Shown here: positions 1 to 64,000 of the stretch, piece after piece
Layout: the number at the start of each line of letters is the position of its first letter
Position numbering within the stretch: position 1 is the stretch's first letter
From: Apostichopus japonicus
Lineage: Eukaryota; Echinodermata; Holothuroidea; Aspidochirotida; Stichopodidae
DNA length: 64,000 nucleotides
NCBI RefSeq assembly: GCF_037975245.1
Contig: NC_092561.1
Location: 1,896,501 to 1,960,500, forward strand
Direction: 5' to 3'
The notes under the pieces: generated by a model
The model's database searches: none
The model's input: the letters and a program-made list of their open reading frames with translations, nothing else
Told to the model about the DNA's origin: nothing
Program-made: the position numbers and the translations under genes

Positions 1-1059
1 CAGATCTTTCAGTCAGTGTTTTACGGTATATTTAAATTGCAATTCACAAACTGTCACATAATAATGCTTACAACTTCAAAAAATTGTGCCTATAAAGAGC
101 TCCATCTTTTATCTGTAAAGAGACTAAATATTCAAACATTTGATGTTTTCTATAAAGGTCATCACCAGGACAAAGGTCATCATAGGGTCATCACCTGTGC
201 CTTTCTGTCTCAACGATATTTATCACATTTTTCTTAACCCTGCTTGACTTATATCCTCCATTTCCTCTGTCAGCATTTTTCATGATTTTTTCATGTTTAT
301 TCTTCTATCTGCAATGTAACAATGGTTTTCTTGTGGAAGTGTTGATGCTCTTCTGCACGCTAATATGACCTCTCCATATTCTTTAAGCTTTTGCAGTATT
401 TCTGGTGAAGAGAGTTTAATTATGTGTTGTGCTTCCTGTCTTGCAATCTTCCTTTTCTTTCTTTGTTTTGGTCAGCAGCCAAAATACTACTACTTCTCAT
501 ATATACTAAGATTATTTAAATGGCCCAGTAAAATGGGTGAATTAAAGGGGGAAATGAGGGTGGTAGGGGGGGGGGGAGGGGGAGGAGACTTTGGCGAATA
601 AAAAAAAAGTTTGCAATTTATGTTAAGCTAGATGGAATGAGATACAAGTTGGTAAGGTTCCAATAGTGTTTTGTCTGTACCAGAAATATTAATGATTTAT
701 GATGGGAGAGGAAGGGGGGGGGGCAGAGAGGGGAGGGCAAAGGAGGATGCAGAAAAACAAGCTTTTGGGAGCAGGGATTTGGCTTATAATTCATAATTCA
801 TAGCTACTCTGTACAATTGGGTATACATTCTTCCATACGCTTCTTGAAATGTTTGATTTATGCAAGCTTGCTTTAGCCAAGCTGCCGTACTGATTCATTG
901 AGAGGAGGGTTGAACTGTTGGTTTGAGCATTACTTAAGAGTTGATAGGTGGGTCGACGTACCTAACGTAGCTTAACTAAGTGACAGGTTAGTGAGCAAGC
1001 GTAGGCCTCCATGTACAGAAATTGTAATGTTTGTGTCTATGTGGTCCTTCATCAAACAG
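1..1059. other. Upstream intron or flank of the cortactin-like gene
   Basis: No exon can be supported here. The stretch ends in a 3' splice site (CAG at 1057-1059) in front of the first recognised exon, so it is most likely intron, with earlier exons outside the window. It holds G-rich runs near 563-590 and 702-723 and short GGTCATCACC-like repeats near 155-200. The short open frames here have no recognisable similarity. Confidence 0.5.
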
Positions 1060-4000
1060 GAAAGACAAGAAGAACTTGCGAGACAACAACCAGACGATGA
1101 GGAAGAGGAAGAACCAGAGCCAGAGGAGGAAGAGAGGGCCCCACCCCAGGCTAGGAGGGTGTTACCCGCTGTACCCAAAGGAGAATTTGAACAGCCCCAA
1201 GAAGATGAAAGTCTGTACCACGACGCAGGAGGCGGAGATGATGGTGAAGAGGCGTACCAGGAAGCCGGTGGTGGTTACCGGCCCACGGAGGAGGAGAGCG
1301 AGTACCAGGAGGCTGGAGGTGGTACGGTAGTAGAGGAAGCGGCAGGTGATATTTATGAAGAGGCTGGAGGTGGAGATTACTTTGAGGAGGCAGCTGGTGG
1401 AGGTACATGGGCTAACTGGGCTTGGTGATGGTTGTACTCTATCAATCAGTGCAGGATATGTGTTGAATATTCATGAGTTGCTAGATTATAAGGCAAACAT
1501 GGCAAAGAGATACCAATTGTTTCTCTGTAACAGTAACTTGGTCTTCCCTGTTTGAATTCTATTTAGGTCATGAAAGGTGATGAATTTGTCTGTTGTTGTT
1601 CAAGGTTCCCATAAGTGGTTATAGGTAATCCCTCATTTTGGTGTAGGTGAAAGTCAGTGGTCAAATATTTGAAGGTTATATAAAATCACAATACATTTAG
1701 GAACTTCTTTCTATATGGTTAGGTCCACGTTGTTTAGTGAAAAGATATTGTCATTTTTTGATAGAGGTCAAAGGTCACTGATCTGTTAAAATCAACAAAT
1801 TTCACAATTTGAGATCTGTCGTTTGTATGGAAAGTTTAGACAGAAATACATAAGAAATCACTCAACAGATGGCTTCATGTTCCAACATTTGATATAGGCA
1901 ACTTTGGAAGCCTAGCACATTAACTGTATTGGAAATTGGGGCCTAAGTTACAAACATTATTCAAAATGTTGGAAGTTCTGTTAATTCCAGTGATTGATCT
2001 AGTACAACTCACAGCCTGTGGTATAGCTATCTGCTTTTCTTTCTAAATGATTGCTTTGCTATAAATATAGAGGGGATCATGGGTCTGTAGTTCCCTGAAT
2101 AAACCAGCTCTTGCCCTCCACTGGACCTATAGTGTGAGCTACAATAGTCCAAGCACAAATATTTAACACAAAACACACAGAACATCCTGTGTCCAAAATT
2201 ATTTTGCACTTATTCCCCTCAAATACCTCGGATTGTGGAAGCTAGAGCATCAAAATATTCTCTTAAAGGTATGCTGTATTGGCCCAAAATATGCTAAATA
2301 TTCAAATATGGTCACCTTTGGTACAATTCATAAACTGTTTTTGTTACAACCTTCTATTCCTTCTATCAAATCCTAATGGGCAGTGCAAACCAAAACAAAT
2401 AGTGAAGATATGACTCTTTTTATCTGCTTTTCATTGACTGTTAATTGGGAAAGACTTTATAACCTTAATGGTGGTGTTGCTCTCTATAATATTGCTGCTT
2501 GCTAAAATTGCTTTTATTGTAATAGTTTTGCTTTGGGAGCGATATGTTGGTTGCCATGGAAACTCCAAAAAGAATCGAAAATATGAAAAATAAATTAATG
2601 CTTCCATAGCCCTACTCACTGGTGAAGGTTTTTGTTGTTGTTATTAATAAAGCTTATCAAATAATATATGCTAGGATGCAATAGACATCTCCATATAGAG
2701 TCTTATTTATCAAGAAATTTAAAGTTGAACCAAGATCATGCAGAAATTAAATTTAAGGTTCGAATTGGAAGTTTAGTGGAAATAAACGAGTTGAGCTGGA
2801 TTACCTGTGTTCTGTTTCAATGCAGAAAAGTTTCAACCACTTTGTGGTAAGTAATTTAGTTCTGCCATTAAACTTAGTGGTAAAAGAAGTAACAATACGG
2901 ATAAAAGATGATTACTTTTTGTGTTTTTGTCTGCATTTCACAGCTCCCGAAGAGCCGAGCACGTACGAAGATTTACCAGAACGAACCGATGAGGGTCCTA
3001 CAGCCATAGCACTTTATGACTATCAAGCAGGTAAGAAGGGAAAGAAAAACAGAACCCTGTTTTCACGACTTTTGCTTGTTGTTGTCACCTTTATAAGTGC
3101 AGCAAGAGCAACTCTGACATATTTATGGTTATGACAAAGATTTTTAATGTTTTTATGATAATTTTTTATTTCATTCATTTGTTTTTCACAACATGCATTT
3201 AAACGTTTACAAATAACAAATAACATGAAGTAGTAGTGAATAATACATGAAGTGAAGAGGCGGAACAAAAAACCCTTGCGGGCTTGACGGGATGCTTCGC
3301 TCCCTTAAAATACAGAGAAAGAGAGCAATCAAAGTACAACAAAGCAAAATACACAATTTCATAAAATAGGACAATAAGACCATAACAAAACAATAACAAC
3401 CCCCCACCCCCCCGACAAAAAAAAAACACCCAGCCTCCCCTTTCAAAATTTTCCTTTCAGTTAAACCCCCCAAACTTTTTTCCGAGACTAATTTGATTTC
3501 GACGGTAAAGTGACTCTGTGAGACAAGATGCACTGAAGAAGTCGATAAGCCTAGAGGGAAATTAGTTGTTCTGACAATCGTTTTGGTCTTTTGATCATGT
3601 TTAAGGGCGGTAAAGACCGCCCTCAAGATCTTTTAAGTGAATTTTATCTCTTAATTCAGTTGATGAAAGAAAAAATAGGAAGGATTCTTTTGATTTACAA
3701 GAAAATCTTGATTTTATTTTTATTGAAATAACTATAGATTATAGTAGAATAACTATTGTTAATAGTAAAAAAACGAAACAAAAGTCTGATATAGCATTAT
3801 CTTAGAATATTTTTCTGTCTGTTTTAATTTTAGATGATGAAGATGAGCTGACCTTTGACCCTGAAGAAATTATCACAAATATTGAGCAGGTAAGAAATAA
3901 AGAAGCTAAAAATAAACAGCTTCATTTTTTCACTAGGACAGTTTGCCACAACAGGTGGCAATGTCAACACCACTGACTGGTCCAACTATATTGGTTTATA

Positions 4001-4799
4001 TATGCCTAAATGTAAGATGGTTAGGCCTGTTGTATTAATTCTATCCAAACTGATCAAAAGGCTCAACCTGTTAGGATCTTAATTTCGGGTTATCTTTTAA
4101 AGGTATAAGCACATTTGTATATACAGTAGTCCTTGGAGATGATAGGCAATTCGTTCATGCAGCATTTCCTCAGTTTTCAATATTGGAGGGAAATTTGTGA
4201 GAACAAATGAAATGTAATTGAAATTGAGTGATTCGATATTAAAATGAGAAGCAGTTAACATCAACTATTCTAGCAAAAAGCTTGTTTTGTTTTATGTGTT
4301 TACGTGTCAAGTATAGTACTTGGAGGAAGGGTGAGCAAGTTATGTATATGAATGAGTATTCACTGAATATTCATTTAAATGTAGTCTGCAAGTTTTGTGA
4401 CTGGTCAAGCTACTGTATCAGAATATATTGATGGTGTTCTCTTGGGTGATAAAATTTATGCTTCCACCAAATTTGGCACATTGTTATTTCTGGTGGAAAG
4501 AAGCATGAATCATTGTTACACTGAACCCAGGCCCCCTCCTGACCCTGGGCCTCGAGGCTGAAGCCCCCACCTGACCCACCCTTTTGTCTGGACTGCTGCT
4601 TGTATGGATGTTCCTGTGTCTAGGTACTCGTATGCTCGTTGAGGTGGTATCAATATATTACTGCAGACTGTAGGGTGCTGTTCATTATATTTCCACTTTC
4701 CCTCTACCGAATACTTAGGTCGACGAAGGCTGGTGGAGAGGCACATGCAGAGGGAAGTCTGGTCTGTTTCCAGCTAATTATGTGGAACTCAGACAATAG
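1060..4799 (+). CDS. CTTN: Cortactin-like protein, C-terminal part with SH3 domain (partial, 4 exons)
   Basis: Exons 1060-1402, 2944-3030, 3834-3889 and 4719-4799 join in phase (1, 1, 0) and give about 188 C-terminal residues. The first exon encodes an acidic stretch, then several Tyr-containing repeats of the form Y-x-[ED]-A-G-G-G. The last three exons encode a complete SH3 domain with ALYDYQA, the Trp pair in DEGWWRG, and GLFPANYVEL just before the stop. Cortactin binds Arp2/3 and F-actin at the cell cortex, and its SH3 recruits dynamin, N-WASP and similar partners. The closely related drebrin-like protein (DBNL/Abp1) usually has two extra residues (PDG type) between the Trp pair and GLFPANY; they are missing here, which favours cortactin. 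The N-terminal acidic region and the actin-binding repeats lie upstream of the window. DBNL remains the alternative. Confidence 0.72.
2231..2356 (+). repeat. Dispersed repeat, copy 1 of an inverted pair
   Basis: This stretch reads as roughly 85-90% identical, by eye, to the reverse complement of 5378-5502. Shared blocks include CATCAAAATATTCTCTTAA and ATATGCTAAATATTCAAAT. It lies in the intron before the SH3 exons of the cortactin-like gene. Confidence 0.7.
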
Positions 4800-5377
4800 A
4801 TGGGGACCAGAAAAGGAAGTTCATACCAGATAAGAAACTCATACCTAATGGAATGATGTTCTCATAACTGTGTGCACTGTGGGACTAACTCCTGACAAAG
4901 CAATGTACATCTTATCTGGCAGAGTATTGTCTTTACTGTACATCCGAGCAGGATGTAAGAAACATCAATTTTTATGACAACATCAGGATAAGTTTTGGAA
5001 TCATTTAAAATAGTAACTTGAAAGGTTGTAGGAAAGATTGGTAATCATTTGCAAGAACTTTTTGTATATTGATACTAATTGTAATACTGTAGTGTGGAGT
5101 GTCAAGCAGTTCAAAATGTTGCTAACATTTTTTTTTATTGAAGTTGGTTCTTGTTAATATTATACAGAGCCAAATATATACATCCGTGACTCCCTGTGGG
5201 TTAACGCTGGGTGTTAGGTGCAAGGTGTTAAAGGTAGTCAGTATAGGCCCAAATTATAGCATGCTATAATTGTTAGAAAAAGTACTTTCCTGGAGGTCTT
5301 TACTCTCCAAATTGTTCTCAGACATTTTTAAGGAACACACAAGATGACTGAATGTCCCAGGAAGGAAAGTTTCCTTG

Positions 5378-5502
5378 AAGGTTGTAATAAAAACAGTTAT
5401 AAGAATTTAGACCAAAGGTGACCAAATTTGAATATTTAGCATATTTGGGGCCAATACAGCATATCATTAAGAGAATATTTTGATGTTCCAGCTTCCACAA
5501 TT
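5378..5502 (-). repeat. Dispersed repeat, copy 2 of an inverted pair
   Basis: This is the reverse-complement partner of 2231-2356. Together the two copies bracket the last three cortactin exons. It carries AATAAA (5386-5391), so it may sit at the end of the 3' UTR. Confidence 0.7.
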
Positions 5503-6021
5503 AACTGTGTGACTTGAAAGGAATGTACACACAGCATCTTGCATTAAGTAATTAGATTACATCACACTCAAATAGGGTTTTACCATAATTAATCTTAATT
5601 AATTAATTAATCTGAAAAAGGAAGACAAGTTGTTGTGGTCTGGGGGAGAGATCTAAGTTCAGGGGTTTCACTCCCATTTTTATAATTTTGCAATATTAAA
5701 CACAGACTCTGACTTATGATAGAAAATAGAGGATATGTCCAAAGAAATTTAGACGAACTCAAATAAACTTGTGCACCAAATCAAAATGACATTCTCTTAA
5801 CATGGGTAGAATGTGTGCCTCATTACTCCCCACCCATCCATCCCTTACAGAACTTCACCTTCCACAGGTTCAGCGTAATAGTCATCTGTTTTGTTAAAGT
5901 CAAAATAAAACAAAACTGTTAGCAAACTGTTACTGTAACTTGTCGCAGTAACTACTGTAGTAACTACAGTAACGCAGTAACTACAGTAACTACTGTAACT
6001 GTAACTTGTTACTGTAACTGT

Positions 6022-6060
6022 ACAAGAAAAAGATCCTGCTAGGATCGAAATGTCATGCCC
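6022..6060 (+). repeat. Penelope-like element fragment with hammerhead-like motif
   Basis: Holds GATCCTGCTAGGATCGAAA: a short self-complementary stem (GATCC/GGATC) followed directly by GAAA, preceded by an AAGAAAAA stretch. The same block appears in reverse at 49209-49247. Stem II followed by GAAAC is the layout of the hammerhead ribozymes known from Penelope-like retroelements. The CUGAUGA half is degenerate here, so activity is doubtful. Confidence 0.4.
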
Positions 6061-8429
6061 TGTTACCTTTTACACATTCTGTTAAAATAAACAGAGTTGA
6101 TTTGATGGATGCTATTTAGGTAATGTTGCCATTCAACTCTTGAAGTCATCCTGTAATTATTCAAGCTGGTGGAATATGGATCACAATTATTATTTGATTT
6201 TACTTAGAAACTACAACAAAATTTCAGCAGGTGTATATTGATAAATTCTTCAAAAATTGATGTGAAAATTTGTTGTATCCTTGGTCTTTCATTTTTCGAA
6301 AAGGCCAATCTTTCTGTCTCAAATGACAAATTTCTTTCATACATTGAAAATAGGCTAGCATTGTAAAAGGAAAAACACAAGAAATAATTAAATCCATTTA
6401 TATATCTGTGCTTCCTGTATCTTTAAGTTCCAGAAATTTGTTTGAAAAATTATCATTTGACACAAGTCTCTGGATGATTTTCTTCTCATTTATTTATAAC
6501 TTGCCTGCACAATTCTATCATGTAGTCTTATTTTCATCTTTTTTGTTAGTTTCACGCATTATATTAAATATGTTAAGTGGTTATCTTTTCTGTGATTGCA
6601 AAATATTTTCAGAGAAAATGTGGAAGAAAAAATTGCAGAAAGGATAACAGCCATCCCAAATGTTTGCAAGGAATTGACTTGTCATTACATATGTAGTTTT
6701 TTCTTTTTTACAGTTTTGTTTGTCGAAAGGGGAGGGGAGGGGGCAGGGGTGCTGTTCTAATCATAACTGACAAGTACAACTTTTTTTATTTTTTCTTATT
6801 GGTTAAATTTTTCTGTCTTCATGTTTTGATTTTTGCTGCAAAAATCAATTTAAATACACAAGCAAGGCTTGTAGATATTTTATATTAAATCAAACCCTTT
6901 TGTATAATTAGTGCCAACAATTTTACGTTTATTTTTTGGGGGGAATTTGTTTCTTCTTACAGTAGTCTTCTTTTTCTTCATAGTAGAGAAGTGTTAAAAA
7001 ATGAAAATATTATGGTACAGAGGTTGTAAGAAAATGACAGAACTATGACAAAGGAACAGGGTTTGAAGATGAGACGGAATGGTCAAATTAAATTCATTAG
7101 AATTTACTATTAAATTTTTAAAGATCATAAGAAACTATGGACGATAGTATAGGACAACTAATGGGTCTTTTTTCCAATACAAATTTAAAATTTTGTTACT
7201 TAATCCTTTTGTTTCCCTAGAATTTTGAAATTATTCATTGTATACTCATGTTGATATCTGTCAAGCTGAATGGAAAAACATTAAAATCAATTTCTAATTT
7301 TTCATCAATATGAAGCCAATTGAAATAAATATCAGAGAATTTAATATCTCGAATGTGGCCCAAAGTGATAAAATTTAGTGTACATCTGAATAACAAATTT
7401 TTTGTTCAAGTTTGATTGATGAGTGACCATTGTATCATTTTCATATTTAGGGGCATTAATGGTCACCATTTTCATATAGAGTACACCTGGACACAGATTA
7501 ATTTAGTTAGAAGTTAGTACTGGGTTCTCAAATGGTATTGTTTATCAATTATCATGAAATGTAATGCCCACCAGGATCACCTATTATAAACTGCAATCTT
7601 TGAACTTGCGTGTGATCCTTCGTATGATAATTTTACTCAGATGTTTGAAAACATCAACTTGTTACTTAGCATGAACTTTTATCCAGGTAAATTTGTAAGG
7701 AAGACAGAACCATTGTCTGTGAAAATCTCTTTGAATTTGGACAGTATCAAAAGAGGTTAAAATACAACAACAAAAAGAGACATTGGAGAGCTGTATTCTG
7801 CTTGTAAGAAGTAGGTCACCAGAGATTAAGAAACTTTATATCAATAGAGGATAGATAACAATTTAAACATTAATTCCTCTGATGGTTAACGAATCGGTAA
7901 ACACAGCACATCGATGATAGTGTGACTTGGAAGTGCAGTGCCTTTTTCATTTAACTGTTGCACTTTATAAATTCTTTTTAAAATCTTTTAAAAATAGTTA
8001 AGCTAACCGCTATGAACGGGGGTATTTACTCTTCTCAGAATAAGGCAATGTTCTAGACTTAAGTAATTATATAGTAAACGTACATTTCATGATTTAAATC
8101 ATGTAGTTTCCAGTCGTTGATTACAATAGTTGGAATTTTGTAATAGAAAAGAAAATATTAATAGTCATCTTTGTAATTTATTTAGTGTGCTAAACATGTT
8201 TATTAGGGGTGTAGAGGGGGATCATCAGTGAGCGGCATTTCTCTTTCCCCACCCACCTCCTCCACGGATACACCATTTAAGGCACAGCAATTTCCTTCCC
8301 TGAAAAAGTGGACACATGTCACTGAAATGAAGATCAACCGTCATTGTTCAACACCAGTGATATATCAAGGTCAGTAAATAGCTTTGAAAATCTTAAATTC
8401 CCCAGATACCCTTCAGTTAAGAGCAGTAG

Positions 8430-8892
8430 CAGATCCAGGAGTTTAAAGAGGCAGTGTCGACTTGGGGTCATTGAAACCCCCAGCTATTAAAGGCATTGAA
8501 GACTCGCCCCAAACCGCGTGCTTGCAAGTTACGTTTTGTTTGTGTCGCTACAATATGCAGACAGTAATGAAATGTGATACCTTGCTTAATTGTTATCTTT
8601 AGCTGGACCTGAGATGTCCATCGCTGTATCGTTTGTATACTGTGCTGTGGGTATTGACCGCAGCTGTATGTACTGACTGTACACTAGTGTCTAATTACCT
8701 ACGGTAGCAAGCTGTGTGTGTATTTTCTGGGATCGATGGTGTTTAACACTTCTGTTACACCTCATTCGAAACTAGGTCAAATTACCAGCATTAGACATTT
8801 CTTCTTGCACAAGTCTTCACAACCTTTAAACAAAAAGTGAAATGTTGGGGATACATAACCCTCCCCAACCCAAGCCCTAGATCTGCACCTGG
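8430..8892 (+). repeat. Dispersed repeat (MITE-like), copy 1
   Basis: About 345 bp in the middle (8483-8828) is clearly similar to 31493-31828. Shared blocks include CCCAAACCGCGTG, GCAGACAGTAATGAAA, TTTTCTGGGATCGATGG and CATTCGAAACTAGGTCA. The outer ends read GCAGATCCAGG near 8429 and, in reverse, a related sequence near 8876-8890, suggesting weak terminal inverted repeats. No coding capacity; probably a non-autonomous DNA transposon. Confidence 0.6.
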
Positions 8893-9201
8893 TGAGGCTA
8901 TACTCGAGGTCAGAACTGATGACCTGGGACATCATGATATTTCCTTATTTTGACAAATCTTACTCATATTTTCCAAGTGGAGTGTGATATTTATGTTAGC
9001 AATTTCCTTGGTGAATCCCAGTTTTTGCTAACTTGTAAAAATTTGTAGTAATACTGTTTCAGTAATTTGTTTCCCATGATTCCTAGTACTTATACTTACT
9101 TATACTTACTTATTCTTTTATTTCATGTGAAACCATAACTGCTGAAAATTTGTCAAAAGAAACACAGAGAACTCAACTCAATTTGTATTAAAAAACCAAA
9201 C

Positions 9202-9207
9202 TTTATT
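9202..9207 (-). terminator. Candidate poly(A) signal of SNRPE
   Basis: TTTATT on the + strand is AATAAA on the - strand. It lies about 1.17 kb beyond the SNRPE stop, with no better gene end in between. The implied 3' UTR is long, so this is tentative. Confidence 0.35.
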
Positions 9208-10373
9208 TTAATGTGACAAGCCACTTGCCCAAACCATACCCCATACCCCATCTCTTCAGAATTTTGGTATCTGTTCATGCTACAACAGCAAGACAATAGA
9301 AACACTACTGAAATTCAATTAAAAAAGAAAACAAAAGGGCAACTCTACATTAGAAAGTTTCTTAACAGCTACCATCTTAAAGATTAAATGACAAACCATA
9401 AGAATATTTTGTGACGTTAATAATGTTCATATCTAATTAACTGCCTTCATTGCTGATATGATCCTTGGTTACAGCAACAGAGTAAAAAAAAAAAAAATGT
9501 TCAGAGGACTTTTCATGATCATCAAATCCTACATACATTACACTCATACCCCCCTACTGACCCCACCCCCCTACCTTTCCACACCCACAAGAAGACTGAA
9601 GTTAACTACTCTGTCTTATCTGCAATTCAACAATCAACAGAATGCTATCAAACAAAATACTACGAAATGAATCTTCCACAAACCTGGGCAGTCTTTTTTA
9701 ACATGTATCACATTGTGAAGTACAGAGCATCATGTCTTGTCTGCAATGGGAAGTGCATGCCTCTATCAGCCTTGCTCCATTAGAGCATTGTGAGCTTGAT
9801 TAACCGAACAGACGGATGCTATATTGCTGTAATCACAACATGCAATCGGGCATACCCCTACCCCTACCAAAACTCTACTTGATAATGCAAGTAATGCAAT
9901 ATAGTTGAATGTCTTTCCAATGAAGTCCTGTGCCATCTTGCAATGACCACTCATCCCCCCCCTCCCAAATAAAATTGCTTTCCTGATTCTTTTTTGTTGT
10001 TGTAAGCAGGTTCATTTTCAAGGCCTGCTTTCATGTGTGACCTTTATACAGACTATCCAATGTCTATATAATGATTTGAACTACATGGAAATCAACGGTC
10101 ATATCTGCTACTGTTCCATCTGCCAACTACCCAGCTATGATTCTGTTTACAACTTTGTACATCTTTTCCTCCATATCATGACCTGAGCTGAAGAAATTGC
10201 AAGGAAGGATTCAAAGTGTCAATGAAATCAGTTGGGAGGCATGAAGTCGATCTTCTCAGCTGAATCCTTGTCTGTCTTTTGGCTGTACATGACTTACAAA
10301 AAACAAGGCAAACTGTACAGTTTTATGTATAACAAACATTTACAAAGGAAGTCACGGAGGGTTTCTGCCGGTG

Positions 10374-12149
10374 TCATTCCTGTTGTACGTTCTGTATCAG
10401 CGTTATGTTATCTCCTTTCAGTAATATTCTACCTGTAGACAAGAACATAAATAAATAAATGAATTAAATAAATAAATAAATGAAATAAAAGCAGAGAATA
10501 CCAGAAAGTATTTTTGAACTTACACAGAGTACTAATGTTTGGTTTCATGTTAACAGCAGAATGAAAGGATGAAATTTCACACCGTCTGACTCTGACAATC
10601 CTCTTATGCATTACAAATATATTATTTGAGAACGAATCATGATCCATGTCTTTCTTCTCCACTTTGTGTGGGGTCTGATGGCTTCCGTGCTAGACTAGGT
10701 AGTTCAGTCACTTTATATGATGAGAATTTATGTTATTGTGAATTTTGTGAATTGAAAAGGACTTTCAAACATCTAGCACATCTGAGTTGATAGCAAAAGT
10801 TGATATTTCCTTAATTGATATCCTACCTAGTGGTTTTCTTGTCTGAAGTTTCATGTGGTATTCCTCAGCATCATCTAATACAAGATTCATGTATTCGTCA
10901 AAACCCTGGAAAAGAAACCAAAAAGTGATATTATATTACCGCTTAATTATTTAATGACAACAACCATGAACAACTGTAATGGCATGCTTGTACTACTGGT
11001 GTTAATAAATTAGCTTTTACATACTTCTTACATTTTTATCTTCTTACATATTTTTTTACATGTATATCTTCACATATTTTTATAAATTTCTTACTCATAT
11101 TTCTTACGGAGCAGGAGGAACGTTCTGATTTTCAATGTGTAATATTTTTACACATTGGCTGAATAAATGATTTGAATTGAATTTAAAAGGATGGATACTT
11201 ACAATAATGTGACCTTCTATTCTAATGTTTATCTGATCATATAACCATACTTGAATTCTGGATCTCTGCAAAAAAAAAATTAATAATAGTAATAATAATA
11301 GTAATGCTTGTCATCTAAACACTTATGCATCCATTACTCAACTCAATGGTATAAACTAAAAGAATTCTTCCAGGCTAATAATTTAATAATAGAACTTTAG
11401 TTTAAATTATTATGGAAGTTTTACTTTATATGATTCAGTTGTTCAACAGTATCATTGAAAACTTACTTGTTTCCTATCAATACTGACAGTCAAGGCTTAT
11501 GTGAATGTTCAAGATGGGCATTCAATCACAGATCTGTCTTCTTAATGGAAACACTTAACATGATTTTAAAAATGTCTTCGAACTTGTGAAAAATATGCAA
11601 TAAATTGTTTAATTCTTTTATCCCTTGATTGAAAGAGATGTGAAAGGAATGCAGATTCAACAAGAGATCAAATAGCACCTTAAAAAATATGAAATATTAA
11701 GATAGAAAAGCAAGCTGATCTCACCGTTTGAAGGTACCTGAAAATCAAGTTCTGATGATGTATGTCAAGGAGCAAATTCTTTAAAACCACAGAAAACAGT
11801 ATATCTGTTACAAAACGAAAATACACTCAAAACCATTTTATAACGATAGTAATAATTCTATGCTGTGTGATCACAATTCTTAAAAACCACGGCAACGAAG
11901 GATGTTGAAGTTAACCAAAACCAGATCGAAATATGGCAAAACTCAAGTTACTTTTAGTCATTTTAAGGCATCCTTCCTGCTGATGCTAGACCTACACGCA
12001 GTAGCACTAACTTAAGGCTAGGCTACGTGTTAATGTTACCATTAGGCTAGCTCTACCAATTCGAACATTCAATATTCCAAGTCCTGTTTTTTAAAGGATA
12101 CAATAGGCTGGACCATCACTTTCTGGACTTTTTGCCCTTTGTAAGCCAT
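10374..12149 (-). CDS. SNRPE: Small nuclear ribonucleoprotein E (Sm-E), complete
   Basis: Five exons on the - strand: 12149-12102, 11751-11725, 11265-11203, 10905-10827 and 10432-10374. They join in phase into 91 residues; human SNRPE has 92. The product starts [16 protein letters not shown] and carries the Sm1 block ([34 protein letters not shown]) and the Sm2 block ([13 protein letters not shown]). Sm-E joins Sm-F and Sm-G, then the heptameric ring on the Sm site of U1, U2, U4 and U5, and also of the minor U11, U12 and U4atac snRNAs. The start is the only Met in a good context before the conserved MAY. The C-terminus ends VQQE, differing from vertebrates. Intron 1 has U12-type signals. A CACGTG E-box lies 72 bp upstream. 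SPC24 is divergent, about 1.5 kb away. Confidence 0.95.
11104..11187 (+). repeat. Retroelement 3' tail (LINE-like)
   Basis: A short hairpin (TGTGTAATATTTTTACACA) is followed by GAATAAATGATTTGAATTGAA, the typical look of a LINE 3' end with a short tandem tail. It is inserted antisense to SNRPE, in the intron between its third and fourth exons. Confidence 0.4.
11752..12101 (-). other. U12-type GT-AG intron (SNRPE intron 1)
   Basis: The 5' splice site reads GTATCCTTT, a perfect match to the minor-spliceosome donor. The branch site TCCTTGAC lies with its A about 14 nt before the final AG, and there is no pyrimidine tract. These are all the hallmarks of a U12-dependent intron. Confidence 0.9.
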
Positions 12150-12220
12150 GACTATCTTTAATTCGGAACAGCTAACTATCAAATTAACCAGGAAATGGAC
12201 AAAAGTTTCCACGGAAATCG

Positions 12221-12226
12221 CACGTG
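12221..12226. promoter_or_regulatory. E-box CACGTG upstream of SNRPE
   Basis: A palindromic CACGTG 72 bp before the SNRPE start codon. This is the Myc/Max/USF-type site often found at promoters of growth and splicing genes. The location is suggestive, but a 6-bp word can arise by chance. Confidence 0.35.
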
Positions 12227-13037
12227 AATCGTTGTGAGCGGCGTTCTTCAGGCTTTGTTAATCAGCCGTTTTCCGATTCCATATAACATTTTACCACTGA
12301 GAATCCGCTTCGTACAGAAGCTTTATAGTTGCTACCCAAACGTATATCACATTTGGAATAATACTTTATTAGTTCGTTCATCTATTTTATTCATTCCCAA
12401 TGTTCAATTCCTTTTTCGATAGTAGTTGTGAATTAGCATTTTTTCATTTAATTTTTATAGATAGTATCTATTTAACGTGAATAAAATTAAATAAAAAATC
12501 CATTCAAAGTTACCGTACAATTATAACATGAGGGCGTCGTATATATTAAAAGTGGGAAAATATACAGCGGTATTTTCGAAAACTGGAAGTTTACAAGTTA
12601 CAACTGACATCGACTACTAAACATTACACAAGGTTTCCAATAATTTTAGGTTTGATTATTTCTTAGCTTAATATAAAGTCCTAACTGGTGCTTGCTACCG
12701 TCGTAAATCAGTCGCAGTCAATCATACCTTTCATAGCATTAGGAAGGTTAGGTCTAAGTAACACTGTAACAGGCCTATGCTAGGCCTAGGCTAAAGTTAA
12801 GTCTCATCTTTACACAACCCTATATAGCCTAGGCCTGTAGTGCAAGCGTACACTGAAAAAGGAATGATAACCAAAGTTGACAGTATTTCAGCAGCATAGA
12901 CAGACAGTAGCTCTAGGCTTCATATACACAGATTGCATGCCATCACTGAAATGTGCATAGACTTTTGTAAAACTATGGATCTAGCCTAGCCTAATGCCAT
13001 TCTGCTAGTATAGCTTAGGTATGTATACATATCACCA

Positions 13038-13107
13038 TACCTTTCCGCCATAGGTTTGGATCCTTTCCGCCATGGCGGAAAGGCTCGAAACCTTTGGCCG
13101 AAAGGTA
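13038..13107. repeat. 70-bp near-perfect palindrome
   Basis: Two 35-nt arms (13038-13072 and 13073-13107) match at 31 of 35 positions with no spacer. The core 13062-13083 is a perfect 22-bp palindrome centred on CCGCCATGGCGG. The words CCTTTCCGCC and its complement occur repeatedly. It lies about 500 bp before the SPC24 start codon. Confidence 0.85.
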
Positions 13108-13609
13108 CATTTAAGGATTGGATTTAACCATGGTGTACAGGAATGTATCAGTGAAGGATAGGTTCACCATCTTCAAATATGATCAAATGGATAGTTTGAA
13201 TTGTAGTTAAGACAAGATAAGGGAATTGATACACAGTCTTTAATGTACAGATTGATTTAATAGTTTTAATTGTAAGTTCGTAAAATTCGATACACTGTCT
13301 TCAAATATATAATAGTTGGTTGAATAAATCAAATTACATTAGGCTCATTGTTTTTTATTAGAAAAGTTTGATTCTGATTGTGGATTTAAATTACCGATTT
13401 TGTGGGCCTAGGTAGAGTGAAGTGATGCAAGCTGCAAGTTCATATTTTGTTGAATTTAATAAAAGAAGAACTAAGAAATACTGAGTGAACAAAAGAAATA
13501 CTGCATTTGAAATTAAGAGTGAATCCGAACTTTTTTTTGTTTACCCTTTTTGTTTACCCTTGCACTTTGCAGATACCATCTTTACTCCCAGATATATAAA
13601 AATCAAGAG

Positions 13610-16600
13610 ATGTCGTCTAGTATTGGAACTGTCTTGGATAATATTGAGCAGGGGAATGCTGAAGATGCAGTGACCAACATCATTAACATGTTGACTAATC
13701 CTGAGGAAGTTGAAAAGATTCGTGAATTCGGCGATACCATGAGATCAGTTCAAGCTGAGCAGCAGAAGCAACAGAGCCAAGTTCAAGACATAATAAAAGG
13801 TTTGTCTTGAGGGTGATTCTTATAATTGGTGGCCAACTTATGACAGTTTTACCAAATCTCTTTTGCAGTATTTTTGAAAATACTTCGACATAAACGAAGA
13901 CATCCTTCTTGTTGCATAGCCCATTGCAATATGAATATTAATTAAAAAGTGATGATACCATTTTGCATGCTGAATATTTTCATCACCCAACTCTTTTGTA
14001 TAGGAATTTAAGTCAAATTTTGGACTTTATAGTAACACGATATGAAGTAACATTTTATTGGCAAGCTAATCAACTGCATTGCTATGTATCAATAAAAGAA
14101 TCAACAACTTCACCAAATTGATCAAGGAAACAAAACCTGCTTTGAAGACATAACCACAAAGTTATTAAAGTGAAATTTGTCATGAAATATTTACAATATC
14201 AGCTCTATAAGGGGGGGGGGGGTAAACAAATAAGAGTAAAAGATAAGGTGAGAACTAAGAAGGGTTCATTAAGCCCAAATTAATTGAGACATGTTGATGA
14301 TGATCATGACAATCCAAAATTATCTTTAAGAAATTCTGTCTTTCTTAGAATGTGGTGAATTAAACATGTGCATTCTCAGAGATTGAGAGAGTTTCATGTA
14401 TTTGGATAAACATTACTTACATACAGCACTTTCATAATACTTCATAATAATTATTTCATGAATATTGCATTCTGTATATGCAATATGTTAATACATTTAT
14501 TACATGTAATATTCATCCTCTGTGGTTCTTCAAAAGGCCTCCTCACACTGAAAGACGAAGAAGGTGCCGCTGCAGAGGCACTGAAGTCGTCAACGACGCA
14601 CGAAGAACAGAACAAGGAAGCAGAGAGGTTGTTGTCTGATGCCTGTCAAGAAGTTGAAAAAGTCCAGAATGGAGTACAATATCCTTTAGAACCCAAGATA
14701 AAAGGAGATTTGTGTTGTTGTGTTCTGTGTAATATCTTGGTAACTACATTAGTGCAGATTTTCTCATAATCAAACATTGAGCTAGAACTCCGTACCTCAA
14801 CCATTAAGGTATTGTATGCCATGGCGTAATGTTTGATATTTCGTTTTGCAAATCAGACTTCCTTTAAAAAGCAATAATCTGTCACCCTAATAAATTAGTG
14901 CTCACTGCTTACACATTTGTATGACCCAGGTCTAAAACTATTGCCAAAACAAAACAACAAAACAAAACAAACTAATATTAAAATGAAATGGAGAAAAAAA
15001 ACAGAAAATTGCGACAGATTTTGTATTGAATAAACTGGATAAATGGAAGTAGTTTATAATAATATGTAACATTCCAAATTTCAGTTTGGATGGAACTTTA
15101 TCATGTTTGTAGTCAGAACTGTTGCAATAATCATTGCCATAGGATTGTCATTTCTATTTGAAACTAGTAAACAGCAAGCAGATGTGCAACATCAGTTCCC
15201 GATTTATGTTAAGCTGTGTGTTTCCTTCTAGGCAGCTACGTTTAACAGACAGAGCATGCGCATTCCACCACAAGGCAGTAGGCACCATCCTCTTTGATGC
15301 TTCAATTTAATTTAAAGTGTTTTGCAATTTAATTACATATTTTACTAGCATCTGACAATGCAAACAGGCAAGTACATCTAGTTGGGTTATATTTTAGTCT
15401 TTTTTAGAGTCCTTTACAAAGAAATCACAGATTCTCAAAGACAGCTGTACGAACTGGAAGAGAAAGAATCTCGACTTGTAGAACAGAGAGAAATTGTGAA
15501 AGAGGAAACCACTCAGATCCTCCCGAAGACAAGGTAAGTGAGTTGGAAATGTTTCACCTCGGAAACTTTCTCAAAGTAATGCAAAAACTTTTATCCTGTT
15601 CTCTGTTAGTGCTTCAATGTGACTGGATTCTAAGTCCAGTCTGAAGGGATGGAGTCTGCGATATGGCAAGGAATATCTTTCTGTAGAGAAATTAATTACA
15701 ATACAAAATATCAAAAGGTGTCTTTCATGTTAAGGAGAAAATCAAAATAACAATAATGACGCTATTGCTATTTTCCCCTTTTGTGTTTTAGGTACAACAT
15801 CAGTCTCTACACCTGTATCACTGGTATCAAATGGGACTACGAGTGTCCACCGGAACAGATCAAAGGATGTATCCTTACCAAATTTACAGAACCTCTTTTA
15901 AATTGCCTGATTGAGTTCATCACATCTTTGCAAAAGTTGTAATTAATTGACCTAAGTTATCTTATTCACATATATCACTGTAGTTAATACTGAAAACTTT
16001 ACAAAAATTTGCTCATTGGTTTAGAAAATGAGTACACATTTAACATGTTCTTGTGAGAAAGATCATTTGAGCCATTGGGAAGGGAACTAGGTTAATATTT
16101 ATAAGTAGTGGAATAAAGTTCAGGCAAAACAAAATATTTTATTGTAACGATCATTTACTAGAAGCATGAAGAGCCAGAACAGGCCTTGGGGACTATTGCC
16201 ATTCTGTACTCTTCACTCTTTCTTAATGAAAATAATAAAAGTATTTTTTTCTGGGCTCCCTTGATATCAGTACTTCCTCTTCAGCCCCCCCCCCCTCCCC
16301 CTCTCTCATCAGGCCTATTCATTACTTCTATAGTAAGTTTTCCTCATGTTAAAATGCAGAGATATAATTATTATGACTATCATGATAAACATCAAGACAC
16401 ATTTTGCAGGAATATTACATTCTTTGTGGTTTTTGAAATTATTGAAAAGACTATTTTTTAAATAAATTTCTAATATCTTTCCTTGACACATTTCTCTTTG
16501 TTTTTTAGACATCAGCACTACCACAGATGTCAGGCCATTCTCTCTCAATAGCCAGCAGAATTCTAAATATTTCATCACCAATTATCTGTGGGATCTTGTA

Positions 16601-16624
16601 GGTTCTGCTTATCAAACCAAGTGA
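13610..16624 (+). CDS. SPC24: Kinetochore protein Spc24, complete
   Basis: Exons 13610-13799, 14537-14678, 15429-15533, 15792-15868 and 16509-16624 join in phase to about 209 residues; human SPC24 has 197. The N-terminal two thirds is coiled coil rich in E, Q and K. The C-terminal globular domain carries the diagnostic ITGIKWDYECPPEQIKG and KYFITNYLWDLV, close to the human KIEWDYEC and KFISDYLW blocks. Spc24 pairs with Spc25 in the Ndc80 complex and anchors microtubule-binding Ndc80 to CENP-T and Mis12 at the inner kinetochore. The start ATG is the first in the exon after a likely 5' UTR splice site. The introns after exons 2 and 4 have U12-type signals. Exon 3 could instead start at 15408 with an AG acceptor, adding seven residues in the same frame. 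Confidence 0.88.
14679..15428 (+). other. Candidate AT-AC U12-type intron (SPC24 intron 2)
   Basis: The upstream coding frame has no fitting GT donor. It does run into ATATCCTTT (14679-14687), the classic AT-AC minor-intron donor. At the other end TCCTTTAC (15410-15417) resembles the U12 branch site, with its A 12 nt before the terminal AC (15427-15428). The joined reading frame is phase 2 on both sides. An AT-AG alternative ending at 15407 is also in phase. Confidence 0.75.
15869..16508 (+). other. Probable U12-type GT-AG intron (SPC24 intron 4)
   Basis: The donor reads GTATCCTTA and the branch-like TTCCTTGAC lies at 16479-16487. The A-to-AG distance is about 22 nt, slightly long for a U12 intron, and a T-rich stretch lies between. 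The phase-1 join gives the conserved Spc24 frame. Confidence 0.7.
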
Positions 16625-18955
16625 AAAGGAAACTCTCACCCTTAAGGGACAGGTTGTACAACTGGTAGATTTCTTCAACCTGTTTACATTAGATAACCAG
16701 GATCAGTACCCCAAATCTGTCATGAGTATGGCATAAATGATAGGTGGTTTCGGGGCATCAGCATACCAGGAAGGCATTGCGATACTATCTGTGCTGTGGC
16801 AGTGAGCAGTATCTTCTGCCGATTTGGGATTTTCAAATGTCATAATCACTTTTGAGAGTTTCTTGTACTGTTTGTTTACCTTGGATGTAAATATTGTAAA
16901 ATATTACCCACTGACATAACTTTGTAACCTTAATTATTTACCACTACTGAAACACTTATTGCTATGAATTAATGAATGTTTTGTTTAACTTGATAATGAA
17001 TATGAACTGAATATGTCATGTGTTAAAATAAGTTGTTATGTGTTGTAAAGTTTTGTACATTTGTAAAGTAAACAAAAAATGTTTGTTCATTAATGTCGTT
17101 TTACTGCAGTTGCTCTCATTTTAAAGCAGTGTTCTTTGGGACGTTTTGTATTATTTGCAACAAAAGATTTTTCAACAATACCCATTAGCACGAAACAAAA
17201 GTATCACATCAATCTAAATATCACTTAGGAGTGGCTATTTGGCTTGACAAAGATAAATTGCTTCTGTTTTTCATATTGAAATCCCATAACAATGTAGTCC
17301 TTAAGCATGAGTTGTCAACCTTTCATTTCAAATAATAAAGTTAAAGGTGAATATTTTGCAGTTTTCCAATCTTTTGTACTCATGTGACTCACTAACAACT
17401 TAATCTTGGCATGCCTGAATTTAGACCAGGCACAGATCCAGGTGGTGTATGCCAACCCTATTCAATCCCACTTAAAAAGTAGTTATTAGGATTATGGATA
17501 ACATTGCATGTACAACTAATTATAGCCTAAATGCTTTGCAATGCAGCATTTTCTCCAGGGTGTTTTCTGGGGAACACCATTCCCCATAGATGGGAGTCAG
17601 TTTCATATCCCCAGGGCCAAACACTTCCCCTCCCCACTTTAAAAATCTTGAAGAAACCAAACTTAGTGTCTGGAATGATTTGGTGAGTCGGCACTTGTAA
17701 GAAAATACTTATGGAACTAAGCATTTCTCCCAGACTAAATTCGAGACCAGCATGTAATTTTATGCAACAGCCCCCGTAGTGAAAACTGACTAATATAGCG
17801 ACTAATAATATGACGGCGTTCCATGTTAGCTTAGTACTTTTAATTGTATACTGGAGTCGATTCTGTGCAGTGCGAACTTCATAAGTCGGGGCGGAGTTTT
17901 CCTGTTTATTTATAATAAGAAGCAACCATTATCGTATCAGAAATAGCTCTACTCGAAATAAAGGGAGACGTGAATAGCCTAAGTTCCCTGACGAGTATTA
18001 AGACGGAATTCCGTAAGCTGGGAATTTGCCCATACTAAAATTTCGTGAAACTAGTACAAACAGTAAGTACATGGCAAGAATATAGTATTAAAGACTAGTC
18101 GGCAAATGAACATGAACTAGGCCTAGAAAATCTGATATTGCGGATAGCACCCATTGTAGAACAGAAGCACTTCGTTAACTAACTTCTCCCCTTGACTCAA
18201 GACATGCATAGGCTAGGATGGCCAGACGTATGTCACTTTACTCTTCTAGGCAATTCAGTTCACTGGCCTCCATCAACATGACCTTGACCTATTGCTGGAC
18301 TCAAGACAAGTAGGCCTAGGGGCCTATGTCTGGCATTTCTAAAACTTGTGGCAATTTTTTGAAACTTAGCAGCCTACTTGTGTGAATAACCTGCATCTAG
18401 TTGATGATGCTCAGAGTCATACCAGAGTTTGTGAGTACTACAACTTAGGCTCACAACAGTCACACAAATCAAGGGCTGTTAGAATTAGCATTAGGCTGTG
18501 TACTCTTTATGTTACATGTTAATCACAGGCGTTTATTGTTGCCATTATCAAAGAAAGTTACTTTTCAAAGATTCCTCATATTAGCTAGTACAAAACATGA
18601 ATTCTCTCATTTTTTGTCCATTATTCAGGTCATGTTGATGATCACTTTTAGATATTGTACTATAAATTATGTAACGAATTATGAGCATAAGTGATCAAGT
18701 GCAGAATTGACACATGTGATGGTAAATTTGCCTTGAAGTGAATCCTGGATTAAAGAAATATTATGAGTTTCATTTTTATCCAAATGGAATGAACTTGATA
18801 AAATAAACTTTGAAATACTTCTATGAAATATCAGATAGTATACCAGATTGAAGTATTTAATGATGACATTCAACAGGTACAACAACTGTTACAACAAGTA
18901 AGAATTTGATCAAATATTCTTTTTGTTTGCCATACACAGAAACTTTTGAAGCACC
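16625..18955. other. SPC24 3' UTR, intergenic region and YJU2 5' flank
   Basis: No coding exon is supported. SPC24 3' UTR is expected on the left, with a candidate AATAAA at 17334-17339. A stretch near 17428-17460 (AGGCACAGATCCAGGTGG) resembles the end of a DNA transposon. A 132-codon - strand open frame (17527-17925) has no recognisable similarity. The right part should contain the YJU2 promoter, but no clear element is visible. Confidence 0.5.
17334..17339 (+). terminator. Candidate poly(A) signal of SPC24
   Basis: AATAAA about 710 bp after the SPC24 stop, followed by TGTT- and TTTT-containing sequence. Confidence 0.4.
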
Positions 18956-21900
18956 ATGTCTGAGAGAAAGGTTTTAAATGTGAGTAATTTTTTATTATCA
19001 TCATTTGCATTTTACACTTAAAAGCAGAAAGCTGGTCTTTTGCAACATTTTTTGGCCATTTGAATATTTCTGAGGTAATGTTTGCATTGCATTTGATTGC
19101 CATTCAAAATCTCTTTTTTTCTCCAGAAATACTATCCACCAGATTTTGATCCTTCCAAAATACCAAAGTTGAAGCAGCAAAGGAACAAGCAGTATACTAT
19201 CAGAACCATGGCACCATTTAATATGAGGTAATGAAAGTGTTGTCTTGATGAAACACTTGGAGGGTCACAACCTCAAGCAGGGGCCGGATTTGAGTTGTGA
19301 AAGTGGGGGGGCAAACCTGCCAGCAAGACTATCTAAGCGGAGCGCCACCATCGGTTGGCGCGGAGCGTACAAGAAATTTTTTGGCTTTACAAACCCTCCA
19401 AATGGCCGGAAATGGCACTTCCCGAGTGCTCTAAGCTGCATGTACCCCTCCTTGAAATATGGATCTCATGTCTGCAATTTGTATCTAGATAGTTAATTAT
19501 TGTTTAAAACTTTGAAGAGGATTGATAGTAGAATTATGGTCAAATGGTGATGTACAACTTTTGTTATACGTCACTATCTAAGCGGAGCGCCATCATCGGT
19601 TGGCAAGGAGCGTCGAAATTTTCGATGAAAGGTACCCTTAGATCGGTAAAATTAACACCCATATAGGCTTTAAATTGCATCTAAACAATTAATGAACGTG
19701 TGTAAATTTAGGGATGGCGGATAGAAGAACTTATATGGTGATGTACAACTGAAGCTTATACGTCACTATTTAGGCGGTGCACCACCATCAGTTGGCGCGG
19801 CGCGTCAAAATTTAAGCAAAAAGGAAATCCTAGATCAGCAAAAATGACACCTCTGGTAACAATAAACTGCATCTAGACAGTTCTTTCCCCCTAAAATTAT
19901 TAGTATATTGTACATCTGGACCGATCAAGAATATGTTCAGCACCCACTTCGAAATTCTCCCCGCGGTCCCCACGTCTTGGAGCACTTGGCAAATATTGGG
20001 GCTGAACATACCTTTACCTCCCCCCCCACTTTTTTTCATGGGGGATAAGCCCCTCAAGTCCACCGGTTCCGTCGCCACTGAAGTCGAGGAGGGGTGATTT
20101 CGAGCAGTAAAGAAATTACATCGGCATATGCCATTGCATATTGTTGAATGACACGGGGGGGGGGGGGGGGTGTCATGTGTCAGTGTATAATTATTGATAT
20201 ACCCAATATGCAAATCTGGCTTTTGAAAATTCCGGCAATATGCTAAGAATGTTTCGGGCAGCTACTGAAAGAAAAATCATTTGCAATGTTTTTTTTCAAT
20301 GTTAAAACTTATTATTATTGTAACAGCTTACCCAATTAATTATAACCAATATGGAAGGGTAATAAATAACACGGCAAAAGATTGTATGTTATTGGCATGC
20401 GATGTAATAGCCAATGCCTGCCTATATGATATGCACATTAAGATGTTGAACTCCGCGCATTTCGGTTATATTTTGGGACAAGTCGTTACAGCCCTTCCAA
20501 ATCAAATTGGGCTCCTACGCATACTGTTTGTGTGTCACTGCTTATTATCAGCAAATTATTGTGGTGCTCTAAAGAGGGAGTAGAGTAAATGATGTGTGTT
20601 GTGATTCAGGAAAATGCCAGTTAGAACTTGACTATAGCCAGTAGATTCTAAGCACTTGCAATTTATGAAATTCTGTTGTGAAAACATGACACCATTTCTC
20701 AGCCTAGACATGAAATATATTGTAATATTGTGACGAGCCCGCTCCTCCGATAGTAAAACTATATCGGGACTCGCGATAGAAAGGTACTGGGATATCTTGA
20801 TGCCGTTTTTATGCTTCTTCAGGAGATGTCTCGAACGGAAGAAAACAATGAGTTCACACAAAAAACAAGTTGACGAGATAGGATTTGATTTAATGATTCG
20901 GTATAATTTCTTCTCTGTCGATTCTCTTAACAAATAAAACTAAATTACAATGATTTGACTTGACTTGACTCCGTCAATTAAACAATTAGGAGTGATGAAC
21001 TTTCGGCGGAGTGATAAATTTGCTGACCAAGTCATAAATTTGCTGACAGAGTGCGTAAACTTTCGGCCCCCTTTTACTTTTATACCCTATTTCTATAAAA
21101 TCCCACTGCGCATAATCAGTAGGCAGCCAATAACCTGACCATCCTGTATTTACTTAACGATATAGAAATAAGTGCGCTGGCACTGATCTGCCCTGATTGG
21201 TTGGGAGTTTGGAAGTCCATCCCCTTTCTATGGAAACTTCCATACCACGTGAGAGAACCTTCTCGAATGTTCCACAGACATAATGGAATCTATTTTGGGA
21301 AAAGGCCCTGTACCAAGATTCAATAAGATAGTTAAAAACTTCTCGTGGGAAAACTGAATCCATGACCTAGATAAATACATAAGAGGCCTGTAAGGTGTCT
21401 CGATGGAGTGTTTCGGTAACATCAAAGAGATGGTATCACTATTTCATAACATCCCCCTCAATCTTTTAAAATTTTTGGATACTCCAAAATTTTAACATCA
21501 TACTGCTTTAACTTATCATAATCTCAAGAAGGTAGAGTACTGTAAGCACATTCACTAATATTCATTGACTTCAATAAATGGTCTTCATATATCTCAAAGG
21601 TTAACATCTTGGTTACGAATTATTAAAATGATCATATGGTATATACATTGACACTATCTCCATGAAATTGAAGTGTACCTCTTCAATATTGATGACATCA
21701 TATGATGTAATCTAAAAAAAAAAATCATTAAGTTATCTTAAAGTTACATGACACAGCAAAATATGCAGTATCTCTTACAAAATACATTTATGCATTTCAT
21801 ACATCAATAATACATTTATATCAAAAGTGAAATCATGCCGTGAATTGGGGAGAGATCAGAGAATACTAGACTTAGTTACCTTTTAACTGAACAGAACACC

Positions 21901-24900
21901 TTACTGTAGCATTCCATAAATTTTCGTACACTAAAAAAAGGAACCTTAAAATATTACAAACTCATTTACAAAACTCCTCTTTAATGAAGGCATAGTTTCA
22001 AAACTGCTTTGAAACCCTGTGAATCATATACATCCACTTCAAGAAAATCAACAAAATGTGACTCGATAGCATGGTGACCCTAGGTATGCACTCCGAAATG
22101 ATCTAGTAAAGTACCAAAGTACTAGATATTCAATACCATAAAAGAGACCCCATAGACTATGACATCAATAAATCTTTCTTCAAATTAAATAATACTTAAC
22201 ATCTTGTCTTTTCAACTTCTTGCTTCATCAAGAAATTAACATTTGCATGAATAATTGAGGAAAAGAAAATATATACATAAATTCCTCGAAAGATCTATAC
22301 TTTCACTTGCTTCGATAACCGTTGCCGTAAGCAAAAGTTGCACATCACCAATGCTGTCTCTAAATAGCCTTCAATATATAACCATCAATGATGCAATGTA
22401 AATATCCTTAAAATATTTCTCAAATATATGAAAACCCATGTTGCTAATATTCCGGATATGTTCTAATTGCCGGGTAAACGTTTGAACGAATTCATAAGGA
22501 GAAAAAGGTATACTCATTACACATTTGTTATAAAAGATGAAACTAGGTCACTTAGTGGTGTTTTAACAATAAAGCTTATATTGTTACACCATATAGTACA
22601 ATGACTTCCACTTAATAGGTATGCAGGTAATTGCAATGACACATTCCATTCATACAATTGTGGGTAAAACACCTGTTCATCTGAACTTAAAGCAATATGC
22701 AGTTATACATTCTAACCATATAATGTTTGCAACATCCTGCCTGGATTGCCTGTAATGTTCAATCCCTTTTCATGGAGAAAATTCATTATTTCCTCTGTGT
22801 TGGAATATTTTCCTACATTCCACCAAAAATCATGACTCTTAAAGCCTGTTGGAAAACATGGTGTCTGATAGGTGACCAGAACCTGTAATTCACCCAATTT
22901 GTATCGAGCACGTTGGACTTTCATGTCTCCTTGTGGAGCATTTGCAAAAACTTTCTTTTGCCTTAATATGCTATCTCTGATGGAAGGATATGGAATTGCT
23001 AATCCTTCATTATGTGCTCTATTCTCTAAAAAGGATGCAACATTCATTGGCTTAGTGGTCACAAGACACATGATGTGATCTGAAGTTACCCCTGGCAAAA
23101 TGTTACCAAACTCATCATGAAACTCAATATGTGCATCTTGCATGACATTAACATTTTCTGCATTAGAAGTGTTACTACTCAAAACATTTCGCATTCGTGC
23201 AACCTTTTCACTTGATGAACCCTTTGTTTTCAAGACATTCCGCAATTTCTGAATGTTGGTGATATTCTTAGTTTCAGAAGATGCTCTTACAAAACATGGT
23301 TTAAGCCTGTTATAATTGAATACATCACTAAGAATTTCTCCTTTGAGAGTGGCCAACAAATAATGAGTCCTATCCAAAACTTGATGGATTACTAGTGGTC
23401 CACACCATTCTGCAGCAATTTTGCGAGAGTTCGCAGTCAAGGAGGAAGACGTTGGCTTATATAGATACACTAATTGACCCGTTGAATAAATTGCACCTTT
23501 GTCTAGTTTTGCACTTATCTTAACATTTTGAGCATCTTGTTGCTTCTTTTGTAAGACTAACATTACCCTTGACAAATGATCAAATCGTTTCTTTAACAAT
23601 GCAGCATATTCTCCATGAGATTGTGATAATCCTGCCATTGGATTGAATGATAAATTTGTAAGATTTGGTGGCTTACGTCCAAATGCAAGTTCAAATGGGC
23701 TATAGCTACCTAACTGAGGAGAGGAAAATGTGTTATATGCATAGGCTGATGTTGGGACAAATCGTACCCAATCCGTACCAAACTGATTTAAGTTCACTTT
23801 GAGGAAATTTGAAAGAGTCTGAATGTGTCTTTCAACCTGTAAGCTTCCATGATTGCTTACACTGATGAACTTTTGTTCAATGCCTAAAGCTTTACTTAAG
23901 AGCTCCACTAATTTTCCTGTAAGAGAAGCTGCCGCATCACTTATGATACAAGACGGTGGACCAAAGGTTGTGACTACCCTCTGCAATAATGCTTCACATA
24001 TTGTTTCAGCATCAAGAGTCTTAAGAGAAACACATACAACAAATCTAGTGATCTCATCACAAACAACCATCAAATGTTTAAATCCTGTAGCCGTTGTGGG
24101 CATAGTCTTGAAATCCAGACTAAGTCTGTCAAAAGGACGATAAGAATCAGGAATGCGAGCATGATATTGTCTCAATTTGTCCGGTTTCTTACGGAATTCT
24201 TGACAACGGAGACATGCCTGAATATAATTACTGATGCGTTGAAACATATTGCGCAGATAGAAATGCTGTCTAATGGTCAAATATGTACGCATTACACCCT
24301 GATGATTACTTAACAAGTCATCATGATATCGAGATATTATCTGTTCTACCATAGTCTCAGGTACGACTAACTGAAGAGTCATCTTAGCATCATTAGTCTC
24401 ATGCAAAAATATCCTGAATAACAAACTATTACATAACAAATAATCCTCTGCTTGAGAACGAACAGTTCTAGCATGCTTAACATTACTTGGAATAATGTCA
24501 TGTGCAAGAAAATCATAAATTGGTTTGTAGTAAGGACAAGTTTGTTGTTGAATTTGCCCCGCTCCTCCACCATGTAATATTGTGACGAGCCCGCTCCTCC
24601 GATAGTAAAACTATATCGGGACTCGCGATAGAAAGGTACTGGGATATCTTGATGCCGTTTTTATGCTTCTTCAGGAGATGTCTCGAACGGAAGAAAACAA
24701 TGAGTTCACACAAAAAACAAGTTGACGAGATAGGATTTGATTTAATGATTCGGTATAATTTCTTCTCTGTCGATTCTCTTAACAAATAAAACTAAATTAC
24801 AATGATTTGACTTGACTTGACTCCGTCAATTAAACAATTAGGAGTGATGAACTTTCGGCGGAGTGATAAATTTGCTGACCAAGTCATAAATTTGCTGACA

Positions 24901-27900
24901 GAGTGCGTAAACTTTCGGCCCCCTTTTACTTTTATACCCTATTTCTATAAAATCCCACTGCGCATAATCAGTAGGCAGCCAATAACCTGACCATCCTGTA
25001 TTTACTTAACGATATAGAAATAAGTGCGCTGGCACTGATCTGCCCTGATTGGTTGGGAGTTTGGAAGTCCATCCCCTTTCTATGGAAACTTCCATACCAC
25101 GTGAGAGAACCTTCTCGAATGTTCCACAGACATAATGGAATCTATTTTGGGAAAAGGCCCTGTACCAAGATTCAATAAGATAGTTAAAAACTTCTCGTGG
25201 GAAAACTGAATCCATGACCTAGATAAATACATAAGAGGCCTGTAAGGTGTCTCGATGGAGTGTTTCGGTAACATCAAAGAGATGGTATCACTATTTCATA
25301 ACAATATCTTCAGACAATAAATGTAACAAGTCATATTTTGGGCAAGGCTAATATATTTCTGTTACGGGTGATGTCAAGTTGCAAAATAATAAGTCTATGT
25401 TAAGAAAGTGTGAATGATATGAAGAGCCTATCTTTATCCGTTTCAGATGCAACACATGTGCAGACTATATCTACAAAGGTCGGAAGTTCAATGCCAAATG
25501 TGAAGTCGCAGAGGGTGAAAATTTCTTGGGACTGAGGATTTACAGATTTTATATTCGATGTCCAAAATGCATCACAGAAATTATGTTCAAGGTAATGTGA
25601 CATTGAGGTTTGTGACTTAAGGCATAAAATATCTACTCTACTATCGGTCCCTGTTTCCAAACTGCCCGTTTCAAAAGAGACGTGTTATGATATTACTATA
25701 AGCAGCAAAGTCCAAGATTCTTCCTAACTTTGTTTGATGTGGATAGCTTAAACCAGTCTTCAAACAAGCTATGGAGGGATAATGTAAAGGAGGATAAAAT
25801 TCATGTCACTAGTCTAAAGTATCATTATCCCAAAAATGTGTGATGTCATAACATCCCTATTGGGTGCCGTTTGTTACTAGCACACTTTTTGTCTGGTTTT
25901 AATATTTTAATTTTTGCAATGAGTGGTATCTTCATTCACAAATGGAACATAATTCACCAGGAAGTAAAGAAATGGTCCAGTTGCCAAACCTAGAGGATAA
26001 AATGGCAAATTTTTATCCTAGATATGCAAGAGGTATTGCTGCTATGTGACAAGAAATAATATCTCTTTGTCATCTGTTTTGTGTTCAGACCGATCCTGAA
26101 AACACCGACTACACTCTAGAAGTTGGTGCCACTCGACTCTTTGAAGCAGCAAAACTGATCGAGGAAGCAGAGAAACGAGATCAGCTGCAACGTGATGAGG
26201 ATGCTACTAATCCTATGAAGGTGAGTAACTATTTAAAGGATGAGCTACTAATCCTATGAAGGTGAGTAACTATTTAAAGGATGCTACCAATCCTATGAAG
26301 GTGAGTAACTATTTAAAGGATGCTACCAATCCTATGAAGGTGAGTAACTATTTAAAGGATGCTACCAATCCTATGAAGGTGAGTAACTATTTAAAGGATG
26401 AGCTACTAATCCTATGAAAGTGAGTAACTATTTAGAGGATGCTACTAATCCTATGAAGGTGAGTAACTATTTAAAGGATGAGCTACTAATCCTATGAAAG
26501 TGAGTAATTATTTAAAGGATGCTACTAATCCTATGAAAGTGAGTAACTATTTAAAGGATGCTACCAATCCTATGAAGGTGAGTAACTATTTAGAGGATGC
26601 TACTAATCCTATAAAAGTGAGTAACTATTTAGAGGATGCTACTAATCCTATGAAAGTGAGTAACTATTTAAAGGATGCTACCAATCCTATGAAGGTGAGT
26701 AACTATTTAAAGGATGCTACCAATCCTATGAAGGTGAGTAACTATTTAAAGGATGAGCTACTAATCCTATGAAAGTGAGTAACTATTTAGGGGATGCTAT
26801 TAATCCTATGAAGGTGAGTAACTATTTAAAGGATGAGCTACTAATCCTATGAAAGTGAGTAACTATTTAAAGGATGCTACTAATCCTATGAAAGTGAGTA
26901 ATTATTTAAAGGATGCTACCAATCCTATGAAGGTGAGTAACTATTTAGAGGATGCTACTGATCCTATGAAAGTGAGTAACTATTTAGAGGATGCTACTAA
27001 TCCTATGAAAGTGAGTAACTATTTAAAGGATGCTACTAATCCTATGAAAGTGAGTAATTATTTAAAGGATGCTACCAATCCTATGAAGGTGAGTAACTAT
27101 TTAGAGGATGCTACTAATCCTATGAAAGTGAGTAACTATTTAGAGGATGCTACTAATCCTATGAAAGTGAGTAACTATTTAAAGGATGCTACTAATCCTA
27201 TGAAAGTGAGTAACTATTTAAAGGATGCTACTAATCCTATGAAAGTGAGTAACTATTTAAAGGATGCTACTAATCCTATGAAAGTGAGTAACTATTTAAA
27301 GGATGCTACTAATCCTATGAAAGTGAGTAACTATTTAGAGGATGCTACTAATCCTATGAAAGTGAGTAACTATTTAGAGGATGCTATCATCTGACTGATC
27401 ATTAGTTACATTTTGATAATTGCAAAAACTTTGAAGAAATTGACTCTAATAGATATAATTCCTGTGGATCACATCCTTGTAAGCTCTACTGCAGTATCTC
27501 ATAAACTGACCAAATCTGTCTCATAAATTTACCCAATCTGTCCTGTGAAAATGAATCACTATCCCACAAAAAGTATCAGCCGATAATCTTGCACTGATCC
27601 AGTATGCACACCCTTTTAATGTATTAATCCAGAACTAATCCTAATCCAGTACTAATCCAGTACTTATGTACTAATCCAGTATGCACAACCTCTTAAGGCA
27701 TTAGGCTTGAACACCCTCCCTGTCTGCCATGCTTATTACTCAGTCCAGGTATAGGCTAGTTGGATTTTGATTCTGTGTGGCCCTTTACTCCAAGCAACAT
27801 TATTATTCTCTCAAGTTGAGGGTCAAAAATTGTCAAAACAATATGGTGCTAAAAGTTTCTGTTTGAATTTCAAAATTCCAGATGTTGGAGACAAGGACAA

Positions 27901-28908
27901 AAGACTCCAAGCTGGAGATGGACATTATGGAGAACCTCGAGGATCTAAGAGAGATCAATACTCGTAAGGAAGAAGTAGATTACACAGTGATATTGAAGAA
28001 AAAGGCTGAGGAGGAACAGGAGAGGCTAGTGAGACAAGAACAAGAAGATGAAGATGAGATCAAGTGAGAATTTCTGAGCTGTGTTGATACACAAAATAAC
28101 TGTTAGATGTGGTTGTTTCATATTTAGTTAGTTAGCACTGAGACTGAAAAGTTTTCATGGAAAATTTTTTTTTTAAAGTCTTAATGTTGTTTCATTTGCA
28201 GACGTATATTTGGAAGAACTAGCGAAGGAAGCTTAAAGAGAATCCAAGATGACCTGGAGTCAGATGAAGAGGAGAGTTCACCGCCTCTCAAGAAACAATC
28301 AAAAGCAAGTGACTACTTGATATCGGTAAGTATCCGCACAAAATAATGAGAAACGAAGAAAAACCGATGACAAGAACACTAAATATGGACATACTTTGGA
28401 AAAAACATTTCACAAAAGAATTGATGCCTCAAAGTCCAAACCGATATATAGCAAAGGGAGAGTCAACAGAACAGATGGTTTCACCTCCTTACTACATATT
28501 TTTATTTATTTCATTGCAGTGGTGCAAAATATTAAACAGTAAAATTTTTCTTCCTTTTTATTAACAGTACCTATGAGTATAGTTATGCTATTTCCATATT
28601 TCTAGAGCAGAAATCAAATCGGTGCAGATTATCCTCTCTTTTCTTAATAAAGCAGTTGCCATGGTTTCTGTCGCAGATAACAGTTTTTATGAAATTGGTA
28701 AAAGACATGAATAATCTTTTGTGTTTGAACAAAAATGATAGCATCTTTTTCTCTTTAATAAGTACAAGTTACATAATAGCATAGTTATGTAATATATAAG
28801 TATTTTCTACTTAAAACACTACACTACTGAAATTTTCTACTTAAAATTTACTTTTTTCTTTTTAGGAATTTCTCTCTAAATCTATATTATTTTTTAAATT
28901 ATTCCTTC

Positions 28909-28962
<54 letters not shown>

Positions 28963-30139
28963 ATATATTTTATATTAATATTTAAGCTGTGTCAATTTTA
29001 TTCTTCATATTCATATTTTAAGGGTCTTGTCATTTTGTTGTCATTGTAAAGCGCTCTTGAACGTGCTTAAGCATGAAAAGAGCGCTATATAAATTTGGCA
29101 AATAATAATAAAATTAATAATAATAATAAGAAAAGATAGAATTTAGTACTATGCTCTCATTCTTATTGGAACCGTTGCCATGGTTCCCTTCATCTTTTAA
29201 ATTTTATATGAATGAGGAGAAGACCGGGATTGATCCTATAGACAAATATAATTGTAGGACTACATCCTGTGAGTTAATCACTTTTGGAATTTTTTTATAA
29301 TTTGCTCAATCTTTGTGAAAGATCCAAAATAAAGTAAAACAGGTTTTAATCATTATATAGTCCTAATCTGTACTGATAGAGAAGACTTAAGCTGACACAT
29401 CATATAAATTTTTAGTGAAAATTCATGACAAAACAGGTAATTAGATTTTAAAAAACATTGGCTAAGAAGTAGGTAGGCAACATTTTTGTATTTTCCCCCT
29501 TAATCTTTATCTTCTTGTATAGGTGTTATTTGGTAAACATGTCAGCAGTATTTAAAGTGGAAAATGAAATTAATAGTATTCTACATTTCCCCAGTCTGAT
29601 TTTGTTTGCTTTTCTTTTATCAGGGGGACACCGCACAGAGCAAAGGTAAGAGCCCAGCAACCAACAGGCAAAAGATTTTAAGCTTAATCAAAAGAAAACA
29701 GCCAGTTGATTCAGATTCATCTAGTCTGGAAGGAGACTCAAACAGTGCATCGACCAGCTGGACAGAGCAAATTCCAACCACATCGAATGCAGTACCTGTT
29801 CATACTACAAAAGACAGTGGCAGGAGGCAGGTGCCTCCTGGAGACATGGACACACCGTCTGCGTCTGCCACACCGCCTGCATCTGCCACACCACAGGGTA
29901 AATTGGTGGACAGCAATGCCAATGGAGAGGTGGAAAAAGGAGATGGCGACGAAGATGATGATGATGAGGATGGAACTGAAAATGAATCTGCAAAGATATT
30001 TGACAGTATCAAAGAAGGATTGACAAAGAGCAGAGCTAAATTAAATAAGAAAGAAGAAGAAATTAAAGGGAGTTCTTTCGGTTTCGGTTTGTTAGTCGAT
30101 TATGACGGAAGTGGCTCTTCCAGCAGTGACGGAGAATGA
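18956..30139 (+). CDS. YJU2: Splicing factor YJU2 (CCDC94), complete
   Basis: Seven coding exons (18956-18979, 19127-19227, 25447-25591, 26089-26220, 27882-28063, 28202-28325, 29624-30139) join in phase to about 407 residues; human has 323. The product opens [20 protein letters not shown], almost identical to human, followed by APFNMR and a zinc-binding region with CNTC and CPKC pairs. The conserved [11 protein letters not shown] and RTKDSKLEM follow, then a charged coiled coil and a long Ser/Asp-rich C-terminal tail ending SSSSDGE. Yju2 belongs to the Cwc16 family: it binds the catalytic spliceosome around the branch helix, promotes the first step and leaves before the second. The introns are crowded: a repeat-rich element and an antisense LTR retrotransposon lie between exons 2 and 3, and the exon-4 donor is amplified into about 30 copies. 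A GTAAGA inside the last exon at 29645 could act as a cryptic donor. Confidence 0.95.
19270..20100. repeat. Repeat element with internal subrepeats of about 200 bp
   Basis: The block CTATCTAAGCGGAGCGCC with GGTTGGCGCGGAGCG shortly after occurs three times in degenerate form, starting at 19329, 19574 and 19766. The later two copies are also preceded by a shared TTATACGTCACTAT. The edges are G-rich on the left and C-rich on the right, as in non-autonomous DNA transposons of marine invertebrates. No coding capacity. It sits in the YJU2 intron between exons 2 and 3. Confidence 0.6.
20721..21451 (-). repeat. 3' LTR of the Gypsy-like element
   Basis: 731 bp with TG...CA ends, matching 24573-25303 over its whole length by eye. 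It is the downstream LTR in the element's own orientation and is flanked on the purine-tract side by the internal region. Confidence 0.9.
22712..24439 (-). CDS. Retrotransposon integrase region (575 codons)
   Basis: An uninterrupted frame inside the LTR element. Near the N-terminus it has a zinc-binding HHCC arrangement ending CLRCQ. An RNase-H-fold integrase core follows, with the Asp in SLDFK, the Asp in IISDAAASL and the Glu in QVERHIQ as the likely D,D,E triad. A segment ending [10 protein letters not shown] is typical of Gypsy integrase C-termini. About 190 further residues after this are not recognised. It would insert the element's cDNA into host DNA. Confidence 0.8.
   Translation of the reverse strand: MLCNSLLFRIFLHETNDAKMTLQLVVPETMVEQIISRYHDDLLSNHQGVMRTYLTIRQHFYLRNMFQRISNYIQACLRCQEFRKKPDKLRQYHARIPDSYRPFDRLSLDFKTMPTTATGFKHLMVVCDEITRFVVCVSLKTLDAETICEALLQRVVTTFGPPSCIISDAAASLTGKLVELLSKALGIEQKFISVSNHGSLQVERHIQTLSNFLKVNLNQFGTDWVRFVPTSAYAYNTFSSPQLGSYSPFELAFGRKPPNLTNLSFNPMAGLSQSHGEYAALLKKRFDHLSRVMLVLQKKQQDAQNVKISAKLDKGAIYSTGQLVYLYKPTSSSLTANSRKIAAEWCGPLVIHQVLDRTHYLLATLKGEILSDVFNYNRLKPCFVRASSETKNITNIQKLRNVLKTKGSSSEKVARMRNVLSSNTSNAENVNVMQDAHIEFHDEFGNILPGVTSDHIMCLVTTKPMNVASFLENRAHNEGLAIPYPSIRDSILRQKKVFANAPQGDMKVQRARYKLGELQVLVTYQTPCFPTGFKSHDFWWNVGKYSNTEEIMNFLHEKGLNITGNPGRMLQTLYG
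24573..25303 (-). repeat. 5' LTR of the Gypsy-like element
   Basis: 731 bp copy of 20721-21451. It is the upstream LTR in the element's orientation and abuts a primer-binding-site-like TGG sequence on its inner side. ATAT follows its outer end and matches the ATAT before the other LTR. Confidence 0.9.
26221..27389 (+). repeat. 39-bp minisatellite of about 30 duplicated 5' splice sites in YJU2
   Basis: There are 29 full units plus a partial one, starting at the exact exon-4 donor of YJU2. Each unit is the first 18 nt of the intron (GTGAGTAACTATTTAAAG) plus 21 nt copied from the exon end (GATGCTACTAATCCTATGAAG). The exon end itself (26200-26220) is the half unit in front. Twenty-four full units are 39 nt and five are 41 nt (starting 26221, 26379, 26459, 26734 and 26814), with AG inserted after GATG. 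GTGAGTAA is unchanged in all 30 starts. The base before the donor is G in 12 and A in 18. Variable columns are AAAG/AGAG, ACTAAT/ACCAAT and AAG/AAA. Confidence 0.97.
27595..27700 (+). repeat. Short ACTAATCCAGT-type tandem repeat
   Basis: Several imperfect copies of ACTAATCCAGT, two extended to CCAGTATGCACA, lie in the intron just after the minisatellite. They share the word CTAATCC with the array units, possibly by chance. Confidence 0.5.
28910..28970. repeat. AT dinucleotide microsatellite
   Basis: A nearly pure (AT)n run in the YJU2 intron between exons 6 and 7, interrupted by a few extra T. Confidence 0.9.
29027..29135 (+). repeat. L2/CR1-type LINE 3' tail
   Basis: Shows the hairpin AGCGCTCTT...AAGAGCGCT followed by ATATAAAT and an ATAATAATAA-type tail. 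This AAAGCGCT...GCGCTATATAAAT block is the familiar 3' end of L2-like LINEs and of SINEs using it. Only the tail is present. Confidence 0.6.
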
Positions 30140-30651
30140 TTTCATGATTTGCATAAGTGGGGTGTGTAAGGTGAACCTTCTCGGGGAATTCATGATAATT
30201 GAAATGACAACATGAATGTCTCATACACCCATTCTGGAGTTCATATAAAGGTATCACCCTGTGATGATCCCAACAGCATTTTGGAGATTTTCGGCGTTGC
30301 CATGGAAACTGATCACAATGAAGGTGTGCTGTGGAACACAATTCAAACTGAAGGAGAGAGAGATATTTATAACTGTAGATATTCTGTTTGTAATAGAGAT
30401 ACTCGAGAAAGACGTTCAGTGTCTGCTAAAGACTTTCATGAACAGAAAGTAATACAATGTTTACCGTCAACACTGTTAAAAGCTGTAAATATGGAAAGTC
30501 TGTATTATGAACGTAAAAGATTGGGCAAATTATGGAAGAAGTTCAGTTCCTGGTACACACTTCCCCAGACATCTCTTCCAAATTAAATCCCCTGAACTAA
30601 ATCAAATCCTGATTTTTTTTTTTTTTTTTAATTTGTACAAATTAATGGAGC

Positions 30652-30657
30652 AATAAA
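30652..30657 (+). terminator. Candidate poly(A) signal of YJU2
   Basis: AATAAA 513 nt after the YJU2 stop, preceded by a T-run. No other AATAAA was seen between it and the stop. Confidence 0.55.
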
Positions 30658-31080
30658 ATAAGTGAAGCAAGACAACAGTTTATCAGTGCTTCTTTCAAGC
30701 CTAAGTTGGGGTAGAAAGTCATATCTTCATTAAAATATGTCATATTTGTTGCCTTCCTTTCATCTAAAAGTAAATGGCTGCTGAATTGAATGCGACAGTA
30801 ATATATGATATAATTCTTCCTCGCGTGTTGTGGAAAATTTATAGTATATAAGTATAGTGGATTTGATGTCTAGTTCTCCAAATATGTTTCAATTTAATAT
30901 ATTCAAAGTTTTTTAATAGTCAAAGTAAATTGTTTTCTTTTGTAGATTTATTGTTTGTGTCTCTCCTTTCAACTCTCACCACTCTAAAAGTATTCCATAA
31001 AGGCTGGGTTTGTGGTGTTGTTTCAGTGATTAAATTTATGGAATTAAAACTGCACATTTATAACATCCTCAACCATTAAT

Positions 31081-31490
31081 TTCCTCTCTTTCTCCTCCCC
31101 TCCCTCATCTTTCTATACTCCTCTCCTTTCCCCTCACATCTCCCTCTCCTCCCATCCCCTTCTCATCTCCATCTGCCTCCCTGAACTTCCCCTTCTCCTT
31201 CTCATTCCCTTCTCTCCCGTCACTACCCCTTGACCCTCATTTCCTTCTCTTTTTCCTTCCATCACATCTCCAGGCCTCTGCCTCCTTCACATTCCCCGTC
31301 TCCCTCTCAATTCCCCTCTCATCCCCTCCACCTCATTTCCCTCCCCCTATTCTTCCCCTCTGCCTCTCTCATTCCTTTCTCTGTCCCCTTCCCTTCTCCT
31401 TCTTGTCACTATGCTTCCCCCTATACTTTCCTTCAATCTCCTTCGTTTCCCCTGTCCCCTTTATTCCCACTTCCCACTCCCCTACCCCAT
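31081..31490 (+). repeat. Long pyrimidine-rich tract
   Basis: About 410 bp almost wholly C and T with scattered A, built from degenerate words such as CTCTCCTTCCCCT. An apparent open frame across it is a by-product of composition. Confidence 0.85.
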
Positions 31491-31492
31491 AA

Positions 31493-31830
31493 AAGGCATA
31501 GAAGACTTGTCCCAAACCGCGTGCCGCGCTCTGAAAAAGTAAACTTTCTGTTGTTGCAAATGAAGTTTTCTTCTTGTTGCTACAAAATGCAGACAGTAAT
31601 GAAACGTGATACCTTGTTGTCTTTTATCTAGACCTGAGATGTCCACGCTGCTATGTACACTGTGTTGTGGGTATTGACTGTTACACTAGTATCTAATTAC
31701 CGACGGTAGCAAGCTGTTTGTGTATTTTCTGGGATCGATGGTGGTGTCTAACACTTCTGTTACACCTCATTCGAAACTAGGTCAGATCACCGGCATTTCT
31801 TTGTGCGCGAGTCTTCACACCCTTTTTAAC
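31493..31830 (+). repeat. Dispersed repeat (MITE-like), copy 2
   Basis: Similar to 8483-8828 over its length, with small insertions and deletions. Shared blocks include CCCAAACCGCGTGC and GTAGCAAGCTGT. The outer parts seen around copy 1 are not evident here. Confidence 0.6.
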
Positions 31831-33762
31831 GATATGTTTGCTTCTGCTGATATGCCATTTCTAATTTTGTTTCCATTCAAGACATTTTCATTACAAATGG
31901 TGTGAGAAAAAAACTACATTCGATGCGTAAGGCATGTTGGGACATGTTTGTTTGTTGAAACATTAATTTATTAATAAATTCATTGGTGAGGGGAAATTTA
32001 CCGCCATCTTTATCCCACTTTGCATACAATAAATTGATATAGTAAACAAGAAGACATTGGGTGGGGCGGTTTATCATCTTAAGTCTGACTCATCCTCCTG
32101 GATAGAGTTGTTGGTGATTTCCTTATGGTCTTCCCTAGTGTTAGTCACTTTGTTTGAGGTAATGATTACACTTTTAGAACTTGTGCCGCATATAATTACA
32201 ACATACACGCACGTACCAATGTAATGTATAGGCGAGTCAAACTTACGCTACATGCTTAGTCATTAATCGTTAGAAAAAAATCCAACTGTCGTCGCGTCTT
32301 CGTTACGCACTGGATACTAATACTAATACAAAACTGCTTTACCACAGCCAAGTAAAGAAAGTCTGCTTTGGACTACGCTGATAGTCAATAAAATTCACTG
32401 CTTTGAATATATCAAGAAGGTAGTATTCTTCAGTTGTTTATCTTTTTTGTTTAAAACACCGTGTTAAGTCGAATTTCAAAGTAGGCCTAAAAAGTAAAAG
32501 TACATTTACTTAACTTAGCCTAACAGATAGTGGGATACCAAAGTTACCAGCCTAGTCCTAAGTTAGGGCCCAGCCTACGTAACTTAATGGAAGGCCGTCA
32601 TTGTAGTTAATACACAGCGTGAATACGAATGTTAGGCCTAACGCTGTGGCTAGCGAAAATATGCATGATTTCAGTTGTTGCGAGTGATGAAAAGCAGAAC
32701 TTATTTATCCAAAGCCTTCGCTGGATAAGACAAGTACTACGGCCTAAGTTGGTCACTTTGTTGTCCTGACTTTTTATTTCAAAATTTGGCTCACTTTGCC
32801 ATCTGTGCAATGTAACTTTGTAAGTAAAAACAATCCACATGGAATGTTCTTAGATCAAGCTTATCTTTTTGGAATTCAAAAACAGCATGTTAAAGCAACT
32901 GTTACTGAAAGGTAGACCTAGCTGACCTTCAATTAAGAATATCAAAATTCTTTGTAAGAATCACATATCAAACCAAATAGAGCAAACATATGCCAAAAGT
33001 TAGGCTATTTCAAATGTCCTCAGAATTGGCACACTGTGCAAAGTTCAGCCAATGATATGTTGAAAGCCTTTCCCTTCTCTCCAACTCCCCAATCGATCAT
33101 GCAAATTTTGGCCGCCTTTTGCTATATTGTTGATCTGACATGACAAAAAATATCATAAACTTTCCATGTTAATGACTGTCCTACTGTACCTTGTTATGTT
33201 AGTGTATCTCCAAATAAAATTCATGAGGCCAAACCACTGTTGCAGATACGTAGCTCTGCATTATTCACTGTCCTTTCACCCTATTAATATCTGTAGGTGA
33301 AACAGGATTTCCATGTGTTCGTAACTGGCTGGCTTTCTTCTAGTGAAAACATTTTAACCATTTGTCCTGAGACAGGTTACAACAAAACGTTTTGAAAGCA
33401 GTAGATCATTAGGCTACAATGGCTTATGACCTATTGCTGTGTTAGAATTTTGCCTAAGCAATTGCTTTGATCTTTAATAAATGTACAAGACAAATCAATT
33501 GGGAAGTTATATCCCGTATCATATTTTTACTACATATTTCAAGTAGATCTTTATTTAACAAAGATCCTTAATAAAATCTTACTAGTCAATATATTTCTTC
33601 ATCTTTTTTTATTTTTTACTTCTCATGCAGGTTTATAAATGATAACAGCCAAGGAAGTACAACTTGAAGAGTCTCACAAGACCAGTATCCTGTTATTAAA
33701 AAGCTGTTGATGGTTTTTATTAATTTTTTACGGGGAAAACACAACAACTAACATTTGACAAA

Positions 33763-36700
33763 ATGGCTAAACAGAGCACGGTGCAAACAACAACAACAGT
33801 CTCTCCTGACTTAGAGGAGAATGTTAACGAGCAAACGGAAGGGATAGTCCAAAGTTTCTTTTACCAGCGATTTCAAATGGACATGCAAAGTTCAGAGAGT
33901 GAATTATGTGTGTCAACTCCAAGTGTTCCAGAGTTTTCCCAGTATCAAATGAATCCTTTGAGGTGAGTTTTAAAGTTCTATACGTACTTGTACTGAAGCA
34001 AATTTATAAGAATGGAATAGCTGGCTCGAAAAAAAATGGCGAATTAAGTTTGAAATCTGAGCAAAATTAATTATTACCGAGCTGGAATTTCAAATGGCAT
34101 TTACCATACAGTGAACTAATTATTGTATACACAAAGTTAGAGATATATAAGAACAGTTACCGATGCAGCAACAACAGCAGTTATAAACGAAGTCATTTGA
34201 ACGGTATTCAGAAATTAATCACTGGTCAGTAAGACCAGTGACCTTAATTATCATCCAAATTTAGAGAATATTATCGACATAGATCTATAGTGTTTACTTT
34301 GAAAGTATATTGTCAACCTTGTGGGTATGTACTACACTACTGTCTCATTCCTCATTATTGCCCTAAAATATGCTAGGGAATCAAAGTCACTCAAATCTAC
34401 ATTTAAGAAATTTCTGCCACACTCCAAAGAATTCTTGCCTGCAAGACTGTGAGACATGTTGTTTAGTTTCACACTCCTGTATATAGCTGGGAATAATCTG
34501 TACGTTCTGACTTTAAAACTGAAGATAATTTTCTTAAGTTCTGTGTTTTCACCTTTACACATGTATGTATGTTTACACATGTTTACAAAGGTTTACACAG
34601 GTAACCATTTAACCTGCAGCAAACAGTGTACAGTGTATGCAAAATGAATATAAGCAGCAATTTGCCATGTAAACTTGTTCAATTGCTACACAGTTGAAAA
34701 GAATTTTTTGTATGCTCATAAAATATTTTTGGTCGTGTACAGAAGCAATAATAATCAACAAAGTCCTTTTGCAGAACGTAAACAATATGTAATAGGCCCC
34801 CTGAACTTGTGATATATATTTTTATGGTTTATCTTGTTTACAGTCCTTCGACACAGATAGGCAGGAGATTGGCAGAGATCGGTGACCAAATCAACGACCA
34901 GTACGAAGGAGAATTCCGTTCCATGATAACATCTTTACACATCACTCCATCCACAGCTTACAGTGCGTTCGCTGGTGTTGCCAGGAGGTGAGAGCTCTAC
35001 TATTTGTGTTTTTTTTTTATTCCTGGAGTAGCATTGCAATGATATGACTAAATATTAGTTTATGATGTCAAGAATTTTGGGTGAAGCATTGGTAAACATG
35101 TGCCTGTGATTCCCAGCTGTGATATTTTCATTATTGGTTCAAGCAGATGATGGTATCAATTCCAGGTAATAATATGCAGGTGTTTTTTTTTATATTTTGT
35201 TATATATTTTGTTATTTATTACTTGCAGTTCCTAGCAACTCATTTACCAGCATCATTAAGTTAATTTTTAATTGTGAACAATATGTAAAAAAAACATCAA
35301 TTGGATGATAGATTTGGAGGCAAGTATGTCAAAATGTCCTACTTTTCAGACTTGAATGAGATGGAAAATTAATCAAGTGCTTTCCAATGGAATTACAGTC
35401 TGTCAAATGGAATTTGCACAATGTTTGGCTTACAACATAATTTAATCTTTATAGCAGCCCTCTTTTTGGGCAATGAGTTTAATTTTTGAAACAATTGGAT
35501 AAGTTGATAAATCCTTCAGTGTAAACAGACTACTGAGCTATCAGAATATCCCATTAAAGGTAGTTGGCACACGTATGGTAGACTGTATGCATTACAAGCA
35601 GCTTGATGCTATAAGAACAGTTTCCATCTATTATCATTAACACCAAAGTAAACAAGAGGGCAATCCATGCAGTTGCAGCCCTCATCTCATATTCAATATT
35701 TAGGCTTATTTGACCTCTGACCTAGATTGATCTTTGACCTCCATCTTTAACAACCACAATAGGTACTATTTTAAAATTTGTCCCATTATTCTCTACATAT
35801 GTTGAGGTATAATTACCTTTGACCTATTACATCAATCACACAAGCAGTTTTCATAGTCAGACACCTACCCACCAACTTTGAACGTGATCGAACTTACATT
35901 GTAGGGGTAGTTCGCAACACGCTGTTTCGCACAATGTAGGCCAATTTGACCTCAACTGATCTTTTTCAAATTTGTCTCATTCTCTACATATTGTGATTTA
36001 ATACCATTTTCCTACATGTTGACAAACAGAAAATGGCTAAAATTGTACTTTTTAAAGTTTCTTGACCTTTGACCTATGATATCATCAATCAAGCAGGCAT
36101 ATGTTTTCATGGTCAGGCACCTACCCACCAAGTTTGAAGTTCATCAGAGTTATGGTCTAGGAGGAGTTTATGACACACCGATTTGCTCACACACACCCAC
36201 GCACAATATCTTATCTCCCTAGATATATTACATTGTAGGGAGATGAGATATAAACCACCATGTGATAACAATGTATGCTTATGTATGATGAGTGTTAGTT
36301 GATCTTCCAACATTTCATCGCCCAGACACTGTTTGAGGTTTAAGTATATACATTAAATTAAACTCAAATTGAGACACAAAGTGGCAAATCTGACAATATA
36401 TGTGACTGTTTAACTTTGTGACTGACAACTTAATTCTCCAATGTAATGGCCGGAAATGTTGTTGTGTTCATTCACTCATTTCCAGTGTTACATTCCCAGC
36501 AAATTACAAAATTTCACGGAATTATTTTACACAAAGTACTGTGTGTATATAGTACAAATACGTTTTGCGCAATATAACATATCTACTGTTATCTAGGTAC
36601 TTATTGTACCTTTGTTGCATACTTATTAAATTGTTTTTCCCAGAAGTTCTTCACATGACCTTCTGGGAAGAACTAAACAAACACTTTAGAATTTGCAAAG

Positions 36701-39700
36701 TTGATACCTAAACAATATCGCAGCTTGCACAGTTTATCAAAGTCAACTCAATAAGCTGCTTTGAATTTTCAAGTGGGTGATAGTAAAAAAATTCAAAAAA
36801 TATTTGTTAGTTTTCTATCTGGAGATGTATATACTATATACTGGAACTGTGTCAAATATTGTGTGACTTATATAAGGAAGAGAAGACCAGTGTACATATA
36901 TATTCAGGAAGTACTGCATGTGATTTAGATTCCAAAGTATCATTGGCATTTACTTACACAGATTATTGTAGCCCGGAATAATGTTACCGTTATGAATGCA
37001 TCGCAAAATGCTATTTCAAAATGGGCAAGTTGCTAATTCAAGTGCAAAGATGTATTTCTAGCAGTTTTTGTTTACAGCGTTAGGGGAACTATATAGTATT
37101 TTATAGGAGACAACTTTCAGAATCATCAAAACTGTAAAGTCTGTACTGGACGTTCACAAAATTTGAGCACTAAATTAGTCCCTGGTATTACAGTATACAC
37201 AGTACTGTATGTGGGTGGTACTTGTATGCAAGTATATGATAAGTCAAGAGGTAAGGCCAAAAGGCATAAAAGAAATATTTCAAAAGGAGCCATTTTGTCA
37301 ATATTAGTGAGCAACTGAGTGTGAAAAATACCAAAAGTGGGTCCAAAATATCAATTTTGGTGATACACGTGTGCAATCAAGCGTGAAAGTTAAACTCTAT
37401 AATATTTGCTTTTGATTTGCTGCACAGTGGAGGTAACGTTGTGAAGGTTGTAAAGAGAAGATTTAGCAAGCATAATCAAAATTTGGTTGTCTCGGACTGT
37501 TAAAAAAGTTGCCCTGGGATTTATTAAGCTTGTGAGGTTACTAATTTGCTAAGTAGCGAAATTCCATTGATTAAAATCACCACTTAGATCTTTAAGTTAT
37601 TTCTGATAGCTGTCCAATTTATGTTTGAATATAATTATAATAATATATTACAATAATATATGAATATAATTATGTAATAGTCTAAGGCTGTGAAAAGGAA
37701 AACCAATGGAAACTATAGGAAACCCCAATGTAAACTACATCTTTGAAGACATTTCATAATATCAAGGACTTACAAACTAGCATGTTTCTTGACAAACTTT
37801 TCTAGTGTTTCAGTTTTAGAAAAAAAAAATATTTCAGTTCTAGGTTTGTGTGGTTAAAATGAATTCAAAACTTTGATATGATTTTTTGTCAAAGAATGGA
37901 TATGCCCTGTATCTCATTATGAATGTGAGCAAAATTTATAGGGAATTGAATTTGTAGCAAAGATGTAACAACTTTCTTCCAAACAATTTAGTACAAAACA
38001 AGACTTTTTCCCAAAAATATACTGAGCAGATCTGGGGTAAACTATTGTTTTTAGTCTTACAGTCAGAACTGTGGTATCCTTTTTATAAAGTTCTGCTAAG
38101 ATATCTTTGCCTTGCAAGTTAGTAAAATTACCATCTCTGCAGTGACACATTGAAGCTTTCTTGACATCTGCAAAAAATTATCTTTTTTATGTTATTCTTT
38201 ATGACCCTTTATTATAATTATGTTTATTTATGTATATGGCAGAATTTGGATAAAAGGTTTCGTACAGTAAATGGCTTTTGCGTCCATGTAGTCTCGCACA
38301 GTTGGTTACAAGAGTTTATGAATGGTGTTGTACCATGTCACATTTCAAAGAAATTGTATGAAAGGTATCCTGTTTCTGATTTCAAATTCAATTGGAATCC
38401 ATTATGTTTTAGGTCCAGTAGTATCAAGTACTGTTATCATTACTAAGCATATTGTTTTGTATTTTCAATGTTCGTTACAGATGTTACACAACGTTTGAAG
38501 TGTCAGTTGGTATTTTTTTATTCGACGTGTAACTTTTTGATTTGATTTAATTAATTACAGGTTATTCACTCAAGGGATCAACTGGGGGAGGATTGCAGCT
38601 CTGCTGATGTTTGGTTATCGCATCGGCATGGAAGTCCAAAGAAGCTTCGGACAGTTCATAAACAGGATCATTCAAAACCTTGTGAAATTCATTATTACTG
38701 AGAAAATATCATCATGGATTGCTTCTCAAGGTGGATGGGTAAGATGCTCAATATTATGATCCTGCTCCGAAAGGAGATCACACCAATACATTATTTAATA
38801 TGTTTTTATCTGAAATTCATACAATTTAAAAAAAAAATTGTTACTTGAATGTTGAATTGTAGATATATATGACAGCCATTAATACATAGAGCTGTCTTGG
38901 TACTGACCTTGTTATTCTATGCAGCATTTCTACAGCAATATTCCAGACTTCCCACTCCAACAGATTTAGCAGAAATGTATGAAAGTTTTACAGTGTAATT
39001 ATAAGTTGATATAATGATACAGTATTTTGTGGGCATCGGGTGGGGAAGGGGAGTAGTAGTGATGAGGGGGTGGGCCGTGGGGGAGGATTGAAGGGAATAG
39101 AATGTAAGCGGATGCCCATGAAATCTGCAAGTCAAGGAATCTATTCAGAACTCTTTCAAATATTCTTCATAATAATGATGAACAGGCATTTCGGTTACCC
39201 AGTATGCACTACAAATTTGCACCTTCCTTTGTATCTTGTAACTGATGCAACTTCTAAACGAATTTGTTACACAAATAAATATCCTTTGCAGGGCATATGG
39301 CGGGATTGGTCGTGGTAAAGATATTGAAAATTGGTTGGCTGGCAGTGCTGTCGATGTAAATCAATTTTTATCAATGGCTGATCACGGAAAGTAAATTTGA
39401 CTATGGAACAGCGATTTTATGGAATAGCAGCTAGCTAAAATATAATAATCAGAATCACAACTCAATATCATGCTTCCTGTCGATATATAATCTCTGTTCT
39501 CCATTCCTCTCTTTTCAAACATGGAACAGCAATTTTATGGAATAGCAGCTAGCTAAAATGTAATAATCCGAATCACAAATCAATGTCATGCTCCCTGTAT
39601 ATATAGTCTCTGTCCTGTGTGCCTCTCTCTTTTCAACTATGAAACAGTGATTTCATAGAATAGCAGTTAGCAAGTTACATAATCAGAATCACAACTCAAT

Positions 39701-39973
39701 ATCATGATTCCTGAATATATATAATCTCTGTTCTCCTTTCCCCTCTTTTCAACTATGAAACAGTGATTTCATGGAATATCAGTGTAGCAAACATAATTAT
39801 TATCACAACTCAATATCATGCTCCCTGTATATATATATATATCTTTATCTTCTTCTTCTTTTCAGTATTCAGCGTTAACGTTCAGATTTGACAACAACAA
39901 TGTCAAGGCCATCGTAGCCATCACGGCCCTGGCTGCATTCACAGTGTTCGCAGTCTGGATGACTCATAGATGA
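33763..39973 (+). CDS. BAK1: BAK-like BCL-2 family apoptosis effector, complete
   Basis: Exons 33763-33962, 34844-34987, 38561-38738 and 39866-39973 join in phase (2, 2, 0) to 209 residues; human BAK has 211. Seen in order: a BH3 helix around residues 72-84 (IGRRLAEIGDQIN, with the invariant Leu and Asp), BH1 around 120-136 (GINWGRIAALLMFGYRI), BH2 around 164-174 (ISSWIASQGGW) and a hydrophobic tail anchor around 187-205 followed by MTHR. The intron after GGW sits where I recall it in human BAK. BAK is held in the outer mitochondrial membrane, is set off by BH3-only proteins and oligomerises to release cytochrome c. BAX is less likely because of the QIGRRLAEIGD BH3 and overall length. The last intron ends in a tandem array. 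It is convergent with CPT1. Confidence 0.93.
35700..36190 (+). repeat. Two-copy repeat in the long BAK intron
   Basis: Two related blocks of about 240 bp share TTTGACCT words, a TCTCATT-CTCTACATAT segment and GGCACCTACCCACCAA-like sequence (35855-35875 and 36112-36140). This GACCT-rich type looks like a dispersed family element present as a partial tandem duplication. Confidence 0.5.
39401..39865 (+). repeat. Four-copy array of about 117 bp ending at the BAK last-exon 3' splice site
   Basis: Units run about 39401-39518, 39519-39635, 39636-39752 and 39753-39865. Each starts with CTATGRAACAG or a close variant, passes through CAACTCAATATCATG and ends with TATATA and a pyrimidine tract finishing TTTTCAA. 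In the last unit the same position reads TTTTCAG and is the 3' splice site of BAK exon 4. So the array copies the acceptor region. Confidence 0.85.
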
Positions 39974-40412
39974 GATCAAATACTACCGTAAGGCTGGGGC
40001 TTCTGACTGTGCAAGTGTACTCATGGTTTTTGTTGAAGTCCGAGGGCCACAGGAGTCAAAACCTCGACTTGCGATTTAGGAGGAGGAGGAGGAGAACGAC
40101 GCGCTATAAAGGAGGGACGCCAGAAGGATGTTCCCCGGGTCTCTGCTTTCTCAGATACCTTGGAGGAGGGGAGGACCGGGGGTAGGAGGAACAGGCTCGC
40201 TGGGTAAATGCCTCGTCTTTACTCTAGCTGGCATCCAAGCTGTGAAGTTGTCAAGCGCCCGGTACTTGAAACTACTTAATCGTTATGTTATTATCAATGT
40301 ATTATTTCTGTACCCCATCATAAAGAGCAATTCTGTCTTGATCATTTTAAGGGAAAGTAAGTCATTTTTGTTTTATCAAACGTATGTAGTGTATTCCATT
40401 CTTGAACTATAC

Positions 40413-40416
40413 TGTG

Positions 40417-40447
<31 letters not shown>

Positions 40448-40460
40448 GCATATATATATA
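40413..40460. repeat. TA microsatellite
   Basis: Interrupted (TA)n run with TG and GCA breaks, in the BAK 3' UTR region. Confidence 0.85.
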
Positions 40461-41049
40461 CCCAGATAAACTATCATGATCAGAAATATTAGTGGGGAGT
40501 TGCAAATTTTTTGTGTTCTGTTAGCGGTGTTCTTGATAAAAAAGGATGTTGTTGCCTGATACACCAGAGATGAAACTCTAAAAACTTGTGGAAAACATGC
40601 CAGTTCTCATAATTTTAAAGTCTGTTGTGAAACAAGTATTTCTGACTTGATATATATCTCTTTACGGTAATGTAACATATACAGGTTTGTTATTGCTTTA
40701 CATAATCAGGTCAAAATTCTCAGCGGATGTAGAAGTATATCATGACAAATTAGTGCTAAGTAATTGTTGGACAACTCTCACTTGTTTATAAAGACACCTT
40801 TGTGGGATTTTCTTTATCAGAGTTATCAAAGTGAGGTAAAGATTTACATCTCATTGTTGTTGATCAAGCTTTTTAATTAACCTAGATGGAAGAGTTTAAA
40901 TTATGATGTTCATACATGACTAAATCAAGGACAGGAAACTAACTCGAAATTTATAAACAAATTTTGAAGAAAAAGATGTCGATGTCAAATTTAGTGGCAA
41001 AGTGTGTTACCATATTAAATATAGTTGTTTATAGCACATTCCATGTGCA

Positions 41050-41055
41050 AATAAA
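41050..41055 (+). terminator. Candidate poly(A) signal of BAK
   Basis: AATAAA followed within 15 nt by GGTG and a run of T, a good downstream element. It implies a 3' UTR of about 1.1 kb. Confidence 0.5.
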
Positions 41056-41810
41056 AGTTAAGGTGTTTTTTTTTTTTTTTTATAAATCAAGTGAATTATG
41101 CTATTTTCTGCCTGGTTGCAGCAGTTAATGGCAAGATTAATAATATTGGTGTAATTGATTTAAAGGAAATTTTGGAACTGTGCAACAGGATATGCTAATT
41201 TCCATTAATTGTTTAACCTAAGTGAATCTTGTGGAGCATGGGACTAGAGTGGAAAACATTGAAAAATTGAGGAAAACATTGTTTGAAAGTGAATTTTATT
41301 CTTTATTCACAGACATAGTAGAATGCAACTGGTTGCACAAATACATAGAAAAAGTTCCTTGCACAAAAATAGCACTAATATGACATTGAAAAGTGACAGT
41401 AGGGTCGGTGTTTCTTTGCCTAAATCAAAATTTTCAATATCTACCGTTTATTCGAGCAGTGGGTGGCCGGCATATCCGACACCTTAAATAATATTGCATT
41501 TCACAACATAAAAAAGGTAGGACTATATATTTTAAAGAGACACAAAGTCGACTATCATAGTTGGTCTATGTAAAAAAGATCACTGCGGTTCACAACTTCC
41601 TCGCCCAAACTAAGTCTCTTGTCATTTCGCTAAGACTTTAGTAAGTCTAAAGATGGCATCATGAACCACACACTCTTTGATATTTTCTTTATTTATTTAT
41701 GATGTTTATTTTCTCTCATGAAGGTGGGTTCTGCTAGTGCTGAATCTAACATATCAAAGCTCTTAACATAGTGATGGCATTGGTATATTAATGGCCTTGC
41801 TACAGTTGTA

Positions 41811-42070
41811 TTTTCTGCAGACTGACTGTTTGGAATTCAGTCAGTGTTTCAGTTTCTGCAGACACTGTTTGGAATTCAGTCAGTGTTTCAGTTTCTACAG
41901 ACTGACTGTTTCGAATTCAGCTAGTGTTTCAGTTTCTGCAGACTCACTGTTTGGAATTCAGTCAGTCAATGTTTCAAATTTGTGCAAACTGACTGTTTGG
42001 AACTCAGCTAGCGTTTCAATTTGTTTAGGCTTACTGTTTCGAATTCAGCTAATGTTTCAGACTTTCAGTT
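41811..42070 (+). repeat. Tandem repeat of about 40 bp
   Basis: About six imperfect copies of a unit containing GACTGTTTGGAATTCAGTCAGTGTTTCAGTTTCTGCA split over the unit boundary. Most copies keep a GAATTC. It lies downstream of the proposed BAK poly(A) site. Confidence 0.85.
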
Positions 42071-45000
42071 TCTATTATAACAATGTACAGTAGTGATCAT
42101 TGATCTGCTCTTGTGAACAGTCATTTTAATACTGTTCAGCTTAAGATTAAATATTGTGACTGACAGTAAATCCAGCTGTCTGAGATATGCAGCTGACCGT
42201 GCTGTATGGCGAATAATTAATTGGGCATTTGTAATTAAGTAATTAAGCTGTTGTAATTAAGCTGCCATTGCTCTCTCAGTATTAAATAATTTTATGTGTT
42301 TGACCAACATAGATTTGGTTTTTAGTAATTTATTAACTACTGATATCAAAAATCAATATTTGTGATGTTAAGGATTCTGAAAATGGTTGAAATTAATGCC
42401 ATTGGTGTACTGATGGTGTGAAAGGTCATTATAAGGCATAGACGAGAAGTGCAGTTAATTTGACTATGAATGGTGTAAATACGATGTTGCTGTCTCTTGT
42501 TATGAGACTGTTTTACATTGAGTAGTTAATAAGGTTGTACATGTTCTCAGATAAGTTTAACTCTTCTGCACTGCCAAGCTGTGATAAGCAACAGTAAGAA
42601 ATAGAGAGAGAAAGTGTTATTTCTGTTAATTGTGTAAAAACATACAGCATTTGAAGGTGATCTGCTAGGCATTGTGAGGTAGCCAACTGAACAGTGATTT
42701 TATTTAAGGAAGTCATCGTAGTAAACAAGATGCTAGGAGGAAAGGGTGGAATGAGAGAGGGGGTGGGAATGGAGCGTAGGGGTGAGGGGCCTTCTATTCC
42801 ACACTGGGATGTCTTAAGTAAAACATTGAATTTTGATCTCCAAACTGCGTATATTATAATCTATATTAGCTACACATAAAGATGTATCTATTGCTCTATA
42901 CTACAATGGGGGATCTCCAGCCATGCCCTAAATCAATAGAGGGACAAACTACAATCTCTGAAATTCACTGAGAATTCCTGTCGAGTAATCTCTGACTGAA
43001 CCCTCTGGACAAACTACCCGCACATTCCATATACACATAGCCTGAAGATTTCTTACCACTTATAAAACTAGCACATTTTAGCAATGAAATGTTGCCCACT
43101 ATTCATCCTATCAGAAAACTTCATTGAGGTATTATCAGTGACGTCCCCTGAACTGAGTTCAAGCTTTGAGCATCTATAATATTGTATCCAAGTCTCTGAA
43201 TTGGAATATGCTGGACTTTTGGGATTCTTCTCTTAATTATTGAAGAAGATATATTTTCACAACTAGCACCTAGATATGTTGTGATATGTTATCAGTGCTA
43301 GACAAAATCTTGGACATCTGTAAACAGTATAGATATTATTTATATATTAGGACTCAAAGCTGTATTTACAGCACTGTTTAGGACTGATATTTGAAATTCT
43401 GAAGTTCGTCTTGTTGGTTCATGCAGAAGACATATATATGTATGGATGTCACTGCACCATTCCCTGAGTTTAGATTGACTATACTGTGGCTTCATCCATG
43501 CTAGGGTAGTAGTAGTGTTGAAAGATCCTCACACCTCTCCCTCATTTAGTTCAAGACATCTGAGGCTTGGCTGTAAAATGCACAAGTTCAAGATTCTCAC
43601 AAGATTTCTGATCTTGTGGTTAAAATGGGAGACCACTGCCACAGTGTGTTAATTAGAACTTGCTAGTCAAGTGACTTGTTGCAACACTGGCTGGCATATT
43701 ATGCCCGAGTACATTGTACATGGGAGTGCTATCAACTGTGACATAATTAGGGATGGTAATGTTTGCCTTATGAATATTTATATATCTTAAATTATGAATA
43801 TTTGTGTCTGTTATTATGAATTTCAGAGAGTCAGAAGTAAAGTGTAAGTGAGTAAAGAATGAGAAATAAAAAATGTTTAAATGAATGTCTCATCTGTATA
43901 TGAATGTATCATTTATGGTAATGACCTACCTAATATTCCTCAAATATAATTAACCTCGATTTGAAAAACTTGAGACAATGCTTTGCGTTTGGATCAGGTT
44001 TAATCTGTCATTTGTTGTTGACCAACATCTTCACATTTTTTATGTCCGTTTTTAATGTGGGGGAGGGGGTACTTAAAAAACCTTTAAACAATTCCAGCCT
44101 CTGTTTGGTAGATGCTTCTGTTGACCAATACCACAACCACATGTTTACATTGCAATATTGCATAAGTTCGAAATCCATAATTTACATTCATGTTACGAAC
44201 AAATCTAGGAGTGTCTTTGTTTAATCAGTCACCATCTTTTGTGGGCCAAATGCTATAGGCTGCTTGAAAAGACCATTTCTAACACTTTGTGCACTTGCAA
44301 AGATAATTTACCTTCTTTACACCGGAACAAAAACGTAACACAAGAGAAGTTTGGTATTCATTGCGTTTTATTCAAACCTCTCCTCAAAGACATACCAACA
44401 GAAAAACATGAAAGGAAATATGATAAGCAGGCAATAAACACTTCTCACTGAAAAAGAAGAAAAATGTTTTCTTGACAACCTTCCCAATTTTTCTGCAATC
44501 CATTGTGCATAAGGTTGTGTGCATAAGCATATTAACTTATTAGGGAATCCTTATGCTATGTGACCACTTTTAAAGTCAAATAAATCAGCCAGATCTAGCA
44601 TAAATCCATTTTTCTTTTCACTTTTAAATTTGTATAAACCACTCTGTTATTAATCTTAAAATCAGTTTTGATCCCTGGCCACTAAATGATTTCAAGCAGA
44701 GTGGCTGTCTAACTTTACCATGATATGGTAAGCTCCTCCTCCCCTCCCCTCCCCCCACATTCTGCTTCCACAAACCCCACTCCAAGCCTTCTCTATTGCA
44801 AATACGCATTCCAAGTAACCATTTGGTCCACTAACCAGAGTGCATTTTCACTTTGCATTTTTTTTTTTCTTCAAGGAAACAAAGTTCATAAAGGCAGACC
44901 ATAGCCACCCAAAATGAAAGTTTTTCATCACCATTTTTACAATTTTAATATAATTTGAGCGGTAACAATTAGCTAGGTGGAACTGAGGTAGCTGGCATCA

Positions 45001-45741
45001 AAATAACACAATGTTATAAACGTATTTTGCTGGGACAAGGAATCGCACAGGCTGACACAAGACTTCTCAAGACATCACCACCTCCCATTTTCCTTCCCTA
45101 CCCTCAAACTCCTATTCCCTCAAACTCCTATTTCCTATTCTCTACCAGAACAGATTTATATTATTTCTAAAGAGTCCACAACATTACCCTATATACAACC
45201 ACAAACAAATCAAAACATTTTAGTGCTTTGGTCGAAAAGTACAACAGCAGCAACCTGCAAACATCACAGCAACTACCCATGGATTGGAGAAAAAAAAATT
45301 CTAAAGAGAGGAGGGGGGGAGTTGATAAAAAGATTTGAAAACAAGATAAATAAATGACAGGAGAATATTGAAACTCCCCAGTCTTCACCAAAATTTAAAT
45401 AAAGCAGAAAGAATGATAAAAGAATAATTAAGTTAACAGTAATCTAGAAATAATATGTTACACCCTGTTGTTTGATTGACTTACATAATTCATAATCACT
45501 TTGAGTAACTTAGCCATTAAGTTAATACAGTTGTTACACTGAAAGTGAGACTCCCAAGTTTCTCAAAGTAGTTTTGGACTGAAGGTTCATGGAATACTGA
45601 ACTTGCACTTCATAGTATCTCAATATAATGCAAGAATTATCAAATAGAGCTCAAAAGTGTTGGACCAGCCAACTAAAACTTCAAAGTTTGAATATTGCTT
45701 TCCAATTATTTTTGTGCTTATTTTGAATTGTTGTCAAACGA

Positions 45742-45788
45742 GATGGTGCAATCAGGGAGTTGTTACGGAACTCCCTGATGCAACATCC
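45742..45788. repeat. Short strong hairpin
   Basis: ATCAGGGAGTT (45751-45761) and its exact complement (45769-45779) flank a 7-nt loop. Pairing extends outward with GATG-TGCA and TGCAACATC-like sequence, giving a stem of about 19 bp with one bulge and one mismatch. Confidence 0.7.
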
Positions 45789-46897
45789 CTTGCAATCTCC
45801 TGGCTGGCTTACCTCGAGCAGTCAGAATTTACCGCAGAAGTTTGCGATTTATCACAGAACTTTGCAATTTCTCTCCATATCTCAATGAGTTGTTAACTTC
45901 ACAATTGTAACTTTTTTTATTTGAGATTTATTACTTTTCATGATTAATCATGTCTAAGGTATTCCAAAGAAAAATCCACTGTTACAGGATTTTAAATGAA
46001 ACACATTCCCAATAGTAAACATAAGTTCCTTTCTCTTTTGGAGTGTCCAAGTTACAGAAACAGAAGATATTTTCAATGACAACCATGTCACGTTGGCTAT
46101 AATTCAGCACGGGCAACAAATTTGTCACTTTCATTTAGGAAATATTTTGCAGGACACAAAATGTTATTTGTTTGAATAACATAGCTCTGCGTGCAGAAAC
46201 AAGAAACCTTCCGTCCACAGTTTTAACTATAAATTTGTGAGCTATTATGAATTAAACAGAAGCATACAGTACTAATCGTAAGTTGATGGTCTAATATAGG
46301 GAGAATATTTTTACATATCCCTGAGGAAATGAATGTTTTGTACAGATAAACGAGGAAAGCTTGACTATACAAGTCCCAATGCCCTCGTTCATTCATTGAC
46401 AAAACTTGACATCATACCATAGATAAAACATAACGAGATAATGGATGACATTAACACATCCTCTTACAATATGTCTAAACTCTGTAGCACATTATTCCCA
46501 AAATAAACATTTCTGGAGAATTCTCTTTGACTCTGAATTCTTACTTGTCCTTTTGTTGGAGAACTCTATTTAAATCTTTGTCAAAATGGCCTCGACAAGT
46601 CACTCTCCTGGTTGAAAATCTTTTCATCTGGGTCTTTGACTGTGTCATTTGTGTGGACACTTTTGTCCCTTCGAAGAAGATGGTACCCTTCACTAAAAGA
46701 CACACTAATTGACTTTCATGTTTAGTTTATACCTGATTTCATTTAATAGTTTATTTCTGCTCCTTAAAACACATTGACATTATCATCCTGTGAGGAAAGT
46801 TAAAAGAAAAAAAATTGAAAGTAGAAGCAAAAAGAAAGTAAAAGAAAAACACCATTGTTACCACAATAAACAGCAAATTGATTCATCAATGGATTCT

Positions 46898-47870
46898 TTG
46901 AATATTCATATGAAGAGAAAACTGCAGACCTCTTGCTCAAAGAGATATTCATATCATAGAAGAAGTGTATATACCAACCAGTTGAGATAATCTTCTAAAT
47001 GCTAGCATCACTCTAAACTCTATTTTCATGTCGCACATTAAAGATATCAAACTGTACATGTAAAGATTCATTTAATGGCAACATTATAATCATACTACCA
47101 GAATAATTGATGCATGTACTTTATACAAAAAAAAACTGGGTTTGTACATAGTTGGACCACAATAATTTAATAACTATTTGTGAATACTTATATCAAGAGA
47201 AATGTGCAGCGCTCTTGCTCAGAGATATTCATATCCACCTGATACACCTGATAAAGTTTTGTACCAAAGTAAAATTGGATCGTGCTATTAATTGGTAGCA
47301 TGTGCTACTGGGATTACAGTAAGAACTGAGGATACATGTAATCCCAGCAAATCCAAATTGTTGGGATTACACATATCCTCAAATCTTACTGTAATCTTAA
47401 CAGCACATGCTAACGATTTATCATATTTATTAGCAGGATCCAGTTTTTACTGTGGTACAAAGTTTTAAGATTTACAGTAGTTGAGGTAATCTCTGCGTAA
47501 TCGGCTGTCATATCACAGGAGTCTGCACAAGTTAATAGCTACTTAATGAATATTCATATCAAGAGAAATGTGCAGATCTCTTGCTCAGATATATTCATAT
47601 CACTAGATTGTGCACAATGATTTGATAGCTATTAATAAATATTCATATCAGAGAAATGTGCAGATCTCTTGCTCAGATATATTCATATCACAAGAGTGTG
47701 CAAAATAATTTAATAGCTAATTATGAATATTCATAGCAAGATAAAACTACAGACCTCTATAGAAGCTATTCATATCACAGTCCAGTGTTTGCAATATTGC
47801 AATAGGTATTTATGAATATTCATAACAATAGAAAACATCTCTCTTGTTCAGAGAGACATCCACACCACAC
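46898..47870. repeat. Cluster of TATTCATATCA-containing repeats
   Basis: Units of about 88 bp with GAATATTCATATCAAGAGAA, GTGCAGATCTCTTGCTCAGA and TATTCATATCACA occur at about 46898, 47181, 47547, 47637, 47727 and 47812. The three middle copies are in tandem. The inverted repeat 47253-47466 interrupts the series. Confidence 0.75.
47253..47466. repeat. Imperfect inverted repeat, arms of about 105 bp
   Basis: The left arm from TTTTGTACCAAAGTAAAA to TGTAATCCCA and the right arm from TGGGATTACA to TTGTACCA's complement pair along most of their length with small gaps. Shared inner blocks are TAGCATGTGCT and GATTACAGTAAGA. This looks like a hairpin-forming (foldback) non-autonomous transposon inserted in the surrounding repeat cluster. 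Confidence 0.75.
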
Positions 47871-48581
47871 GAGTGTGTGCAATAATTTAATACCTTTTAA
47901 TGCACAAAAAGAGAAAGTAAAAGGGAAACACCAACACAGCTCTTGCTAAATGATAAAATCCTTGCTAAATGATAAATTCACAGTCACTGGTGTGTTAAAC
48001 ATAACCTTAACTTCAGAACAACTTTCCATGTAATGGCAAAACTATGGAAGGGAGTGTTGCCCTTTGAATCCAAATTGCTGCTGGTTGCTGGCCAAAATAA
48101 AACAAGACCATAAGATGCTGTCTTCTCAAGTATGCTGGAATCAGAATTCTTCTAGAGTCCTTGATGGGTATGTCATAATAGCAGAACATTGTACTCCACA
48201 GTGAGTACACATGACTTATGTATTGTACCTTTACCTTTGTACTCAATAATGTTTTGCTTTGTATTTAAAAACCATAAAATACAAAGACTAAAAAAGTACA
48301 ATGACTAACTGACATATCAAACTATGACAGCAAAATTACAAAAACCACTCAGCCATGATCGCCATGGTAACAGTGATGTATCAAAGTATGTCAATGCAAC
48401 ACATTCAGCCTTTCACAAGAGCGAGTCCTCTGTTCACAACGTATTGTACAGTAATTGCCGAGACCACAGACATATATTTTATTTCGATATTACAGCCATT
48501 TGTTATTTTAGTCAAACAAGATATTTCTTCTTCTTCTTCCTTTTTTGCCCAGTGAGGGATTTAAACTACCAGAATTGTCTC

Positions 48582-51500
48582 TCAATTAAATAAAGCCAAA
48601 ACATCTGCGAGTGCTTTCTTAATATTGTCTGCAAACCGGGCTGCATCCTGTAGAAAGCAAAGAGAGAACCCCCAAAAAAAAAAAATGAAGCAACTTACAA
48701 AGAACACAATATGAACATCAGGAAAAAGAGATCTTATTAGTAAATATGTATTCATTTGAATTGACTTGAATTTTTTTTTTTTTCACGTGCAAATACAAAG
48801 TGAAAGGAAGTCTTCTATAAAGCCTACAATAGCTTAACAATGTAGAAGACTCCCTGAAGAAAGAAAAGAGAAGAAAAAATATGTACCAAATTAAACGTTT
48901 CGACAATAAATCAATTATATGATATTTCAATTAATATGATGCAATTATTTCTTTAATATAACATTTTCTATATGTTCTACTGGATGATTTATTTAAAGAT
49001 GAAATACATTTAAAGATGAAATTATTATTATTTAAAGATGAAATACAACAGGTGTTTATAATGAACACCACCGCTTCAATGAACATTGTACACTATGAAC
49101 AATGCCTTTATGAGAGACAACTGGGGTTGACTTCTTTGATTACTAACAGTCCTCTTTAAGTGCCAGTAATGAAACTATCATTCTCATATTGTGTGTAAAA
49201 GTAAGCTGGCCTGACGTTTCGATCCTAGCAGGATCTTCTTCAAAGACTAAATGACAAGTAACAGTAACAGAAGGGACAAAAACTATTGTTTTTGATTCTC
49301 ATATTGTCAACAATGATAAAACTATTATTGTCAACACTAATAAAAGCTATTATTTTTGATTCTCATATTGTAAAAAAAATCAATATGTTGCCTAGACATC
49401 AAACTAACAACACAACAGCACAGCACAGTCAGACACATTGTTTTTCTAAGCTTGATCTTTTAAATAAGTCACAACCCTCTCGGGGAGCACATCGAAAAGG
49501 AAAAAGCTGCAGCAGCTGCAAGATCCCTGCAGCAAAGCTGAACCAACATCAAAGAATGGAGATAACCTCAGTACGCCAGCAGTGCCTACAATGTGAAAAT
49601 GTTGTGCCTTTTGTGCGAACCTGTACGGCACAACAGATTTAATCCTGCACAGCCTGGCTGCAGGATGAAGCAGGCCCCCCACCCCCACCTCACACCCCCC
49701 CACACAACATCCTACTGTAGACATAATGCCTTAACTTTTTATCTACTGTCATTCTTATAAATAACATGTATCGGATTTTGTATCCTATCTCACAAACAAA
49801 TAACACCAAACAGTATACTGGATTACGCAATACTTCAGCGGGAAATAAATGACTTACCGTCGTTGGACAGGATTTCTTGCAGGAAACGTGGAAAAATATA
49901 TTATCTTCTCCGGTAATGATGTAAGATACTCCGTAACCGTTATCAGCCACCTGGAGGAGACAGGAAGTAAGATACATGAAAACCACAAATTGTTTATTTA
50001 TAACAGGAACCTGGGTTTGATTTCACACAACAGGCACTGCTGCCCTCTATTGCTTGAAAATTGTTGATTCAGCCTTGCTCAGCTTTCCTTCTGATCAAAG
50101 CTAGCTTTAGAGGTTTGCTTTTCTAGCAGGCATCAGTATTTTTACTGCAATCTTGGCAAGTTCTCCTAAAACAAACAACATCTGTGTACTTCACTTCCAT
50201 TTCATTTCAGAGAAATTATTGGTGAAAACTTAAATTGATAGCCCCAAGAAGATTAACAGTACAGGGTCCCACCATAACGCTACATAAATGAACAATTTCA
50301 AGATACTCCGTTCGTGTTGTCCTATTAAGAAAAGCAAATATCCAGGCCTAAAAATAAGACAGAACCCCAGGCTCGGCAACAGATTGGCCTAACAGTCTAC
50401 AGACTTTAAACTATCGCAGAGCCATAATTGGCTTGTTTCGTCCAAGGTGGCAAATCCTTCGCTTGTTTCAAAATCCCGGCATCGCCAATTGGATGGCAGA
50501 ACCAGTACCAATGTATGCCCCCACCGTACCCTGTCCGGGCCAGACGACAGACATGATAATCGAAAAAGATTGATTGATGATTGACATCCATAACGTATCG
50601 ATCGTAATGAAAATATATGAAAGACCAAAACTTACAGGTCCAAAGCCACCTCCAGCTGAACTATAGTAAGGGTATTTCTTGAGGTCAACTCTGTTTGTTT
50701 GTGTGGCTGGTGTCTGACTGGTTGATAATTGCCATGGCTGACTTAAAACCTGCAAGATAAAGCACCAACTCAATGACTTTAATTCTTTCCTCTCTCTTTT
50801 TTTTTTATCCATTCGATGAATTTAACTGCCAGAGAGATAACTTATGAATACACGTCCTATTTGAAGTGCGTAAATATGTTTGTCTTCATTGTCTATCAAA
50901 TATGCTTCATATACAGTTTTCAAGTGTTCCACTTGAAGCTCCTTCATTACCAATGTCATGATGCATCACCCCTGACACTCCCCCCCCCCATCCTACCCCT
51001 GTTGCTACCCTCCCATTGTTTAATTTTACAGTGATAGTAACTGTTTCTATGGTGATAGGTTTCTTTAGTAAGGTTTACACTTCTCACTCACTATTGTTGA
51101 GCATCCACATTACTTTCTCAAGTGTGTTCTCCCATGGGACGGGAGAGGTAACGGGAGAAGTGAGGAGAGGGCAAGGGATGAGAGGAAGAAGTTAGGGGAG
51201 GGGAAGGGAAGGGGCAAAGAGGGAAAGGGGCGATTCTTCCGGTCGTGCCTGCTGGTTTCACCACTGCTCACATCATGATCATATTTATTTCCAAACTTAT
51301 AAAATATTCATTTGAAAATAATAAAACAGTGACATCAGATGCAACGGTATTAGCATGCAGCCAACCACTTTAGCAATATTATTTAGGTTTACCTCCTTGA
51401 GGAACGGGGAATCAACCTCCAGGTATCTTGATACAACGTAGAGGGTGAACAGATGCCTGTCGACACCCTTACCACACATAGCATCGCAGTAGCTCTTGAC

Positions 51501-54500
51501 ATGAACATCTGTAGCGGCTTTGAATAGTGCAATCTTTTCCTCCACCTAAAGGAACAGAAAACAGAACGTAGCAATATAGAGTAGACTTCAACTTTGCATG
51601 GAAAGTCAGAGAACCCCAGAGAACAAAATGGAAGGTAGTTGTCAGCACAACCTTGCATATAGACTAACTCTTAAACCTAAATATGCCTTAAAATGCACCA
51701 TTTCATGTAAACAATTTTTTTGGGAGGGGGGGCGGGGGACAAACCCCCTACAGGGGAGTTGGTTTTGACAAGTCCACAGCCACTCCTCCTTTTAAAACTC
51801 CTGAATCCACCCCTGCTTCCTTGACATACCTGCCTGATATGGAAAAATTTAGTTTTCAAATTGGAAATATTTTTTATTTGTTAAAGTACACAAAAATTTA
51901 ATACAAAAGTTACAAATTTGTAACTGGATAATGTCAATGTCCCCATAGATAAGACAACAAATTATGTGTTACATATGAAGGACATTGGAAAGACAGAGGG
52001 TTGTTAGAATGGTGCATCAAAGGGTAACTTGGGGTCACTCACCGAAACGTTAGGGTCATCCATTGCTTTGCAAAAGTTGACTGACTCGACAGTGCATGGA
52101 CGGACGGTCTCTGTGCGACCTTCTCTGAACAGACGTGTCATACAAGATTCATAGGTAAGGCAGTTCTTGCCAGCTTCCTAACAGGGGGGGGCAAAGTGAT
52201 AGAGTGACATTACTTATGACTGGCATGAACTGGGACTTGGTCTGGAGAGGGGAATGGAGGAAGTGGAAGGAGGAATGGAGGAAGGAGGGAGGGGAAGGGG
52301 TGAGAGTAAAGGGAGGGAGGTAGGGAAAGAGCAAAGAGGGAGGGGAGGGAAAGAGGGAAAGGGAGTGAGAGAAAAGGGAGAAAGAGGGAGGGAGGGCAAG
52401 AGAGAAGAGGATGGGGAAGGGAGGGAAGGGAAGGGAGAGGGGGACATGGGAATTGAAAGGGAGGGGAGAGGAGGGCGGAGCAAACGGAACATGGATGAAA
52501 GAAGGAAAAAAGATTTAAGCTTTACAAAAATCTCTTATGGAAGAAAAAAGTAGGTGAGATAGGGACATTACAATTGGGGCTAGGTTGGGAGAAAAGGGAT
52601 GGGGGTGGACAACAGAGCAGAAGGGAGGGGAGGGGAGGGGAGGAGGGATACATGCAATAAAGCTTGAAGATTTACAAAACTCCGAAAGGAAATAAATGAG
52701 AAGGAAATGAGACAATTATACAAATTTTCAAAAGTTCTTTTCCTTCATTTTCTATTTGTTCAATTTTAATTTTAAAATGTGTTGAAAAATTAAAAACGAT
52801 GCTAAATTCTCCTTCACTTGTATCCATCTTCTAAAGTCATTTTTTTTTTTTGGACAATACTTATAAGAGAACTGTTAAGAAAAGATTCATTTGATGTTTA
52901 ATAAAAATGCAGCTTACCCTCCTGAAAGCTAATTGCATTGAATTCTGGATGAAAGCGTCGGGGCTAACTTTACACTTCTTCATGGCACCCTTGCCAAAGT
53001 TGTTGTGAATCAGAATATGGAGATCAAGGTCGTCGGCGATCTTCTTAGCAACGGAATAACTCTCTTCAATGATGCCATGAAGCTGCCAAATTAAGGTAAT
53101 TCAGTCAACATCGTAAGAAACTGTAACTGACATGGAGGGGGGATGGGGGAGAGGGGGGTTAAAAGGGGGGAGGGGTAACAAAACTCCTCTGTGTTACTGA
53201 AATTGTTCCAAACTGTAAACAAGTTTGAGATACAAGAATCCCAAACTGGCACAATTGTAAGCAAACAGTAAAACAGTCCTACATTCCATACTACTCAACA
53301 ATAACATACTGTTAACTCCATTCCTGATAATGCAGGCATCAAAAAATTCCCCCCTCCCCCACACCCTGCCCCCCCAACCTCTCTCCGGCCCCTATTTCAG
53401 AGGAACATATTTCCATTACTGATAATTATTTATTGTCATTCAATGAAGGTATTCTCCCTTTTCCCATATTACCTCTCAAATTTACATTTTTAAATTTTAT
53501 TTTTAAATTTCCTTTCAGAAATGGAAGGCTCCATCACTTAACATCTGTCAGTCCCGGTTTCATGAATTAAAGAAAAGTAAAAGATTTTGTGAAATTGAGT
53601 CTAAAGTCATGTGCCCAGCTGTTTGATGTGATGATAGGTTGTGGAAGACGCACTAGTCCCTTGCCATAACGGACAATAAAGTAACTTGCTATCTCGGTTA
53701 GTTGATAGAAGACACGCATGGTAGAGCTACTGTACTATTAGAACTGTGTTTGGGATAAGAATCACTTCTGAGATATCATACAGAACATAACATGAAACAC
53801 ATTTGAGGATCCAGAGAAAGGTGTGGCATAGTGAATCATTTATTTTATTTGGGGGGTGGGGGTTGGATGGGGGGTGGATGATGATGATGATGATGCAACC
53901 CTTTAAGGTGGGGTCCTAAAAATAGTGGTGTCCTAAAAATTGCTCAGCCTTACCTCTTCGGGTATGTCCCACTTTAGCCTGTTTAGCTGTGGTAAGTTCT
54001 TGGTGGAAACGCCCTTACAGTGGCCATCGTCATTGTAGCCCATGCTCTTGTCGTTGGACATGGCTTCTTCATACAGGTGCGCTACAATTGGTGCATCAGC
54101 ACTGAAGATAAACAAAAACCATAGGCATGGTTACCATGGCAACTTCAGGGTCTGAATCAATTTATTATGTCTTTGGTTTATTATTTGATTCCCAATTTCA
54201 CATACTTGACCATTCAAGAGAAAGGTTATTTTATTTGAAAACAATTGTGTCCACCAAAATATACCAGAAACAATGAAATAAGCAAAAACCTTCACTTCTT
54301 TGCAAACAGAAAGACCAAAAAACATTACATTATTACTGACTGACACACAATTTTCTATATTGTAATGAAGAAGACAGCTAGCTTCAACTTGAATTTAACC
54401 TTGTGTTACTACAACCAAATGAAATTCACACCCTTTTGCATGTACTACAACCTAACTGCTCGCAGTGAGGAAGGTTAAATACAATCAGGCTTGTCATGTG

Positions 54501-57500
54501 ACCAGCATTATTGTACTCTATAGGTCTGCTTGTATTCATGTTCAGATCCTCTGAGTAACAAAATACAAATATTATTTCCTCAATCCTGTTTATTTATCTG
54601 ACATCATTATCAGCTTGCCAAGAGTTCAGGAAAGTGAGTTTACTTTATTGGTAAACAAGTTAATAACTTGTATAAAGTATCTTTGCCCTCGTAAAGGAAC
54701 TTGTGATACTTCACTTGACCTAACACTGTCACAATCACATCAATGCAGTTTCAATGTTTTGGGGTCTAGAGTGGGATCAACCTGTCAGGTTTTTAACCTG
54801 ACAGGTTGGTAACACCTTCACTGTTTTTGTCATACTTAGTCTTGCCATTGTTGGACTTTGTAATTTTATTGTCTTATTGTTTTATGTGAGTCAATTTCCA
54901 TGTGCTGTATTTTAATGTTATATCCATCTTATTCTGTACAACAAGCATTTAATTACCCGAAATGGGTTTATTAAAGTGAATCTTATCTTATCTTTTGTCG
55001 TGTCCAGGCTCTATCTTTGGTGACCTTTCTCTAAAAAGTTAACAACTCACTAGCTGTGTTCTGCATTACATCCAATACGTCCGTTTGTGAACACTACAAG
55101 ATTGAAAGACTTGTCAAACCAGCGGTCGTAACATTTGCCGTGAAGCAAAGCTTTTCCGTAGTCGTCGAGATTGAAATTTTTCTGTAAAATAAGAAAAAAA
55201 GATGGAAAGGTCAAAATATTATACTGTAAAGATTCACAGATAACTGCATTGCCTGGAGGATGTTACCATGATTTATCACTACAGGGATCTGCAACAATAT
55301 GTAGGCGTTAGGACATGGGTGGGGGGAAGGGGCAGGGTAGGGAAGAGAGTGTGGGGTTCCAAAAGTTCCAAAATGACTTGCTTGTGTTGTCGTGTAATCC
55401 TAAACAAAAGTTTTATTTTATTGGTTCATTATAGAGAATTTAACAAGTTGAAAAGGACTCTACTACTCTACAAAAACATTTCCTTAACTCCTCAAAATGT
55501 CAACTAATATCCAGATATCATGTTTAAGACTTAAAAAATCAAAAATAATAATATTTCAGGAAATGTAATGTCGATAGATAAAATTTTGCACCGGATGATA
55601 GAGAAATTTACAGCAGAAGAAAACGATTTAAACAATTAATATGGTGAAGCCAGAATACTATAGGGCAAAACTGCCAAATTGGAGTAAAGAACCATGTAAG
55701 TTATCTAAAGCTTTTGTCATCCTAAACAAAGCAAATAGGTTCACAAAATGTATCTTCATGAAATGTATTAGGATTTTGACCACTACCTTTCCCCAACCCC
55801 TCCCTCTGATTGAAGTGAGTTTGTTCTCAAATTTGAAAAATGTTGGAGAAAATGTATGAATATTTCTCAAGAATCTGTCATTGTTTCCCCTCACCACCCC
55901 ACCCCCTCACACCCCACATAGGGAATAGTGTCTTTATTTCTCGAACCCAAGGTGAGTATCATCTCAAGGCATTATGGGAAGGGAGACGACAAAACAAAAA
56001 TTGGAAGGAATGTGGAAAACATTGAGCCTCCCTCCATAGCAAATGAACTAAAGGCCGCATCTATTTATTTGACACAATTCCTCTCATTTATTCTACATCA
56101 GTGGGTACTGAAGTATTGTTTTCTTGGAAATAATGACATGCAGAGGGGCTACTAGAAAGGTTGAGGGCAAGATGAGGGGTTACAGGGGGGGGCTGGTAGG
56201 ATGAGGGGTTACAGGAGGGGGCTGGCAGGAAGAGGTGTAGAAGAATCAAATCAATTGTGTAAGGTAAATGGAGCACACACACAAAAAAAAAACCCAAATT
56301 ATTTTGAAATTAAAACTGCAACAAAATTCCTTCCGATTCCAAATTCTTCCAGAGCACGTCCTGTTTCTCTTCTGGTTTTCAAACTTACCTCCCTTTGATA
56401 AAATAATCTTCCTCACATTAGGAGTCAAGAAAACATTGATCTTGACTCTTGACTGCCTTTTGTGTCATACAGCAATAAGAATTTTCATGAAAAGTCCATT
56501 TGAAAAAAAATTACAAAATGAGAATAAAACAAAAATGTAAAATCTTCAACAAAAAACAAAACAAATGAGAACCAAAGGCTTTGCAAGAGAGTATGTTAAA
56601 ATCAAGATGAGTCAGGAAAGAATATTGAATAGAAAAGTTGGCAGCAAGCAATATGTTTGATAATGAATAGTGCTAGTGCTGATATATATGATGTAAGTAG
56701 ATGCTTGACAACAAAAACAAAGAAGCAGACATTTGCCAGATGCAAAAAAAGGTCAGCTGATTTGTTATGAATTACATAAATAAATGATAATTTTTCAATT
56801 TTCTCCATCTCCATTTTCTGACTTTACAGAAAGAAATACATGTATCTCTTCGGCATTCTTAATAATATTTTTTTTTTCAGTTTTTAATCTCAAAATATGT
56901 TTTTGTTTTGCTTGTCTTTTTATGTTCTTTGTTTACTGTTTTATTTCTTTATTATTTATATTTTTGGCCTATTAAATTTGTGCATAAAGGCAATTTTTGT
57001 GTGTTTCATATCAGAGTAGAATTAATTTCAGTCCAAAAAGAGTATAATTCTCAAAGATTGCCAATTTTTCTCCCCTCCTCATGCCTTCCCTGATACCACC
57101 TACCCTAATCCCTCCTCTCTTCCCGCCTGCTTGCTTTTCTCTCGTCGGTGTCTAGCAGAACTAAAGGATTACTCAAAATAATTTACATTGCACTCCAGAC
57201 AAAGTAACCATCACTGACTCCGAACATAAGTCTAGCTGTCCTGTTTAATTTTTTGTGTGAAATAATGATCGATGCTCTTCCTAAGATATGCAGGAATACG
57301 ACTGCCTTTCTGCTGAGCTCCAGCCCTGCCTTGACAAGTAGCCCTGCCTTGGCAACACTTGTATGCTTGGTCAGAGCTACCCAGCACTAGGCTTGAACAA
57401 TAAAGTGCACCGACAGTGAAATCTTACTACTTCCCTTAAGTTTGCCGTCAGGCCTCGTAGAGATCTACTCAGAGGAGGCCGAGAAGCTGCCCCACAGACT

Positions 57501-60500
57501 CAAAATATAGAAGTGACATTACTGTCTTAAATTGATGGAAGTTTTTGCATCGACCATTTCAAACATTCTTTTCAATCCTGTATGTATTATCAGGACTGAA
57601 ATTGTAAAATTTTGAAAACTCAATGACTTTGTTTGGGTGACAGGAGAGCATGTTTGGGAAAGCTCGGATGGGTTACAGAGGGCAGGTTTACAAATAATAA
57701 ATCAAATAATTACCAGTTGCACATGATGTCATATATTAGCTTAGTTTAGTAGAAAAAAAGGAACAGGAGGGAGGGACACTCAAGTCCCCATCAAGGACAT
57801 AGAAGTGGTGATGGTGCTGTGCACTGTGTGCTAAATTGAATTATCACACAAACACACATCACACTGTTATTTTAACAACTTCCTGAAGCAATTTAAGAAA
57901 AGAATTATTGCTTAAAGTAGTAATCAGCAGGAACATAGCAAGCTTCATGGAAATGACTGAGCAGTAAGTTTGATTAAAAGTGAAAAGCAAAAACCTGATT
58001 TCTTATGACTTCTTACTAAAATGCTCACTGCAGTTTTTTTTTTAAGTCACGATGACTTAAAGTAAATCCTGCCTTTTAGCAGAAAGATTCATACCCATCC
58101 TGGTCACATTGTAAGGGTTGCTAAGGTAATTTACCTGTAATCACTTACTAAGCTATCAAGCATTATTTTGATGTGAACAGAGATGTTTATAAATAGATTA
58201 GGCTTCAATGTGAAGATAACCTATCCACATCATGTGAAGAAAAAAGAGCTTCTTGTAGTGTAAAAAGTGGCATTTTTAAAAAAAAATTGGGGTGAAAGAG
58301 TGGGGGGGAGGCAGGGAGGGAGGGGACTCCAAAGCATCATAAGGTACTCTACCTTGCGCAATTTAATGCTGTCAAACCATTTAGGAAGCGGCTGGTCCTT
58401 CACCATCTCACAAATGGTATCCTAGAAGAGCATCACGATGTGATGATAGGGATATCAGATGATGAGTAAAAATATAAGATGAGAGAGAGAGAGAGAGAGG
58501 GCGAGAGAAAAAGTGGAAATGTTAACATCAGAATATACCAGTGACATGTACAACAGGTGCTAGACTCATTGTGCTAGACTAAGGTGCTAGACTCATGACA
58601 CACACACACATACCTCTCACTGTACATTATGAGATGCATGAACCTAGGCACGTGTTCTTTGCCTTAGAACAGACGGGGGGGAGGGGGGGGTACCAAACCA
58701 ATCTAAATCAAATTATCAGCATGTACAGCGACAGGGTGATTCCTTCAGTCATTTGTCCCTTTACACTTTTTAAGTAAATGTAATATAACACCGTCACTTT
58801 GACACTGATCCTAAACTGACACACGACTAACCCAGTACAACGCTTTCTCTGTTACAGCAATGGTTCCTCTGAGTTGTCTTAAACGGGAAAAGTTTTACCG
58901 TCGCTGACAAGAAACTGCAAGGCAACTTTGCCAAATGAATAATGAATGTTTACTGCTAGCAGGAACAACAAAGGATTTCAATCTAAATTCTTTCATAAAA
59001 ACAGTGACTTTCTATTTAACTAATTTACACATGTTATTTATGTAACCTAACACCCCGTACTGTTAGATGTTGACTTTGCTCTAATTGTGTGGTTTCTCCA
59101 AAGAAACTGACTTTCCGGTTTTCAACTGCGTCTGATAAATGAGAAAGGTTGATGTTTCTAGTTGATATGGTGCTGTATAGTAAAGTGTCCACTATCCAAG
59201 GATTGAGAAATCACTGCCACGATGAAGATGGAGAGGTTTTCCGTCGTGCAAGTACATATTTTCACCACAATACAATTGTGCCTGAACCATATAGCATACA
59301 GCTTTCACAACATAGCAGCCCTTAGCACCCAAGCTGGTTTTTTTTTTGCTTTGGTTGACTTCTCTTTTTCCAATATTAAAGGTTTGGTCTAATTCAAAGA
59401 AACTTAATTTTACAGACATACAAAAAAAGTGACAAAAAAACTCTAATATGAATGGGCCAACCACCATTTGTTGACAATGTCTGCATGGCAGAAAGCTTTG
59501 CATCGTTAATTCAACCAGCTGAATTTGGAGAGACTCTTTTCCCCCAGAGAAGATGGAACCACAAAATGTTCTGCAGTCATGCAATTTATCTTTGATTGGG
59601 TTGTTATTAATAAGATATATATTGGGAGTAATTATGGTGCAGTATTAGGATTGGAATGTTATGTGTACGTATATATATATATTTATATACAGTGTGGGTG
59701 ATTAAAGTCATTAAAAGATGGAATCCCCTTTACCCTTTTTACCACCTATTAAAGGTTGTGCTATATACATATATATACAGGTTCTCACATGAATGCCTAT
59801 GATAAACACGAAACATACATCTATTACTACAGGTAGTCATTTAGAGTGATTCGTTATTAATTCTGGAATGGAATAACATAATAAATAAAAGGTGCTAGAA
59901 CGACCAAAAAAGAAGACCAAAACACACACCAACTATTTTGAACCGGGAAATGATATTTGGTACAATTTTTTTGAGTCCCTATTTTTTAATGGTAAGGTGT
60001 AAAGAAGTATATGGTGTGACTACATATGTCTCTAATACCATAACCTAATTGGTTGAAATTAATAATGGTTTCTATGGCAACATGCACTGCAAACACACAC
60101 AGGGAAGAGGTTATTTAGACTGATGCACAGGCAACCATTTCTTAAGGATCTACGAGGAAGAATGATTCTTACAAATATGAATGAAGAGCATTTTATATGT
60201 CAAACTACATTACACTGGTCTCGGATTACATTTCAAAATGCTACGGGAGGTGTCTTCACCCTGTACAATTAACTATGAGATGGAGGTGTGTTGGAGAAAA
60301 GAGGTGTTTCACACTCTTGAAAGGGAGGTGTCTGCACCCTGTACAATTAACTATGAGATGGAGATGTGTTGGAGAAAAGAGTTGTTTTCACACTCTTGAA
60401 AGAGGGGGGGGGGGGATTCTCATTTCTTAAAATTAGAAATAAAAGTGTCCATGCAAGACACTGCTGAACAGATCAAGATTTGTCTGGGTTTTGGAACAGC

Positions 60501-63500
60501 CTCTTAAACTCTTGCAAACAGCTTATTTTGCTTCGAGGTTGGAAACCTTAAAATCCTGTAAGAAATGCAGCTCATTAAGTTGATAACCAAGTTTTATTTT
60601 CAGTCATATGCCAAAAACTAGGTGAAAAATTTGGCAAATTTCTGACTCCTGCTGCTATTGTTATTTTTGTTTGCATGTGAATACTACTAATTCCAATAAT
60701 GTGTATAGACCAATTAGAGCTTTTAAAATTGATAGGAAATGATGAGCATTTCCTAATTGACGTTCCTTTGATGAGGTGTGAGAGGACGGTGAATTAACCT
60801 GGGTCTATTATTTAAAACAATTTCAATTTTTCTCCCGAGACTTGATAAACTTATCTTAAGGGGGGGGGGGGGGAGGGGGACCTTGATCAACAGCAAAGAG
60901 CTCATGAAATAATGGGTAGTCTTGCATGAGATCATGAGTTATAACTTTTCAAATTCATTCTTCGGTACAGATGAATGGAGGGAGTTAGTAATACCTGAGA
61001 CCAGCGGAATGCAGCAACATCCTTAACATTCAACCACAAATAAAAACACAACTGAAGACAATCTTCTACAGATCGACTGTAAAGGGAAGGCTTAAACAAT
61101 GACTGTATGTTGCAAATAACGACCATCGACAAAATGAAAAAGACTAGGTCACACAACAAATACTTACTACTCTGTTTGTGAAAATGTTTTTCTTCCTTTG
61201 ACTATGAATGACTATCAAAAAGTTAACAGTTCAAAGCCAAAATACGAACATAAAATTTGCAAAATAAATCAATAGCATTTTTTGATGGCAATATTGGTCA
61301 GGGTAATGAGCAGAAAATATTTTGTGAAATTTTATGTAATGTTTTCACGTCCGCAATGATAAAAAATGTAAATGATACAAAATTCTACTTTATATCTCAA
61401 AGAAGTACATTTTGATGCTTTCCTTTTTTATCTAAAACTACAAATTTTTGGAATGAATTTGAGCCGTTTTGATAACTAATACGCAATTCGTCTTTGGATC
61501 AATTATTCTGCAATGATGTTTAGATATACATAATTAGCAAACAACATCTTACCTCGTTGTAATCATACTCCTCCGTGTCAAGAACGAGAACGAATGCAGC
61601 GCCCTCTATGACATCCAGAGAGGTCTTATTACAACCGCTTGAGAAGAACCTCTTACGAGCAGATGCCCAAGGTGTCCTGTAAAGGAATTCACAACAAATG
61701 CACTTTTCTTCAGATATCAGGGTCACTTTTTTTTAGGATTCTTAGTCACAGGTTCCGTAGAACCTCGTCCTTCCTTTTCTTTTTACCTAGATCTAGCAAG
61801 CCAGCCATGCAGGACACCAAAAAACAAAGGGGACAACAACAAAACGAAACATTTTTGAAGCTTTAATCAAATTGTTCCAGGAAGATCAATGCTCATGTCA
61901 TGGTAACAGACTTAGGTGAATTTGATAGCAAAACTTATTAAGCTTTACATTGTAAATGAATATTCATGTAGATGAATTTACATGTCAATGAATATTCATG
62001 TCGATGAATATTCATGTATAATCATACACTTAGTAAAGGTTGTTGTTTGTGATGGATATATTCGTAAAAGGATACACTCTCTCGTTCCTAAAAATGCGTT
62101 TTCCTTCAGACATAACAAATAACGTTCAAACCTAGCAGTAGTTATGAGATGTGCCATCAAAGACTTTATTCATATCAATGATAATTCACAATTCAGGAGT
62201 GATAGACACAGACGTTTATTTTATTACTTTTATCTGTAAGTGAAGTAAACCATGAGTTTCCTTCAGCTGATTCAAATGAATGACAGGATGGTGGTGCCTT
62301 TCTTCAATAAACCGTTGTTAATACCAATGGACACCATTCTCACTTGTGTTGTAAACGTGGCATTCTCTATAATAAGCTGACGATTTACCTAATCACCCGA
62401 CGATCGAATAATAAGTGTTACATTTCAAATGCAAATGTATGAACATTTGGCTAGGCCTAGATAAGAACATGCTATGAAATGCTGAACTGTAAAGCAACCA
62501 AATTTTACATATAATGTCATTGGCATATATTCTACACATCACTTGAAGCTATTTCTGAATTTCTCTTTTGTTTTGAGTGAGTAAACCAGACCTACCTCTC
62601 TCCTGCAGTCAGAGCAGGCAAATGGAGCTCAGCCTCTGTGGGTTCATAAGTGTCTTCAAGAATGCTTGTAAAAATCCTGAAGATTAAAGAAAGAAAGAAT
62701 AATATGGATTGCTCCGACAACTTTGAAAATATGTATCAAAAGACGAATATTACCTAAATAAGTCACATTTGGTAGTTATTTGCATATAGTTCAAAAGATA
62801 GACTTTTTTGTTCAGTTTAACAACAAGTTTGATCAAATCAAAAAATGTATAGGGAAATAATCGCTATGACGATGTTGTCAAGACTACCCAACAGAGTCCC
62901 ACGCCTGATAATACATTAATGTTATTATTATAGTATTATTATTTACATTGCTGTTTGTGCACATAAAATTTGTTGCAAAAATGGAACCACCGTAAACACA
63001 CAGAGGTGTCATCACATTAATATGAAATCCATCTTATTGACAGAACACAGACATTAGAAGCAACTTCAAGATGAAATGTGACACAGAAGCTACTCACTTT
63101 TCTAGATCACAGGGCTCCAAGGTGGATCCGTTTAGCTGGAGGGGTACCTTGTAAAAGCGACCTCGGTTTAGAACGGCTATATGACGACTGTCGTTCAAGT
63201 GGACATTTCTTCAAAACGAAAAAGATGTGAAACATTACATTGCGACAGGCAATCAAGGCAAAATGCATAACAATGAAAATGAAACACTTCTTTCTGTCAA
63301 AAAATCAACAAAACCAACACTTACATAAGGAATAACGACTCATCACAAACAAAAGGCATAAAGAGTGGCCGGGAAAATGCATCAATCGATAACAGCAAGT
63401 CTTGATAACAGTTTTGTAAGAAGTCAGTTCATTTTTAATGTTGAGTGATGGCGAGTTATTTTCCCGAGTTAGAGTTGTGTCATTGCCAGTTATTTTCCTG

Positions 63501-64000
63501 AGTTAGAGTCCAGTCATTTTCCTGAGTTAGAGTCATTGCTAGTTTTTTTCCTGACTTAGAGTCCAATCATTTTCCCGAGTTAGAGTCGAGTCATTGCAAG
63601 TTATTTTTCTGACTTAGAAGTCCTGTTCAATGTCTCAGAGGTGCAAATTAGCGGAAAAGTCCAAGAAAACGCATCAAAGAGGAAAGCTGCAGTAGGTTTA
63701 AGAACACACGCTCGGGCTAGAATGAATTAATATCAAACAATAGTTACTATCTCTGCAGACCTGACGAGTTCTATTGTGTGAAATGCAGAGCACAAAGATT
63801 GTCTTAGTTTTGCATCCTGGCTGCAGAATGCTGCAGCCCTAACAGACAATGCTTTACGATGTCTCAGGTGGGATCCTTACCTATCTGTCTCAATGCCGGG
63901 TAATCTGGTAGTGTTAAAGACCCTCTCATACTGCCAGGAGCATAGAGGTACAGTACCAGCTCCCATAATGGGTTTAACATCCTCCCTGTCCAGAAGCTTA
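48582..64000 (-). CDS. CPT1: Carnitine O-palmitoyltransferase 1 (CPT1), C-terminal part; runs off the right edge
   Basis: Thirteen exons on the - strand: 64000-63881 (open), 63208-63098, 62676-62596, 61676-61553, 58421-58353, 55181-55051, 54101-53954, 53082-52918, 52177-52043, 51545-51393, 50749-50636, 49950-49858 and 48647-48582. All join in phase to about 502 C-terminal residues. Clear CPT1 blocks: [40 protein letters not shown], the catalytic His in [92 protein letters not shown]. The enzyme moves long-chain acyl groups from CoA to carnitine at the outer mitochondrial membrane, the gate of beta-oxidation. The N-terminal membrane segments are outside the window. Odd points: a 23-codon exon (58421-58353) at a place where vertebrate CPT1 has only a short linker, and Pro in RTETVRPCT where vertebrates have Ser. 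Confidence 0.95.
49209..49247 (-). repeat. Penelope-like element fragment with hammerhead-like motif, copy 2
   Basis: Reads on the - strand as TTTGAAGAAGATCC, TGCTA, GGATCGAAACGTCAGG, split around a 5-nt loop. It shares this block and neighbouring TTACTGTTACTTGTC words with 6022-6060. TGAAGAAG then stem II then CGAAAC is a common degenerate form in Penelope-like elements. It lies in the last CPT1 intron. Confidence 0.45.
51716..51814. repeat. DNA-transposon-like end
   Basis: A G-rich stretch with GGGGGACAAACCCCC is followed by ACTCCTGAATCCACCCCTG. The latter closely resembles the common terminal sequence of non-autonomous DNA transposons in marine invertebrates. Only one end is evident. It lies in a CPT1 intron. 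Confidence 0.35.
52236..52490 (+). repeat. Purine-rich tract
   Basis: About 250 bp of nearly pure G and A (GGGAGGGA and GAAGGAGG words) in the CPT1 intron, with weaker G-rich sequence to about 52650. Open frames on both strands here are compositional. Confidence 0.85.
54778..55002 (+). repeat. Probable LINE 3' tail with a perfect stem-loop
   Basis: AACCTGTCAGGTT (54779-54791) pairs perfectly with 54795-54807 across a TTT loop. About 170 bp further on is AATTACCCGAAATGGGTTTATTAAAGTGAATCTTATC split over several words, ending in TCTTATCTTATC. That GGGTTTATTAAAGT plus short tandem tail pattern is typical of LINE 3' ends. Inserted antisense in a CPT1 intron. Confidence 0.5.
60245..60402 (+). repeat. 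78-bp tandem duplication
   Basis: Two copies starting at GGGAGGTGTCT (60245 and 60323) that differ at only a few positions, followed by a G-run. They lie in the CPT1 intron between the fourth and fifth exons listed. Confidence 0.85.
61953..62022. repeat. TGAATATTCATG tandem repeat
   Basis: Four copies of a unit of about 17-20 bp built on the self-complementary TGAATATTCA, in a CPT1 intron. Confidence 0.75.
63440..63620. repeat. Tandem repeat of CATTTTCCTGAGTTAGAGT units
   Basis: Six or so imperfect copies of a unit of about 27 bp with the word GAGTTAGAGTC, in the CPT1 intron between the first two exons of the window. Confidence 0.8.

Follow-up and report, generated by a model that had tools for sequence, protein, structure and literature searches.

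The YJU2 locus

The window, by which we mean the whole stretch of 64,000 nucleotides of Apostichopus japonicus DNA that was analysed, carries a YJU2 gene on its plus strand. Seven exons with GT..AG borders join into one open frame of 407 amino acids with one stop, in a model built on the sequence alone (Table 1). The predicted protein matches the Pfam family Saf4_Yju2 (E 4.8e-86) and, among PDB chains named YJU2/CCDC94, reaches a best E of 1.7e-75 against chains that we take to be human, in an alignment that runs gap-free through NPMK/MLE, i.e., across the join of exons 4 and 5. Because chains of YJU2B (E 1.7e-13) and saf4 (E 1.8e-12) score far more poorly, the gene was assigned to the YJU2 branch. 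Its six acceptors all read CAG, with pyrimidine contents of 0.59-0.82. The donor of exon 1 (18980-18987) reads GTGAGTAA, as the donor of exon 4 does; on the plus strand of the window this word occurs 33 times, 31 of which are donors or donor copies of YJU2, the others lying at 43848 and 62577.

Table 1. Features of the YJU2 gene and of the tandem array at its exon-4 border (positions within the window)
Feature	Position	Strand	Remark
YJU2 exon 1, coding part (MSERKVLN)	18956-18979	+	GT..AG join keeps one frame
YJU2 exon 2	19127-19227	+	gene model
YJU2 exon 3	25447-25591	+	gene model
YJU2 exon 4, ending in GATGCTACTAATCCTATGAAG	26089-26220	+	gene model; protein match across the join
Minisatellite, 39-nt unit x 30.2	26198-27386	+	21 nt of exon end and 18 nt of intron start
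Donor 1 (exon-4 donor), AAG/GTGAGTAA	26221-26228	+	the only one of 30 predicted to give the 407-aa protein
TGA predicted to end all products of donors 2-30 and of intron retention	26257-26259	+	reading frame
Donors 2-30, all GTGAGTAA	26262-27369	+	position -1: 11 G, 18 A (n = 29)
Units 4-12, probable internal block duplicate of units 13-21 (26674-27028)	26319-26673	+	6 differences
YJU2 exon 5, acceptor side of intron 4	27882-28063	+	gene model
YJU2 exon 6	28202-28325	+	gene model
YJU2 exon 7, with stop codon	29624-30139	+	gene model

Intron 2 of the gene also houses an LTR retroelement on the minus strand (20721-25303), whose 731-bp LTRs (20721-21451 and 24573-25303) are 100% identical. By eye, its ends read TG..CA with ATAT on both flanks, and an open frame on the minus strand has matches to the zinc-binding and core domains of integrase; the element appears to have inserted into YJU2 very recently. 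Elsewhere in the window, two open stretches within 976-3134 resemble by eye a drebrin-like/cortactin-type SH3 protein, judging from the word ALYDYQA, and a Pfam scan of one of them (2757-3131) gave no match.

Structure of the array

The exon-4/intron-4 border of this intact seven-exon gene is the starting point of a minisatellite, a row of head-to-tail units within the usual range of about 10-100 bp, for which TRF gives a period of 39 with 94% matches and a score of 2029. A preliminary description of this DNA had proposed that the border is amplified about 30 times with every donor motif intact, which is confirmed on both counts: cut at the donor, the array gives 30 units, each consisting of 21 nt that resemble the end of exon 4 (GATGCTACTAATCCTATGAAG), the word GTGAGTAA, present in 30/30 units, and ten intron bases. 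The last 21 nt of exon 4 are themselves the exon part of a unit. The array is intronic except for this exon end in unit 1, and lies behind a donor that is functional on paper.

Between successive donors (n = 29) the spacer is 39 nt in 24 cases and 41 nt in five, the longer form carrying an AG insertion after GATG and following units 1, 5, 7, 14 and 16. The first unit had been described as a 41-nt variant in an array whose donors keep a common frame; the first spacer is indeed 41 nt, but the recurrence of this form after units 5, 7, 14 and 16 means that not all donors share a frame. Eight of the 39 unit columns vary, four of them by a single exception and one by three, the remaining three being common polymorphisms, namely T/C (22/8) in a branch-like word, A/G (18/12) at donor position -1 and A/G (20/10) at the third-last base of the unit. 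In total, 14 distinct unit types are interspersed along the array, and units 24-30 comprise only two types. The branch-like word reads CTACTAAT in 20 units, CTACCAAT in 8, CTATTAAT in one and CTACTGAT in one; the earlier reading of two such words thus stands insofar as each unit has a CTACTAAT-like word, and falls short insofar as there are four forms and 10/30 units depart from CTACTAAT. In the exon copy, this word lies within codons for Ala-Thr-Asn.

Strength and accessibility of the donors

Pairing with U1 was used as a rough score of donor strength, computed with ViennaRNA for a duplex between the donor and the 5′ end of U1. Twelve units including donor 1 score -12.3 kcal/mol and 18 units -7.3 kcal/mol, and the other five donors of YJU2 range from -4.6 to -11.2 kcal/mol. 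Among 3486 GT sites on the plus strand of the window only 13 reach -12 kcal/mol, 12 of them inside the array, where every unit carries a consensus-like donor (30/30 GTGAGTAA), as expected of a minisatellite of the IFI6 type discussed below. The better-scoring donors, which carry G at -1, are concentrated toward the 5′ end: units 1-5 all have G and units 24-30 all have A (Mann-Whitney P 0.004, a value overstated by the shared descent of the copies).

In a local fold of exon 4 and the first units, donor 1 has a mean unpaired probability of 0.34 and donors 2-5 have 0.42-0.43, the mean of the segment being 0.42. Masking of later donors by RNA structure was therefore rejected, donors 2-5 being as open as the segment mean in this fold. 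The slightly lower openness of donor 1 would favour the use of later donors, which counts against the explanation that we prefer below.

We also considered whether strong donors are a general habit of minisatellites in this window. Eight other TRF arrays were chosen and scored on both strands; in six, no donor scored -7 kcal/mol or lower, which disfavours the idea; the array at 52280-52410 has two such donors and that at 56166-56235 has one. A further minisatellite of about 41 bp x 6 (41812-42060) shows acceptor-like words on its plus strand, e.g., TTTCTGCAG and GTGTTTCAG, with 20 CAG/TAG in 249 bases.

Predicted messages

Splicing from donor 1 to exon 5 is predicted to remove the whole array and to yield the normal protein. 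Each of the other donors (29/29) is predicted to give the same product of 146 residues, i.e., the first 134 of the protein and 12 extra ones followed by TGA, and retention of intron 4 would add the same 12 residues to the same 134 before the same TGA. The expectation of about 12 added residues before a stop, for any donor after the first, is hence confirmed, the number being exactly 12. Every extra donor would be poison because the first spacer is 41 nt, and the chance of a 41-nt first spacer, were the 41-mers placed at random, is 5/29.

Nonsense-mediated decay (NMD) is generally set off by a stop 50-55 nt or more before the last exon junction. The predicted stop lies 308 to 1408 nt upstream of that junction in messages from donors 2-30, so by this rule they are expected to be NMD targets, and a stop far ahead of the last junction, as in alternative splicing coupled to NMD, is predicted for 29/29 extra donors. 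The array had also been viewed as a possible poison-exon array; apart from the exon end of unit 1, it lies in the intron behind donor 1 and forms no separate poison exon.

Are the donors under selection?

Conservation of all 30 donors might be taken as a sign of function, and the preliminary description had seen in it a hint of a decoy or autoregulatory array. When the eight variable columns are placed at random among the 39, however, all eight donor columns are spared with P 0.13, and the 9-mer facing U1 (-3 to +6) has no more than one variable column with P 0.39. In 93% of random placements at least eight adjacent columns are invariant, and the unit does hold a second invariant run of eight columns elsewhere. 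The most evenly split column of all is the donor's own -1 (12 G, 18 A), which lies inside the U1 9-mer. Together with the varying branch word, these observations leave the hint unsupported.

Nor are the copies independent witnesses, because units 4-12 look duplicated as units 13-21 and just two types make up units 24-30. The two nine-unit blocks differ at 6 positions and are probably an internal block duplication; with a block length chosen post hoc, 4 of 1000 random reorderings of the units give as close a match. Given the column tests and this non-independence, intact donors are unsurprising without selection. The loss of no donor word in 30 units is what selection would lead one to expect too, and evidence for selection on the donors is weak.

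Comparison with known systems

The closest precedent, as far as excerpts of the published accounts go, is the human IFI6/6-16 minisatellite, whose multiple splice donors were reportedly described by Turri, Cuin and Porter in 1995 (Nucleic Acids Res 23:1854). As excerpted, one account of this gene (G1P3) has the minisatellite supplying multiple donors, with two downstream repeat units used and three mRNAs formed (PMC4526556). The likeness to that excerpt is that a minisatellite provides several donors, the YJU2 array covering an exon/intron border with its first unit as the normal donor. The YJU2 array differs in its unit of 39 or 41 nt, in that every extra donor predicts a stop, and in residing in a gene for a core splicing factor; the IFI6 unit is said to be 12 nt long, and its extra donors reportedly add 4 or 8 residues in frame.

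Human UBC, according to the excerpted text, has a tandem array of dual-specific splice sites that are used stochastically, with no feedback found (PMC10809524). On that account, both loci are tandem repeats with a splice motif per unit, but the UBC sites act as donors and acceptors that border a coding repeat, whereas the YJU2 array is intronic save for the exon end of unit 1; AGGT in each unit, the mark of the UBC type, is seen in only 12/30 YJU2 units. The fission-yeast genes SPOG_01682 and SOCG_00815 are described, in the portion of the paper available, as having tandem 24-bp copies that hold AGGT and an intron spanning several copies, in line with the Rogers model of intron gain (PMC4974935). 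There an intron was put into an exonic repeat, whereas in YJU2 an existing intron seems to have been lengthened from its 5′ end. An intronic VNTR with a 38-bp unit, VNTR6-1 of TERT intron 6, is treated in a paper on TERT splicing (PMC11830802); its unit size is similar to that of YJU2, and the excerpt mentions no donor in the unit.

No donor array in YJU2/CCDC94 was named among the matches listed, judged from titles and the starts of abstracts in a search where few queries named the gene. A minisatellite with several donors is accordingly of a known kind, and the YJU2 case differs in unit length, in its all-poison outcome and in the gene concerned. In two collections not meant for animal genomes, a YJU2 fragment gave 7 pattern matches among viral contigs, none of them confirmed, and the unit pattern gave 0 matches among contigs of prokaryote genomes.

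Origin of the array and competing explanations

We consider the array to be a near-neutral minisatellite that nucleated on a splice donor and is tolerated since donor 1 works, with the next few donors somewhat leaky, and would give this reading roughly three chances in four. Neutral growth, which the preliminary description had named as the default, is thereby also the best-supported reading. A tandem duplication of the YJU2 exon-4/intron-4 border would have seeded the minisatellite, which then presumably grew by unequal exchange or slippage; growth would be cheap because everything past donor 1 is intronic. Donor 1 would be spliced to exon 5, taking the array out and leaving a normal mRNA, while in some transcripts a donor among the first few after donor 1 is probably chosen, as in human IFI6. 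Such leaky transcripts would carry the 12 residues and the stop and be lost to NMD, amounting to a modest loss of output and not to a control device.

Two details may preserve traces of the origin. The array ends with GAGGATGCTA followed by TCATC, and exon 4 at the start of unit 1 has GAGGATGCTA followed by CTAAT; this ten-base match may represent a partial last unit or a short stretch of homology from which the first duplication started. In the 41-nt unit the sequence is GATGAGCTACTAAT where exon 4 has GATGAGGATGCTACTAAT, and a loss of four bases from a longer first duplicate would yield GATGAGCTACTAAT.

The array might instead serve autoregulation, with later donors competing with donor 1 and their use shifting with splicing capacity or YJU2 level toward an NMD target, so that output tracks capacity. 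NMD feedback is frequent among splicing genes, which counts for this idea, as do the single 146-aa product of all 29 extra donors with its stop far before the last junction, the share of the window's top-scoring plus-strand donors (12/13) held by the array, and the position of the better-scoring copies nearest the exon. Against it, the invariance of the donors is not significant, and a 41-nt first spacer has a chance of 5/29. Moreover, Yju2 acts at branching, which comes after donor choice, and would therefore be a poor sensor of that choice. Feedback was tested in the polyubiquitin splice-site array and none was found, at least in the excerpted text (PMC10809524). Literature on CCDC94, taken by titles and the starts of abstracts, gave no link to a poison exon and no report of its regulation by nonsense-mediated decay. 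We regard autoregulation as unlikely, and as quite unlikely its length-tunable form, in which donors 2-30 would compete with donor 1 for U1, array length would determine how much of the YJU2 transcript goes to NMD, and this share would follow the spare splicing capacity of the cell.

Another conceivable use of the units is as 3′ and 5′ splice site at once, the intron being removed stepwise by recursive splicing that restores the donor AAG/GTGAGTAA each time and ends in a normal mRNA. The tandem AGGT array of human UBC is described as splicing in this way (PMC10809524, as excerpted), and 12/30 YJU2 units do have AAG/GT with a pyrimidine content of 0.53-0.59 before the AG, which at its upper end equals that of the gene's weakest real acceptor (0.59); that value is nevertheless unspecial, since 35 of 183 other intronic YAGs of YJU2 reach 0.59 too. 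The remaining 18/30 units have AA/GT and thus no AGGT, and the yTnAy branch word is kept in only 4/12 of the AG/GT units (8 have CTACCAAT) versus 18/18 of the AA/GT units. The branch-like word also sits just about 10 nt upstream of the AG, the candidates end in AAG where all six real acceptors end in CAG, and pyrimidine content is 0.35 at the array's ten TAG words, all of which makes stepwise removal rather improbable.

Such tandem arrays are difficult to assemble, and the copy number could be inflated or the array far shorter in the animal. The 14 interspersed unit types, with no simple period beyond an imperfect nine-unit block, are unlike over-copying of one read; an error of length could still be present, and an assembly error as the explanation is very unlikely. 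Finally, 39 nt correspond to 13 codons that are open in the exon frame, and an open frame of 185 aa runs through units 17-30, as if later donors might add 13-residue blocks to the protein. The 41-nt first spacer brings the exon-4 frame to TGA before donor 2, however, and the 185-aa frame is shifted by one base relative to exon 4. For the present allele the array was rejected as extra coding sequence by its frame, and we give this idea next to no chance. The 185-aa frame itself (26837-27394) brings up odd families in Pfam, MatP among them, with no individual stretch that passes, and is probably repeat noise.

Implications

A regulatory role for the array is possible, though without clear positive support; the likeliest reading is that donor 1 does most of the work and that the next few donors leak into NMD. 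Either way, the locus is a natural experiment on donor choice, with one donor present 30 times, in either of two strengths (AAG/GT and AAA/GT), at steps of 39 or 41 nt behind one exon. The copies that are used would reveal the weight of position, exon length and U1 pairing among otherwise equal sites. If array length varies among individuals, each length would be a dose point for YJU2 output, and exclusive use of the first copy would make the locus a measure of how far exon definition can disregard strong decoys by the dozen.
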